DNA of 64,000 nucleotides. Origin: an uncultured Eggerthellaceae bacterium. Lineage in GTDB: Bacteria > Actinomycetota > Coriobacteriia > Coriobacteriales > Eggerthellaceae. Shown piece after piece: positions 1-64,000 of this stretch. A program made the translations under genes and the position numbers. The stretch's first letter is position 1. Every line of letters starts with the position of its first letter. The stretch is from positions 1-64,000 of the forward strand of contig CATKXW010000011.1 of NCBI GenBank assembly GCA_949840905.1, given 5' to 3'. The notes under the pieces were generated by a model. That model saw only the letters and a program-made list of their open reading frames with translations, was not told the origin of the DNA and did no database searches.

Positions 1-327
1 GTGGCCGTCACGTTCGCGGACTGGCCGCCTGTGCCTCCGTTGGCGTTGAAGGAGACGGAGTAGGTGTTGGGGGTCCAGCGAGCATACAACGTGGTAGCGG
101 CCGTCTTGTTCCATGTGCGAGCGCTCGCACCAGAGGCGGTGTAGTACTGCGTCCCTCCGCTGGATGCCTTCGTGTCATACCAGCCTCCGAAGGTGTAGCC
201 TGCGCGGGTGGGCTTGGTGGAAGAGATGGCCGGCATGGCCGCATCGTAGGTGGCCGTCACGTTCGCGGACTGACCTCCTGTGCCTCCATTAGCGTTGAAG
301 GAGACGGCGTAGGTGTTGGGGGTCCAT
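1..327 (-). repeat. Tandem 249-bp repeat encoding InlB B-type units
   Basis: The block beginning at 250 (gtggccgtcacgttcgcgg) repeats the block at position 1 with only a few substitutions over about 78 bases. The period is therefore 249 bp, or 83 codons. The period is a multiple of three, so unit number can change without a frameshift. Only one full period and the start of a second are visible; the array probably continues beyond the left edge. Confidence 0.75.
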
Positions 328-2321
328 TGGGCGACATAGTTGGTACCACTCTCGAGCGGGCGTTGGTTCGTACCAGACGGAGGAACGATCGATCCGTTGC
401 GCAAAAATCCTACCAGAGAGTACCCCGGCCTAGAAAAGGTAACAATGAACAATGAATCCGCAACGCCGGATTGGTCCGGTTTAATGGTCGACCAAAAGTT
501 TATCTGCTTCCTGTAAACAGCAGCAGCCCCCGTCCAGTAAACAGGGGTTTCAGATATGCCAGAAGCATATGTAAACGTGGGATCCTGATCTCCGGTGCGA
601 TATCGCACTGTGAGCAATCCGCCATTGCCATATATATGGGTGCCTCCGACCGCCCTGGCCCCAATAGAGAACGTCTCGGATGCATCGAGAAGGCCTGATG
701 TCGAACTGGAAACGGGATCTCGCTCGAACGAGACCACAGCTGAGATGGCATCGAGCGCGGCAGGTTCCCGAACAGAGCAGGTATCATCCATGAGAACATC
801 GATGCATGTCATGGATTCGGCTTCATCATCACGCAGGTCGCAGCGCTCGATCGCTTCGTAAACATCGCTGTCCGCATCGACGACCAGAGCGTCCACCGAT
901 GCGCGATGCGAGAACGCTTCAGGGTCGATGCTGGTCGCGCTAGGTGCGATGCGGACAGCTCCAACGCGGCCCTCGGGAACGAACCGCAGCTGGTGAAGAT
1001 CAGCGCCGTAGAGCGCACCATCGTAGGAAGCGTATTGAGCGTTGCCGTCTGCGACGACGATGTATTGGAGGGTCTCGAACCCGGTGAACGCTCCATCTTC
1101 GATCTTCGAGACGGAAGCCGGGATGAAAAGGGCGAGGATGCCCTTCTCGTTCACCAAAGGATCGGCGAACTCATAGGTGGACCCGTCATCGAGGGTGGCG
1201 ACATCACCTTCCATCGAGACGATGGTGCGGATATCGTCAGAAGAGGCCTCTTCGGCTCCATCGGCTCCCGACGCTCCCTCGTCAGCTGCGCTCTCCTCTT
1301 CCCTACCGCGCGCTGCGAGCGTCGCATCTGCAGAGGAGATAGAGGATGCGCCAGCGCCATCCTGCGCCACGGCATCAGCGCCATCATCGGCCACCAGCTC
1401 CGCGACATCCGCCGGATCGATGCCGGCTTTCGCCAGAAGCTCCTCATCGGAGAGAAGCTCGATGCAGCCGGTATGCTCTGAGCTGGCATCGGCTTCGGTC
1501 AAGGATGCGAACGCATCGTCGGCGATACGCGTCACCGAGCAGCGATCCATGCCATCAGCGGTGACCGCATCGGGGATGACGATGATCTGCTTCTCCACGA
1601 GCTCTTCAGGCAGCTTACGATGATCGACCGCCACGAGAGCGACCGATCCTCCGCCCGGCTCGACCGCGAAGGTCATGCCGAGGTGCTCGAACGCGCCCAC
1701 GACGGTGGACTCAGAGGCGACGTCAGCGACCGTGGTTGCTCCCGGTTCGGGACCATCGGCATCCTCGCTGCTCTCAGGTTCGCCACCTGCCTCAGCTTCG
1801 GAGCCGACGACGACCGCATCGGCTTCGGTGACCGCATCCTCGGAGCCCACGGCGATCCGCCCGTCGTCAGCACCCGTCCGCATTCCCTGGTTCGCTCCCG
1901 AGGAGTCCAAAGGCAGCTTAGCGCTCACCACAGGGACCGTCTTGGTGCTCTCGAGCGTCTGCGCCAAGAGGAACGATCGGGTGGATCCCGCCTGCACCAC
2001 CGTGCTGAGCGGCATCTCCTGGTCGATGACGTCATCTGAAGACGCGACAGCATCTTCTCTATGGTCGACATCCTCCGAGGGAAGGGCTGCGCTGCCCGCA
2101 TCGGCAGAAGGGACGCCCTCCGAAGGGCGATGCGAGAACACCTCGGATGGATCCTCCTCTACGCTAGAAGCGGTGCGGACAGCGCCCTCGTCGCCCTCGG
2201 GAATGAGCGAGAGGCTATCGGGAACAGCGAACGCCTGCACGGGAAGGAGGCCGAACGCGAGCGTTACAGCGAAAAACATCGAGAAGAGCTTCGAAGCAAG
2301 AGAGGCGATAGGGATTCGCAT
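1..2321 (-). CDS. Large surface protein with signal peptide, BspA-like LRR segments and InlB-type repeats (partial, 3' end outside window)
   Basis: The minus-strand frame from ATG 2321 stays open to the left edge (773 codons, no stop in the window). GGAAGGAG lies about nine bases before the ATG. The N-terminus (MRIPIASLASK, then a hydrophobic run ending VQAFA) is a signal peptide. A long acidic Ser/Glu/Asp/Ala-rich stretch follows. Next come two BspA-like leucine-rich segments (for example TRIADDAF and SKIEDGAF), and then Listeria-Bacteroides (InlB B) repeats with FNANGGTGG and AGYTFGGWYD motifs. Such proteins are exported, wall- or surface-attached and often adhesive; the ligand is unknown. 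The missing C-terminus should show how it is anchored. The exact product name is uncertain. Confidence 0.85.
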   Translation of the reverse strand, partial: MRIPIASLASKLFSMFFAVTLAFGLLPVQAFAVPDSLSLIPEGDEGAVRTASSVEEDPSEVFSHRPSEGVPSADAGSAALPSEDVDHREDAVASSDDVIDQEMPLSTVVQAGSTRSFLLAQTLESTKTVPVVSAKLPLDSSGANQGMRTGADDGRIAVGSEDAVTEADAVVVGSEAEAGGEPESSEDADGPEPGATTVADVASESTVVGAFEHLGMTFAVEPGGGSVALVAVDHRKLPEELVEKQIIVIPDAVTADGMDRCSVTRIADDAFASLTEADASSEHTGCIELLSDEELLAKAGIDPADVAELVADDGADAVAQDGAGASSISSADATLAARGREEESAADEGASGADGAEEASSDDIRTIVSMEGDVATLDDGSTYEFADPLVNEKGILALFIPASVSKIEDGAFTGFETLQYIVVADGNAQYASYDGALYGADLHQLRFVPEGRVGAVRIAPSATSIDPEAFSHRASVDALVVDADSDVYEAIERCDLRDDEAESMTCIDVLMDDTCSVREPAALDAISAVVSFERDPVSSSTSGLLDASETFSIGARAVGGTHIYGNGGLLTVRYRTGDQDPTFTYASGISETPVYWTGAAAVYRKQINFWSTIKPDQSGVADSLFIVTFSRPGYSLVGFLRNGSIVPPSGTNQRPLESGTNYVAQWTPNTYAVSFNANGGTGGQSANVTATYDAAMPAISSTKPTRAGYTFGGWYDTKASSGGTQYYTASGASARTWNKTAATTLYARWTPNTYSVSFNANGGTGGQSANVTA

Positions 2322-3080
2322 AGCGATCCGCTCCTTCCGGCAGTTGGGCTGTTACCGCACTGCGGAAGGAGACCCTGCGAGCATCGCGTCCTAGAGGTCT
2401 TTTGACGACATAAGATGGGCACCCACCGCAGCCGCCAAACTGAAGAAGTCCGTAAACATGAATTGGATCATGAACACGACACATTCGATCGGCAGATGCC
2501 CATCTTGTGTCGCGTTCTCCAAGAACGGAAAACCTGAACTCTATTCACTTTACGGAATCTCCGGGATGAATCGCTTCAAACGGAGCTTCTTCAATTTGGC
2601 TAGCCGGAATATAGCACGCCACCGAAGCGACTTCAAACGACACCGTCGCTCGACATACGCCAAGGGTCGATGGAGCCCCAGGAAGAGAAGCACGCTACCT
2701 GGGATTATGGAGTTTCGGTCGAGGTAGAATGCAAGCGATCGCTTACGGTCGATCACGATCGATTCATCCTCAGCGATCATCGCTTTCTGCGGTCCTGAGC
2801 TCCTCGATGCGATGCAAGACCTTTCGACAGCGTCCATTCATCCCGCCGAGGACGAGGATGTCGGGTTCGCTCGTAGAGCAGCGCTCTACCCTGCGAACAG
2901 CCAGCACGGAGCGAAGTCGCAAAAAGGAGCGCTGCGTCATCGCCCCGCCTTCTGCGAGAATTCGATGATCCCATCATGCGCGAGGAGCGGCGCAGCTGAC
3001 GAGCGCTCATACGACCGCGTCAAGAGCGTATCGAGCGTCCTCAACGACACCGCGACTCGCAACAGCAGCTCGAATAGCGA
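2322..3080. other. Intergenic region without a supported gene; contains an imperfect inverted repeat
   Basis: About 760 bases separate the surface-protein start from the end of the thioesterase gene. The short open frames on both strands lack ribosome sites and recognisable protein sequence. It holds the 5' leader of the surface-protein gene and a 16-base inverted repeat (2406-2421 and 2497-2512). The stretch 2400-2730 is less GC-rich than its surroundings. I see no tRNA, terminator or complete mobile element. Confidence 0.5.
2406..2512. repeat. Inverted repeat of 16-base arms, 107 bp overall (possible MITE-like element)
   Basis: The left arm CGACATAAGATGGGCA (2406-2421) matches the reverse complement of the right arm (2497-2512) at 15 of 16 positions. 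The arms are 75 bases apart. I found no convincing target duplication and no transposase. It could be a miniature element remnant or a long regulatory hairpin in the leader of the surface-protein gene. Confidence 0.35.
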
Positions 3081-3554
3081 TCAGGGGCGCTCCTCGATCT
3101 CGAGGCAGCGGGCATAGAGGGCAGGGACGGCACGTTTGAAGGTGGTGGGCTTGAAGGTGGCGGCATCCACGATGCAGCAGTTCACATGAGCCGTGACCAC
3201 CGCAGCGCCATAGTCCTCCTCCAGCGCAGCGGCCTGCTCTGGCGAGAGGATGCCGGCAGGGCATGTCCCTTTGAACACGCGCTGCTCATAGATGCTCTGG
3301 CTAGGCCGCGCCTCTACCAGGCGCGTGACCACGAAAGCCTCGTCTTCATAGCGTAGCGGCACACCGAAGCTCATGTCTACCGCGCGTATGGGGCACATGT
3401 AGCCGGCCTCTTCTATCAGCGTATAGGGGATGCCGGCCTCTACCAGGAAGTGAGTGCGCGCATCCTCGAAATAGAGCAGGTAGTTCGCATGGTATACCAC
3501 GCCCATCATATCGGTCTCGCTGAAACGGATACGGAATGGCGTGCACACCTGCAT
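3081..3554 (-). CDS. Acyl-CoA thioesterase, YbgC/4HBT hotdog family
   Basis: The 157-aa product has the opening motif of the 4-hydroxybenzoyl-CoA thioesterase/YbgC family: RFSETDMMGVVYHANYL, then YFEDART. The Asp in this region is the usual catalytic residue. These small hotdog-fold enzymes hydrolyse short or aromatic acyl-CoA thioesters in the cytoplasm. The length is slightly above the usual 130-150 aa. The ATG at 3554 is preceded by CAGGAG eight bases away. It stands alone, separated by hairpins from the small gene upstream. The substrate cannot be read from the sequence. Confidence 0.82.
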   Translation of the reverse strand: MQVCTPFRIRFSETDMMGVVYHANYLLYFEDARTHFLVEAGIPYTLIEEAGYMCPIRAVDMSFGVPLRYEDEAFVVTRLVEARPSQSIYEQRVFKGTCPAGILSPEQAAALEEDYGAAVVTAHVNCCIVDAATFKPTTFKRAVPALYARCLEIEERP

Positions 3555-3636
3555 GCAGCGGTCTCCTGTTCTCGAATGGGCACATCAGCCGAACATGGTG
3601 GCGGCTCTGATGAGAAAGTCTAGCGCAACGCAACAG

Positions 3637-3673
3637 CGAAAGGACCCGTCACTTTCCGTGGCGGGTCCTTTCG
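3637..3673 (-). terminator. Perfect 12-bp-stem hairpin, likely terminator of the small acidic gene
   Basis: CGAAAGGACCCG (3637-3648) and CGGGTCCTTTCG (3662-3673) are exact reverse complements around a 13-base loop. The hairpin lies about 85 bases downstream of the 45-aa gene stop and upstream of the thioesterase start. A long U-run is lacking, so efficiency and direction are uncertain. A smaller hairpin (GAGGATC, loop TTCGC, 3679-3697) lies just beside it. Confidence 0.5.
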
Positions 3674-3757
3674 TCGAAGAGGATCTTCGCGATCCTCAAG
3701 TTGAGAAGCGATCATGTTCGAGAAGATCGAACAAGTTCCCTTGCTCACCTTCCTTGA

Positions 3758-3895
3758 CTACATGTCATAGGAAGGATTCTCGTCGAGGATCTCTGCGGAT
3801 TCCTTGTTGCCGACGTCGGTCACATCGATCTCATCGGCAGTCTCGGTAACATCCAAGACCTCTTCATTGCTCGGAATAACGATTTTCTCGTCCAT
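3758..3895 (-). CDS. Small acidic protein of 45 aa, function unknown
   Basis: This reading frame of 46 codons runs from ATG 3895 to a TAG at 3758-3760. It has a very good ribosome site (TTAGGAG, six bases before ATG). The product begins MDEKIVIPSNEEVLDV and ends ILDENPSYDM. It is strongly acidic, has no cysteine and no signal or membrane segment, and was found by reading, being short. Paired hairpins lie downstream on the same strand. I do not recognise a family. It could be a small regulatory or scaffold protein, or the leader-like precursor of a modified peptide, but no modifying enzyme is adjacent. Coding is inferred from the ribosome site, intact frame and terminator. Confidence 0.6.
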   Translation of the reverse strand: MDEKIVIPSNEEVLDVTETADEIDVTDVGNKESAEILDENPSYDM

Positions 3896-4160
3896 GATCT
3901 GCTCCTAACTTTCACGGTGTCCCTCTCACGGTTGGAACTCGTCTCCTCAACCGCTGAACCCATACTACGCCCCACCAAACGCGATGCGACGCTGGATCGC
4001 CAGCCTTCAACTGTCTGAAACGTTTCTGTTGCCGAGCCGTGATATTGCCTGTACGATGTCCCATTTTCGGCCGGAGGGACCAACGAGGGAGCCGGAAGGC
4101 CATCTGGCGACGGGTATACTACGGACAAAAGCCAGCCCCGAGAAGAACAGGAGCGCTGCC

Positions 4161-5153
4161 ATGTTCCCGAAGCCCTATAAGACGATCACTTCGTGCCAGA
4201 TCCATGAGGTGATGACGAAGACCTACGAGCGCTTCCGCACCGACACCCAGGGCAAGAACGCAGACTACATCCCCTACCTCGCCAACGTCGATCCGAGCCT
4301 GTTCGGCATCAGCGTCTGTCTGCTCGACGGCACGGTGCTCTCCGTAGGCGACCATGACTTCCGCTTCGGCATCGAATCGGTCTCGAAGGTGCACACGGCG
4401 GTGCTGGCCATGCAGCACAGCGGACCCGACACGGTCATGCGCCGCATCGGCGCCAACGCCACCGGCCTGCCCTTCGACTCCATCATGGCCATCCTGCTCG
4501 AAAAGGAACGGCCCTCCACCCCCTTGGTGAACGCCGGAGCCATCGCAGCCTGTTCTTTGGTGAAGCCCATCGGCGATGCTGAGGGGAAGTGGCAGGCTAT
4601 CCGTCAGAACATCGCTGCGCTCTCAGGAGAGGAGGATGGCTCGGCCATCCCCTTGATAGAGGAGCTCTACGCATCGGAGAGCGCCACGAACTTCAACAAT
4701 CGTTCCATCGCATGGCTGTTGAAGGACTTCGGGCGCATCTACGACGATCCGGAGGTGTCGCTCGACCTCTACACCCGCCAATGCTCTCTCGGCATAACGG
4801 CTGACCAGCTCGCCATCGCCGCAGCCACTATCGCCAACGACGGGAAGAACCCCAAAACAGGGGTGCAGGTGTTCGATGCTGAGCTCGCACCGAAGGTGAC
4901 CTCTCTTGCCACCACCGTGGGCTTCTACGAGCGCACCGGTGACTGGCTCTACGATGCCGGCATCCCCGCGAAATCGGGCGTGGGCGGCGGTGTGATGGGC
5001 ATCATGCCCGGACTGTTCGGCATCTGCGCCTTCGCTCCTCCCCTCGATCCCAGCGGAAACTCCGTGAAAGCGCAGATGGCCATCAAGGCCATCATGAAGG
5101 AGCTCGATGTGAACGTGTTCGCATCGAGCCACCTCACGATGGTCGACTGCTAG
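4161..5153 (+). CDS. glsA: Glutaminase
   Basis: Hydrolyses glutamine to glutamate and ammonia. The 330-aa product has the serine beta-lactamase-like fold of the GlsA family, with the SxxK catalytic motif at Ser73-Val-Ser-Lys76. Other family sequences are [18 protein letters not shown] and SGVGGGVMG near the C-terminus. The start at 4161 has AGGAG upstream; the open frame reaches back to 3984 but without a ribosome site or family similarity there. It converges with leuA, whose stop shares bases with this stop (CTAG at 5150-5153). It is a standalone gene and could supply ammonia or glutamate, or act in acid resistance as in enterobacteria. Confidence 0.93.
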
Positions 5154-6670
5154 TGCTTCTCGGAGATGAGCCGATTGAGCGCGTTCAGGTAAGCCTTGGT
5201 GGACGAGACGATGATATCCCCATCAGCCCCTCGGCCCGTGTACATCTCCCCATTGGCGGCCTTCACGCGCACGGTCACCTCACCAAGAGCATCGATGCCG
5301 CGGGTGACCGACTGCACGGAGAACTCCGCCAGGTCGGCATCGACCGCTAGCACCTTGTCCACGGCCTTATAGACCGCATCCACCGGACCGGTGCCCCATT
5401 CGCATACCGTGACCAGCTCGTCTTCGGGGTTCTTGAGCGTCAGGGTAGCCGTGGGCTTGAGCGGAAAACCGCAGCTCACCTGCACGCTATCGAGAGAGTA
5501 GAGCGCCTCGGCCTCACGATCGCGCTCGTTGACCAGCGATTCGAGGTCCTCATCGTAGACCTCCTTCTTCTTATCCGCCAGGTTCAGGAACGCCTCGTAG
5601 AGCTGATCGAGGCGTTCATCGTCGAAGGCGTAGCCGAGCTCTTCGAGACGATGCTTCAAGGCGGCATGACCGCTGCGAGCCGTCAGCACGATCTGGCTCT
5701 GACCGGCGCCCACCTCGGCCGGATCGATGATCTCATAGGTGTCGCGCTTCTTCAGCACGCCATCTTGATGGATGCCGGAGGAGTGAGCGAAGGCGTTGGC
5801 GCCCACGATGGCCTTGTTCGCCTGCACGTTCATACCGGTGATGGAGCTGACAAGACGGCTCGCCTTGATGAACTCCGGCGTATTGATGCCGGTATGGGCA
5901 TCCAGCTCATCCTGATGCATCTTGATGCCCATGACCACTTCTTCCATGGCCGTGTTGCCCGCGCGCTCGCCCAGACCGTTGATGGTGCACTCGATCTGGG
6001 TCGCGCCGTTGCGCACCCCGGCCAGGGAGAGCGCCGTGGCCATGCCCAGGTCGTTGTGGCAATGCACCGAGATGGTGACATCGTCGATGCCCTTGACGTG
6101 GTCCACCAAATACTTGATGCGCTCGCCGAAGTCCCAAGGCAGAGAATAGCCCGTGGTGTCAGGGATGTTCACCACCGTAGCGCCAGCGGCGATGACCGCC
6201 TCTATCACCTTCGCGAGGAAGGCGAAGTCGGAACGGCCCGCATCCTCGGCATAGAACTGCACGTCATCGACGAAGGTCTTGGCGTAGGACACCGCATGGA
6301 CGGCGCGCTCGATGCACTGCTCCTCGGTGATGCGCAGCTTATCGCGCATATGAGAAGGGCTGACGCCGATGCCCGTATGGATACGGGGCCGCTTGGCGAA
6401 CTTGAGCGCGTCAGCAGCCACCTCGATGTCCTTGTCGATGGCGCGCGTCAGACCGCACACCACCGCGTTGTCGCCAGCGAGCTCGGAGATGCGGCGCACG
6501 CTCTCGAAGTCGCCAGGGCTGGATATGGGGAAGCCAGCCTCGATCACGTCCACGTTCAAGCGCAGCAGCTGACGGGCGATGACCAGCTTCTCCTCGGTGT
6601 TCATCGAAGCGCCCGGCGACTGCTCTCCGTCTCGGAGCGTGGTGTCGAAGATGGCTATCTTACGGGTCAT
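5150..6670 (-). CDS. leuA: 2-isopropylmalate synthase
   Basis: Condenses acetyl-CoA with 2-oxoisovalerate in the first committed step of leucine synthesis. The 506-aa product begins with the catalytic [13 protein letters not shown] (Asp9 a metal ligand). It carries the second metal-binding motif HCHND (His203, His205) and a C-terminal LeuA regulatory domain from about residue 370. The length fits the LeuA type 1 family. The ATG 6670 is preceded by AAAGGGGATC. No leuB, leuC or leuD is nearby, so the pathway is scattered. A homocitrate or citramalate synthase is possible in principle, but overall similarity favours LeuA. Confidence 0.92.
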
Positions 6671-6756
6671 AGCGGCGATCCCCTTTCCATTCCCGGACCC
6701 GAAGAGGGGCCCGTACGGAACAACAGGCGTAAAGTGCGTCTTATGATAGCAGGTTA

Positions 6757-6771
6757 ACCCGCTTGCAGCGG
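6757..6771 (-). terminator. Short GC-rich hairpin after serA
   Basis: CCCGCT and AGCGGG pair around a three-base loop about eight bases beyond the serA stop, followed on the minus strand by TTAACC. It may terminate or attenuate serA transcription before leuA. The U-tract is weak. Confidence 0.4.
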
Positions 6772-6778
6772 GCCGCGG

Positions 6779-8356
6779 TCACAGCGAGAGATACCACAGG
6801 TTCTTCAGGTCGATGCTCTCATGCAGCTGAGCCAGCACCTCCTCGTCGACCGGTCCTTCCACGTTCATGTAGACGAGAGCGTCGGTCGCCTCCTCGTTGC
6901 GGCCTATCTGCATGGTGGTGATGTTCACCCCAGCGTTGCCCAGCACCGTGCCGATGGCGCCGATGCGCCCTGGCGCATCTTCGTATTCGAACACGAGGCC
7001 TGAGACGGTGGGCACGATGTCTATCTTGTAGCCGAGCAACGAGATGATGCGCGGGCGCTGCTCCACGCCGTAGAGCGTGGCGGCCACTTCCGCCCCATCA
7101 GCTTCCAGGCGCACCGCCGCGGCGTATTCCTGAGCATCGCTGCTGGTATCGGTCTCCACATGGATGCCGTAACGGGCAGCCATGGTGACGGCGTTAGGAG
7201 CGGTGACCGTGCTGGTCTTGCGGTCGGGCAGCAGGCCATCGAGAGCGGCCGAGACGAGCGGCGTGGTATCAGCCGAAGAGAGAGCGCCTTCCAAGGTGAC
7301 GTTCAAGAGCTTCGGCGTGGCGCCGAGGATCTGCGCGAGGATCCGGCCCATCATCTTGCAAGCCGGCACGTAGGGGCCCAGCACGTCGAGCACCTCGGGC
7401 GGCAGCGGCGAGCGATTGACGGCCGTGGGCACGATGGAGCCTTCGAGGCCCGCCCACACAGCTTCGGCTATCTGCTTGCCAGCGCGCACCTGAGCCTCTT
7501 TCGTCACCGCCGCGATGTGCGGGGTGAGGATGGCGCCGTCGAGGTCGTGCAGAGGAGAATCGCAGCAGGGCTCCTCTTCGTAGACGTCGAGCGCAGCGCC
7601 CACCACCTTGCCAGCGGCCACGAAATCAGCCAGCGCGTCCACGTCATAGATGCCGCCACGAGCGGCGTTCACTACGATGACCCCGTCTTTCATGGCCGCG
7701 AACTGCTCAGGACCGAACATGTGGTAAGTGTCAGCCGTCCGCGGCAGATGCACCGAGATGAAATCGGCCACGGGCAGGATCTCATCGACGGAGTCGTAGA
7801 GTCGCACCCCCAGATGCTCGGCGCGCTCCAAGCTGCAGTAGGGGTCATAGGCCACCAGCTTCATGCCGAACGCACGAGCGCGCTGGGCCATGAGCTCGCC
7901 GATGCGACCGAGACCGAAGATGGCAAGGGTCTTGCCGAACAACTCGGTGCCCGTGAATGTGGCGCGCTCCCATTCCCCGCGCTTCATCGATGCAGCAGCC
8001 TGCGGGAGCCGTCGCGCCGCCGCCAGCATGAGGGCGAAGGCGTGCTCGGCAGCCGATACGATGTTGGAGGTGGGCGCGTTGCACACGATCACGTCGCGAG
8101 AGGTGGCCGCGTCGATGTCGATGTTATCGACGGTAACGCCGGCTCGGCCGATGATCTTCAGATTGTCGGCCGCTGCGATGACCGCCTCGTCCACCATGGT
8201 GCCCGAGCGCACGATGAGCGCATCATAGGGCGGGATGGCGGCGATGAGCTCCTCTGGGCTCAGGCCGAGCCGCACGTCCACCTCATAGCCGCGACGCCGC
8301 AGCACCTCCAGACCTTCCTCAGCGATGCGTTCGGTGACCAGGATCCTCTTAGTCAT
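6779..8356 (-). CDS. serA: D-3-phosphoglycerate dehydrogenase
   Basis: Oxidises 3-phosphoglycerate to 3-phosphohydroxypyruvate with NAD, the first step of serine synthesis. The 525-aa product matches the long form of the enzyme. It has an N-terminal substrate domain, a Rossmann core with GLGRIGELMA, the ARGGIYD and PHIAAVT catalytic segments, and an intervening domain. A C-terminal ACT domain (about 450-525, DAPGRIGAIG) usually binds serine for feedback control. The start at 8356 follows GGGGAGGG; an open frame reaches 8452 but overlaps serC. It sits 92 bases downstream of serC on the same strand, so the first two serine enzymes are probably co-transcribed. Confidence 0.95.
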   Translation of the reverse strand: MTKRILVTERIAEEGLEVLRRRGYEVDVRLGLSPEELIAAIPPYDALIVRSGTMVDEAVIAAADNLKIIGRAGVTVDNIDIDAATSRDVIVCNAPTSNIVSAAEHAFALMLAAARRLPQAAASMKRGEWERATFTGTELFGKTLAIFGLGRIGELMAQRARAFGMKLVAYDPYCSLERAEHLGVRLYDSVDEILPVADFISVHLPRTADTYHMFGPEQFAAMKDGVIVVNAARGGIYDVDALADFVAAGKVVGAALDVYEEEPCCDSPLHDLDGAILTPHIAAVTKEAQVRAGKQIAEAVWAGLEGSIVPTAVNRSPLPPEVLDVLGPYVPACKMMGRILAQILGATPKLLNVTLEGALSSADTTPLVSAALDGLLPDRKTSTVTAPNAVTMAARYGIHVETDTSSDAQEYAAAVRLEADGAEVAATLYGVEQRPRIISLLGYKIDIVPTVSGLVFEYEDAPGRIGAIGTVLGNAGVNITTMQIGRNEEATDALVYMNVEGPVDEEVLAQLHESIDLKNLWYLSL

Positions 8357-8448
8357 GGAAGCTGTCCCTCCCCTTCCGCTGGCACCCTCGCGAAGAAGCG
8401 GGAGCGCCCTTTCGGTGCACTGTTCGAAGCGAGACCTCGCACGAAGCC

Positions 8449-9531
8449 TCACGCGTGGTCGTGCTCGAACTCCTTCATGAAGGCCACGAGCGCCTCCACG
8501 CCCTCTTTCGGCATGGCGTTGTAGATGCTGGCGCGCATGCCTCCCACGGAACGATGACCCTTGATGGATTCGATGCCATGGCTCTTCGCCTCGGCCACGA
8601 ACAGCGCGTCAAGCTCGTCGTTGCCGGTGACGAAGGGAACGTTCATGAGCGAGCGATCCTCTTTGCGAGCGGTGCCGCGGAATAGCTCGCTCTGGTCGAG
8701 ATGATCATAGAGGATGGCGGCCTTCTCCTCGTTGCGCTGCTTCATGGCCGCTAAGCCCCCCTGCGCCTTCAGCCACTTGAACACCAGGCCGCATATATAG
8801 ATACCGTAGGCCGGCGGCGTGTTGGACAAGCTCTTGGCCGCCACCTGGGTGGAATAGCGCATGATGCTAGGCGTGAAGGGCAGCACGTCCTCGCGTACCA
8901 GATCATCGCGCACGATGACGATGACCACGCCGGCCGGCCCGACGTTCTTCTGCACGCCACCGTAGATGAGGCCGTAGTCGCTCACGTTCATCGGCTCCGA
9001 CAGGAACATCGAGGACACATCCGACACCAGCGGGATATCGCCGGTATCCGGCAGCTTGGGATAGCGCGTGCCGTAGATGGTCTCGTTCTGGCAGATATAG
9101 ACATAGTCCGCATCCGGCGAGAACTGCAAGCCGTCTACCGCGGGCACATAGGAGAAGTTCTCGTCTTCGGAGCTCGCGACGCAACGGGCATCACCGTAGA
9201 GCTTCGCCTCTTTGAACGCCTTCTTCGACCACGAGCCCGACACGATGTAGTCGGCTACCTTGTTCTGCATGAGGTTCATGGGCACCGCCGCGAACTGCTG
9301 GGTCGCACCGCCCTGCAAGAACAGCACCTGATAGCCATCGGGGATCTGCATCAGGTCGCGCAGATCCTGCTCGGCGGTCTCGATGATGGATGCGAAGGGC
9401 TTGGAACGATGGCTCATCTCCATGACCGACATGCCGGTGCCGTCATAGTCGAGCATCTCGGAGGCCGCCTGGCGCAGCACTTCCTCGGGAAGGACCGCCG
9501 GACCTGCGGAAAAGTTATAGACTCGTGCCAT
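8449..9531 (-). CDS. serC: Phosphoserine aminotransferase
   Basis: PLP enzyme that converts 3-phosphohydroxypyruvate and glutamate to phosphoserine and 2-oxoglutarate. The 360-aa product begins YNFSAGPAVLPEEVL and contains LQGGATQQF and the PLP-lysine segment GVQKNVGPAG, all characteristic of SerC. The length is normal. AAGGAG precedes the ATG at 9531. It lies upstream of serA, giving a serC-serA order. It may also act on 3-hydroxy-2-oxo-4-phosphobutanoate in pyridoxine synthesis where PdxB is present; nothing here shows that. Confidence 0.96.
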   Translation of the reverse strand: MARVYNFSAGPAVLPEEVLRQAASEMLDYDGTGMSVMEMSHRSKPFASIIETAEQDLRDLMQIPDGYQVLFLQGGATQQFAAVPMNLMQNKVADYIVSGSWSKKAFKEAKLYGDARCVASSEDENFSYVPAVDGLQFSPDADYVYICQNETIYGTRYPKLPDTGDIPLVSDVSSMFLSEPMNVSDYGLIYGGVQKNVGPAGVVIVIVRDDLVREDVLPFTPSIMRYSTQVAAKSLSNTPPAYGIYICGLVFKWLKAQGGLAAMKQRNEEKAAILYDHLDQSELFRGTARKEDRSLMNVPFVTGNDELDALFVAEAKSHGIESIKGHRSVGGMRASIYNAMPKEGVEALVAFMKEFEHDHA

Positions 9532-9630
9532 AGTTCGTTCTGCTCCTTCGTGGGTCTTCTGTTCGTGGCGCTCTCACCCGAAGGACCGGGGGCCTGTGGC
9601 CTCAGCATCGTCGGAGAAGAGCTGTCTGTC

Positions 9631-9636
9631 ATTGTA
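9631..9636 (-). promoter_or_regulatory. Possible -10 element (TACAAT) of the serC-serA promoter
   Basis: TACAAT on the minus strand lies about 95 bases before serC in a 277-base divergent region shared with the rubredoxin gene. The expected -35 position is poor, so this is a tentative call. No T-box or other riboswitch motif was seen. Confidence 0.3.
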
Positions 9637-9808
9637 GCGCGAAACGAACAGGTTACGGTTCCGTATTGGCTCGTTGACCGCTGGGCGTTCACGGGCGGTG
9701 CGAGGCATCATATCCCGTAGCATGAGCTTCGCAGAAACGAGAGCTTTGCCGTACTTTCTTTCCTTCTCTTCCGTTTCGGCCCGTTGATGACGATGAAAGG
9801 AACTGACC

Positions 9809-10006
9809 ATGAAGGACGCGAACGACGCTTCGTCCGGAACCGGTGCCCCCCAGACCAAATGGGTATGGCGCTGCAAGGTGTGCGGGTTCATCGAGGACGG
9901 CTATCCTGATGGCCTGCCCGAGAACTACACCTGTCCCATCTGCGGGAACGGGCCGAAGAAGTTCCAACGCGTGGAGGTGCCCATCGACACCCCGCGCGGG
10001 CTGTAG
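9809..10006 (+). CDS. Rubredoxin-like protein
   Basis: A 65-aa cytoplasmic electron carrier with one iron in a four-cysteine site (Cys22, Cys25, Cys42, Cys45; CKVCG and CPICG). The spacing between the cysteine pairs is short (16 residues), as in the C-terminal rubredoxin domain of rubrerythrins rather than classic 50-aa rubredoxins. AAAGGA precedes the ATG. It is monocistronic and ends at a strong terminator. In anaerobes such proteins pass electrons to peroxide- or superoxide-reducing enzymes; no partner gene is adjacent. Confidence 0.88.
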   Translation: MKDANDASSGTGAPQTKWVWRCKVCGFIEDGYPDGLPENYTCPICGNGPKKFQRVEVPIDTPRGL

Positions 10007-10038
10007 CCGACCCGCCCCCTATGGGATGCGCTACGAAA

Positions 10039-10075
10039 GAAGCCTCTGCAGACGAGCTCTGCGGAGGCTTCTTTT
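10039..10075 (+). terminator. Rho-independent terminator after the rubredoxin gene
   Basis: A 14-bp stem with one G-U pair (GAAGCCTCTGCAGA with TCTGCGGAGGCTTC, five-base loop) is followed by TTTTC. It lies 33 bases past the rubredoxin stop and could also serve the convergent TSCPD gene. Confidence 0.85.
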
Positions 10076-10128
10076 CATAGACCGACCCCACATAACAGCA
10101 GGTCGATCCCTCTACTGCATCCTCGAAG

Positions 10129-10377
10129 CTATGAGGCGAGCGCCTCTTTCAGCCCTTGGGTCAGCTGATCGGCGCAGGACGTGGAGCGCGGCCCGCAGGT
10201 ATTGCCTTCGAGAAGGGCGATGACGTCATCCACCTTCTGCCCAGCGATCAGCTTCGAGATGGCCTTGAGATTGCCCTCGCAGCCGCCATGGAATATGACC
10301 GACGAGATAACATCTCCGTCGAGCTCGATGTCTATCGCCTGCGAGCAGACCCCTCGCGGTCGGAACGTGTAAGCCAT
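10129..10377 (-). CDS. TSCPD domain protein (TIGR03905-like)
   Basis: The 82-aa product has the layout of the TIGR03905 family: a GVCS cysteine near residue 11, GGCEGNL, and a C-terminal CGPRSTSC cluster ending in DQL. The related TSCPD domain occurs at the C-terminus of some ribonucleotide reductases and as standalone proteins; the role is unknown. AGGAGAGGATG precedes the ATG at 10377. It lies 172 bases downstream of glnK on the same strand and might be read from the amtB-glnK transcript. The clustered cysteines suggest metal binding, which is inference. Confidence 0.8.
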   Translation of the reverse strand: MAYTFRPRGVCSQAIDIELDGDVISSVIFHGGCEGNLKAISKLIAGQKVDDVIALLEGNTCGPRSTSCADQLTQGLKEALAS

Positions 10378-10549
10378 GACAACATCCTCTCCTCTCGTCC
10401 TCTTCCCTACGAATGATGCCACAATGACGCCCTTCACGACAGAGAGAAGCGGTGATGGGAATCTGAAGCGCGGGAGGAGGGTGCCCATGGCCGACAGCGG
10501 ACCGCTCTCCTCCTCGCATCTCGAAGGGGGGTCCGCGGACGATCCCACA

Positions 10550-10888
10550 TCACACGGCTGCGGGGCCAGCCTCGCCTGTGCGGATGCGGATCACCTCTTC
10601 GATCGGAGAGATGAAGATCTTCCCATCTCCTACCTCGCCTGTGCGGGCCGCTTCTTGGATGACCTCGACAAGGTGGGCGACCTCGGCGTCCTCCACCACT
10701 ATCTCGAACTTCACCTTGGGCACCATGTTCAACAGGACCTCGGTGCCACGATAATACTCCTTCCACCCGTGCTGGTTGCCGCAGCCGTTCACCTGCGAGA
10801 TGGTCATGCCGGAGACATCGGCTGCGAACAACGCCTCTTTCAGCGGTTCCAGCTTCTCCGGCCTCACGATAGCCGTGATGCGCTTCAT
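10550..10888 (-). CDS. glnK: Nitrogen regulatory protein P-II
   Basis: Trimeric signalling protein that senses 2-oxoglutarate and ATP/ADP and plugs the ammonium channel. The 112-aa product starts MKRITAIVRPEKL. It has the T-loop KEYYRGTE with the conserved tyrosine (about Tyr46) that is uridylylated or adenylylated in relatives, and the C-terminal GKIFI segment. The start at 10888 is preferred over 10894 because AAGGAG then sits eight bases upstream. It follows amtB by 12 bases. Placement with amtB favours the GlnK type over GlnB. Confidence 0.93.
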   Translation of the reverse strand: MKRITAIVRPEKLEPLKEALFAADVSGMTISQVNGCGNQHGWKEYYRGTEVLLNMVPKVKFEIVVEDAEVAHLVEVIQEAARTGEVGDGKIFISPIEEVIRIRTGEAGPAAV

Positions 10889-10900
10889 CTCCATCGCTCC

Positions 10901-12229
10901 TTAGTCCAGGCCGGTGTAGGCCGGATACGCCGACTCACCGTGCTCCGCCACGTCGAGGCCCTGAGCCTCCTCTTCCTCGCTCACGCGCAGGCTACCGCCG
11001 AACAGCGCCTTCACGATCGTCCCGATGACCAAGCTCAACACCACCACGAACACGATGGTGACCAAGATGCCGAGCACCTGCGCGCCGAGCAGACCGACAT
11101 CACCGGTGTAGAGCAGGCCCCCTTGGTCGGTCCAGGACAGCTCGGGCACGCAGAACAGGCCGGTGAGGATGCCGCCCACGATGCCGCCCACGCAATGGCA
11201 CCCGAAGGCGTCGAGCGCATCGTCGTAGCCGATCCTCTTCTTGCATACCGAGATGGCGAAGTAGCACACGGGCGACACGATGAGGCCCATGACGATAGCC
11301 GCCCACGGCTCGACGAAGCCGGCAGCCGGCGTGATGACCACCAGACCCGCCACCAGGCCGGTCGCCGCACCCACCAGCGTGGGCTTGCCCACCTTGACGC
11401 GTTCGACGATCATCCACGACAGCAGCGCTGCGGCGCTCGCCACCACCGAGTTGAGCACGGCCAACGCGGCCACGCCATCAGCAGCGAACTCCGAACCGCC
11501 ATTGAATCCGAACCAGCCGAACCACAGAAGCGTCGCGCCCAGCACGACGAACGGCACGTTATGGGGCCGGTAGCTCATCATGCCGAAGCCTTTGCGCTTG
11601 CCCACGAGCGAGCACAGGATGAGGCCGGTCAGACCAGAGGAGATGTGGACCACATCGCCACCTGCGAAGTCGAGCGCACCGATCATCTCACCGATCAGCG
11701 AGCCTTCGCCGCCCCAGACCATGTGCGCCAACGGTGCGTACACCAGAAGCACCCAGGCAGGCAGGAACGCGCACAGGGCACCGAACTTCATGCGACCGGC
11801 CACCGCGCCGGTGATGATAGCGGTGGTGATCATGGCGAAGGCCATCTGGAATCCGATGTCGATGATGGCCGGATAGCCCGCCGCGAGCTCAGGATCGTCG
11901 AGAGCGAGCGCAGCCGCCCCGCTCAGCACGGCGAAAGCATCGGGGGTGCCTTCCGCTTCGGCGAGAAGATCGCTCACCGCTCCCCAGCAGCCGATCTGGT
12001 CGATGCCTCCGAAGAAAGGGATGGATCCGTCTCCTCCGTAGGCGAACGACCATCCGGCGATCACCCACACGACCCCTACCACGCCTATGGCCAGAAACGT
12101 CATGATCATGGTGTTCACCACGTTCTTGCGACGCGACAGACCACCGTAGAAGAACGCCAGACCCGGCGTCATGAGCAGCACGAGCATCGTGCATACGATC
12201 ATGAAGCCGGTCGAACCCGTATCCAGCAT
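10901..12229 (-). CDS. amtB: Ammonium transporter
   Basis: Inner-membrane ammonium channel, 442 aa, about 11 predicted membrane helices. Family signatures are FFYGGLSRRKN at the start, DFAGGDVVHISSG in the middle and DDALDAFGCHCVGGI near the end, including the pore histidines. There is no separate cleavable signal beyond the first membrane helix. The ATG at 12229 has AAGGGGAGGAG upstream; the frame extends to 12256 without a better site. It is directly followed by glnK, the standard nitrogen-controlled pair. The 247-base upstream gap to glmM contains a 14-bp palindrome (12439-12452) of unknown role. Confidence 0.95.
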   Translation of the reverse strand: MLDTGSTGFMIVCTMLVLLMTPGLAFFYGGLSRRKNVVNTMIMTFLAIGVVGVVWVIAGWSFAYGGDGSIPFFGGIDQIGCWGAVSDLLAEAEGTPDAFAVLSGAAALALDDPELAAGYPAIIDIGFQMAFAMITTAIITGAVAGRMKFGALCAFLPAWVLLVYAPLAHMVWGGEGSLIGEMIGALDFAGGDVVHISSGLTGLILCSLVGKRKGFGMMSYRPHNVPFVVLGATLLWFGWFGFNGGSEFAADGVAALAVLNSVVASAAALLSWMIVERVKVGKPTLVGAATGLVAGLVVITPAAGFVEPWAAIVMGLIVSPVCYFAISVCKKRIGYDDALDAFGCHCVGGIVGGILTGLFCVPELSWTDQGGLLYTGDVGLLGAQVLGILVTIVFVVVLSLVIGTIVKALFGGSLRVSEEEEAQGLDVAEHGESAYPAYTGLD

Positions 12230-12476
12230 ACCGCTCCTCCCCTTTCGCTCTTGCATCGGAACCGATCGGAAGAGAAGGAGAACTCGCTCGCACGGTCCGA
12301 TCCCATCGTCGAGAACGGATCGAACGAGCGGGGCTACTGCTCTTCCGCTGCTTCCATTGTGCAGCCCCGAGCAGGAGGAGAGGATGAGGGTAGCGAGAGT
12401 TAATCCAGCGCTCGCTTTCTGTTAGCCTCGCTGAAACAGGATGTTCACATCCCCGAAACAAGGGATGCAGAACCGA

Positions 12477-13841
12477 TCAGAGGGCTTCCACCACCGAAGC
12501 GATGGCCTCGGCATGATGGCGAGCGGCGGTCTCATCGGATGCCTCCACCATGACGCGCACCACAGGCTCGGTACCGCTGGCACGCAACAGCACGCGACCC
12601 TCATCGCCCAGAGCTGACTCGGCCTCGGCCACGGCGGACAGCACGCTCTCATCTTGCTGGGCAGCAAGCTTGTCGCTCACGCGCACATTGATGAGCACCT
12701 GCGGGTAACGCTCCATGACCGCGATGGCCTCTTCTACGGGCTTGCCGCTGCGCTTCACCGCAGCGAGGAACTGGGCGGCGGTCATGAGCCCGTCACCGGT
12801 GGAGTTATGGTCGAGCAGGATCATATGGCCCGACTGCTCCCCTCCGATGGCGAAGCCGCCACGGCGCATCTCTTCCAGCACGTAGCGATCGCCCACTTGG
12901 GTCTGGACCACCTCGATGCCAGCGTCGCGCATGGCATGGACGAACCCGAGGTTCGCCATGACAGTGCTCACCACGGTGCGATGCGGGAGCACACCACGGG
13001 CCAGCATGTCGATGGCGCACACGGCCTCCACCATGTCACCGTCTATCTCGGTGCCATCCGGGGCCACCAGCATCACGCGATCAGCATCGCCGTCGTGGGC
13101 GATGCCCACATGAGCGCTGCTCTCGGCCACCAGACGCTGCAGCGGTTCCAAATGGGTGGAGCCGCACGCGACGTTGATGTCGGTGCCGTCGTAATCGTCG
13201 TTGATCGTGACCACGTGCGCTCCCAAGCGACTCAGCGCTTCTTCGCTCGTATGGGCCGAGGCCCCATGGCCCACATCGAGGGCGATGGTGAGCCCTTCGA
13301 AGGTGATGCCCTGATCGGTGATGGAGCGCACTACGTGATCGACGTACATGGAGCGCGATTGCTGCAGCTCGATGACCGTCCCCACATCGCCACCCTGCGC
13401 CATCGCCGCCTCTTCCCCCTGCTCTTGCGCGCGGGTCACCGCACCTTCGAGGCCGCCAGCCGCGATGAACGCCTCGATGGCGTCCTCTACGCTATCGGGC
13501 AGCTTGAAACCGTTGCTGTCGAACAGCTTGATGCCGTTGTACTCGGGAGGGTTATGGGAGGCGGAGATGACCGCGCCACCAGCAGCGTTGAGCTCGCGCA
13601 CGAGCAGGGCCACAGCCGGCGTCGGCACGATACCAGCCAGAAAAGCCGTCCCGCCAGCCGAGGTGATGCCAGCCACCAAGGCCGCCTGCAGCATGTCCCC
13701 GGACAGTCGCGTGTCGCGGCCCACCACGATGGTCTTGCCGAGGAATCGCACGGCCGCCTGACCGAGGCGATAAGCTATGGCGCAGGTCAGCTCGACGTTA
13801 GCGATACCGCGCACCCCATCGGTGCCGAAGAGTCTTGCCAT
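12477..13841 (-). CDS. glmM: Phosphoglucosamine mutase
   Basis: Interconverts glucosamine-6-phosphate and glucosamine-1-phosphate for peptidoglycan precursor synthesis. The 454-aa product begins LFGTDGVRGIAN and has the phosphoserine loop SASHNP (Ser95). A metal-binding DGDADR loop lies near residue 250 and the phosphate-binding RASGTEP segment near the C-terminus. All four alpha-D-phosphohexomutase domains appear complete. GGGAGGAG precedes the ATG. It follows hisE by 12 bases and probably shares its transcript. Confidence 0.96.
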   Translation of the reverse strand: MARLFGTDGVRGIANVELTCAIAYRLGQAAVRFLGKTIVVGRDTRLSGDMLQAALVAGITSAGGTAFLAGIVPTPAVALLVRELNAAGGAVISASHNPPEYNGIKLFDSNGFKLPDSVEDAIEAFIAAGGLEGAVTRAQEQGEEAAMAQGGDVGTVIELQQSRSMYVDHVVRSITDQGITFEGLTIALDVGHGASAHTSEEALSRLGAHVVTINDDYDGTDINVACGSTHLEPLQRLVAESSAHVGIAHDGDADRVMLVAPDGTEIDGDMVEAVCAIDMLARGVLPHRTVVSTVMANLGFVHAMRDAGIEVVQTQVGDRYVLEEMRRGGFAIGGEQSGHMILLDHNSTGDGLMTAAQFLAAVKRSGKPVEEAIAVMERYPQVLINVRVSDKLAAQQDESVLSAVAEAESALGDEGRVLLRASGTEPVVRVMVEASDETAARHHAEAIASVVEAL

Positions 13842-13853
13842 GACCGCTCCTCC

Positions 13854-14333
13854 CTATTTCCCGCGATTCAGCTCGGTCTCAGGAAGGAGCACAGCGCCTG
13901 TGGGCCGCTCCCCTTCCTTCATGCGCATGTTCAGCTCGGCTGCCAGCTCATCGAGCCCGATACCGAAACGTTCGAGCAGTACCATCAGATGATAGACGAC
14001 GTCCGCCGCCTCGTAGCGCAGGTGATTGAGCGTATCGGTGGCCTGTTGAGCCAAGCTATCAGCTGTCTCGGTGCCCACGGCCACGCTCGCCGCTTCCCGC
14101 GCGAAGTAATCCGCGTAGTCAGCATCCTTCGCCGCAAAAGCCGTCTCGCTCGCCTCTTCCACCAGCTTCTTCGCAGGAGCCTCGATCAGGTCGGTCAGCA
14201 GCAGGTAGGTATAGCTCGTCTCGTCGGCCTCCCACCGTCTATGAATAGTGGCGGCCAAAGCTTCCAGCGATGCGCCGATCTGCGAAGCCGGTGCCTGGTC
14301 GCGCTCCTCTTCGGGGATGTAGATCTTATCCAT
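13854..14333 (-). CDS. hisE: Phosphoribosyl-ATP pyrophosphohydrolase-like protein (HisE/MazG fold)
   Basis: The 159-aa product has the HisE/MazG helical signature: KKLVEEASE followed by a second acidic pair in YEAADVVYHLMVLL. In HisE these bind magnesium and cleave PR-ATP to PR-AMP in histidine synthesis. It is longer than typical HisE (about 100-110 aa), with extra residues at both ends. The start at 14333 is chosen; 14348 is also open, but neither has a strong ribosome site. No other his genes are in the window, so a more general MazG-like nucleotide pyrophosphatase remains possible. It follows rpoC after a terminator and precedes glmM. Confidence 0.78.
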   Translation of the reverse strand: MDKIYIPEEERDQAPASQIGASLEALAATIHRRWEADETSYTYLLLTDLIEAPAKKLVEEASETAFAAKDADYADYFAREAASVAVGTETADSLAQQATDTLNHLRYEAADVVYHLMVLLERFGIGLDELAAELNMRMKEGERPTGAVLLPETELNRGK

Positions 14334-14357
14334 GGGATCGTTTTCCATTCATGATAG

Positions 14358-14395
14358 AAGAAGGGGCCGGCGCTCGCTCGGCCCGGCCCCTTCTT
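14358..14395 (-). terminator. Terminator after rpoC
   Basis: A perfect 13-bp GC-rich stem (AAGAAGGGGCCGG with CCGGCCCCTTCTT) around a 12-base loop is followed on the minus strand by TTCTATC. It lies 15 bases past the rpoC stop and overlaps the leader of hisE, so some read-through into hisE-glmM is plausible. Confidence 0.8.
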
Positions 14396-14410
14396 CGCCT
14401 CTGGTATCGC

Positions 14411-18871
<4,461 letters not shown>

Positions 18872-18874
18872 CGC

Positions 18875-22453
<3,579 letters not shown>

Positions 22454-22507
22454 GAGGCATTTCCTCCTTCGCATACGGCTGATTTCCGAAAAATGCACCA
22501 AGGAGCT

Positions 22508-22536
22508 ACATTATTAGCGAAACTGTTACCTGTCAA
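22508..22536 (-). promoter_or_regulatory. Sigma-70 promoter of rpoB-rpoC
   Basis: The minus strand carries a perfect -35 TTGACA (22531-22536), a 17-base spacer and TAATGT (22508-22513). The predicted start is about 50 bases before the rpoB GTG. The region is AT-rich compared with its surroundings. This is the clearest consensus promoter in the window. Confidence 0.88.
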
Positions 22537-22573
22537 GGATTTTTTTAACGAAATATGGAGTTTTCGCGGAGAA

Positions 22574-23683
22574 TCACCAGTTCCCGAAGATGAAGCGCTG
22601 CACGTCCTGATTGAGCATGACCACGAACAGCACGAGGAACAGCGCCATGCCGACCAAGGAGAGATAGCTGAGCGCACGGGTCGACACCGTCTTGCGGGTC
22701 AGCTTCTGGAACACCTCGATAGCGAAGCGGCCCCCGTCCAGCGGCGGGATGGGGATGAGGTTCATGATGCCAAGAGATACCGAGATCATGGCCATGAACT
22801 CCAAGGCCATGATGATGCCCTGCTCGAAGTAGGATCTCGAGAGCACCGCGATGCCGATGATGGAGGTGGAATCCGACACCGTCTGCGCCGCCGTGGCCGG
22901 ATTGAACAGGTTGGCCACCGCTTGGATGACCATGCCGATGTACATGAAGCCGGCCTGGATGGCCTGGAGCGGCGAGAGCGTGCGATGCATCACCTCGCCG
23001 GTATCGGTCATCTGCACATCGAATCCGATGACGGAGAACACCAGCACGAACACGGCCATGGCGAACAGCAGGTTCATGGCTATGCCGGCGAGCAGGATGA
23101 CGGAGCGCTTCCAGAAGGGCAGCGAACGGTACTGCTGGGCGAGCTCGCTCTCGAACAGTCCGTGAGGGTCATCCACCGGACGCGCCTCCCCTACCTTATA
23201 TATATGTTGGGGAACCATGTCGGCCACCGTGCGACGTCGCCGACTGCGCTTGGCCGGATAGGTGGCGGCGGCCCGGTACAGGTCGCTGCGCGCGGATCGC
23301 TTCGGTGCCACGACGCTGCCCCACTCCGACAGCTCCTCAAGGGCCTCGAACGCGTCGTCTTCGGAGATGGCGCATACGGCCGCGATATCAGCAGGCGTCG
23401 CCTCCCCGCGCCGATAGAGCGCCGCGAGCACGTCCTCCAAATGCGGGCTCATCTCCCCCGGTTCCATACCGCACACCCGGGCATAGCCGCCAAGGGGCAC
23501 CGCCGTCACGCCGAACCGCGTTCCGCCACGGGTGAAGCCGACGGAGGGACCCGGCAGGCCCAACATGAACTCGGTCACGCGCACGCCGAAGGCACGCGCC
23601 GCCAGATAATGGCCGCCTTCATGGATGAACACGAGGAAGCCGATGGCGATGGTGGCGCACGCCACCGTGACCAGGATATCCAT
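22574..23683 (-). CDS. Site-2 protease family membrane metallopeptidase (RseP-like)
   Basis: The 369-aa membrane protein has the zinc motif HEGGH (His21-His25) in its first helix and the second active-site motif NLIPIPPLDGGR in a later helix, as in RseP/S2P. It has about four membrane segments. The PDZ domain expected between helices one and two is not recognisable. Instead residues 80-127 (VLAALYRRGEATPADIAAVC, then a second helix) read like a winged-helix segment, followed by a basic linker. Known relatives cleave anti-sigma factors or remnant signal peptides. GGAAGGAAGG precedes the ATG at 23683. Substrate unknown. Confidence 0.87.
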   Translation of the reverse strand: MDILVTVACATIAIGFLVFIHEGGHYLAARAFGVRVTEFMLGLPGPSVGFTRGGTRFGVTAVPLGGYARVCGMEPGEMSPHLEDVLAALYRRGEATPADIAAVCAISEDDAFEALEELSEWGSVVAPKRSARSDLYRAAATYPAKRSRRRRTVADMVPQHIYKVGEARPVDDPHGLFESELAQQYRSLPFWKRSVILLAGIAMNLLFAMAVFVLVFSVIGFDVQMTDTGEVMHRTLSPLQAIQAGFMYIGMVIQAVANLFNPATAAQTVSDSTSIIGIAVLSRSYFEQGIIMALEFMAMISVSLGIMNLIPIPPLDGGRFAIEVFQKLTRKTVSTRALSYLSLVGMALFLVLFVVMLNQDVQRFIFGNW

Positions 23684-24148
23684 GGCACCTTCCTTCCAAA
23701 GGCCGTGAGCGGATCCGATCCCTGAAGCCACCCACTGCACGGATGGCCGGACTCGAACGACGAGCATAGCAGGAAGAGGACCGGAAAGGGAGCGAGAACG
23801 ATCTCCCACAGGGGGAATCCATAGGACGAGCGAGGGCCGCGCGAGCATCTGCGAGACCGACCCATCGACGGTGCTCAGAGGGGATGAAAAGAGGGTCTTT
23901 CGAGGGGGTGGAACGGAGTCATCCGGGAAAACGGGAAGAGGTACGAGGGAAGGTGAGCGAGAGGGGGCGACGATGGGTCCCCTTCGCGCCATCATGGAGT
24001 ATGTTCCTGCAAGGTCCCTGCCCTATGCTCGAAGAGGGCGGATGGCCGCAGGACCGCAACACCTCCTTCCGTATCGTCGTTCATGCGCCGTCCGCCCGAG
24101 ATCTGGCAAACGACCGCTCAGCCCTTCGGGCCGAAGAGGAGGGATATC
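23684..24148. other. Divergent intergenic region without a supported gene
   Basis: These 465 bases separate the minus-strand protease from the plus-strand surface protein. Open frames here lack ribosome sites and recognisable sequence. They should contain promoters in both directions; only weak matches were seen (for example TATGCT around 24023 toward the surface gene). No hairpin terminator or RNA gene is evident. Confidence 0.5.
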
Positions 24149-26557
24149 ATGATCCATGCCGCGATAGAACGGTTCGTGCGAGGTCGCGGGCTCCCGCGAA
24201 CGCTGAGCTTGCTCCTCCTCTGCTCCCTGGTCGCTACGTGCGCCCTCTTCCCGGCGGGTCGCGCCTACGGGGCGACGGCCGAGCTCTCGGTGGGCCACCG
24301 GATAGCCTACGGCGGCTACCACACCAACGCCTTCTCCGTGAACGGCATGGAAGCCTACTGCGGCGATCCCAATAGCAAGACGCCTGCCCCCGGCTCCTAC
24401 GAGATGAGACCTCTTGACGACCCCCTTGTCGCCGCGGGCCTGTGGTACGGCTTCGGCGGCCCGGGCTTCCGCCCGTCCCTCTGGCCCGCCACCGATAGCC
24501 ACGGTGATGCCATGGACGATGACGACCATCGCGTGGCCACCCATGTCTCTTTAGCCTTTCTCGCCACGAACGATGCTGACTTCGCCTACGGCTCCTGCGA
24601 CGAGGAGTTCAAGCGGTGGTGCGACGAGCAGCTCTTCGCCGACAACGCCCCGTGCGGGCGCATCCGGACCGCCGGCTTCACCCTCGACGGCGCGAGCCCC
24701 TCGGCCGAGGAGCTCCCGCACGGCTTCACGGCCTATGCCATGGCCACCGGAGCCGACAGCCAGACCATGTACGCCATGGACCATCGCCCTCAAGGCATCT
24801 TCGAGATGCATAAGAGCTCCAGACGCCCAGACCTTTCCGACCACAACGCGAGCTATTCCTTCGCCGGTGCCCGCTACGGCGTCTATGCCGACGATGCTTG
24901 CACCGCACCGATAGCGACGCTGCTCACCGATGCAGAGGGAAACGCCATCTCACCACCGCTCGATCCGGGCACCTACTGGGTCAAGGAGATGGAGCCGCCA
25001 CCCGGTTTCACCCTCGACCCCACCGTCCACAAGATCGCGGTGGACGCGCAGCGCACAGGCACCCTCACCGTACAGGACGAGCCTTTATGGGCTTCGGCGG
25101 TCCTGTTGCTGCGCAAGGTGGACGATGAGACGGACGGACCCACCTCACCTGGAGCCGCCACCTTGGCAGGGGCGGAGTACACAGTGCGTTTCTTCGCTGG
25201 TCGCTTCGATGACGTTACCGCAGTCGAAGGGTCGGACGCTCTGCGGCGCACCTGGCGGATGCGCACCGACGAGCGGGGCGAACTGCACCTGAGCGATGCC
25301 GCCAAAGTAGCGGGCGATGAGCTCTATCGCGACGAGGAGGGCCGACCCGTGCTCCCCCTCGGAACGCTCGTCATCCAAGAAGCCACGCCCCCGAAAGGCT
25401 ATCTCCTCTCGGATCAGACCTTCGTCCTCGCCATCACGCCATCGACCGAAGGTCCTTGGGCGATCGTCGACGCCGCCCCTCTGCACCGAGAGCGCGCAGT
25501 GCGCGGCGACCTCTCGTTCGTGAAGGTACGCGAGACCGACCAGCAGCGCCTAGCGAACGTTCCCTTCCGCCTCGCATCTAACACCACCGGCGAGGCTCAC
25601 ATCCTGCTCACCGACGCCAACGGCGAGGTGCGCACCCAAGCTGCATGGAACCTCCATACCCAGCGCACGAACGCCAACGATGCGGCGGTGGATGGCAACG
25701 ATGTCGCGGATGAGACCCGCCTCGACGCCGCTGCCGGAGTGTGGTTCGGCGAAGGAGAGCCGCGCGACGATCGCGGGGCTCTGCCCTTCGATACCTATTC
25801 TCTCACCGAGCTGCCCGTCGAGGCCAACGCCGGGCTCCAGCTCATCCATATCCCCGCCCTCGTCATCGAGCGGGACAGCGTGGTGGTGAACGGAGGCACC
25901 CTCGATGACCGACCAGAGCCGACACCAACGCTGCGCACCACGGCCCGCGACGGCCTCGACGGGGATAAGACCGTCGCGCCCACCGCAGAGGCCGTCATCA
26001 TCGACCATGTGAGATGCTCAGAGCTCGCTATCGGTGCGGACTATCGCGTCACGGGCCATCTGATGGATCGCGCCAGCGGCAACGCCGTGGTCGATGGGTC
26101 AGGACGTCCCGTCACCTCCCAGACCGCTTTCCGCGCCGATGAAGACCACGTCACGGTAGAGCTCGCCTTCCCCTTCGACGCCTCGGCCTATGGTGATAGC
26201 GACATCGTAGTGTTCGAGACCTTGGAGGATGGCCGCTCTGGCGAGGCCGTGGTGGTGGAGTCGAACCTCGACGAGCACGAACAGACCGTGCGAGTGCTGC
26301 CCCGTATCTCCTCCCCTTCCGACCCACAGCCACCCTTTCCGCCCGAGCCATCTCAGCCTTCCCCGGTCGGCGTGGACGCGCCCGAGACCATCAGAGCGAG
26401 CCTCGCAGCTACCGGAGACCAGGAGGGCACCGTGCTCATCGTGACCGTGGCGGCCCTCGGCGCTCTCAGTGCGCTGATCGCGCTGTCCCTGGCCCACAAG
26501 CGAGGGACGACCCGCCGCCGCTCATACCGTGAGCGCCTCCGTCGCAACGACCTATGA
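24149..26557 (+). CDS. Sortase-anchored SpaA/VaFE-type surface protein
   Basis: 802 aa. A signal peptide (hydrophobic stretch ending about residue 41, RAYG) leads into a thioester-domain-like region with AYCGDPNSKTP and GFGGPGFRPSLWP. Several prealbumin/SpaA-type domains follow (YWVKEMEPPPGF, LVIQEATPPKGY). Next is a VaFE-type domain (DGDKTVAPTAEAV, then VVFETLEDG) and a proline-rich linker. The sorting signal LAATG (from residue 752) is followed by a membrane helix and an Arg-rich tail. LAxTG is a class E sortase substrate. Such proteins form pili or adhesive surface fibres. AGAGGAGGG lies before the ATG. No sortase gene is adjacent. Whether it polymerises is unknown. Confidence 0.88.
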   Translation: MIHAAIERFVRGRGLPRTLSLLLLCSLVATCALFPAGRAYGATAELSVGHRIAYGGYHTNAFSVNGMEAYCGDPNSKTPAPGSYEMRPLDDPLVAAGLWYGFGGPGFRPSLWPATDSHGDAMDDDDHRVATHVSLAFLATNDADFAYGSCDEEFKRWCDEQLFADNAPCGRIRTAGFTLDGASPSAEELPHGFTAYAMATGADSQTMYAMDHRPQGIFEMHKSSRRPDLSDHNASYSFAGARYGVYADDACTAPIATLLTDAEGNAISPPLDPGTYWVKEMEPPPGFTLDPTVHKIAVDAQRTGTLTVQDEPLWASAVLLLRKVDDETDGPTSPGAATLAGAEYTVRFFAGRFDDVTAVEGSDALRRTWRMRTDERGELHLSDAAKVAGDELYRDEEGRPVLPLGTLVIQEATPPKGYLLSDQTFVLAITPSTEGPWAIVDAAPLHRERAVRGDLSFVKVRETDQQRLANVPFRLASNTTGEAHILLTDANGEVRTQAAWNLHTQRTNANDAAVDGNDVADETRLDAAAGVWFGEGEPRDDRGALPFDTYSLTELPVEANAGLQLIHIPALVIERDSVVVNGGTLDDRPEPTPTLRTTARDGLDGDKTVAPTAEAVIIDHVRCSELAIGADYRVTGHLMDRASGNAVVDGSGRPVTSQTAFRADEDHVTVELAFPFDASAYGDSDIVVFETLEDGRSGEAVVVESNLDEHEQTVRVLPRISSPSDPQPPFPPEPSQPSPVGVDAPETIRASLAATGDQEGTVLIVTVAALGALSALIALSLAHKRGTTRRRSYRERLRRNDL

Positions 26558-27093
26558 GACCGCCTTCGCGGCAGAGCTCCCTACCCCGTACGGTATGACA
26601 GTGCGCGCTCGCTTCGAAGCGGCCGCGAATAGCGACGGAAGGATGAAAAAACTCCTGCTTTTCGCTTCACAATCCCTTCACAATCCTGTACCCTTTAACC
26701 ATCATGCTCACGGCCTGAACGGATGGCACCATCGCTCGTTTCCGCTCAGGCGAAACGCCTGATGATCCATGACGGCAGAATCGCGAAAGGAGGGGTTCGC
26801 GCAGTCGTTTCTCTAGGGTGGTCCGTCATCTCAGAGGAAGTCACCGGACATGTTCGGGCACGGCAGAGCACCGCTCCCTCCCATGTCATTACTGAGGCTT
26901 CAGTAGTTACGTAGTACCGAAGCGTCCGTAATCTCCCTACCGGTCTTCCAAGATGTTCATCGTTCTCATCCCTATCTTGCTACTGCGCGGGAATCTAGTC
27001 TTTAATTTTCGTATTGCGCATCTTTTGTCTTCCCGCACCAATGCGAGAACAGAAAAGATCCCCAATACCTTTCATCTATCCTAGGAGGGATAA
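26558..27093. other. Intergenic region with leader of the MFS gene
   Basis: These 536 bases hold no supported gene. Seen here are a short direct repeat (TTCACAATCC, around 26668-26690), a 16-base palindrome (TACTGA-GGCT-TCAGTA, 26890-26905) and an AT-richer stretch before the MFS ribosome site. The palindrome could be an operator. No confident promoter was identified. Confidence 0.45.
26890..26905. promoter_or_regulatory. 16-base palindrome upstream of the MFS gene, possible operator
   Basis: TACTGA and TCAGTA flank a four-base centre about 190 bases upstream of the MFS start. The dyad form fits a dimeric repressor site, but no regulator gene is adjacent and the site may be chance. Confidence 0.3.
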
Positions 27094-28800
27094 ATGGACG
27101 GCAAAGAATTTACCGTTTCCGAGGTCATCGACCGCGCGGGCATCTCCGCCCATACGTGGGTCGTCTTCGTGATCTTGGCCTTCGCCATGATCTTCGACGG
27201 CTATGACTTCATGATCGTCAACTCGACGAACCTGTTCGTCGCCAGTACCTTCTGGCCAGATAACCCGAACCCGGGCGCGCTCATGGGCTCCCTGACTACG
27301 TGGGGTCTTCTGGGCATGGTGCTCGGCGGTGCTGTCGGTGGCATCATGTCCGACAAGATCGGCCGTAAGAAGATGCTGATTATCGCTGTTATCTTCTATG
27401 GTCTGTTCACGTTGCCGCAGGCATTCTCCCCGACCTACGAGTTCTTCTGCGCCTTCCGCCTGATCGCTGGCTTCGGCGTGGGTTCCTGCATCCCCGTTGT
27501 GACCACGGTGTTCTCTGAGAGCATCCCGTCCAAGCAGCGCGGCGTATTCATCACCTGCGGCATGGCCTTCATGATCGTGGGCTGGGTGCTCGCTGGCCTC
27601 ATCGCCAACGCGATCTGCTCCAACCCGAACGCGGCTATCCCGGGTCTGACCGAGCAGGTGACCTACCTCACCACCAATGCGACTACCAAAGAGGTGACCG
27701 AGGCTACCATGTATGCCAACTGGCGCATCTGCTACCTGATCGGCGCTCTGCCCATCGTGTACGGAATCATCCTCATCTTCTCCATGAAGGAGACCGCTCA
27801 CTGGTATGCCAACAACGGTCAGAAGGAGAAGGCTTGCGAGCGTCTGCATGAGATGGTCGCCGCCACCCGTCACGTTGACGTGACCTTCGATCCGAACCTG
27901 CTGATCATTCCGCCGAAGCCGAGCAAGACCGGTCCGGCCACCCTGTTCTCCTCCAAGTTCATCATCGCCACCTGCGCCGTGTGGGCCACCTACTTCGTGG
28001 GCCAGTTCTGCGTGTATGGCATGAACGCTTGGATTCCCACCTGGTTCAAGGGTATCGGCTACAGCCCTTCTGACGCCGTTATGCTGCAAACCTGGAACAA
28101 CGTTGCCGCTATCGCGTCCAACATCTCCGTCGGCTTCATCTCCGACAAGGTGGGTCGTAAGCGCAACCTGGCGTTCTCCTGGCTGCTCTGCATCCTGGCC
28201 ATCATTCTGTGCTCGCTGTTCGTCACGCCAGGCAACATGGGCATCTGCATCGCTCTGATGCTGCTCTTCGGTTTCTCTCTGAACTACGCCATCACGGCCG
28301 TTCAGCCGATCATGCCCGAGAGCTATCCAACCGCCATCCGCAACACCGGTACCTCTTGGTGCCAGGCGTTCGCTCGCTTCGGCGGTTCTGGTTCTTCCAT
28401 CGTCCTTGGCGCTATCGCCGGTCTGGCTATGTTCTCCAACGCTGACGGCGGCACCAACTGGTCGCTGGTCGTGCTCGTCCTGATCGTGCCGTTCGCCCTG
28501 GGCTTCATCTGTACGCTGCTCTTCGTCAAGGAGACCGCAGGCAAGACCATGGATCAGCTGGCCGAGGAAGAGGAGCGTCTTGGCAACTCCGACAGCGATG
28601 GCAACACGCGTTTCATCATCATGCTCATCGTGGTGCTGTTCAACTTCATCGGCTGCATCGTGCTGCCGCTGGCCATCCCTGGTTTCTCCAAGACCGACTA
28701 CGCTCTGCCCATTATGGCTATCGCCATGCTGCTCCCGTTCCTGTACTTCTTCATCTTCGGTGGCGCCCAGCTCGCCAAGAACAAGGCGAAGACCGCTTAA
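27094..28800 (+). CDS. MFS transporter, aromatic acid:H+ symporter-like, with extra C-terminal helices
   Basis: 568-aa membrane carrier. The first helix has FDGYDFMIVN, typical of the AAHS branch of the major facilitator superfamily, and DKIGRKKMLI lies between helices 2 and 3. The second half repeats this with DKVGRKRN. About 12 helices reach residue 495, and two further hydrophobic segments lie at about 505-560, so 14 are predicted. A perfect AGGAGG sits before the ATG, and a strong terminator follows. Codon choice leans to T-ending and CGT/GGT codons, unlike its neighbours and like highly expressed genes. The substrate (aromatic or other carboxylate) cannot be read. Monocistronic. Confidence 0.87.
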   Translation: MDGKEFTVSEVIDRAGISAHTWVVFVILAFAMIFDGYDFMIVNSTNLFVASTFWPDNPNPGALMGSLTTWGLLGMVLGGAVGGIMSDKIGRKKMLIIAVIFYGLFTLPQAFSPTYEFFCAFRLIAGFGVGSCIPVVTTVFSESIPSKQRGVFITCGMAFMIVGWVLAGLIANAICSNPNAAIPGLTEQVTYLTTNATTKEVTEATMYANWRICYLIGALPIVYGIILIFSMKETAHWYANNGQKEKACERLHEMVAATRHVDVTFDPNLLIIPPKPSKTGPATLFSSKFIIATCAVWATYFVGQFCVYGMNAWIPTWFKGIGYSPSDAVMLQTWNNVAAIASNISVGFISDKVGRKRNLAFSWLLCILAIILCSLFVTPGNMGICIALMLLFGFSLNYAITAVQPIMPESYPTAIRNTGTSWCQAFARFGGSGSSIVLGAIAGLAMFSNADGGTNWSLVVLVLIVPFALGFICTLLFVKETAGKTMDQLAEEEERLGNSDSDGNTRFIIMLIVVLFNFIGCIVLPLAIPGFSKTDYALPIMAIAMLLPFLYFFIFGGAQLAKNKAKTA

Positions 28801-28825
28801 GGTCTTCTCCTCTGAAGAAGAATAC

Positions 28826-28843
28826 GAGACGAAGCTTCGTCTC
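28826..28843. repeat. Perfect 18-base palindrome
   Basis: GAGACGAAGCTTCGTCTC is self-complementary over all 18 bases and lies 26 bases past the MFS stop, just before the terminator hairpin. It may add to termination, stabilise the mRNA 3' end or be a protein site. Confidence 0.6.
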
Positions 28844-28850
28844 CTACGTA

Positions 28851-28884
28851 GAAAACCCCCTTCGCAAGAAGGGGGTTTTCTTTT
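28851..28884 (+). terminator. Strong rho-independent terminator of the MFS gene
   Basis: A 13-bp stem (GAAAACCCCCTTC with GAAGGGGGTTTTC) around a four-base GCAA loop is followed by TTTTA. This is a textbook intrinsic terminator 50 bases past the stop. Confidence 0.93.
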
Positions 28885-29139
28885 ATGGCTCTTTTATGGC
28901 GCTCCTCTTTCTCCTGCCCTTGAGAGACCTATGGATCGCCTGCAGAATAGGCATCCCCAGGCGGCCCATATCACAGCATCTCGACCTCGCATGATGCCAC
29001 GTGATCCACATCAACGGACCATGGTCTCGCACAACGCCACAGGAAGCCTCACTGCGCCGCCATCACTCAACGTCATTCCCCTTCTACAACGCACGATCGC
29101 TGTGTGCGAACGAGAAGCCCTCCTCCCTCACCAACGACA

Positions 29140-29170
29140 ACGGCGCCCGCATCGAGCTTGCGGGCGCCGT
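29140..29170 (-). terminator. Hairpin downstream of glyS
   Basis: ACGGCGCCCGC and GCGGGCGCCGT (11 bp) pair around a nine-base loop, 30 bases past the glyS stop, followed by TTGTCGTTGG on the minus strand. The tail is only moderately U-rich. Confidence 0.6.
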
Positions 29171-29199
29171 CTGTGAGGCCGATCTATGGAGCGAAGACT

Positions 29200-31293
29200 T
29201 TACTTCTTCGCCATGAGACCGAAGTCGGCCACGTTGGCGAACACGCCAACGAAGCTGTTGAGGAGCTTCATGCGATTGGCACGGAGCGCTTCATCCTCAT
29301 CCATCACCATGACGTCCTCGAAGAACGCGTCGATGGGTCCGCGAAGAGCTGCGAGCTCGGTCACAGCCGTGCGATAGTCGTCCTGGGCGAGGGCATCTTC
29401 AACGGCCTTCTGAGAGGCTATGATGGCTCGAGAGAGCTCCTTTTCCACCTCTCCCATGAGACCCTCGTCGTGAGCGGTGCCAGCAGTCGCATCGCGCAGA
29501 TTGTTCGCGCGGGCGAAAGCGGTGGCCAGATCATCGAACACATCAGCAGCCTCGGCACGGGCCTTTTCGAGAGCGCGCGCACGGCGCACGATCTCGGCCG
29601 GCTCTTCCACGCCAGCAGCCAACACGGCATCCACCGTATCAGCCGCGATGCCCTCATCGCGCAGCATCACCTTCGTGCGAGTGACGAAGAAGTCGATCAC
29701 CGCGGTGCGGACCGCAGCGCGATCGAAAGAGAGACCCTGCTGCTCATAGATGCCCAGCGCTTCGTCGATGGCCTTCACCAGAGATACGGGCAAGCCCGCC
29801 TCCAGCATAGCCACGATGCCGATGGCGCTGCGACGCAGAGCGAAGGGGTCGGAAGAGCCCGTAGGAGCTTGATCCACCGCGAACAGGCCGCAGATGGTGT
29901 CCAGCTTGTCAGCCACGGCCACGATGCAGCCCACCTCGTCAGCGGGAGGCTCATCGCCGGAGAAGCGCGGACGGTAATGATCGGCGATAGCGCGGGCCAC
30001 CCGCTCGCTCTCCCCTGCTGCTTCGGCATAGTAAGAGCCCATGATGCCCTGCACGCTGGTGAACTCGACCACCGCGCCGCTCACCAGGTCAGCTTTGGCC
30101 AACAGGGCCGCTCGCTCGGCATCGGCAGCAGCCTCAGCGTCCAGACCAGCATCCTTGGCCAGCTCGGAAGCGAGCTTCACCATGCGATCGGTCTTCGCGC
30201 GCATGGTGCCCAACGACTCTTGGAACACCACTTCGTCCAGATCGTCGACGTAAGTCTCGAGAGGCTTCTTCAAATCCTCGTCATAGAAGAACTTTGCGTC
30301 GTAGAGACGGGCCGCCACCACGCGCTGGTTGCCATCGACGATGTTCGACTCGAAGGCCGGATCGCCATTGGAAGTGATGAGGAACCGGTTTGCGAGGCTC
30401 CCATCGGCGTTGAACAGCGGGAAGTAACGCTGGTGCACCAACATGGCGTCCACTGTTATCTCCTTGGGCACCGCGAGGAACGACTCGTCGAAGGTGCCCA
30501 CCATCACGGTCGGGAACTCAGTGAGGTTGATGACCTCGGCCAAGGTCTTCGCCGGCAGCTCCGCCACCAGCCCCGTAGCAGCCTCTGCCGCCTTCACCTG
30601 CTCGCGTATGGAGGCTTCGCGTTCGGCTTCGTTGGGCACCACATGAGCCCCTCGCAGCGTCGCGATCAGATCGTCGGCACAAGGCACCGTGTAGGGTCCC
30701 GGAGCCAAGAAGCGATGACCATAAGTGACATCGCCCGCATCCAGCCCAGCGAAGCTCACGGGCACCACCTCATCGCCCAACACCGCATAGAGCCACCGCA
30801 CCGGACGGCTGAACTGCTCGGCGCGATCCCCCCAACGCTGGGCCTTCGGCCAAGAGATACCCTCGATGATGGAGCTCAGCACCCCAGGCAACAAGCTCGC
30901 CACGCGCGCGGAGGGCTCGTGCTTCACCGCGAACACGTACTCGGTGCCATCGACATCGCGCCGCTCCAGATCGGACGCATCGAGACCCTTGCCCCGCGCG
31001 AAGCCGATGGCCGCTTTGGTGGGATCGCCATTCTCGTCGAAGGCGATCTTGGCCGAAGGGCCGCGGAACTCCTCGGTGCTCTCCTCGGTCTGCTCGGGCA
31101 CCCCCTCCACCAGCATGACGAGACGACGCGGGGTGGTGTGCACCTCCACAGCCGTGAACGGGATGCGCGCTCCCTCGAACGCGCCTTTCACCAGATCTTC
31201 TAACGCGACGGTGGCAGCATGCAGGTCGAACGCCGGCAGCTCCTCGGTACCGATCTCGAACGCCAGGGTCGTGACTCCGTTCGCTGAGGTCAT
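29200..31293 (-). CDS. glyS: Glycyl-tRNA synthetase beta subunit
   Basis: 697-aa subunit of the heterotetrameric bacterial-type glycyl-tRNA synthetase; it binds tRNA and carries the HD-like and anticodon-binding regions. It opens [12 protein letters not shown] and has TPRRLVMLV, the SWPKAQRW segment and [13 protein letters not shown], as in other GlyS proteins. The ATG at 31293 overlaps the glyQ stop by four bases (ATGA), with AGGGGAGG upstream. It is translationally coupled to glyQ. Confidence 0.97.
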
Positions 31294-32225
31294 CGAGCAT
31301 CCTCCCCTTCCACCAGCATCTCGACATCCGCTTCCTGCGCAAGCTGTGCTGCGGGCGCCTCGCCCACCACATGCTCGAGGTAGCTCGCACAGCACGCCTT
31401 GGCGATGGTGCGCACGCGCAGGATGTAGCCCATGCGCTCGGTAGCGCTTATCACGCCACGTGCATCGAGCAGGTTGAACGCATGAGAGCACTTCAGCACG
31501 TAATCGTAGGCTGGCAGAGGCAGACCCGCTTCCAGCGTGCGCAAGCATTCCTTCTCGTAGCGATCGAACTCGCCGAACAGGAAGTCGGTATCGGCCACCT
31601 CGAAGTTATAGGCCGAGAACTCCCGCTCGTTCTCTAAGAACACATCGCCATAGGTGAACACGGTGCCATCGGCTCCGCGGCTCCACACGATGTCATAGAC
31701 GGAATCGACGCCCTGGATGTACATGGTCAAACGCTCCAGACCGTAGGTGATCTCGGCGGGCACCGGCTTGCACTCGAAGCCGCCCACCTGCTGGAAGTAG
31801 GTGAATTGAGTCACCTCCATGCCGTCGATCCACACCTCCCAACCGAGGCCCCACGCGCCGAGAGTGGGCGACTCCCAGTCGTCTTCTACGAAGCGAACGT
31901 CGTGCTCTTCCACCGCGATTCCGATGGCTCGCAAGCTGTCAAGATAGAGCTGCTGCACGTCATCGGGCGAGGGCTTCAACAGCACCTGAAACTGATAGTA
32001 GTGCTGCAAACGGTTCGGATTCTCGCCATAGCGGCCGTCGGTGGGGCGCCGCGAGGGCTGCACGTAAGCGGTGCGCCACACATCCGGCCCCAGCGAGCGC
32101 AGCGTGGTAGCCGTATGGAACGTGCCGGCCCCCACCTCGTTATCGTAGGGTTGCAGCACCACGCAACCGTGCTCGGCCCAATAGCGCTGCAAGTTCATGA
32201 TGATGTCTTGGAAGGTCGGCACCAT
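31290..32225 (-). CDS. glyQ: Glycyl-tRNA synthetase alpha subunit
   Basis: 311-aa class II catalytic subunit that activates glycine. Family blocks include [29 protein letters not shown], the motif 2-like [19 protein letters not shown], and [19 protein letters not shown]. The ATG 32225 has GAGAGGAG upstream. It is immediately followed by glyS and lies 33 bases after lepB, at the end of the rpsP-trmD-lepB run. Confidence 0.97.
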
Positions 32226-32258
32226 CGCACACTCTCCTCTCAAAGGTCTCTGGTCGTA

Positions 32259-32879
32259 TCAGTTCGAACCGAGGAAGCCGATGCGGCTCAGCGGCCAGTA
32301 TACGAAGAAGGCCTTGCCGGTGACGGTGTTCTCGGGAATAGCGCCGAAGTAGCGGGAGTCCTGGGAGTTCTCGCGATTATCGCCCATGACCCACAGCTCC
32401 CCTTCGGGAACCGTGTAGGGATAGCGTAGCTCGACGTTGCGCGCCGGAGTGAGCGGATAGGTGGGGCCGACCGCATAGGGCTCGTCGATGGCCACGCCGT
32501 CGACCAGCACGCGCCCGTTCACGAGCGAGACCGTCTCGCCGCCCGTGGCTATGACGCGCTTGAGCAGCACCCGGCTCGGAATCTCAGGATCGGCGAATGT
32601 GATGATGTCGCCTCGCTGCGGGGTGTCGAAGTAGTAGCTCACGCGCTCGGAGAATAGGCTGTCGCCGGTCATCACGGTCTCTTCCATGGAGCCGGAAGGG
32701 ATCTGGTATGGCTGCATGATGAAGGTGCGGATGCCCCAGAACAAGAGCAAGCAGACGAGAAGGGTGAGCAGGGCCGTGACCCAGCTGCGCCAGCGGGCTG
32801 GCCGTTCTACCACGTGTTCGCCGTATTCCATCGTATCGCGATCTTCCTTCCCCTCCATGCTCAAGAGCATCTCGCGCAT
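32259..32879 (-). CDS. lepB: Signal peptidase I
   Basis: 206-aa membrane protease that removes signal peptides of exported proteins such as the surface proteins here. One N-terminal membrane helix (about 33-50) is followed by the serine motif PSGSMEETV (Ser64), the lysine motif LLKRVIA (Lys107) and the MGDNRENSQDSRYFG box, as in S26 peptidases. The start is uncertain: ATG codons at 32879, 32858 and 32831 are all open and none has a perfect ribosome site. It follows trmD by 19 bases. Confidence 0.94.
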   Translation of the reverse strand: MREMLLSMEGKEDRDTMEYGEHVVERPARWRSWVTALLTLLVCLLLFWGIRTFIMQPYQIPSGSMEETVMTGDSLFSERVSYYFDTPQRGDIITFADPEIPSRVLLKRVIATGGETVSLVNGRVLVDGVAIDEPYAVGPTYPLTPARNVELRYPYTVPEGELWVMGDNRENSQDSRYFGAIPENTVTGKAFFVYWPLSRIGFLGSN

Positions 32880-32898
32880 TAACCAAACAATGATACCC

Positions 32899-33696
32899 CT
32901 AGCCCCGCACTGCGTCCTGCTCCTCGCGCAGAGTCAACAGATATTCCCTGTCAGCGGGAGAGAGATCGCCGCGCGCTTCGGCAGCCTCCAACAGGTCGGG
33001 GCGCCAGCGCGCCGTGCGCTCTAAGCTCTGCTGCCGCCGCCAGCGCGCCACCGCTCCATGGTCGCCCGAGGCGAGCACCGCCGGCACGTCGTGACCGTAG
33101 AAGGAAGCAGGGCGCGTGTACTGGGGGTATTCTAGCAAGCCGTTGGCGAACGACTCATCAGCCGCTCCCCCTTCCGCGCCCAGCACGCCGTCTATCTTGC
33201 GCACTACCGCGTCGATGATGACCATCGAGGCCAGCTCGCCGGAAGTGAGCACGTAATCGCCCAAGGAGATGACATGGTCTGCCACCTCATAGACCCGCTC
33301 ATCGATGCCCTCGTAGTGACCGCACACGAACAGCAAACGCTCTTTGGCGGCGAGCTCGTTGGCATAACCATCATCGAAACGGCGACCCTGGGGGGCGAGC
33401 AGGATGATCTCGGGCGCAGAAGCGTCGCGAACGGAAGCCTCATCGCCGCGGAACGCCGCCACGCTGTCCGGGGCAAGGGTTTCGAGCGCTTCGAAGATAG
33501 GCTCGCACTTCATGACCAGCCCCGCTCCCCCACCGTAAGGATCGTCGTCGGTGGTGCGATGGCGATCATGGGTCCAATCACGCAGATCATATGCCTTGAA
33601 GTCGAGGATGCCCTTCTCCTGAGCCCGCTTCATCATAGAAGCGCCCATGACCGAGTCGTACATATGGGGAAAGGTCGAGAGCGTTTCGATGACCAT
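32899..33696 (-). CDS. trmD: tRNA (guanine-37-N1)-methyltransferase
   Basis: 265-aa SPOUT methyltransferase that methylates G37 next to the anticodon to prevent frameshifting. The deep-knot signature is present: DPYGGGAGLVMK, then FVCGHYEGIDERV and ISLGDYVLTSGELA. It closes with YTRPASFYG and a C-terminal tRNA-binding domain. GGAAGG precedes the ATG. It sits in the classic rpsP-khpA-rimM-trmD order. Confidence 0.97.
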   Translation of the reverse strand: MVIETLSTFPHMYDSVMGASMMKRAQEKGILDFKAYDLRDWTHDRHRTTDDDPYGGGAGLVMKCEPIFEALETLAPDSVAAFRGDEASVRDASAPEIILLAPQGRRFDDGYANELAAKERLLFVCGHYEGIDERVYEVADHVISLGDYVLTSGELASMVIIDAVVRKIDGVLGAEGGAADESFANGLLEYPQYTRPASFYGHDVPAVLASGDHGAVARWRRQQSLERTARWRPDLLEAAEARGDLSPADREYLLTLREEQDAVRG

Positions 33697-33726
33697 GACA
33701 GATAGACCTTCCTACCAAAGGGTCGT

Positions 33727-34359
33727 TCAGAGGTCGAGCAGGCCCGCAGGAACGCGCACCACGATGGTGCGGGCCACATCGTCGATGGATTCCACCAGCT
33801 CATCCACGAACGGGATGAGCACCGCCGCGTCCTCGCCTTTATCCTCCTCGGTCGCTCGCGCGACCACCAACAGCGACTGCGCAGGGCGCTCCTCCACCCG
33901 TAGCAGCGGACCGATCGGACCGAGCTGTGCGTCGACCACCGTCCAGGGCTCCTCTTCGTCGAGCGCGGTCACCTCATCGGAAGCTTCGGGCCGTGCCGCG
34001 AGGAAGCGGACGAGGTTGGTCACCGATGCCTCTTCCGCTGCAGCTCTCGCCACACAGTCCTCCAGCTCGCCTTCGACCTCGCTCTCGCGCACCAGGCAAT
34101 GACAGCCCACCAGCAGCTCGGCTCGATCCATGGCGTCGACCTCGGCGAAGGAGAGGCGATAGCGACCTTCATACTTGCCTTGGGCAGCTTCGACCTCGGT
34201 GATGGTGACCCTCCGCGGCAGGTCGGCGACAGGTGGCACGAGGGCGCATTCCATGCCCTCGCGCAATAAGAAAGGAAGGCCCTCGGCTGCTCGAGCCAAG
34301 AACCTTCCCTGTAGGTTCAGCGTGCGCGTCAGCGTCGCCGCATCCATCCAGCCTCGCAT
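33727..34359 (-). CDS. rimM: Ribosome maturation factor RimM
   Basis: The 210-aa product matches RimM by position between khpA and trmD and by its layout: an N-terminal barrel (RVTITEVEAAQGKYEGRYRLSF..VDAMDRAELLVG) and a C-terminal PRC-barrel ending LIPFVDELVESID. RimM assists 16S processing and 30S assembly with S19. It is rather divergent at the N-terminus, lacking the usual GxxHG start. AAAGGA precedes the ATG at 34359. Sequence alone would give moderate confidence; gene order raises it. Confidence 0.85.
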   Translation of the reverse strand: MRGWMDAATLTRTLNLQGRFLARAAEGLPFLLREGMECALVPPVADLPRRVTITEVEAAQGKYEGRYRLSFAEVDAMDRAELLVGCHCLVRESEVEGELEDCVARAAAEEASVTNLVRFLAARPEASDEVTALDEEEPWTVVDAQLGPIGPLLRVEERPAQSLLVVARATEEDKGEDAAVLIPFVDELVESIDDVARTIVVRVPAGLLDL

Positions 34360-34402
34360 AGCCGTCGCGTCCTTTTCCGATCGGAGAGGGAGCGCTGGCG
34401 CG

Positions 34403-34654
34403 CTAGTCGAGCAGTTCGACTTCGACGTTCGCGCCGTCTTGCAGCGCTGCTGCGCGCGCGAGCGTGCGGATAGCCTTGATGACGCGGCCCTGACGGCCTA
34501 TCACCTTGCCCGCATCCGCTTCGTTCACCGCGATCTCGATGCGCACGGTGTTGCCATCGGCAGCCCCGTTCACTTCCAGATCGTCCGGCATCTCGATCAG
34601 CGGCGCGACGACGACCTCGACGAGATCGACGAGTTTAGCGGTGAGCTCGTCCAT
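34403..34654 (-). CDS. khpA: KH-domain RNA-binding protein
   Basis: 83-aa single KH domain of the KhpA/YlqC family, with the RNA-binding GxxG loop in KVIGRQGRVIKAIRTLAR. In Gram-positive relatives it partners with KhpB/Jag in cell elongation and RNA binding. It begins eight bases after the rpsP stop and has no strong ribosome site, so translation is probably coupled to rpsP. Confidence 0.9.
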   Translation of the reverse strand: MDELTAKLVDLVEVVVAPLIEMPDDLEVNGAADGNTVRIEIAVNEADAGKVIGRQGRVIKAIRTLARAAALQDGANVEVELLD

Positions 34655-34662
34655 AAGGGGCT

Positions 34663-34908
34663 TTACGCCTCTTTGCGAGCGCGCTCGATCAGAGACGCCA
34701 CCGTATCGGTCGGGCATGCACCGTTAGCCAGCCACTGGTCGACCTTCTCCATGTCCATCTGGATCATGGCCGGGTCCTGCAGCGGGTTGTAGCGGCCGAC
34801 CTCTTCGATGAAGCGACCGTCGCGCGGGCTGCGAGAATCAGCGACGACGATACGATAGTAGGGGCGCTTCTTCGCGCCGTGACGAGCGAGACGGATCTTG
34901 ACAGCCAT
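34663..34908 (-). CDS. rpsP: 30S ribosomal protein S16
   Basis: 81-aa ribosomal protein that starts [20 protein letters not shown] and continues with [16 protein letters not shown], the S16 signature. AAGGAG precedes the ATG. It is the first gene of the rpsP-khpA-rimM-trmD unit and has a sigma-70 promoter about 95 bases upstream. Confidence 0.98.
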
Positions 34909-35001
34909 GAAAACGAAACTCCTTCATTCTTCTTATGTTCACCGATCCAAGCCCAGAAACGGCCCGATGCCGCCTTCCAGACGTGATTACAGCAGCTATC
35001 C

Positions 35002-35030
35002 ATGTTACGTAATAACGCAGCGTCGCGCAA
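35002..35030 (-). promoter_or_regulatory. Sigma-70-like promoter of the rpsP operon
   Basis: TTGCGC (35025-35030), a 17-base spacer and TAACAT (35002-35007) on the minus strand lie in an AT-richer gap between the aldolase stop and rpsP. The spacing is optimal; the -35 is only partly consensus. Confidence 0.6.
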
Positions 35031-35044
35031 GCGTTTGGCCCGGT

Positions 35045-35929
35045 TTATTTATCCTCCGAACGCAAAAACGCGTCGTCGGCGCCAAGATGGAGCTGCTCGT
35101 TCATGGCTCTCAGGAACCCGTCGGTGATGACGTTGGGCACCACCGCCTCGCCCGCCAGAGCCCGTGTCGCCAGATGCACCGCAGCCGCCTTCACCAGAGA
35201 ATCCATGCGGCCGAAAGCATCCTCCCACGTCGATCCTGCGCATAACAGGCCATGTTGAGCCCACAGGACAGCGCGGAACCGTTCCATCTGTTCAGCAGAT
35301 GCCCGCGCCAGCTCCAAGCTTCCCGGCACCAGGCACGGCACGACCCCCACCCCTTCGGGCACAGCGAGGATGCACTCGGTAGTGGCCTTCCACAGCGCGC
35401 GCGTGACCGCCCGCGGCGTCAGCTCCACCATCTTCGACAACACGATCAGCTCGTTGGGGTGAGCATGATAGAGCACGCGCCCCTCCCTATCGCGCGCCTT
35501 CTGCGCGCTATGGATGAGCAGATGACCGGCCAGCTCGCTGGTGGGGCGACCACCGTCGCTGAAGCCTATCGAGATGCGGAAGCGAACGCCGCTCTCATCC
35601 AGCTCCACGATACCAAGACGCCGGGCCGGCGCCTGATCGAGCCGACCCATGAAGCTGCCCGCCGCGCTCACCAAGAAGGCCTCAGAGCCCAGTTCCGGCA
35701 CGGCAACGGCCAGATCCTCCCAAAGGCCGCACGCCAAGTCGAGCTCGGCGCGAACGGCCTCGACCTCAGAGCGCTCAGCGGCACGCAACCGATAGGAGAC
35801 GTTTCCGCCGTTCGCCTCATGCCATCCGCGACGGGCCCCTTCCGCGGCCATGTCCATCAACCCGCGTCCGTAGGGCGCCTCGGCCAAGAAGGTCGCGATA
35901 CGTTGTTCTGCGGCAGCAACATCGACCAT
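35045..35929 (-). CDS. Class II aldolase, rhamnulose-1-phosphate aldolase-like
   Basis: 294-aa protein with the zinc-aldolase layout of RhaD: GGNVSYR, GRPTSELAGH with the likely catalytic Glu132, metal ligands HAHP (His155, His157) and a third histidine in VLWAQHGLL. RhaD splits rhamnulose-1-phosphate into DHAP and lactaldehyde. The usual partners (rhaA, rhaB) are absent, so the physiological sugar phosphate could differ. AGAGGA precedes the ATG at 35929. It is isolated, divergent from the channel genes. Confidence 0.82.
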   Translation of the reverse strand: MVDVAAAEQRIATFLAEAPYGRGLMDMAAEGARRGWHEANGGNVSYRLRAAERSEVEAVRAELDLACGLWEDLAVAVPELGSEAFLVSAAGSFMGRLDQAPARRLGIVELDESGVRFRISIGFSDGGRPTSELAGHLLIHSAQKARDREGRVLYHAHPNELIVLSKMVELTPRAVTRALWKATTECILAVPEGVGVVPCLVPGSLELARASAEQMERFRAVLWAQHGLLCAGSTWEDAFGRMDSLVKAAAVHLATRALAGEAVVPNVITDGFLRAMNEQLHLGADDAFLRSEDK

Positions 35930-36046
35930 GGAAGATCCTCTCTCATATAAGAAAGCGGTATATAGCGGTATGTAAGACGGCGGTCCCAGACGGCATCGCC
36001 TCTCGCATTCTAGCGCCTCATCGCCGAACGACGGCCGAAGACGAGC

Positions 36047-36075
36047 AACGGCCACCCCGAGAAGAGGTGGCCGTT
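36047..36075. other. Hairpin in a divergent leader region
   Basis: AACGGCCACC and GGTGGCCGTT form a perfect 10-bp stem around a nine-base loop. No U-run follows on either strand, so a simple terminator is unlikely. It would fall in the 5' leader of whichever divergent gene is transcribed through it. Confidence 0.45.
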
Positions 36076-36197
36076 CGGCTCGCGAAGCGCCCTCCGTTCG
36101 AAAGAGGAGACGAGGAGAGAGGGGCACAGAAAGGACGCCTCGCGGGGAAGCGATAGTGGGATGGCATTCCACCGATGCTTCCATTGCTGCTCATTTG

Positions 36198-36216
36198 TTA
36201 GTTTATGCTAACTTAT
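36198..36216. promoter_or_regulatory. DtxR/IdeR-like iron-box match upstream of the channel operon
   Basis: TTAGTTTATGCTAACTTAT matches the known DtxR-family consensus TTAGGTTAGGCTAACCTAA at 15 of 19 positions, including both TTAG/CTAA half-sites. It lies about 60 bases upstream of the preferred channel start. Metal control of the channel genes is inference. Confidence 0.4.
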
Positions 36217-36276
36217 TCAGAAATGCAAGCGGTCCTTGCCGCTCCCAGCGAAGCGCATCCATTACAATGGGAATCC

Positions 36277-37191
36277 ATGAGCAAGAAGGATCGACATCAC
36301 CTCAAGGAGCACCGCACGGCGCGCCACGACCGATTGGCCGCCCAGCCGTGGTTCGACCGAGCGACGCCGCGCAAGCAGCAGGCGTACCTCGCCTTGGAAG
36401 ATCCCCTCGCCGCCGGGCCGATAGGCCAGGCTTGCGGCGTAGGACTGTTCGTGCTGATCGTGCTGAACGCTTTTCTGCTCAGCAGCAACGTCGCCTCCCT
36501 CGACCAGATCACGCGCAATATCGTAGGGGCTTTCAGCGCGTTCTCCACCGTGGTGTTCGCCTTCGAGTACCTCTGCCGCATCTGGGTGGCCGACATGCTG
36601 TACCCGCAGCTATCGCCCGCGCGGGCGCGCTTGCGCTACCTCTTCTCGTTGCTGGGCATCATCGATCTGCTCTCGTTCGTCCCCTCTATGATCATGTGGT
36701 TCGCCCCAGGCTCAGCCGCCCTGAACGACGCCGTGCGCGTCATCCGCCTCGTGCGCCTCATCAAGGTGACCCGCTACATGCGGGGCTTGCGCACCATCAA
36801 CCTGGTGTTCGAGAAGCGCCGCAACGAGATAGTGGCGGCTTTCATGCTATTGGCGCTGCTCACCATCGCCTCCAGCGTGCTCATGTACGAAGCGGAGCAC
36901 GTAGCCCAGCCCGACCAGTTCGACTCGGTGCTCACGGGCATCTACTGGGCCATGACCACCATCACCACCACCGGCTATGGCGATCTGGTGCCCATCACCC
37001 CCCTAGGGCGTTTCATCGGCTTCATCACCATGGTGCTCGCCATCGGAGCCATCGCCATTCCCTCTGGCATCTTCTCGGCCGGCTTCGTCGAAGCCTTCCG
37101 CAGCCAGCGCCTCGATGAAGCGGACTGCGTGCCGAAAGACGCCGAGGACATCCTCGACGATGCCATCGACGACCTCTTCGGGAAGGACTAG
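36277..37191 (+). CDS. Voltage-gated potassium channel (Kv-type, six-helix)
   Basis: 304-aa integral membrane protein with S1-S6 layout. A basic S4 segment (RVIRLVRLIKVTRYMRGLR, arginines every third residue) and the selectivity filter TITTTGYGD before the last helix are visible. The C-terminal tail is short and acidic, with no RCK domain. The start at 36277 is chosen because upstream ATGs (36205, 36223) overlap a possible operator; none has a good ribosome site. It is followed by a ClC gene three bases later, so potassium and anion flux may be coupled. Confidence 0.88.
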   Translation: MSKKDRHHLKEHRTARHDRLAAQPWFDRATPRKQQAYLALEDPLAAGPIGQACGVGLFVLIVLNAFLLSSNVASLDQITRNIVGAFSAFSTVVFAFEYLCRIWVADMLYPQLSPARARLRYLFSLLGIIDLLSFVPSMIMWFAPGSAALNDAVRVIRLVRLIKVTRYMRGLRTINLVFEKRRNEIVAAFMLLALLTIASSVLMYEAEHVAQPDQFDSVLTGIYWAMTTITTTGYGDLVPITPLGRFIGFITMVLAIGAIAIPSGIFSAGFVEAFRSQRLDEADCVPKDAEDILDDAIDDLFGKD

Positions 37192-37194
37192 GCC

Positions 37195-38553
37195 ATGATG
37201 AGGGCCGATCGTCTCACTGCCGGCAGGCGTCTTTTGTTCGCGCTGTTCACCATCGCTTTCGGAGCCTTCGCCGGGGCGTTCGCCTGGGCGTTCTTCTTCC
37301 TCATGAACGCCGGCATCCACCTGCTGTGGGGCACGGTGCCCGAAGCTCTTGAGTCCGCTGGGCTGCCCGCGGTGCTCTATCCATTGCTGTTCTGCCTGCT
37401 CGGCGGCGTGGTGATAGGACTGTTCCAGAAGCGGTTCGGACCTTGCCCCGATGACATGAACACCGTGATGGCCGCTGTGAAGAAAACGGGACGCTACGAG
37501 TACGACCGCATCGGCGTCTCGTTCACCGGGGCCATCCTTCCGCTGCTGTTCGGCGGCTCCCTCGGACCCGAGGCCGGCATCACCGGCGTCATCGCAGGGC
37601 TGTGCACCTGGGTGGGCGATCGGCTGCGCTTCGTCGGTCGCGAGATGCGCGAGCTGTCCACCGCCTCTACCGCGGCGGTGCTCTCGGCCATCTTCGCTGC
37701 TCCCCTCTTCGGCCTGTTCGCGCCTTTAGCGGGCTATGTGGACGAATCGAACGGCTCGCCGGAGGGCTTCCGCCCCGAGACCGTCACCATGCCCCGAGCG
37801 AAGAAGATAGCGGTCTATCTGCTCGCTATCGCGGGCGCCCTCGGTGCCATGACGGGCCTCGGCGCGCTGTTCGGCGGCGGCCTCATGCTGCCGCGCTTCA
37901 CGGACATGACCTTGGGAGAGCACGAGCTCGCATGGGCGGTGCCCCTCGCTCTGATAGGCGCTGCAGCCGGATGGCTGTTCCATGCCTGTGGGGCCGGCGC
38001 GGGCGCGCTCGCCTCCGCTCTGGGCGAACGCCCGGTCATCAAGGCGCTCATCGCAGGAGCGTTCCTCGGATGCTGCGGCATCGCGCTGCCCTACACGATG
38101 TTCGCCGGAGAAGAGCAGAGCTTCATCCTCATGGGCACCTGGAGCACCATGGGCGCAGCAGCGCTGCTGCTCACCGGCTTTCTGAAGGTGGCCACCACCC
38201 AAGCATGCCTGCACCTCGGATGGCGCGGCGGCCATTTCTTCCCGCTCATCTTCGCTGGCGTCAGCATCGGCTACGGCTGTGCGCTGCTCACCGGGGCCGA
38301 TGCGGTCTTCTGCCTCTGCACCGTCACTGCAGCGCTGCTGGGCGCGGTCATGCGGCAACCGGTCATGACGGCGCTGCTGCTGTTCCTGTGCTTCCCTTTG
38401 CGCGGAATGGTGGTCATGCTGGCCGCAGCAGCCTTGGGCTCCATCGTTCCCGTGCCGCGGAAATGGCTCAAGCAGCGCCCGAAGAAGGGACAGCAGGAAC
38501 GACCGCTGGATCCGAAGTCGGAGACACCGGGTCGACCAGTCGTGGAAGGATGA
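37195..38553 (+). CDS. ClC-type chloride channel or H+/Cl- antiporter
   Basis: 452-aa membrane protein with the ClC anion-binding signature GGSLGPEAGITG and about ten helices. The second signature region (GWRGGHFFPLIFAG) is also present. In bacteria ClC proteins mostly exchange chloride or fluoride for protons; the gating glutamate in GPEAG is present. It begins three bases after the potassium channel stop, clearly one operon. The last 86 bases overlap the convergent histidine kinase gene. Confidence 0.9.
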   Translation: MMRADRLTAGRRLLFALFTIAFGAFAGAFAWAFFFLMNAGIHLLWGTVPEALESAGLPAVLYPLLFCLLGGVVIGLFQKRFGPCPDDMNTVMAAVKKTGRYEYDRIGVSFTGAILPLLFGGSLGPEAGITGVIAGLCTWVGDRLRFVGREMRELSTASTAAVLSAIFAAPLFGLFAPLAGYVDESNGSPEGFRPETVTMPRAKKIAVYLLAIAGALGAMTGLGALFGGGLMLPRFTDMTLGEHELAWAVPLALIGAAAGWLFHACGAGAGALASALGERPVIKALIAGAFLGCCGIALPYTMFAGEEQSFILMGTWSTMGAAALLLTGFLKVATTQACLHLGWRGGHFFPLIFAGVSIGYGCALLTGADAVFCLCTVTAALLGAVMRQPVMTALLLFLCFPLRGMVVMLAAAALGSIVPVPRKWLKQRPKKGQQERPLDPKSETPGRPVVEG

Positions 38554-40240
38554 TGGTGAAGGTGGTGGTCCCATCGGCACTGGCGGCGCAGATGGTGCCG
38601 TTGTGCGCCCTCACCACCTCCTGAGCGATAGCGAGCCCCAATCCCGTGCCGCCCTCCTTGGTACCGCGGGAGCCGTCTTCCCGATAGAACTTGTCGAAGA
38701 TGCTCTTCAAGTGCGCCTGGGATATCTCGCGACCCTGGTCGGTCACCGCCAGCTCCCAAGCCGGGCCATCCTCGGCCTCGATGGCCCGAGCGCTCAGCTC
38801 GACGGTGGTGCCGGGATCGGCGTAGGCGATGGCGTTGCGCATGACGTTACCGAGAGCTCGGGCCAGCTTGTCGGCGTCCACGAAGAAGCGCTCAGAATCC
38901 GGTCCCTCCACTCGAATGGTCAGATCCCGTGCCTCGGCCTCCACATAGAAGCCCTCGGCCACCTGCTCGCAGAACAACCTCACCGACACCCAACCGCGCT
39001 CGATGGGAATGGCTTGCAGGTTGTAGCGGGTTATCTCGAAGAACTCGTCGATGAGCCCTTCGAGGCGACACGCCTTCTCGAAGGCGATACGCGTGTACTT
39101 CTGCCGCGGCCCGGCAGGAAGGTCGGGCGCCTCGTCGAGCAGCGAGAGATAGCCGATCACCGAGGTGAGCGGCGTGCGCACGTCGTGGGCCAAATAGGCC
39201 ACCAGCTCGTCTTTGCGACGCTCAGCGGCCACAGCAGCTCGCTCGTCGGCCAGAGCAGCCAGACGCACGCCGTTGAGCTCGTCTTGCACCGGAGAGAGAT
39301 CAGCGGACAGCTCCACCGGCTTCTCCCGGTCGGCCATGATATCGCCCACCGCGCCAGCCAGCTCGTCGAAGCTGCGCAGCGACCGGCGCAGAGCCAGTAG
39401 CACGATGACGCCGCAGCCTGCGAAGTACAGGCCCAAGATGACCGGCATCTTCAACTGGCTCAAGAAGTGATAGACAGAGAGGTCGCGGAACGAGAGCACC
39501 CCTTCATCGGTCCAGACCATCTGCCAATCGGAAACGTTCCCGCTGAGCGGAAGCTGCGACAGCGCGATGCTCTCTATGTAGCGGTCGGCCAGCCCGAGCG
39601 CATCCGCCATCTCCTCCACTGCTCGCATGCGTTCGCGCATGTCGAGAGCGTATTCTGCCTGTTGCAAGGTCATGGAGCCGAAATAAGGCGATGCTAGCGC
39701 TTCTGTGAAGCTCGTATAGAAGTAGCTCTTGTCGTTACCGTCCACGGCCACGGTGGCATCGCGTCCATCGAACATATCATCGCGCACCACCACGAGGAAC
39801 TCATCAGGGCTCACCTGCATGACCCACTCGCCCGTTTCCTCGAGCGCATCAACGAGCACATAGAGCTCCCCATAGCGAGCTTTCAGGTCGAAATCGAGCG
39901 ACACAGCTTTCTTGGAAGAGCCGCCCCCTACGTCCATAGCCGATCCCGTCATCACCGGATCGAGCTTCGTCAGATCATAGGTGCCATCATCATTGCGCAA
40001 GCCTATCCCATCGAGCACATCCCGCAAAGAATAGTCGCTCGTCTGCAGCGTGCGCCATTCCGATGTGCTGTCAGCCACCCAGTCGGCCATTCGCGGGATC
40101 ACCGTCACGTTCAGCAGCCCCATCGCCACCACGAACGCCGCTGTGAACACCGCCCAGCGCTTCAGCGCAGTACTGCGTATCCGTCGGCTCAGCTCGCGAG
40201 ATTGATTATGACGTCGCTCACCCACGATCGGCCGATCCAT
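38468..40240 (-). CDS. Two-component sensor histidine kinase
   Basis: 590-aa membrane kinase. Two membrane helices (about 30-50 and 275-300) flank an extracellular sensor domain of about 220 residues. A HAMP-like linker, the HisKA box AHDVRTPLTSVIGYL (phosphorylated His352) and an ATPase domain with N (NVMRNAIAYA), G1 (VTDQG) and G2 (GGTGLGL) boxes follow. VanS-like and PhoR-like kinases look similar. The start at 40240 lies inside the regulator gene 3' end (23-base overlap), so the two are coupled. The C-terminal 28 codons overlap the convergent ClC gene. Signal unknown. Confidence 0.92.
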   Translation of the reverse strand: MDRPIVGERRHNQSRELSRRIRSTALKRWAVFTAAFVVAMGLLNVTVIPRMADWVADSTSEWRTLQTSDYSLRDVLDGIGLRNDDGTYDLTKLDPVMTGSAMDVGGGSSKKAVSLDFDLKARYGELYVLVDALEETGEWVMQVSPDEFLVVVRDDMFDGRDATVAVDGNDKSYFYTSFTEALASPYFGSMTLQQAEYALDMRERMRAVEEMADALGLADRYIESIALSQLPLSGNVSDWQMVWTDEGVLSFRDLSVYHFLSQLKMPVILGLYFAGCGVIVLLALRRSLRSFDELAGAVGDIMADREKPVELSADLSPVQDELNGVRLAALADERAAVAAERRKDELVAYLAHDVRTPLTSVIGYLSLLDEAPDLPAGPRQKYTRIAFEKACRLEGLIDEFFEITRYNLQAIPIERGWVSVRLFCEQVAEGFYVEAEARDLTIRVEGPDSERFFVDADKLARALGNVMRNAIAYADPGTTVELSARAIEAEDGPAWELAVTDQGREISQAHLKSIFDKFYREDGSRGTKEGGTGLGLAIAQEVVRAHNGTICAASADGTTTFTIILPRLVDPVSPTSDPAVVPAVPSSGAA

Positions 40241-40979
40241 GACCGTCCCGAGCGATGTAGTAGCCCACGCCCCAAGCCGTTTCGATGAACGAGGTGGCGG
40301 AATCCACTGCTGCAAGCTTCTTGCGCAGGTGACGGATGTGCACCATCACGGTATTCGATGATGACGCGTCATAAGGCTGCTCCCACACGGTCTCATAGAG
40401 ATCTTGGGTGGAGACGGGCTCACCTGCGCGGCTCACCAGCAGCGAGAGGATGGAGAACTCCTTGGGCGTCAGCTCCAAGGGCACATCATAGAGGAAAGCC
40501 TTATGACCACGCTCGTCCACCTCCAGCCCGCGCACCTCGCACACCCCGTCGCTTCTCTGAGACGAGGCTCCCTCAGCGCTCTCGGACAGCGTATCACGCT
40601 CCTGCCTGAAGCGGCGCACCCGGGCTTTCACCCGCGCCACCAGCTCCCGCGGCTTGAAGGGCTTGGTCACGTAATCGTCGGCGCCCAAGGTGAAGCCCAC
40701 CACATGGTCGGCCTCGCCATCGCGCGCCGTCAGGAACATGATGGGAATATCGGTGATGGCACGAGCGCGCGTGCACAGCTCGAAGCCGTCCATGCCAGGC
40801 ATCATCACATCGAATATGGCCAGGTCGAAGTATTGCTGTTGCAAAAGATCGAGGGCAGTGGCAGAGCTATAGCAGGCCACCGCATCCATCCCGTCCCCTT
40901 CCAGCAGGCCCACCACCAGATCGGCGATGGCCACCTCATCGTCCACGACGAGCACTCGCGATCGTTCCTCGGCCAACAT
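40218..40979 (-). CDS. OmpR-family response regulator
   Basis: 253 aa. The receiver domain has the acidic pair in VVDDE, phospho-acceptor Asp57 (AIFDVMMPGMDG), the conserved Thr in MFLTARDG and Lys in VTKPFKP. The C-terminal winged helix of OmpR type (ELTPKEFSILSLL..NTVMVHIRHLRKKL) binds DNA. A start at 40979 is chosen; the frame reaches 41042 via TTG. Upstream lie helically phased TTAAGG repeats, a likely autoregulatory site. It resembles VanR/PhoP regulators. Confidence 0.93.
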   Translation of the reverse strand: MLAEERSRVLVVDDEVAIADLVVGLLEGDGMDAVACYSSATALDLLQQQYFDLAIFDVMMPGMDGFELCTRARAITDIPIMFLTARDGEADHVVGFTLGADDYVTKPFKPRELVARVKARVRRFRQERDTLSESAEGASSQRSDGVCEVRGLEVDERGHKAFLYDVPLELTPKEFSILSLLVSRAGEPVSTQDLYETVWEQPYDASSSNTVMVHIRHLRKKLAAVDSATSFIETAWGVGYYIARDGHGSADRG

Positions 40980-41065
40980 GTCCACGGCGAAAACCGTCCT
41001 TCCTCTTCTCGCGATGGTCCCATCATCGCATAACAACGCCAACGAAGAGCACGCCCTTCTGCGAT

Positions 41066-41096
41066 GTTAAGGAAAGATTAAGCCGGGTTAAGGAAA
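41066..41096. promoter_or_regulatory. Phased TTAAGG-type direct repeats between the regulator and the peptidase gene
   Basis: TTAAGG at 41067, TTAAGC at 41078 and TTAAGG at 41088 are spaced 11 and 10 bases apart. A related TTAAAG lies at 41121. Such helically phased repeats are typical of OmpR/PhoP-family binding sites. Position between the response-regulator gene and the divergent peptidase gene suggests control of both. Confidence 0.6.
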
Positions 41097-41196
41097 CCTT
41101 CAGCAATCGCTATGGGAATGTTAAAGCGCCCCTCTTCTAGCATGGGATGCGGCAGCCGAGAGCGCCGGATGACAAGAATGAGAGAGGAGCAAGCGC

Positions 41197-41970
41197 ATGT
41201 ACTACGACGAGCCGAGCTACGTGAACGAGTCATACCGCGAGCGACCGCGCTACGTTGCCCGGCCCTCCTATCGTCAGCAACATAGCATCGAAACGACGCG
41301 CGTGCTGCTGCTCATCCTCACCGTAGCGCTGGCAGTGCTCGCCATCGGCGGGGCCCTCACCGCATTCGACCTCGCTGCTCGCACGAATGACCCGGCCACA
41401 TCGACCGCTTTCGACAACGTCATCATCGACAACGCCTCTCCCGCCGCCAACGCCAGCACGCCGGTGAGCCAATGGACGCGCGGGGAGGTGCCCTACCTCT
41501 ATCAGCGCGACCCAGCTTGGGCCGAGCGACCCTATGCAGGTGACACCATCGGCACGAGCGGCTGCGGGCCCACCTGCCTGTCCATGGTATATGTCGCGCT
41601 CACGGGCAGGACCGACTATACCCCCGAGAAGCTCTGCGCGTTCAGCGAGCGCGGCGGCTATGTGGAAGACGGCATGACGCGCTGGGCACTGCTCGACGAA
41701 GGCGCGTCGCAACTCGGGCTGTCCTCACGACTCATAGCCGCCACCCCCGCTGCCCTCGAACGCGAGCTCATGGAGGGAAACCCGCTCATGCTCAGCATGG
41801 CAGAGGGGGACTTCACCTCCGTAGGCCACTTCATCGTAGCGTGCGGTCTCACCGACCAAGGCGAGCTGGTCATACGCGACCCGAACTCCCCCGAGCGCAG
41901 CCACCAGACATGGAACGTCCAACGGGTCCTCGATCAGACCCGCAGCATCTGGTCCTTCTCCCAAGCTTGA
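41197..41970 (+). CDS. Membrane-anchored C39-like cysteine peptidase
   Basis: 257 aa. A Tyr/Arg-rich cytoplasmic tail is followed by one membrane helix (about 35-60), a linker, and an extracellular papain-like domain of the C39_2 type. The catalytic Cys is in SGCGPTCLSM (Cys123), the His in VGHFIV and the Asp in IRDPNS. GAGAGGAGC precedes the ATG. It is divergent from the two-component system and lies by the phased repeats, so it is a candidate target. Such enzymes may process wall peptides or bacteriocins; the substrate is unknown. Confidence 0.82.
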   Translation: MYYDEPSYVNESYRERPRYVARPSYRQQHSIETTRVLLLILTVALAVLAIGGALTAFDLAARTNDPATSTAFDNVIIDNASPAANASTPVSQWTRGEVPYLYQRDPAWAERPYAGDTIGTSGCGPTCLSMVYVALTGRTDYTPEKLCAFSERGGYVEDGMTRWALLDEGASQLGLSSRLIAATPAALERELMEGNPLMLSMAEGDFTSVGHFIVACGLTDQGELVIRDPNSPERSHQTWNVQRVLDQTRSIWSFSQA

Positions 41971-42145
41971 CAGCCCGCCCCAAGGTAGCGACCCACACCC
42001 AGCGCTCCGCGACCGAGCCCCCCCCAGAAGAGCTGCCACCACGCGCCTGCATGAAGAGGCCGATGAGGCCCACAGGTGATAGAGCATCCTTCGAGCAGCG
42101 CTCTCGTTCCGCTATAAGATGAGCTCGCCACCCCATTGCAAACCG

Positions 42146-43015
42146 TTACGAAACGGAGGGTTCCTCGCCGTCGATGTGGGAGCGGGGGTCGTGGAGGGGG
42201 TTGGGGGGGATGCGGACCTCGTTCAAGCCGAGGTCGACCAGCGCTTCCCAGGTACGGTAACCGGGGCAGTTGCCGTCGAAGGGCGCGCAATAGTTCGTGG
42301 CCTCCAGGAGCGTGGCCGTATGCATGAGATCGGCCATGGTGTCTACGTCGGGCACGGGGCGCAGATAGCGCGCCGGCAAGCCCGCGGCAGCCGCCTTGCG
42401 CACGTAAGCGGGCAGCACCGTGAGACCCTCTTGGTTGTAGAAGACGCCCTTGTGATCGAAGTCGGTCTGGCGGGTCCACCCCACCACCGACACGCCCAGC
42501 TCCTGGTCAGGAGCGAGGACGATGCCGCATCCCGCACCGTTCCCCTCTTCGAGCTGATGGAGCCCGTGAAAGCCATCCACCACATCGTCCACCGTCAGCG
42601 CCGGCATATCGGCCCCCATGGAGAGGATGAGGTCGGCCCCCCGCTGCCAGCACTGCGAGAACGCATGGTCATAGTGCTCGTCGAAGGTGGCACCCTCATC
42701 CCCGATGAACGTGATGGGACGCGGCCAGGTGCCGGCATCAGCGAACAGCTTTTCCATGGGACCTACGTTGGTCACCGGCGCTGTGGAGATGACGAGCTCG
42801 TAGCGATCGCGCACCGCACCATCGCCAGCCTCCGCCTCCAAGCGATCGAAAGCGCAGCAGATGACCTCCACCACGTCGAACAGCATGCGATGGTAGAGCG
42901 CGGCGGCCACCTCAGGTGAGAACATGCCGTCTTTCAACGTGCTCAACCGCGTCTTCACCAGCCCCGGCTCGGGCAGCTTGCTGAACAGCAGAAGGATGTT
43001 GCTGCGCTCCCTCAT
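42146..43015 (-). CDS. DUF2064/TIGR04282-type glycosyltransferase
   Basis: 289-aa protein whose opening LLLFSKLPEPGLVKTRL is the signature of the TIGR04282 (DUF2064) family. This family has a GT-A nucleotide-sugar fold. A GADMPALT segment provides the acidic metal site. The family is predicted, not proven, to transfer sugars. The ATG overlaps the glf stop (ATGA), so the two are co-translated. Context with glf and uppP suggests a role in an envelope polymer. Confidence 0.75.
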   Translation of the reverse strand: MRERSNILLLFSKLPEPGLVKTRLSTLKDGMFSPEVAAALYHRMLFDVVEVICCAFDRLEAEAGDGAVRDRYELVISTAPVTNVGPMEKLFADAGTWPRPITFIGDEGATFDEHYDHAFSQCWQRGADLILSMGADMPALTVDDVVDGFHGLHQLEEGNGAGCGIVLAPDQELGVSVVGWTRQTDFDHKGVFYNQEGLTVLPAYVRKAAAAGLPARYLRPVPDVDTMADLMHTATLLEATNYCAPFDGNCPGYRTWEALVDLGLNEVRIPPNPLHDPRSHIDGEEPSVS

Positions 43016-44145
43016 GCCATGACCTCGGCGCGCACGTCAGTGCCCAGCTCAGCTTTGACCAGGTCGAAGGCGGCGTCGATGGCCTTGTCCATGTCGTAGT
43101 ACTTGTAACCGCCCAAACGGCCAGCGAACACCACATCGCCCTCTTCCCGAGCCAGCTCCGCATAGCGCTCGTAGAGCTCGGTATTGCGCTCGTCATTGAT
43201 GGGATAGTACGGCTCATCGCCCGGCTGCCACGATGCCGGATACTCCCGCGTGATGAACGTGACCGGCTGAGCGCCGAAAGTGAAGTGCTTGTGCTCGATG
43301 ATGCGAGTGTAGGGCACGGCTCGCTCGGTATAGTTCACGACAGCGTTGCCCTGCCAGTTCTCCTCTTCCAAGCGCTCCGTCTCGAAGCGCAGGGAACGAT
43401 ACTCCAGATTCCCCAAACGGTAGTCGAAGTACTCGTCGATAGGGCCTGTGTAGATGATGCGCGTCGCGATGGAAGGCTGCTCGGCGATCAGCTCACGGAA
43501 CTCCACACCGCAGCGCACTTCGGTGCCCTCCAACAGCTCCTCCACCAGCGCCGTGTAACCGTCAACGGGAATGCCTTGGTAGCGGTCGTTGAAGTAGTTG
43601 TTGTCGTAGGTGAAGCGCACCGGCAGGCGCTTGATGATCGATGCCGGCAGCTCGGTGCAAGAGCGGCCCCACTGCTTCTCGGTGTAGCCGCGCACGAGCT
43701 TCTCGTACACATCGCGACCGACGAGCGATAGCGCCTGCTCTTCGAGGTTCTGCGGCTCCTCCACAGCGCACGCTGCCTTCTGTTCCTCGATGATGGCGCG
43801 AGCCTCGGCAGGGGTGCGGATGCCCCACATCTTCGAGAAGGTGTTCATGTTGAACGGCAGGTTGTACAGCTCCTCGCCATAGACGGCCACCGGCGCGTTG
43901 ATGTAGTTGTTGAACTCGGCGAAGCGATTCACGTAGCGCCATACCGGTTCAAGGGAGGTATGGAAGATATGCGCGCCGTACTCATGGATGTCGATGCCAT
44001 CCTCACGTCGGGTATAGATGTTGCCAGCGATATGCGTCCTGCGATCGATGACCAGGCAGCGCTTCTGGGCCTTGCGCGCCTCATGAGCGAACACAGCGCC
44101 CGTGAGGCCAGCGCCCACGATCAGGTAATCATAGGAGGTTTCCAT
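43012..44145 (-). CDS. glf: UDP-galactopyranose mutase
   Basis: 377-aa FAD enzyme that converts UDP-galactopyranose to UDP-galactofuranose. It has the FAD-binding GAGLTGAVFAHEA motif at the N-terminus, EYGAHIFHT, YNLPFNMNTF, and the C-terminal GRLGGYKYYDMD segment, all hallmarks of Glf. AAAGGA precedes the ATG. It is followed by a putative glycosyltransferase and preceded by uppP and an unknown gene. It implies galactofuranose in the cell envelope; galU at the right edge is a related precursor enzyme. Confidence 0.95.
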   Translation of the reverse strand: METSYDYLIVGAGLTGAVFAHEARKAQKRCLVIDRRTHIAGNIYTRREDGIDIHEYGAHIFHTSLEPVWRYVNRFAEFNNYINAPVAVYGEELYNLPFNMNTFSKMWGIRTPAEARAIIEEQKAACAVEEPQNLEEQALSLVGRDVYEKLVRGYTEKQWGRSCTELPASIIKRLPVRFTYDNNYFNDRYQGIPVDGYTALVEELLEGTEVRCGVEFRELIAEQPSIATRIIYTGPIDEYFDYRLGNLEYRSLRFETERLEEENWQGNAVVNYTERAVPYTRIIEHKHFTFGAQPVTFITREYPASWQPGDEPYYPINDERNTELYERYAELAREEGDVVFAGRLGGYKYYDMDKAIDAAFDLVKAELGTDVRAEVMA

Positions 44146-44168
44146 AGGGTCCTTTCGGATCGATCCGG

Positions 44169-44981
44169 TCAGTTCGTATCATCGGCCACCAGCGCAGCGA
44201 CAGCGGGAAACGCCCGTTCATCGGGGGAACCGTTCCATGGTAGCACGCGCAGCCCACGCAGGCGCAGTCCTAGCAGACAAGCGTTGTCGCACAGCTTCTT
44301 ACGGTAATGAGCCATGAGCATCTCGAAGGTGTCCTCTGTCGAGAAGACGGTGCAGCGGAACGAGGAGGGGCGCCGCTCGCTTCCCAGCGCATCGCCAGAA
44401 GCGGCCGGAACGAGGCTCACGGCGTTCATCTTCGCCAACACGCTGGGAGCCGACTCCCCGAAGGTGAGCCCCACGGCCTGGACGAACCGGCGCAGGTCGG
44501 ACGGATCGCAGACCGGAGCGTGCCCTTTCTCTTCTGCACCGGCAAGCTCTTGCTGCAGCAGCGTATCCATCTGCGCCAGGTCGAGCTCCAGCAGCTTCTG
44601 GAACGGATGGCGCTCCTTCATGCCCATCTTCGATGGCAGGATGCGGAACTCCTCGAAGCTCACGCCTTGCTCGGCCAACGCCAGCTGCAGTATCTGCTGC
44701 CACGTATCCAGCTCGGCGCGCACGGTGGAATCGTCGGAATACACCTCGCACACGATGTAGGGCTTGCCCTTAGCGGCCCCTTTGCGCGGTCGGTCGTCGT
44801 TGCGCACGTACACGGCGTTGGTGTGCTTCAAGATGAGCCGCACGGCAGTGGGGTTGCCGCTCCACACCTTCCGCACCGCCCGCGCATAGGCGGTGCGAAC
44901 CTGCTCGATGCGCACCATGCGCGCGCTATCGGAAGACAGCGAACGCAGGATGAAAGCTATCTCGGTGCCGAGCCGAGCCAT
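44169..44981 (-). CDS. Hypothetical protein, weakly DUF721/DciA-like N-terminus
   Basis: 270 aa, cytoplasmic, no membrane segment. The first half (RTAYARAVRKVW..., then IVCEVYSDDSTVRAELDTWQQ and FRILPSKM) faintly resembles DciA/DUF721 proteins that load the replicative helicase. The second half is not recognised. GGGGAGGG precedes the ATG. It lies 15 bases after uppP and 23 before glf, in one transcription unit. The DciA link is weak, and a different function is quite possible. Confidence 0.8.
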   Translation of the reverse strand: MARLGTEIAFILRSLSSDSARMVRIEQVRTAYARAVRKVWSGNPTAVRLILKHTNAVYVRNDDRPRKGAAKGKPYIVCEVYSDDSTVRAELDTWQQILQLALAEQGVSFEEFRILPSKMGMKERHPFQKLLELDLAQMDTLLQQELAGAEEKGHAPVCDPSDLRRFVQAVGLTFGESAPSVLAKMNAVSLVPAASGDALGSERRPSSFRCTVFSTEDTFEMLMAHYRKKLCDNACLLGLRLRGLRVLPWNGSPDERAFPAVAALVADDTN

Positions 44982-44996
44982 GGTGCGGCCCTCCCC

Positions 44997-45974
44997 TTAC
45001 AGGAACATCTTCGCGCCGAAATATCCTAGCACCACCACGCCCACGATGATGCGGTACACGCCGAACGCAGTGAAGTCGTTGCGCTTGATATAGCCCATGA
45101 GGAACTTGATGGCCACGATGGAGACCACGAAGGCCGTCACGATACCGGTGATGAGCACGGCTATCTCGGTGGCGCTCATGACCATCCCTAGCTCCATGAC
45201 GTACTTCACCACCTTCAGCACTCCCCACCCGAACATGACGGGGATGGCCAAGAAGAACGTGAACTCCGCCGCAGCGGTGCGCGAGCAGCCGCACAGCATG
45301 CCACCGATGATGGTGGAACCGGACCGCGAGGTGCCCGGGATGATGGCGAGCATCTGGAAGCAGCCGATCTTCAGCGCCGTCTTCCAGTCGATGTCGTCCA
45401 CGGTACGCACCTTGAACAGGCCGGCTTCAGCGATGTCGCCATCGGTGCCCCCCGACGCTTCCGCCGCAGCCGTGATCTGGGAGGGGCGCACATGCTTGCC
45501 ATGGACGACCGCTGAGGCGACCTTCGGGTGCGAGGCGAGGTACGCGCGCTCGCGCTTGCGGTTGTAGCGCTCCAACACGATGAACACCACACCGTAGAAG
45601 ATGAGCGCCACCGCTACGGTCCAAGCGTTATAGAAGTGCTCATTGAAGAAATCGTCGAGGGTGAAGCCGATGATGGCGGCCGGGATGCAACCGATCACCA
45701 CCATGCCCCACAGCCGCCAGGTGCTGCGCTTCTCGACCCGCGTCTTCTTCGGCGAGAAAGGGTTGAGCTTATGGAAGTAGAGGATGAGCACCGCGCAGAT
45801 GGCACCTATCTGGATGACCACGAAGAACAGTTCGAGGAACTGGGGGCTCACCTGTAGCCGCATGAACTCGTCCACCAAGATCATATGCCCGGTCGATGAT
45901 ATGGGCAGCCATTCGGTGATGCCTTCCACCACGCCGATGAACAGCGCTTTCAGTATTTCGATGATCATCTCCAC
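44997..45974 (-). CDS. uppP: Undecaprenyl-diphosphatase
   Basis: 325-aa membrane enzyme that regenerates undecaprenyl phosphate for wall and polymer synthesis. The BacA/UppP motifs are present: GVVEGITEWLPISSTGHM with the catalytic glutamates, and the phosphate-binding IPGTSRSGSTI. It is longer than the typical 270 aa, with a loop insertion of about 50 residues (roughly 145-195) before the second motif. The start at GTG 45974 fits GGGGAG nine bases upstream; ATG 45968 is the alternative. It follows pepP by 96 bases. Confidence 0.95.
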   Translation of the reverse strand: MEMIIEILKALFIGVVEGITEWLPISSTGHMILVDEFMRLQVSPQFLELFFVVIQIGAICAVLILYFHKLNPFSPKKTRVEKRSTWRLWGMVVIGCIPAAIIGFTLDDFFNEHFYNAWTVAVALIFYGVVFIVLERYNRKRERAYLASHPKVASAVVHGKHVRPSQITAAAEASGGTDGDIAEAGLFKVRTVDDIDWKTALKIGCFQMLAIIPGTSRSGSTIIGGMLCGCSRTAAAEFTFFLAIPVMFGWGVLKVVKYVMELGMVMSATEIAVLITGIVTAFVVSIVAIKFLMGYIKRNDFTAFGVYRIIVGVVVLGYFGAKMFL

Positions 45975-46070
45975 AGCGAAGCTCTCCCCTTTTCCTGCGA
46001 CCGCTCGCGAAAGCCGCTCCACGAGCGGAAGAACGTAAGGCCCTATCTTAGCGCACCTTCGGCGCTGCGC

Positions 46071-47201
46071 TCACAATATGACGATATCGTGAGATGCAGC
46101 AGTGAATACTTCGAAGCCGTTCTCGGTGATGATGCCGAAGTCCTCCAAGCGCATGCCGAACTCGCCCGGCAGGTAGATGCCCGGCTCCACCGTGACCACG
46201 TTGCCTGCTCGAAGAGGCTCGGTGTTGCGAGCGCTCAGCACCGGCAGCTCATGCACGTCGATGCCCACGCCATGGCCGAGCCCATGGCCCATGGCGCCCG
46301 GAAATCCCTCTTCGGCTAAGATGCGCTCGGCGAGCGCTTGGGCCTCGGCTCCGGTGATGCCGGGGGCGAGCAGCGCCTCCACTTCCTCGTTGGCTCGTCG
46401 GATCGTCTCATAAGCAGCCCTCATCTTCGGATGCGGCTCGCCGAGAAAGACCGTGCGGGTCATATCCGAGCAATAGCCGCGCGCCCGAGCACCGAAGTCC
46501 ATGACCACGCACATGCCCGTCTCAAGAGGAGCATCGCTCACGATAGCATGAGGGCTCGCGCCGTTCTCGCCGGCGGCCACGATAGAAGGAAACGCCAGCC
46601 CGCTCGCCCCATGGGAGAGCAGATATCCATCCAGCTCCAGCTGCACCTGCCGCTCGGTCATCCCCGGCCGGATGAACTCCACTATGTGGGCGAAGGCGGC
46701 ATCGGTTATGGCCTGGGCGAAGCGCAAGCGCTCCACTTCGCAGGCGTCCTTCACCGCACGCAAGCGCAGGATCTCGCCGCAGGTCTCAGCAAAGGGGACG
46801 GCCGAAGCGCCGCTCTCAGCGAAGGCGCGCTGCAAGCTACGATAGTCAGCGAGAGCGATGCCATCATCGAAGGCGAACGAACCGTGCGCAGGCGTCGAAG
46901 CGCTCCACAACCGAGCAGCCACATGAGCATGGGAGGTCCGCTCATCGTCGACGCTCACCACATCGCCGCCCACCGAGGCAGCCTTGCGACACCCATGGGC
47001 ATAGCGAGAGTCGGTATGGAGCACGGCCCGTTCGGCGTCCACGTAAAGAGCATGGGCCTGTTCCTCATCGAACACGTCGTCGAAGGCGGTGAGCCACTGG
47101 ATGTCGGACGTGCGACGAGCAAGATAGGCGCCCATGCCACCCTCGGCCTCACGAGCGCGCAGGCGACCCAATCGCCGCGAAGCCGCATTCGCCTCTGTCA
47201 T
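46071..47201 (-). CDS. Xaa-Pro aminopeptidase, M24 family
   Basis: 376 aa. An N-terminal creatinase-like domain (about 1-135) precedes the M24 pita-bread catalytic domain. Metal ligands are visible: DFGARARGYCSDMTR (two Asp), GHGLGHGVGIDVHE (His), TVEPGIY (Glu) and RLEDFG (Glu). It removes N-terminal residues before proline. The GGGAGGG site supports ATG 47201. It closes the aro cluster, as a proline peptidase gene often does in Actinobacteriota; the elongation factor P gene that often follows is absent. Confidence 0.9.
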   Translation of the reverse strand: MTEANAASRRLGRLRAREAEGGMGAYLARRTSDIQWLTAFDDVFDEEQAHALYVDAERAVLHTDSRYAHGCRKAASVGGDVVSVDDERTSHAHVAARLWSASTPAHGSFAFDDGIALADYRSLQRAFAESGASAVPFAETCGEILRLRAVKDACEVERLRFAQAITDAAFAHIVEFIRPGMTERQVQLELDGYLLSHGASGLAFPSIVAAGENGASPHAIVSDAPLETGMCVVMDFGARARGYCSDMTRTVFLGEPHPKMRAAYETIRRANEEVEALLAPGITGAEAQALAERILAEEGFPGAMGHGLGHGVGIDVHELPVLSARNTEPLRAGNVVTVEPGIYLPGEFGMRLEDFGIITENGFEVFTAASHDIVIL

Positions 47202-47235
47202 GAGCCCTCCCTCTCTTCTCGCCTTCCCTCTCGCC

Positions 47236-47745
47236 TCACCGGCGCTCGTCGCGACCGGCGACGATGACCTGACCGGGGGCGTAGCGCTCCTTATAGCCTT
47301 CGCCGAGCGTGCCGTCCACCCCTTCGATGAGCAGGTCGAGGGCATCAAGATAGCCCTGGAACCCGCGACCCTTCACCTGCGCTGCGCATGCGGGCGCGAT
47401 CACCGATACGGCACGGAACGGCTCGCGAGCGTCCACGTCGGATATGTGCACTTCCACCACCGGAACGTCGATGCCAGCCACCGCATCGCGCAGAGCGTAA
47501 GAATAGTGGGTGTGGGCACCTGGGTTGTAGATGATGCCGTCGAAGACGCCATGGGCGCTGTGCAGCTCGTCGATGAGCTTTCCCTCATGGTTCGATTGGA
47601 AGCATCGCAGCCCCACGCCCGCCTCCTGCGCGTGCGCCCGCACCTGTGCCTCAAGGTCGCTCAACGTCTCGCTGCCGTAGATGCCCGGCTCCCGCACCCC
47701 TAGCATATCGAGGTTCGGGCCGTTCATCAGCAGGTACTTCTTCAT
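47236..47745 (-). CDS. aroQ: 3-dehydroquinate dehydratase, type II
   Basis: 169-aa enzyme for step three of the shikimate pathway. Type II motifs are MNGPNLDMLGVREPGIYG (with the catalytic Tyr), FQSNHEGKLID, IIYNPGAHTHYSYALRDA and VEVHISD. A C-terminal extension of about 20 residues exceeds the usual 145-150 aa. The start at 47745 has GAGG upstream. It lies seven bases after aroB. Confidence 0.95.
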   Translation of the reverse strand: MKKYLLMNGPNLDMLGVREPGIYGSETLSDLEAQVRAHAQEAGVGLRCFQSNHEGKLIDELHSAHGVFDGIIYNPGAHTHYSYALRDAVAGIDVPVVEVHISDVDAREPFRAVSVIAPACAAQVKGRGFQGYLDALDLLIEGVDGTLGEGYKERYAPGQVIVAGRDERR

Positions 47746-47752
47746 GGATGCC

Positions 47753-48874
47753 TCACCTTCCCACAGAAGGGTCGCTCGCCCAAGCTTCCAAGGCTTCGAG
47801 CAGGACCCCATCATCCACCGCGACCGCTTCCCATTGCCCCACATCGCGCGGAAGCACGAAGCGCACCGCGCCGGCCCGCGCCTTCTTATCGCGCTTCATG
47901 GCGGCGAGCATCTCAGCAGCCGGGGCGCGCCAGGGCAGCACGGGCAGGTCGAGAGCATCGAGCAGCTCGTCTTGAGTGGAAACGAGCTCGGCAGAGGTGC
48001 CCAACAGCCTCTGGCCCAATCGTGCAGCGAACCGCATGCCTTCGGCCACGGCCGCACCATGGCTGAACGTGCCGTAGCCGGCCAGCGTCTCGATGGCATG
48101 GCCGAGGGTATGACCGTAGTTCAAGCACTCGCGCACGCCCGCGCTCTCGGTCTTGTCCTGCGCCACCACGTTGGCTTTGAACGTGACGCAGCGGGCGATG
48201 GCCTCGGTGACCGTAGCCGTATCGCGGCTGCGCAGCTGGTCGCTATGCTCTAACAACCAGAAGAAGAACTGGTCGGAGTCGATGGCGGCCGATTTCGCGA
48301 TCTCGGCGCAGCCGCAAGCCCACTCCCGGTCGGACAGCGTCGCGAGGGTGTCGGTGGAGGCGCATACATAACGGGGCTGGGCGAACGTGCCCACCAGGTT
48401 CTTGCCGGCCTCCAAGTTCACGCCGGTCTTGCCGCCCACCGAGGAGTCCACCATCGACAGCAGCGTGGTGGGCACCTGCACCAACGCAAGCCCGCGCATG
48501 TAAGTGGATCCCACGAACCCGCTCAGATCGCCCACCACACCGCCGCCCAACGCCACCACGGCGCAATCGCGGGTCAGGCCGAGGGCGGCCATGGCCTCCC
48601 ACAGCTCGCCAGCCACCGTCACCGACTTGCTCTCCTCGCCCGCCTCGACCACGATGTCGCTCACGCGATAGCCGGCCTGCGCACACGATGCCTTCGCCCG
48701 CGCCAAGTAGAGCGGTGCCACGTTAGAATCGCTGATGATCAACAGTTGGGGCGCAGCAGCCAACGCAGAGATGGTGCGCAGATGCTCGCCCAGCCCGTCG
48801 AGGATCGCCCCTCCGATGCGGATGTCATAGGGAACCTCACCGGGAATGTTCACCACTACTCTGGTCGCTGGCAC
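47753..48874 (-). CDS. aroB: 3-dehydroquinate synthase
   Basis: 373-aa NAD- and zinc-dependent enzyme for step two of the shikimate pathway. It has the GGGVVGDLSGFVGSTYMRG nucleotide region, QVPTTLLSMVDSSVGGKTGVN and the metal-binding GHTLGHAIE. It starts with GTG at 48874 after AAGGAGAGGGG, overlapping the end of aroK by 19 bases. Confidence 0.97.
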   Translation of the reverse strand: MPATRVVVNIPGEVPYDIRIGGAILDGLGEHLRTISALAAAPQLLIISDSNVAPLYLARAKASCAQAGYRVSDIVVEAGEESKSVTVAGELWEAMAALGLTRDCAVVALGGGVVGDLSGFVGSTYMRGLALVQVPTTLLSMVDSSVGGKTGVNLEAGKNLVGTFAQPRYVCASTDTLATLSDREWACGCAEIAKSAAIDSDQFFFWLLEHSDQLRSRDTATVTEAIARCVTFKANVVAQDKTESAGVRECLNYGHTLGHAIETLAGYGTFSHGAAVAEGMRFAARLGQRLLGTSAELVSTQDELLDALDLPVLPWRAPAAEMLAAMKRDKKARAGAVRFVLPRDVGQWEAVAVDDGVLLEALEAWASDPSVGR

Positions 48875-49404
48875 AGCACGCCCCTCTCCTTCAACGCATG
48901 GAACACCTTGCCCGCGGTGACCGCGATGCTCTTGCCGGCCGTGTCGATGGTCAGATCAGCTACGGCTTCATATTGCGGCAATCGCTCCGCACAACGGCGG
49001 CGAGCCGCCTCTATGTCTTGGAACAGCGGCCGCGACGACATGTCGCTGATGCGCGAGGCCGCCTCATCGGCATCGACCCGCAAGTGCACGACCAAACCGC
49101 GCTCGGCCAAGATGGCGCAGTTGCGCGCCTGGGTGACGATGCCGCCGCCGCACGAGACCAACAGCGGGTCATCTTTGGCAGCCAGCTCTTCGAGCACGTC
49201 GGTCTCGATGGCGCGGAAGCCCTCCTCGCCGTCCTCGGCGAATATGTCCTTGATGCGACGACCCTCGCGCCGCTCCAGATAGGTATCGAGGTCCACCGAG
49301 GCGATACCGGCATCACGGGCCACCCGTCGGGCGACGCTCGTCTTGCCAGCCCCCATGAACCCGATGAGGAACACCGGGCGCGTCAGCTCGTAACGCTCGC
49401 TCAT
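48856..49404 (-). CDS. aroK: Shikimate kinase
   Basis: 182-aa kinase that phosphorylates shikimate. The P-loop GFMGAGKTS (residues 15-23), substrate-binding DLDTYLE, and GGGIV are present, as is the lid Arg in SSRPLF. The ATG overlaps the aroC stop by four bases, and its own end overlaps aroB by 19. Confidence 0.96.
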   Translation of the reverse strand: MSERYELTRPVFLIGFMGAGKTSVARRVARDAGIASVDLDTYLERREGRRIKDIFAEDGEEGFRAIETDVLEELAAKDDPLLVSCGGGIVTQARNCAILAERGLVVHLRVDADEAASRISDMSSRPLFQDIEAARRRCAERLPQYEAVADLTIDTAGKSIAVTAGKVFHALKERGVLCQRPE

Positions 49405-50570
49405 CGGGACATCGTCTTCAATCGCTGCTTGTAGGCGCGGATAGCCGCCTTCATGTCGGTAAGGTTCGTGCAGCCGAAAGCCTCCAGGTAGGCATTCGCC
49501 AGCACGAAGGCCACCTCTCCTTCCGCCACCACCGCAGCGGCGGGCACCGCGCAGGTGTCGCTGCGCTCTTTGGAGGCCTCTTCAGCTTCCAACGTATCGA
49601 GGTTCACCGTTTCGAGCGGTGTCATCAGGGTCGGGATGGGCTTCATGGCGGCCGTTATGATGAGCGGCAGGCCCGTGGTCATGCCGCCCTCAAGGCCGCC
49701 GGCGTTGTTCGAAGCACGAGTGAACTCTCCCGCTCTCAAGACGATGGGATCGTGCACCCGCGAACCCACGCGGTGGGACGCCTCGAAACCGAGGCCGAAC
49801 TCCACGCCCTTGATGGCAGGGATGGAGAACAGCGCCCCTCCCAGACGAGAGGTGATGCGCTCATCGGCCGTGGCATAACCGCCCAGACCCGGCAAGAGCC
49901 CCGTCGCCACCACGCGGAAGGTGCCGCCCAGGCTCTCCCCTTGCTCCTTGGCGCGATCGATGGCGGCGATCATGGCCGCCGAGGCCGCTTTGTCAGGGCA
50001 GCGCACCTCAGACAGCTCGATGTCGAGCGGCGTGTAAGAGGCGGCATTCGCCAGACCATCCGCCTCGGGCATGAAGGCATCGCCGATGGAAATGACGTAG
50101 GAATATATCTCCACCCCTAGTTCGGCAAGGAATTCCCGAGCGATGCCGGCTGCCGCTACGCGCGCAGCGGTCTCGCGAGCGCTGGCTCGTTCGAGGATGT
50201 TGCGGCAATCATCGGTGTTGGTCTTCAAAGCGCCCACCAGATCGGCATGGCCCGGACGTGGCCTCACCTCACGACGGAGGTCGTCGGGGGGCGCACAGAA
50301 CGCGGCCATGCGCTCGCTCCAATTCTGCCAATCCTTGTTCTCCACCACCAACGTGATGGGCGTGCCGAGGGTGCGCCCGAAGCGGATGCCGGAGGTGACC
50401 CGAGCGCGGTCGGTCTCGATCTTCTGGCGGCCGCCACGGCCGTAGCCCGACTGACGCCGCGCAAGATCGCTGTTGATATGGTCGAGGGAGATGGATACGC
50501 CGGCAGGCACGCCTTCGACGATGGCGGTCAATTCCGGCCCGTGGCTCTCCCCAGCGGTGATGTAGCGCAT
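49401..50570 (-). CDS. aroC: Chorismate synthase
   Basis: 389-aa FMN enzyme that makes chorismate from EPSP. Signatures are GESHGPELTAIVEGVPAG at the start, RRQSGYGRGGRQKIE, RPRPGHADLVGALK and SRVHDP. AAGGAAG precedes the ATG. It lies 29 bases after aroE. Neither aroA (EPSP synthase) nor the first-step DAHP synthase is in this window, so the pathway is not complete here. Confidence 0.97.
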   Translation of the reverse strand: MRYITAGESHGPELTAIVEGVPAGVSISLDHINSDLARRQSGYGRGGRQKIETDRARVTSGIRFGRTLGTPITLVVENKDWQNWSERMAAFCAPPDDLRREVRPRPGHADLVGALKTNTDDCRNILERASARETAARVAAAGIAREFLAELGVEIYSYVISIGDAFMPEADGLANAASYTPLDIELSEVRCPDKAASAAMIAAIDRAKEQGESLGGTFRVVATGLLPGLGGYATADERITSRLGGALFSIPAIKGVEFGLGFEASHRVGSRVHDPIVLRAGEFTRASNNAGGLEGGMTTGLPLIITAAMKPIPTLMTPLETVNLDTLEAEEASKERSDTCAVPAAAVVAEGEVAFVLANAYLEAFGCTNLTDMKAAIRAYKQRLKTMSR

Positions 50571-50599
50571 GGAACTTCCTTCTCGGAAACGATGGTCTT

Positions 50600-51583
50600 C
50601 TAATTGTAGTGCAGTTCGGAGCCGAATCCGGCCTTCGCCATGATGTCGAACAGCTCATCGTAGCTGGCGGTCAGGTTCACTCCGGCAGCGGTGCAGAGGA
50701 GCTCGACGGTGGCCACGGCCTGGCCCACCAGCATGCCTGCGCCATCATAGGCACGGCATCCAAGGCGCCGGGCGGCGTCCAGAAGGGCCGTCTCGCCATG
50801 GCCGTACACCGTGTCGAACACCACCTGGTTCTGTCGCAACAGCGCGGTATCGAACGGCGCGGGATCGCCCTCCAGCATCCCTAAGGATGTGGCGTCGATG
50901 ATGACGGTCGCGCTCGCGATGATGCCATCGGCCTTCTCATAGTTGCCTGCCTGTACCACGTGGTTCGCCATGCTGTCGAGGGTCTTTCGCGCTTCCAGGC
51001 TCTCGGCGTCCAGCGGGCTTTTGGCGATAGCCACCAGCTGGTCGGCATAGGCTTGCACCGTAGCGCGCGTGCGCAGCATGTCACGCCCGAGCAGCGTGGT
51101 CTTGGCCGCCCCGGCGCTTATGACCGCATGGAGGATGGCGCGGGAAGTAGGGCCCGTGCCGCAGATGACCACCGAAGCCCGCGGGAAATCGACGCCGCAG
51201 CGCTGCAGGAACCCCACGCAGCCGATGCCGTCGGTATTGAACGCCGTGAGCCCGTCGCTGGCCCCTACCCGCGCACCGTTGATGAGCACGTTGGCACCTT
51301 CGGCCAATCGCGCGCTCGGTGAGCACGTGGTGGCCGTCGCCAGGGCCAAGGGCTTGAACGGCGTAGTGACGTTGATGGAGAGGAAGTCGCGCTCATCGAG
51401 GAACTCTTGAGCGCATCGGTCATCGGCGCAATCCATGAGCCCGTATTCCCACGGCAAGCCCAACGCCTCATACGCGGCGTTGTACATGACAGGAGATTTG
51501 GAATGGCCCACCGGATGGCCCAGCACGTAGAGCTTCTGCGGCAGGGTCATCACAGAGGCCGCGCCATCGTTTCCTTGAGCCAT
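50600..51583 (-). CDS. aroE: Shikimate dehydrogenase
   Basis: 327-aa NADP enzyme for step four. The substrate site GHSKSPVMYNAAYE, the catalytic NVTTPFK, FNTDGIG and a Rossmann ICGTGPTSRAI are visible, with a C-terminal AGMLVGQA. It is somewhat longer than E. coli AroE. The start at 51583 is chosen; ATG 51550 is in frame with less N-terminal tail. It lies seven bases after the HAD phosphatase gene. Confidence 0.94.
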   Translation of the reverse strand: MAQGNDGAASVMTLPQKLYVLGHPVGHSKSPVMYNAAYEALGLPWEYGLMDCADDRCAQEFLDERDFLSINVTTPFKPLALATATTCSPSARLAEGANVLINGARVGASDGLTAFNTDGIGCVGFLQRCGVDFPRASVVICGTGPTSRAILHAVISAGAAKTTLLGRDMLRTRATVQAYADQLVAIAKSPLDAESLEARKTLDSMANHVVQAGNYEKADGIIASATVIIDATSLGMLEGDPAPFDTALLRQNQVVFDTVYGHGETALLDAARRLGCRAYDGAGMLVGQAVATVELLCTAAGVNLTASYDELFDIMAKAGFGSELHYN

Positions 51584-51590
51584 AACGCTC

Positions 51591-52127
51591 TCACTCGCTT
51601 TCGTTTCTCGTTTCCACAACGCCCACATAGGCACCTTCAGGACGCTGCTCGCCCATGACGATCCGCTCGAAGTTGCGCAACAACAGCGTATGGGGAAGGT
51701 CTTGTTCCACCAAGGGCTGCAACATATAGGCCGGCAAGCCCACCATATGAGCGCCGAACACATCGGTGACCAGCTGATCGCCGATGACCACGGTGTCATC
51801 GCGCTTGCCGCCTATCTTGCCCATGGCCATGAGGAACCCATGGGGTAGCGGCTTGACCGCCTTGGCCACGATGGGCAGCTCGTAGCGACCGGCAAGGTCG
51901 TAGACGCCGTGGTGCCAGTTGTTCGACAGCAGACAGAACGCGATGCCGGCATCTCGGGCGGAGGCGAGCCACAGTCCCACATCGCGCGGCACCTCATGGG
52001 TGTCGCGGGTGAGGATGGTGTTGTCCACGTCCAGCAGCACATGGGCGAGACCTTGCGCCAACAGGTCGCGGCCGATGTCTATCTTCGTCACCCGCGAGAA
52101 GTACCGATCGGGTTGCAGGAAGCTCAC
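51591..52127 (-). CDS. YqeG-family HAD-IIIA phosphatase
   Basis: 178 aa. The HAD motif I DVDNTIL, motif II LSNN, a lysine in AVKPLP and IGDQLVTDVFGA are present, as in YqeG. Known relatives are proposed phosphatidylglycerophosphate or nucleotide phosphatases. It begins with GTG at 52127, lies 46 bases after mltG and runs directly into aroE. In Firmicutes yqeG often sits beside aroE, consistent here. Confidence 0.88.
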   Translation of the reverse strand: MSFLQPDRYFSRVTKIDIGRDLLAQGLAHVLLDVDNTILTRDTHEVPRDVGLWLASARDAGIAFCLLSNNWHHGVYDLAGRYELPIVAKAVKPLPHGFLMAMGKIGGKRDDTVVIGDQLVTDVFGAHMVGLPAYMLQPLVEQDLPHTLLLRNFERIVMGEQRPEGAYVGVVETRNESE

Positions 52128-52173
52128 CGCTGTCTCACCGCCTCGTCACGCATCGCCTCGTCACCCACCATCC

Positions 52174-53313
52174 CTAGTTGAAGATGGCGTTCTGGTGCTC
52201 TTCATAGGTCTCGCTGAAATGATATTGGATGGTGCCGTTGGCATCAGGCGCGAAGTAGAAGAACAGATAGGGCGTCTGCTCTGGGTCGCACACCGCTTCA
52301 AGGCAATCGAGGCCCGGAGAGCAGATGGGCGTGGGCGGCAGCCCGGCGTGGGAGTAGGTGCTATAGGGCGTATCGGCATGCACCTCTTCGGCCGTGGGGT
52401 CATGGCCCACCTCATAGGCCGTGGTGGCATCCGACTGCAGGTTCATGCCCTGCGCGAGACGGTTGTAGAACACCGAGGCCACCGTGGCGCGATTGCTCGC
52501 GCCCGCCTCCTTCTCCACGATGGAGGCGAGCTTCAGCGCGTCGTATTCGCTCAGGCCCTGGCTCGTGGGATAGGACCAGTTCAAACCAGCGGTCTCCTTA
52601 GCGTATTGGTCCAACATCATACGCGCCACCGTCTCCGCCGTATCGTTAGCGGTGATCAGATAGGTCTTCGGAAACAGGAAGCCCTCTAAGGAATTCTCGC
52701 CCACCTCGTCCAAGAAATCGTATTCCTTCGCATAATCGGAAGCATCCTCGGTGGCCTCGAGGAACTCAGCGGCCGTGATCCGCCCGTTCGTGGCAGCGCC
52801 AACGGCATCGGCCGTGGCTTTGCGCGTGTAGCCCTCGGGCACCGTGAGCGTATCGGCCGTAGCCTCAGGGCCTATGGTGAGAGCTTCCACGATGTCGCTC
52901 ACCGACGTGCCCCCGGTGAACGAGTAGGTGCCCGGCAACAGCGCCGATGCCGCGTTGCGGCTCTTCACCTCGTCGGTGAAATCGGTCGTGCGAGCGATGA
53001 GCTTCGCGTCCTTGAGCGATCCGGCGATGTCCACCGCACCCTCGCCCGGCGTCACCACCACCACCGCTTGCTGATCGCTAGAGAGGATCTCGCCTGCCGG
53101 CTCGCCGGTCGTACAACCGCTGAGCAGCAGTGAGACGATGCCCGCCACCAGCACCAACACCACCACAGCGGCGATGATCGCAGGGCGGATGCTCCTCTTC
53201 GGACGGATGGAGCTGGTGTCGTAGGTGCGGAACTGCGCCTCGCCCTTCGCATGGGCCACGCGCGCCGCCCTATTCGGATGATCGGAATAGGTGACGTTCT
53301 TCTTCGAGATCAT
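52174..53313 (-). CDS. mltG: Endolytic transglycosylase MltG-like
   Basis: 379 aa. A cytoplasmic basic tail precedes one membrane helix (about 45-65). The extracellular LysM-like region (TVPEGYTRK) and YceG domain with catalytic Glu in SIVEKEAG follow, then VFYNRLAQGMNLQSDATTAYE. MltG cuts nascent glycan and sets chain length. The start at 53313 overlaps ruvX by 16 bases; 53331 is also open. The alaS-ruvX-mltG order is conserved. Confidence 0.92.
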   Translation of the reverse strand: MISKKNVTYSDHPNRAARVAHAKGEAQFRTYDTSSIRPKRSIRPAIIAAVVVLVLVAGIVSLLLSGCTTGEPAGEILSSDQQAVVVVTPGEGAVDIAGSLKDAKLIARTTDFTDEVKSRNAASALLPGTYSFTGGTSVSDIVEALTIGPEATADTLTVPEGYTRKATADAVGAATNGRITAAEFLEATEDASDYAKEYDFLDEVGENSLEGFLFPKTYLITANDTAETVARMMLDQYAKETAGLNWSYPTSQGLSEYDALKLASIVEKEAGASNRATVASVFYNRLAQGMNLQSDATTAYEVGHDPTAEEVHADTPYSTYSHAGLPPTPICSPGLDCLEAVCDPEQTPYLFFYFAPDANGTIQYHFSETYEEHQNAIFN

Positions 53314-53327
53314 AGAGGGTACGCCTT

Positions 53328-53744
53328 TCATGCCGAAGCTCGTTCGTCGAGCCAAGCCTGCAAGAACAAGCTGGCCGCTACCATGTCTATCTTGCCGCGC
53401 ATCTGCTTCTCGTTCAAGCCGCCCTCGCGAAGGACGCGCTTGGCCTCCTTCGAGCTGAGCCGCTCGTCAGTGAGCTCGAAGGGCAGATCGCACCCCTTCG
53501 CGATGGCCGCTGCCGCCGCGCGGATGCGCTTCGCTTGAGGCCCCTCCTCGCCGCTGAGCGTATAGGGTAGCCCGCACAACAGCAGCTCGGGCTCCCATTC
53601 ATCGAGCACTGCCCGGAAGGACCGCGCGAGAGCCAGCACCTCTTGGGTCGGCAACACCGTCACCGGCGTCGCGACGCGCTCGGCCGGATCGCTCACCGCG
53701 ATGCCGCAGCGCACCTCCCCTATATCGAGAGCCAAGACCCTCAA
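53328..53744 (-). CDS. ruvX: Holliday junction resolvase-like RuvX (YqgF)
   Basis: 138-aa RNase H-fold protein. LALDIGEVRCGIAVSD carries the first acidic residue; VCGLPYTLSGEEG-like and TDERLSSKEAKRVLRE segments complete the YqgF pattern, with a final Asp in KIDMVAASL. It lies 51 bases downstream of alaS and overlaps mltG. Relatives have also been linked to 16S 5' processing. Confidence 0.9.
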   Translation of the reverse strand: MRVLALDIGEVRCGIAVSDPAERVATPVTVLPTQEVLALARSFRAVLDEWEPELLLCGLPYTLSGEEGPQAKRIRAAAAAIAKGCDLPFELTDERLSSKEAKRVLREGGLNEKQMRGKIDMVAASLFLQAWLDERASA

Positions 53745-53795
53745 GCTGCCCTTCTTCCCACAACGCGGATCGTCTGCCGTATGGTGCGACGAGAG

Positions 53796-56432
53796 CTACA
53801 GCAGCATGTTGCGCGCTATTTCCAGCGCCTCGTCGATGCCGCCAGCGTTCTTGCCGCCTGCCTGGGCCATGGTGGGCTTGCCGCCACCGCCGCCTTGGAC
53901 GGCCGGCCCCATGGCCTTGATGAGAGCTCCCGCATCGAACCCGGCCGCCACCGCCTCATCGGTGCCAGCAGCCATGAGCAGCGCTTTGCCGTCCTTTTCG
54001 CCAGCTGCCACGAGCGCGCCCGGAGCGCTCATGCGCGCTCGGAGCACATCCCACAGATGACGCATGCCGCCAGCCTGCACCGCAGGCACCCGCGCGATGA
54101 TGAGCGGGTAGCCCCTCGACGCTTCTACTGCCTGATCGAGCAAGACGTTGATGCCATCATCGGATACCGCCTCCTTGCCGCGCTTCGCCGCCTGCTGCAG
54201 CTCCTTCATAGCCTTCAGGTTGGCCGCAGTGCGCTCGCTCACATCGAACAGGGGCACCCGCAGCTCAGAGGCTGTCTCGCGTAGCTCCGCCTCGATGCGG
54301 TTCACATGAGCTAGCGCACCGAAGCTGCTGACCGCCTCGATGCGGCGCAGGTTCGCGCCCACGCTGCTCTCCGAGACAATCTTGATGAAGCCGATCTCGG
54401 CAGTGTTGCTCACATGGCAGCCGCCGCACAGCTCGCGAGAGAATTCACCAGCCTCCACCACGCGCACCTGCTCACCGTACTTCTCGCCGAACAGCGCCGT
54501 CACGCCGTTGGCACGGGCGTCATCGAGGGTGGTCTCGTAGATGTTGGTGGGCATGGCCTCCATCACGCGCTCGTTGGCCACGCGCTCCACCTCGGCGATC
54601 TGCTCGGGAGCGAGCGCTTCGAAGTGGGTGAAGTCGAAGCGCAGGCGCTCCGGCCCCACATATGAACCCGCCTGCTTCACATGATCGCCCAGCACGCTGC
54701 GCAGGGCTGCATGGAGGATATGGGTGGCCGTATGATTGCGCTCGATAGCGGCCCGGCGATTGCCTGCCACCGCCGCGAGCACCGTATCGCCCACCGCAAT
54801 AGGACCACCATCGGCGGTCACGTTGTGCACGTAGAGACCCTTCTCAGGCGCGGTGGTATCGGTCACGAAGATGCGGGCGTCGCCGCACACGAGCTCGCCG
54901 GTGTCGCCCACTTCACCGCCCATCTCAGCATAGAACGGCGTCACATCGAGGATGACCTCGCCGCTCTCGCCCTGAGGGATGCGAGAGACGCGCTCGCCCT
55001 GGCTCACCAGGGCCACCACGGTCCCCTCTGCCTTGCGCTGTCCATAGCCCACGAAGCGCGTGGGACCGGTCTCCTTCAAGATGTCGGCATAGATGCCGCC
55101 ATAGGTCGACCAAGCCGCCTCGGCATCCTTCGCACCGGCAGCGCGAGCGCGCTCGCGCTGCTGCTCCATGGCGCAGCGGAATCCGTCGAGATCCACCTTG
55201 ATGCCCTTGCCCTCGGCGATCTCGGTGGTTATCTCCACTGGGAAGCCGTAGGTGTCATGCAGGGTGAACGCCTCTTCGCCAGAGAGCACATTCCCTTCCA
55301 GAGCGCCCAAGGCCTCTTCCAGGTAAGCCTGCCCTTGGCGCAGAGTGGCGCCGAAGCGGTCCTCCTCGGCCAAGATGAGCTTGCGCTCCAATTCGCGATT
55401 CTCCACGATCTCGGGATACACATCGCCCATCAGGCGCACGATCTCGTCTACGTACTCGTTGAGGAACGGCCCCTCGATACCGATGAGATGAGCCTTCATG
55501 ATGGCGCGGCGCAGCAGGCGGCGCAGCACGTAGCCGCGGCCCTCGTTGGAGGGCAGGATGCCGTCAGCGATCATGAAGGTGACCGCGCGGCTATGATCGG
55601 CGATGATGCGCAGCGACAGATCGGCATCGGGGTCATCGCCATAGGACAGGCCGCTCAACCGCTCGCCCACCCCGATGAGGGAGCGCAGCACGTCGGTCTC
55701 GTAGTTGGACTGCACGCCCTGCATGATGGCGGCGATGCGCTCCAGGCCCATGCCGGTATCGATGTTCTTCTTCGGAAGCGGCTCCAAACTGCCGTCCTCC
55801 TGACCATCGTATTGGGTGAACACGCAGTTCCAATATTCCAAGAAGCGGTCGCAATCGCATCCGGGAGCGCAATCGGGGCTGCCACAGCCGAACTCGGGAC
55901 CCTGGTCGTAATAGAGCTCCGAGCAGGGGCCGCACGGGCCGGTGGGACCAGCGCGCCAGAAGTTGTCGTCCTCGCCGAGGCGGGAGATATGGTCCTCAGG
56001 AACCCCGAGCTCCTTCCATATCTCGATGGTCTCGTCATCATCTTCGAACACCGTGAAATAGAGACGCTCCGGAGGGAGCCCTAGCACGTTCACGGAGAAA
56101 TCGTAGGCCCAGGCGCACATCTCGCGCTTGAAATACTCGCCGAAGCTGAAGTTGCCCAACATTTCGAAGAAGCTCAGATGTCGGCCCGTGGTGCCGATGA
56201 TGTCGATGTCGTTGGTGCGCACGCACTTCTGCACGCTGGTGGTGCCGATGTAGGGTGCCTCCAACTGCTTCTGCTGCAAGAAGTAGGGTTTGAACTGCAC
56301 CATGCCCGCGCTGGTGAGCAGAAGGGACGGGTCGTCGGGGATCAGCGAGGAGGAGGGCCAGCGCTTGCAGCCCTTATCCTCGAAATAGGCGAGGTATTTC
56401 TCACGGATCTGCGCCGTAGTCATGTATTCCAT
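53796..56432 (-). CDS. alaS: Alanyl-tRNA synthetase
   Basis: 878-aa class II enzyme. It opens with TTAQIREKYLAYFEDKGC, with motif 2-like GRHLSFFEMLGNFSFGEYFK. The editing domain has HTATHILH and CGGCHV zinc-type ligands; a C-terminal C-Ala domain includes QGGGGGKPTMAQAGG-like glycine-rich sequence. ATG 56432 is chosen over 56462. A -10 element lies upstream. It probably heads the alaS-ruvX-mltG-yqeG-aro unit. Confidence 0.97.
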   Translation of the reverse strand: MEYMTTAQIREKYLAYFEDKGCKRWPSSSLIPDDPSLLLTSAGMVQFKPYFLQQKQLEAPYIGTTSVQKCVRTNDIDIIGTTGRHLSFFEMLGNFSFGEYFKREMCAWAYDFSVNVLGLPPERLYFTVFEDDDETIEIWKELGVPEDHISRLGEDDNFWRAGPTGPCGPCSELYYDQGPEFGCGSPDCAPGCDCDRFLEYWNCVFTQYDGQEDGSLEPLPKKNIDTGMGLERIAAIMQGVQSNYETDVLRSLIGVGERLSGLSYGDDPDADLSLRIIADHSRAVTFMIADGILPSNEGRGYVLRRLLRRAIMKAHLIGIEGPFLNEYVDEIVRLMGDVYPEIVENRELERKLILAEEDRFGATLRQGQAYLEEALGALEGNVLSGEEAFTLHDTYGFPVEITTEIAEGKGIKVDLDGFRCAMEQQRERARAAGAKDAEAAWSTYGGIYADILKETGPTRFVGYGQRKAEGTVVALVSQGERVSRIPQGESGEVILDVTPFYAEMGGEVGDTGELVCGDARIFVTDTTAPEKGLYVHNVTADGGPIAVGDTVLAAVAGNRRAAIERNHTATHILHAALRSVLGDHVKQAGSYVGPERLRFDFTHFEALAPEQIAEVERVANERVMEAMPTNIYETTLDDARANGVTALFGEKYGEQVRVVEAGEFSRELCGGCHVSNTAEIGFIKIVSESSVGANLRRIEAVSSFGALAHVNRIEAELRETASELRVPLFDVSERTAANLKAMKELQQAAKRGKEAVSDDGINVLLDQAVEASRGYPLIIARVPAVQAGGMRHLWDVLRARMSAPGALVAAGEKDGKALLMAAGTDEAVAAGFDAGALIKAMGPAVQGGGGGKPTMAQAGGKNAGGIDEALEIARNMLL

Positions 56433-56516
56433 GGAATGCTCTTTCGTGGTCGCTCCGGGCATCGCGGCCTCAAGACGAGATACGCCTGTTCACAGGGCCG
56501 CTCATGATATCGACCT

Positions 56517-56522
56517 ATTATA
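56517..56522 (-). promoter_or_regulatory. Consensus -10 element (TATAAT) upstream of alaS
   Basis: TATAAT on the minus strand lies 85 bases before alaS in the 118-base gap after the AI-2E permease gene. The -35 at optimal spacing is GC-rich and poor, so it may need an activator. Confidence 0.5.
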
Positions 56523-56550
56523 GTACGAAAGATGCGGGGCCGCGTGGGGA

Positions 56551-57981
56551 TTACGCTTTAGCGGGACCGTCCTCGCTCGCATCCTCGGCAGCATCGCTCC
56601 CTTCGGAAGAAGACGGCGGCGCACCATCGTCGTCCGTCGCCTGCTTCAGCACCAGAGAGCCCTGCCCGGATGACCTCTTCTCGCCACGACGCTTGAACAG
56701 CTCGTCTTTCACCAGCTGATGCGCCTCGTCGTGCGCTCGATCGAGGTCGGCGGTCTTCGACACGTAAGAAGAGGTGGCGTCCTTCAACGGATTGGGCACC
56801 CCGTCCTCGGACGGATCGCCACGGAAGAACACGCCGTCGCGCGCCACCACGGTGCGACCGGTGCTCTTCTCGAAGTAGTACACGAAGCATGCCTTCATGA
56901 CAGCCACAGCGGGGATGGATACGAGCATGCCCACCAGCGAGCCGAGCAGGCCGCTCATGGCACCGCCCAGCGCCGAGCCGCACATCAAGGCGAACAGCGT
57001 GAGCGCCGGATGCACGTCCACCGAGTTCGCCATGATCTTCGGCGAGATGAACGTGTAGACCACCTGCTGGATGATGATGGTGCCCACCAGGGCGATGAGA
57101 GCCGCGATAGGGCTCGTGAACACCGCGATGATAGCGGCGGCCACCCCGCCCATCCAAGGACCGATGATGGGGATGATGTTGAGCACGCCGGTGATGACGC
57201 CCAGGGCTGCAGCGTTGGGCAGCCCCGCCACGGCGAACAGGATGCCGCATGCAGCGCCGATGATGAAGCACTGCAGCAAGGTCCCTTTGATGTAGCCGCC
57301 CATGATGCGCGTGAAGGTGATATGGAAGAACTGCATATCCTCAGCATGGCGCGGACCGGCGACCCGCGTGATCTCGCGACCCATAGCCGGCAGCTGCAGC
57401 AACACCCAGAACGCGATGACGAACGCGAAGCCGATGGCCGTCACGCCGTTCACCACGGCGGTGCCCACGTTCATGATACCCTCGGCGCTGCCCTGGGCAA
57501 CAGCGGAGGCCCACGTGGCCAGTGACTCCTGAGCCTTGTCGATGATGCCTTGCAGGGTCTCGTCGCCGAACAGGGTGGCGTAGCGCTCGCGCATGCTGCC
57601 CACCCACTGGGTGACCTCGTCCACGTAATGGGGCACGCTGGCTATGAGGTCATTGAGCTGGTTGTTCAGCCCGAAGGCCGGCGAGAACATGAGCACGCCC
57701 ACTAAAGCGAGCACCACCAGAAGCCCGATATAGGCGATGGTGGTGCCCAACCCGCGGTTGATGCCCCGCTTCTCCAGACCGTTGACCGCTCCGCGCAGGC
57801 AGAAGACGAATATGGCGGTCCATATGAGCGTGGATACGGGCACGCTCAGTATGTGCATCAGGTAGATGACCACTGCCATGAGCAGCACGGCGCCCACCAA
57901 GGTCCATACGTTGATGAATCGTTTGCGAGCGCGGAAGGCTTTGGCTTCGGGGCTCTTGGCGCTCTCGACTGCGTTCTGCAT
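56551..57981 (-). CDS. AI-2E family transporter (PerM-like)
   Basis: 476-aa membrane protein with about eight helices. Family signatures are GLLVVLALVG..., the central IMGGYIKGTLLQ and LNIIPIIGPWMGG, and SPKIM. The C-terminal 90 residues form a charged cytoplasmic tail rich in Ser, Glu and Asp. Relatives export autoinducer-2 or act as sodium/proton antiporters; nothing here decides. It lies 41 bases after the DUF948 gene. Confidence 0.9.
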   Translation of the reverse strand: MQNAVESAKSPEAKAFRARKRFINVWTLVGAVLLMAVVIYLMHILSVPVSTLIWTAIFVFCLRGAVNGLEKRGINRGLGTTIAYIGLLVVLALVGVLMFSPAFGLNNQLNDLIASVPHYVDEVTQWVGSMRERYATLFGDETLQGIIDKAQESLATWASAVAQGSAEGIMNVGTAVVNGVTAIGFAFVIAFWVLLQLPAMGREITRVAGPRHAEDMQFFHITFTRIMGGYIKGTLLQCFIIGAACGILFAVAGLPNAAALGVITGVLNIIPIIGPWMGGVAAAIIAVFTSPIAALIALVGTIIIQQVVYTFISPKIMANSVDVHPALTLFALMCGSALGGAMSGLLGSLVGMLVSIPAVAVMKACFVYYFEKSTGRTVVARDGVFFRGDPSEDGVPNPLKDATSSYVSKTADLDRAHDEAHQLVKDELFKRRGEKRSSGQGSLVLKQATDDDGAPPSSSEGSDAAEDASEDGPAKA

Positions 57982-58022
57982 GGGCGGAAAGCTCTTTCTT
58001 CTCTCGGTCGGTCACAGACGGG

Positions 58023-58700
58023 TTACTCGGCCTTCACGTAGGCGCTTCCCAGCTCGGTATCGGCGAACTCTCCCTCCACCGCCTTCTGCTCAGCGGCCAT
58101 GGTCGCCGAAGATGCGATGGAGGAGACCTCGTCCTTCACGCCTTCGACATCGGCCTGCACCTGCTTCATCTGCTCGGCAGCCTGCTCCACGTGATGGTCG
58201 AAAGAGGTCTGTGGCTTCTTCGGCCCGGCGCTTCCCTGAGCGGCATGCTCGGCGGCCTTCTGCTCGCCCAGACGCTGCGATTCCTCGCTGGCCTGGGGCT
58301 TCTTGAAGATGGAGCGCATCTTGGACGTGAGGGAGTTCACCGCATCCAGCGGCAGGCTCGTCACCGAATCCACCGTATCGAGGGTCTTGGTGACGGTGCC
58401 CGTCATCTGCGACACGTCCTCGAGTATCTGGTCGACGCGCATGATCTCGAGATTGGCCGCGTCCACGGTGAGCGCCACGCGATCCATGAGCGGATCGACC
58501 TTGGCTACCACAGGCTCGATGCCCTTGGTTATCTCGTTCACGTGCTCGAGGGTCGGCTCGATCTGCTCGTGGACCGCATCCACCGTCGTGCGCGTACGAC
58601 GAGCGGTGAGCGCCAGCTCGATGACGAACCACACGAGAGCCACGCCCACGATGATGTATACGATCGGCAGCACGATCCCGAGTATCGATCCAATGTCCAT
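58023..58700 (-). CDS. DUF948-like membrane protein with coiled coil
   Basis: 225 aa. One N-terminal membrane helix (about 5-30) is followed by a long heptad-rich region with repeated VDxLMDRV/VDxILEDV patterns as in DUF948 proteins. A polar Gln/Glu/Ala-rich tail completes it. AGGAGG precedes the ATG. In Firmicutes such proteins may associate with the envelope in stress responses. It lies between rarA and the AI-2E permease. Confidence 0.82.
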   Translation of the reverse strand: MDIGSILGIVLPIVYIIVGVALVWFVIELALTARRTRTTVDAVHEQIEPTLEHVNEITKGIEPVVAKVDPLMDRVALTVDAANLEIMRVDQILEDVSQMTGTVTKTLDTVDSVTSLPLDAVNSLTSKMRSIFKKPQASEESQRLGEQKAAEHAAQGSAGPKKPQTSFDHHVEQAAEQMKQVQADVEGVKDEVSSIASSATMAAEQKAVEGEFADTELGSAYVKAE

Positions 58701-58810
58701 GTTCTACCTCCTGTTCCACATCATGTTCATCGATGCAGTTCATTCTACGTACCGCGCTGCTCACCGCACCGATGCGACCGCGAGCGGTAAGAAAATCGTA
58801 ACGAAGTCCG

Positions 58811-60145
58811 CTACGCCCCCGCAGCCTCGGTGCCTCTTTGGGCGCGATCGCGCCGTGTCGTCTCGATGCGATAGGCCTCCCAGCCCCGCTCGCTCGGTTC
58901 GTAGAAGGCTCCCCGTTCGAGGCCCTCGGGAAGATAGCGCTGCTCCACCCAGCCGCCCGGATAGCTATGGGGATACTTATAGGTACCGTACTTCTCCGAC
59001 CCGGGCCGATGGCGATCGCGCAGATGATCGGGCACCGTGCGCAAAGGCCCGTTGCGCACCTCGCGCAAGGCCGCGTCGATAGCTGCTTCCGCCGCATTGC
59101 TCTTGGGAGCCAAGGCCAGATAGATGGCCGCCTGAGCCAGGTTGATGCGGCACTCCGGATAGCCGATGACCTCCGCCGCCCGAAAGGCCGCCTCGGCCAC
59201 CAGCAGAGCCTGAGGGTCGGCGTTGCCGATGTCCTCTGAGGCCGCTATGTACATGCGCCGGGCGATGAACTTCGGGTCCTCGCCACCGTCTATCATGCGC
59301 GCGAGCCAATACACCGCAGCGTCAGGGTCGCTGCCGCGCATCGACTTGATGAACGCGGAGATGACGTCGTAGTGCATGTCCTTGTTCTTGTCGTAGGGCA
59401 GCGCCCGATGAGGGTTCGCCGTGCGCACCACCTCTGCGCTGAGGAGGCGCGGCTCTTCCTTCGAGCCTGCCTCCACCATGTTCGCCGCCAGCTCCAATGT
59501 GGTGAGGGCGGCTCGACCATCGCCCCCCGCCAAGGTGACGATGGCCTCTTGCGCCTCTTCGTCGAGGACATAAGCGCCCCCGAGACCCCGTTCGTCCTCT
59601 ATCGCAGCAGCCACCAGCTGACGGATGTCGTCATCGTCCAGCCCATGGAGCTCCACCACCCGCGAGCGGGATATGAGCGCCGAGTTCACTTCGAAGAAGG
59701 GGTTCTCGGTAGTGGCGCCCACCAGCACCACCATGCGATCTTCCACCGCGTGCAGAAGCGCATCTTGTTGGGAGCGGTTGAACCGGTGTATCTCATCCAC
59801 GAACAGGATGGTGCGCAGCCCGCTCATCTCCAGGCGCTTCTCGGCTGCGGCGATCTCTCGGCGCAGATCCGAAACCGTGCCACCGATGGCCGACACCTCC
59901 ACGAAGGTGGCCTTGGTGCTCTCGGCGATGATATGGGCGAGCGAGGTCTTGCCGGTGCCCGCAGGCCCGAACAGGATGATAGAGGAGAGCGTGTCGCTCT
60001 CGATAGCTTGTCGCAACCAGCTGCCCGCGCCTACCGCTTCGCTCTGACCCACCAGCTCATCGAGGGCACGAGGGCGCATGCGCACGGCCAAGGGAGCCAC
60101 TTTGGCCCGTTCAGCGTTGCCCATCTCTGTGAATAGCGTTTCCAT
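58811..60145 (-). CDS. rarA: Replication-associated recombination protein A (RarA/MgsA)
   Basis: 444-aa AAA+ ATPase acting at stalled forks, related to WRNIP1 and the clamp loader. It has RPRALDELVGQ, Walker A GPAGTGKTS, Walker B ILFVDEIHRFN, sensor GATTENP, and the C-terminal YIAASEDIGNADPQAL and YKYPHSYPGGWVEQRYLP tetramerisation region. The ATG 60145 lies seven bases after a -10 TAGTAT, so the mRNA is probably leaderless, with no ribosome site. An upstream frame to 60181 runs through the promoter. Confidence 0.95.
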   Translation of the reverse strand: METLFTEMGNAERAKVAPLAVRMRPRALDELVGQSEAVGAGSWLRQAIESDTLSSIILFGPAGTGKTSLAHIIAESTKATFVEVSAIGGTVSDLRREIAAAEKRLEMSGLRTILFVDEIHRFNRSQQDALLHAVEDRMVVLVGATTENPFFEVNSALISRSRVVELHGLDDDDIRQLVAAAIEDERGLGGAYVLDEEAQEAIVTLAGGDGRAALTTLELAANMVEAGSKEEPRLLSAEVVRTANPHRALPYDKNKDMHYDVISAFIKSMRGSDPDAAVYWLARMIDGGEDPKFIARRMYIAASEDIGNADPQALLVAEAAFRAAEVIGYPECRINLAQAAIYLALAPKSNAAEAAIDAALREVRNGPLRTVPDHLRDRHRPGSEKYGTYKYPHSYPGGWVEQRYLPEGLERGAFYEPSERGWEAYRIETTRRDRAQRGTEAAGA

Positions 60146-60152
60146 GGCGACC

Positions 60153-60181
60153 ATACTAGCACGAAACCAAGTTACGAACAA
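60153..60181 (-). promoter_or_regulatory. Promoter of rarA giving a probable leaderless mRNA
   Basis: TTGTTC (60176-60181), a 17-base spacer and TAGTAT (60153-60158) on the minus strand lie seven bases before the ATG at 60145. The usual transcription start then falls at or next to the start codon. Confidence 0.6.
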
Positions 60182-60191
60182 ATGTTTTATC

Positions 60192-60253
60192 TTAAGGAAA
60201 CCCTAAGGACGAATCCATAAGGTGTCCATGGCCCGTTCATAGGTTCTTCAAGG
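60192..60253 (+). promoter_or_regulatory. Phased repeats upstream of the small-RNA promoter
   Basis: TTAAGG (60192), CTAAGG (60203) and ATAAGG (60217) are spaced 11 and 14 bases apart. TTCATAGG (60236) and TTCAAGG (60247) are spaced 11. The second pair ends nine bases before TATACT, replacing a normal -35, as in PhoB-class activated promoters. The first repeats also lie just upstream of the rarA -35. Confidence 0.5.
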
Positions 60254-60261
60254 CGCGCTCT

Positions 60262-60267
60262 TATACT
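60262..60267 (+). promoter_or_regulatory. -10 element (TATACT) for a plus-strand small RNA
   Basis: TATACT matches the consensus at five of six positions. A palindrome (CTGACGTCAG, 60266-60275) overlaps the predicted transcription start. The -35 region is poor and may depend on the phased repeats upstream. Confidence 0.5.
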
Positions 60268-60273
60268 GACGTC

Positions 60274-60412
60274 AGCAAGCAAGAGGTTTCATCCCTCCTC
60301 CTCTTCCTCGAGCTTGCCTGCTTTCCTTTTCAAAGCAGATGGCACCCGAAAGGGTGCCCCATCCCCTCTTACGCCCCCGCTGGGTCCCCACCCACGGGGG
60401 CGCCTTTTCTTC
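60274..60412 (+). ncRNA. Predicted structured small RNA with CU-rich loop
   Basis: No coding frame with a ribosome site is present. Reading plus strand, four hairpins follow the promoter. The first has a 12-bp stem (60275-60286 with 60300-60317, six-base bulge) and a 13-base loop containing TCCCTCCT. The second is a 7-bp stem (60318-60338). The third pairs GGCACCC and GGGTGCC around a GAAA tetraloop. The last is the terminator. The CU-rich loop is complementary to Shine-Dalgarno sequence, suggesting translational repression of mRNAs. Hairpin polarity (GNRA loop, terminal U-run) supports the plus strand. I do not recognise a known RNA family. Confidence 0.5.
60372..60411 (+). terminator. Terminator at the end of the small RNA
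   Basis: CGCCCCCG pairs with CGGGGGCG, with an inner TGGGT/ACCCA stem and CCCC loop, followed by CCTTTTCTTCT. The U-run exists only on the plus strand, so it does not serve the minus-strand symporter gene. Confidence 0.8.
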
Positions 60413-60456
60413 TCACCTTCGAGCAGGCAGCGCGCACGCGCATTGCAACGCCGACC

Positions 60457-61878
60457 TCAGGTGTGCTTGGGGAACTCCCCTTGCTCGCCTATCTCCACCG
60501 GATCGCCGTGAGAGGTGAAGTCGCTGTAGCCCACCGGCTCCGATATCTCCGGAAGCTCCTCCTCGTCCACCAGCGAGTAGTCGTTGCTCTTGAACACGCC
60601 CACATCCAGCATGCCGGTCAGCTTGGCCATGCACATGGTCACCACTGCGTCTCCGGTGATGTTCACGGCCGTGCGGCCCATATCCAGCAGACGGTCGATG
60701 CCCATGATCATGGCGATGCCCTCGGCCGGAAGCCCCACCGACTCGAACACCATGGCTAACATGATGGTGCCCACCCCCGGCACCCCAGCCGTGCCGATGG
60801 AAGCCGACACCGCCGTTATGAGCACCGTGAGCAGCGCTGTGGCCGGCAGGTCGATGCCGAAGGCCTGGGCGACGAATATCACCGCCGCCCCTTGCATGAT
60901 GGCGGTGCCGTCCATGTTGATGGTGGCACCGAGCGGAATGGTGAACGACGCGATGCGCGCATCCACGCCGCACTTCTCCTCCAACGTCTCCATGTTGAGC
61001 GGGATGGTGGCGTTCGAGGAGCTGGTCGAGAACGCGAACAGCATCACCGGGAACATCTTGCGCAGGAAATGGAACGGGTTGAGCCGGGTGAAGAGGAACA
61101 GGATGACCATGTACACCACCAACAGCTGCACGAACAGACCCAGATACACCGTGCCGATGAACTTCACCATGGGCAGCATGCCCTCGATGCCCAGATTGGC
61201 GAACGTGCGCGCTATCAGGCAGAAGATGCCCACCGGTGCCACCCGCAAGATGACGCCGATCAAATGCATCATGATAGCGTTGAACTGGATGAAGAAGCGG
61301 TTGACCGTGCCCACCTTCTCGCCCAACCTTCCCAGCACGAAGCCGAGGACCAGTGCGAAGAAGATGATCTGGAGCATGGTAGCCGAGGTCATGGCCGCGA
61401 AGATGTTGGTGGGCACGATGTTGATGAGCATCTCGGCGACGGTCTGGTCGGTGGTGGTGACCGACGGCTCCACCGAGACCACCTTCGTCATGTCCAGGCC
61501 CACGCCCGGCATGGTGAGCTTCGCCAACCCGATGGCCACCAAGATGGCCACCGCCGTGGTGCACAGGTACATGAGGATGGTGCCCATGCCCACCTTGCCC
61601 AACAGCTTCGGGTCGCTCATCGATGCCGCGCCGCACACGATGGAGCAGAACACGAGGGGCACTACCAGCATCTGCATGAGGCGGATGAACCATTGCCCCA
61701 GCACGTAGAAGACGCCCTCTATCACGAGCTCGTCCGCAGGAGAGCCGGCGGGCACCGCCACCGAGCACAACAGGCCCACCACCACACCGGCGATGAGCGC
61801 TCCGAGGATCCATGTGGTGAGCGATGTGCTCTTGCCCGGCTCCTTCTTGGAGCCGACAGCTCTTTCAGCTCCGGTCAT
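60457..61878 (-). CDS. Dicarboxylate/amino acid:cation symporter (DAACS family)
   Basis: 473-aa membrane transporter of the GltP/DctA/SstT type. The serine-rich hairpin motif FSTSSSNATIP, the NMDGTA motif and the C-terminal DRLLDMGRTAVNITGD are present, with about eight helices. The substrate is probably glutamate, aspartate or a C4-dicarboxylate, driven by sodium or protons. The GGAAGGA site supports ATG 61878. It is followed by the small-RNA locus on the opposite strand. Confidence 0.92.
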   Translation of the reverse strand: MTGAERAVGSKKEPGKSTSLTTWILGALIAGVVVGLLCSVAVPAGSPADELVIEGVFYVLGQWFIRLMQMLVVPLVFCSIVCGAASMSDPKLLGKVGMGTILMYLCTTAVAILVAIGLAKLTMPGVGLDMTKVVSVEPSVTTTDQTVAEMLINIVPTNIFAAMTSATMLQIIFFALVLGFVLGRLGEKVGTVNRFFIQFNAIMMHLIGVILRVAPVGIFCLIARTFANLGIEGMLPMVKFIGTVYLGLFVQLLVVYMVILFLFTRLNPFHFLRKMFPVMLFAFSTSSSNATIPLNMETLEEKCGVDARIASFTIPLGATINMDGTAIMQGAAVIFVAQAFGIDLPATALLTVLITAVSASIGTAGVPGVGTIMLAMVFESVGLPAEGIAMIMGIDRLLDMGRTAVNITGDAVVTMCMAKLTGMLDVGVFKSNDYSLVDEEELPEISEPVGYSDFTSHGDPVEIGEQGEFPKHT

Positions 61879-62042
61879 AGACGATCCTTCCCTCTTCCTT
61901 CCCCATGTTGTCGAGTATAGAGCATCATCGGCCCCTAACGGGCCGAGACGGGCCTCCCCCATCGCGCCGAAACCTGCTATGCTCTCTGGTCTGTATCTCA
62001 TAGAACAGCTCGGCGGACGAGCACCGTCGCAAAGGAGGCCCC

Positions 62043-62582
62043 ATGACCATACGAGCGGCCCTGCCCGATGAGGCCTCAGCGGTATACGAGGTCATCAGCC
62101 AAGGAAGAGCCCGCCTGGCGGCCCTCGACATCGACCAATGGCAAGGAGGACGGCCCGACCTCGCCCTGATAAGGAGCGATATCGCCGCAGGATGCTGCCG
62201 CATCGCAATGGAAGAGGGGCGCATCGCCGCCACCATGGCGCTGTTCACCAACGGCGAGCCGAGCTACGATCAGCTGGCGGATGGAAAATGGCTCACAACC
62301 TCCCATTCCTCACGACCCACCTATGCATGCGTCCATCGCGTTGCGGTGGCCGATCGCGCTCTGGGTCGCGGGTTCGCGAAGCGGATGCTCCTCTTCGCTG
62401 AAGAGGAGGCCCGTGAACGGGGGCGTGTCAGCGTGCGCATCGACACGCACCCGGGAAACGCTCCCATGCGCGCCCTTCTCGCCCGTTGCGGCTATGAGGA
62501 ATGCGGCCTCATCCTTCTCGATGAGTCCTTCGGCGAGGCTACCCGCGAGCGCATCGCTCTCGAGAAGCTGGTCGCACGCTAG
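62043..62582 (+). CDS. GNAT family N-acetyltransferase
   Basis: 179 aa. The acetyl-CoA-binding motif A is recognisable in VHRVAVADRALGRGFAKRML, and the C-terminal part (HPGNAPMRALLARCGYEECG) is typical of RimI-like GNAT enzymes. The acceptor is unknown. AAAGGAGG precedes the ATG. Its stop lies nine bases from the convergent nth gene. Confidence 0.9.
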   Translation: MTIRAALPDEASAVYEVISQGRARLAALDIDQWQGGRPDLALIRSDIAAGCCRIAMEEGRIAATMALFTNGEPSYDQLADGKWLTTSHSSRPTYACVHRVAVADRALGRGFAKRMLLFAEEEARERGRVSVRIDTHPGNAPMRALLARCGYEECGLILLDESFGEATRERIALEKLVAR

Positions 62583-62591
62583 CCATCGCTC

Positions 62592-63251
62592 TCAGCAGGC
62601 GCCGCAGCTCGGGCACAGATCGCTGATGAAGCACTCGCCGCATAGCGGGCTGCGAGCGCGGCAGAGGTCGCGGCCGAAATGCACCCACTGATGGTTGATA
62701 TAGAGCCACTGATCGCGCGGATACACCTTTAACAGGATGGCCTCGGTCTTCTCCGGCGTGTTCGCCGAGGGGCCGGCCAGCTTCAACCGATGGGCGATGC
62801 GGTACACATGGGTATCGACCGCGATGCCTTGAGGGTCGCGATAGGCTTCGCACATCACGCAGTTCGCGGTCTTGCGACCCACGCCCGGCAGCTTCTGCAG
62901 CTCATCCACATCCCGCGGCATCGCGCCGCCGAACTCGCTACACACAGTGCGCGCAAGAGCCACCAGGTTCTTCGCCTTGTTGCGGTAAAATCCCAAAGGA
63001 TGGATGATCTCCTCGACCTCTTCCACCCGAGCGCTCGCCATGGCCTGCGCCGTGCCGAAGCGGTCGAACAGCACGGGCGTCACCTTGTTCACTGCCGCAT
63101 CGGTGCACTGCGCCGACAGCACCACCGCGCAGGTGAGCGTGAAGGGGTCCTCGTAGTCGAGAGAGCAGGCGCCCTCGCCGTAATGGGCGAACATGCGCTC
63201 CTCGATGGCCGCCGCTCGCTCCTTCTTCGCTGCTAGGCTCTCCCGTGCCAT
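62592..63251 (-). CDS. nth: Endonuclease III
   Basis: 219-aa DNA glycosylase/AP lyase for oxidised pyrimidines. The helix-hairpin-helix LPGVGRKTAN contains the catalytic Lys, and VDTHV carries the catalytic Asp. The C-terminal 4Fe-4S cluster has Cys spacing C-X6-C-X2-C-X5-C (CRARSPLCGECF...C). The start at 63251 is preceded by a divergent promoter region. Confidence 0.96.
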   Translation of the reverse strand: MARESLAAKKERAAAIEERMFAHYGEGACSLDYEDPFTLTCAVVLSAQCTDAAVNKVTPVLFDRFGTAQAMASARVEEVEEIIHPLGFYRNKAKNLVALARTVCSEFGGAMPRDVDELQKLPGVGRKTANCVMCEAYRDPQGIAVDTHVYRIAHRLKLAGPSANTPEKTEAILLKVYPRDQWLYINHQWVHFGRDLCRARSPLCGECFISDLCPSCGAC

Positions 63252-63300
63252 GGTGTCTCGCTTTCCGCGACTCAGCTCGCCGCACCGGTTTGCGTACCTT

Positions 63301-63306
63301 TATAAT
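63301..63306 (+). promoter_or_regulatory. TATAAT -10 element toward galU
   Basis: A perfect TATAAT lies 93 bases before galU. Its -35 region is weak. It overlaps the -10 of the divergent nth promoter, so the two could compete for polymerase. Confidence 0.5.
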
Positions 63307-63329
63307 ACCTTGCAGAGCATCGAGCGCAA
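63302..63329 (-). promoter_or_regulatory. Promoter toward nth
   Basis: On the minus strand TTGCGC (63324-63329), a 16-base spacer and TATTAT (63302-63307) precede nth by about 50 bases. Confidence 0.5.
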
Positions 63330-63398
63330 CCGCCCGGCACCGTGGCGCGCGGTCGAGCGCACCCCCGTTTCCCGAAAGCGAAGGAAGGCGATCTTTTC

Positions 63399-64000
63399 AT
63401 GAAGGCTCTCATCCCTGCAGCCGGTCTCGGCACGCGATTCTTGCCCGCGACGAAAGCCCTGCCGAAGGAGATGCTGTTGGTAGTGGACCGCCCGGCCATC
63501 CAATACGTGGTGGAAGAGGGCCTCGCTTCCGGGGCCGATGAGGTGGTCATCATCAACAGTCATGAGAAGAAGGCCATCGAGGATCATTTCACCCCCGATC
63601 CCGCCTTCGTCGCGCTGCTGCGCGAGCGCGGCAAGGACACCTACGCCGATGCCGTGGAGTACGTGGGGAACCTGAACGTGAGCTATGTGTACCAAGACGA
63701 GGCCTTGGGCCTGGGCCACGCGGTGCGCTGTGCTGCTGAGAAGACCGGCGATGAGCCGTTCTACGTGCTGTTGGGCGATGTGCTGGTGCCGGATAACGAG
63801 ATGCTGCCAGCCATGCAGGCCGTCTCCGACGCCCATGGCGGTGCCAGCGTGATCGCGGTCATGCCAGTGCCCGACGAAGAGGTGAGCCGCTTTGGCGTCA
63901 TCGCCGGCTCCGAGGTGGGGCCGGGCGTATGGAAAGTGGACTCCCTGGTGGAGAAGCCAGCCGTGGAGGATGCGCCCACGAACCTGGCCGTGTTCGGCCG
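63399..64000 (+). CDS. galU: UTP-glucose-1-phosphate uridylyltransferase (partial, runs off right edge)
   Basis: The first 200 codons are visible. The nucleotidyltransferase signature LIPAAGLGTRFLPATKALPKEM is present, followed by LGLGHAVRCA and LLGDVLV with the metal Asp. GalU makes UDP-glucose from UTP and glucose-1-phosphate for envelope polysaccharides. AAGGAAGG precedes the ATG at 63399. The frame remains open to the edge. UDP-glucose can be epimerised to UDP-galactose, the substrate of Glf in this window. Confidence 0.95.
   Translation, partial: MKALIPAAGLGTRFLPATKALPKEMLLVVDRPAIQYVVEEGLASGADEVVIINSHEKKAIEDHFTPDPAFVALLRERGKDTYADAVEYVGNLNVSYVYQDEALGLGHAVRCAAEKTGDEPFYVLLGDVLVPDNEMLPAMQAVSDAHGGASVIAVMPVPDEEVSRFGVIAGSEVGPGVWKVDSLVEKPAVEDAPTNLAVFG

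Follow-up and report, generated by a model that had tools for sequence, protein, structure and literature searches.

Several small RNAs (sRNAs) with C-rich motifs serve as points of reference for the locus described here. LhrC of Listeria is a multicopy sRNA under two-component control, and its C-rich motifs, which lie in a stem-loop, in an unpaired stretch and in the loop of the terminator, have been shown to bind mRNA (PMC4132741). In Actinobacteria, the C-rich loops of 6C/B11 repress targets by acting on 5' leaders (PMC10470900). UCCC-type motifs also block Shine-Dalgarno sequences in RsaE/RoxS, FsrA and other UCCC-motif sRNAs (reviewed in PMC4132741).

The window analyzed in this work, a stretch of 64,000 nucleotides from an uncultured Eggerthellaceae bacterium, contains an sRNA that appears to work like LhrC and mycobacterial 6C while being a member of neither family. 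As in LhrC, redundant C-rich sites are found in a stem-loop, a linker and the terminator loop. The RNA has one to four copies per genome in relatives and a single copy in the window's own genome, and a promoter array of the two-component type is predicted from the sequence. It differs from LhrC in having four hairpins instead of two stem-loops, in its promoter elements and in the phylum of its host. With 6C it shares the C-rich loops and an actinobacterial origin. The 6C sRNA has two C-rich loops, and we know of no tandem copies or phased array for it. UCCC-type motifs are common to our sRNA and the RsaE/RoxS and FsrA group, with no sequence or structure match to them in Rfam.

Searches of Rfam release 15 at the gathering threshold and at E 10 gave chance-level scores only, which agrees with an earlier sequence-only reading of this DNA that had recognized no known RNA class. 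The best model on the window was ar14, with 17 bits against a gathering threshold of 58.8. The LhrC model (RF00616) scored 15.2 bits on a typical member of the family (gathering 110, E 6.3) and did not match the window, and the 6C model (RF01066) matched neither the window nor 18 relative loci at the gathering threshold, nor at E 10. Because neither model matches, we file the family with neither LhrC nor 6C. The titles and abstracts listed for sRNAs of Eggerthella, for RNA motifs of Coriobacteriia and for noncoding RNA of Eggerthellaceae (covering few subscription papers) include no paper that describes the RNA.

Anatomy of the sRNA locus

A gap of 311 bases separates the start of rarA (60145, minus strand) from the end of a dicarboxylate-type symporter gene (60457, minus strand), and these coordinates confirm the gap size given previously. 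Both neighbors lie opposite to the sRNA, whose elements are as follows.

60212 to 60254, plus strand: phased promoter array of four 11-bp units, with CA at 60216, 60227, 60238 and 60249
60262 to 60267, plus strand: -10 hexamer TATACT, from the sequence
60274 to 60410, plus strand: predicted small RNA of about 137 nt, from covariance model R1 trained without the window and from the fold (z -7.34)
60275 to 60317, plus strand: hairpin 1, from the fold, unpaired probabilities and covariation in helices 1 and 2
60318 to 60338, plus strand: hairpin 2, CUGCUUU..AAAGCAG, the most conserved stem of the sRNA
60341 to 60358, plus strand: hairpin 3, GAAA loop at 60348-60351, with a stem sequence free to vary among species
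60359 to 60371, plus strand: C-rich linker CCAUCCCCUCUUA, single-stranded, unpaired in the window RNA
60372 to 60412, plus strand: intrinsic terminator with a U-rich tail, stem 60372-60402, UCCCCA loop

The sRNA start at 60274 was deduced from the spacing to the -10 hexamer. The minimum free energy of 60274-60412 (plus strand) is -63.4 kcal/mol, compared with a mean of -38.1 kcal/mol (sd 3.45) for shuffled sequences, and none of the 200 shuffles folded as well. The four consecutive hairpins that had been proposed are present in the fold. The terminator and the TATACT element described in the sequence-only reading are also there, and the U-rich tail follows the last stem on the plus strand only. 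The window has the GAAA tetraloop, but conservation of this loop does not extend to relatives.

The loop of hairpin 1 (60287-60305) contains UUUCAUCCCUCCUCC and is longer than the loop of relatives (YUCCCCU). Within it, UCAUCCCUCCU is exposed and UUUCAUCCCUCCU is unpaired with a probability of about 1.0. Unpaired probabilities indicate that CAUCCC in loop 1, CCCC in the linker and CCCC in the terminator loop (60386-60389) are all single-stranded in the window RNA. The C-rich exposure earlier ascribed to hairpin 1 was therefore correct for its loop but is not limited to it, extending to the linker and the terminator loop. Most sRNA copies carry two to four (U)CCCCU(CC) motifs, and the linker consensus of the family, AUCAUCCCCUCCUU, forms a conserved column block in alignments A5 and A7.

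The 58 sRNA copies compared range from 111 to 146 nt with all three length classes modulo 3 represented, their median plus-strand ORF is 6 aa, and no complete ORF is conserved across them. The length variation and the short ORFs argue that the region is non-coding, as had been claimed. A small minus-strand ORF, AAGGAGGGGATGATG, was considered and dropped, since neither its length nor its frame is conserved. On the minus strand, no terminator-like site was reported at 60413-60457, the stretch from the symporter stop to the sRNA terminator, and transcription may therefore read through antisense to the sRNA.

Distribution and structural conservation of the family

With the window sequence as query, BLASTN detected relatives in two genomes of the window's taxonomic family, and a search with one of these relatives located the RNA in 74 of 138 genomes of that family. 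A first covariance model (R1), built from eight relatives with the window left out, recovered the window at 59.5 bits (E 1.5e-9; E-values in these genome searches are per genome and, owing to a shortened calibration, rough). Among 398 genomes of the class, an enlarged model of 59 copies, window included, detected the RNA at E 1e-4 or better in 105. Of these, 92 belong to the window's own family and 13 to other families of the order (f2, f5, f6, f7, f8 and f9). The latter are weaker members, the weakest family matches being those of f6, f7 and f9 (roughly E 5e-6 to 3e-5). No match was listed for f4 or f10 among the 398 genomes, and in the phylum sample searched, all matches came from the window's family. 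The exact 20-base loop-1 pattern gave three hits in genome contigs, all of them unrelated. Copy number in relatives is one to four per genome, often in tandem, and the window's own genome has one copy; most relatives within the bacterial family keep the RNA. Collectively, the comparative data indicate that a genuine small RNA of a conserved family is encoded in the gap upstream of rarA, and that this RNA, judged by its homologs, is not confined to the rarA locus but is a multicopy family of the order. At three loci (L072, L073 and L074, from G034, G063 and G023, respectively) the sRNA lies between rarA and galU, unlike the window, where additional genes intervene between these two genes.

We then consider the structure in 58 distinct copies, using an alignment fitted to the covariance model because MAFFT, with three or 28 copies, misplaced hairpin 1. 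Standard pairs occupy 96.7% of the 1881 helix cells, and every helix has two-sided changes, which occur at all 34 pairs; these counts are inflated in hairpin 2, where about 17 rows are off by one column, and in helix 3 some of the changes counted reflect a register shift of one column and are not compensatory. The structural argument is carried by hairpins 1, 3 and 4. The covariation score is 0.551, whereas shuffles gave 0.155 and sliding the partners gave no more than 0.092. GU/UG wobble cells outnumber AC/CA cells (48 vs 17), identifying the plus strand as the folded strand. Stem pairing is thus kept in relatives, and the comparative evidence supports the sequence-only reading in its central proposal, a plus-strand sRNA with C-rich single strands complementary to Shine-Dalgarno sequences.

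A phased promoter array upstream of the sRNA

A second defining feature of the family, absent from the sequence-only reading, is the phased array preceding the -10 hexamer. In 27 non-redundant sRNA promoters, T1, A2, T3, A4 and T6 of the hexamer are invariant, and CA dinucleotides at -46, -35, -24 and -13 from its first base, in exact 11-bp steps, are invariant or nearly so. A TTGACA-like -35 element is absent, its position being occupied by the array. The sequences preceding TATA(A/C)T can be aligned over 75 bases without a single gap in each of the 41 copies with a canonical promoter that were examined. A position weight matrix made from the 27 promoters, the window's own among them, gave the window 48.4 bits, whereas the best score in 36 scans of base-shuffled loci was 6.7, and in the loci scanned it found nothing comparable to the array except sRNA promoters. 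The array also lies ahead of 23 of 33 more divergent copies, members from other families of the order among them. The RNA models contain no promoter sequence, and the array beside the RNA copies, which have differing gene contexts, was found independently of them. Some second copies lack the array. In two loci (L013 1193-1319 and L022 1224-1349), the upstream tandem copy has TATAAT without the phased array, and these copies are possibly regulated differently for that reason.

The location of the sRNA in a short intergenic gap would also suit a cis-acting leader or attenuator, or the 3' end of a neighboring gene. However, both neighbors in the window are on the opposite strand, the sRNA has its own promoter and its own terminator, and RNA copies occur in varied surroundings, tandem arrays among them. 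The context largely refutes such a cis-acting or 3'-end origin, which we regard as very improbable.

Sites of PhoB/PhoP-type response regulators are laid out as four half-sites in 11-bp phase that directly adjoin the -10 box. By analogy, the geometry of the array is that of a PhoB/OmpR-class response-regulator site, and the promoter looks to be activated by a two-component regulator. One candidate is the PhoB-like regulator cognate to the pst operon, which would make the sRNA part of the phosphate-starvation regulon. At four loci (L060, L062, L064 and L066) the pst promoters match the sRNA array both in geometry (four 11-bp units) and in the distance of 11 bases to the -10 element, and in one genome (G074) the sRNA has a gene for a PhoB-like regulator about 3 kb away. 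In contrast, nearly all sRNA units have C in front of the phased A where most pst units have T or G, the units read TTCA in the former and TTTAC/TTTGA in the latter, and pst promoters score far below sRNA arrays with the unit matrix. A paralogous regulator would explain the data no less well. Because the pst units differ despite the shared period and distance, we treat the phosphate regulator as a candidate and not as a finding, and hold this assignment to be tentative and somewhat doubtful. None of the OmpR-family regulator genes examined was found to have the phased array in front of it.

In the window's genome, the pst operon (L058 2506-8161, minus strand) consists of pstS, pstC, pstA and pstB, followed directly on the same strand by genes for a response regulator resembling PhoB and a kinase resembling PhoR/PnpS. 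Its PstS (L058 7178-8095, minus strand) is circularly permuted relative to TIGR02136, with the C-terminal half of the profile first and the N-terminal half second. The permuted PstS is also present in G004, G023, G026, G034, G063, G096 and G104.

Proposed mode of action

A multicopy, two-component-controlled, trans-acting sRNA with redundant C-rich sites is the best explanation of these observations, and we consider it likely to be right. In the proposed mechanism, a PhoB/OmpR-class response regulator would bind the four half-sites of 11 bp that immediately precede the -10 hexamer, and transcription would start at about 60274 and end around 60410, at the intrinsic terminator. Once made, the RNA would present C-rich single strands in the hairpin-1 loop, in the linker before the terminator and in the terminator loop, which may pair with the G-rich Shine-Dalgarno sequences of target mRNAs and thereby block translation. 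From their complementarity, the exposed C-rich stretches probably act on the ribosome-binding sites of target mRNAs in this way.

We examined this complementarity in a duplex test in which start codons were picked blind to their Shine-Dalgarno sequences and the regions upstream of them were compared with gene bodies. For loop 1, the difference (ribosome-binding site minus body) was -2.28 kcal/mol, compared with -1.10 kcal/mol (sd 0.57) for shuffled loops, none of which was as low (0 of 40). For the linker, the preference for upstream regions in the same test was not beyond that of shuffles. Perfect linker complements near start codons revealed no target gene in common, and exact Shine-Dalgarno complements were rejected as a target finder since no gene recurred.

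Sponge RNAs such as CsrB carry repeated near-identical sites on stable hairpins and are encoded by several gene copies. The three to four near-identical C-rich sites, stable hairpins and several gene copies of our sRNA, as well as the failure of the linker-complement searches to find a conserved mRNA target, would be expected if the RNA were a protein-binding decoy whose C-rich loops titrate an RNA-binding protein instead of pairing with mRNAs. However, the C-rich motif is an exact Shine-Dalgarno complement (CCUCC), GGA, the motif used by CsrA decoys, is absent from the sRNA loops, and base pairing has been shown for sRNAs like LhrC and 6C, which have several C-rich sites (PMC4132741; PMC6486639 as cited in PMC10470900). 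We therefore find a decoy function unlikely and favor pairing with mRNAs. A bolder version of the pairing model, which we regard as a long shot, is that a dedicated OmpR-class regulator controls an order-wide core regulon in gut Coriobacteriia and acts mainly via the sRNA, whose linker AUCAUCCCCUCCUU would mimic the anti-Shine-Dalgarno tail of 16S rRNA and thereby damp translation across a wide range of mRNAs, not just of a few targets.

Implications

The layout of LhrC, with several copies, a two-component-type promoter and three redundant C-rich sites, recurs here in another phylum, suggesting a design that has a tendency to arise repeatedly. The promoter array offers a concrete route to the regulator. 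Given that we found neither an Rfam match nor a paper on a regulatory sRNA of this lineage, the family would, if our reading is true, provide a first handle on post-transcriptional control in these gut bacteria.
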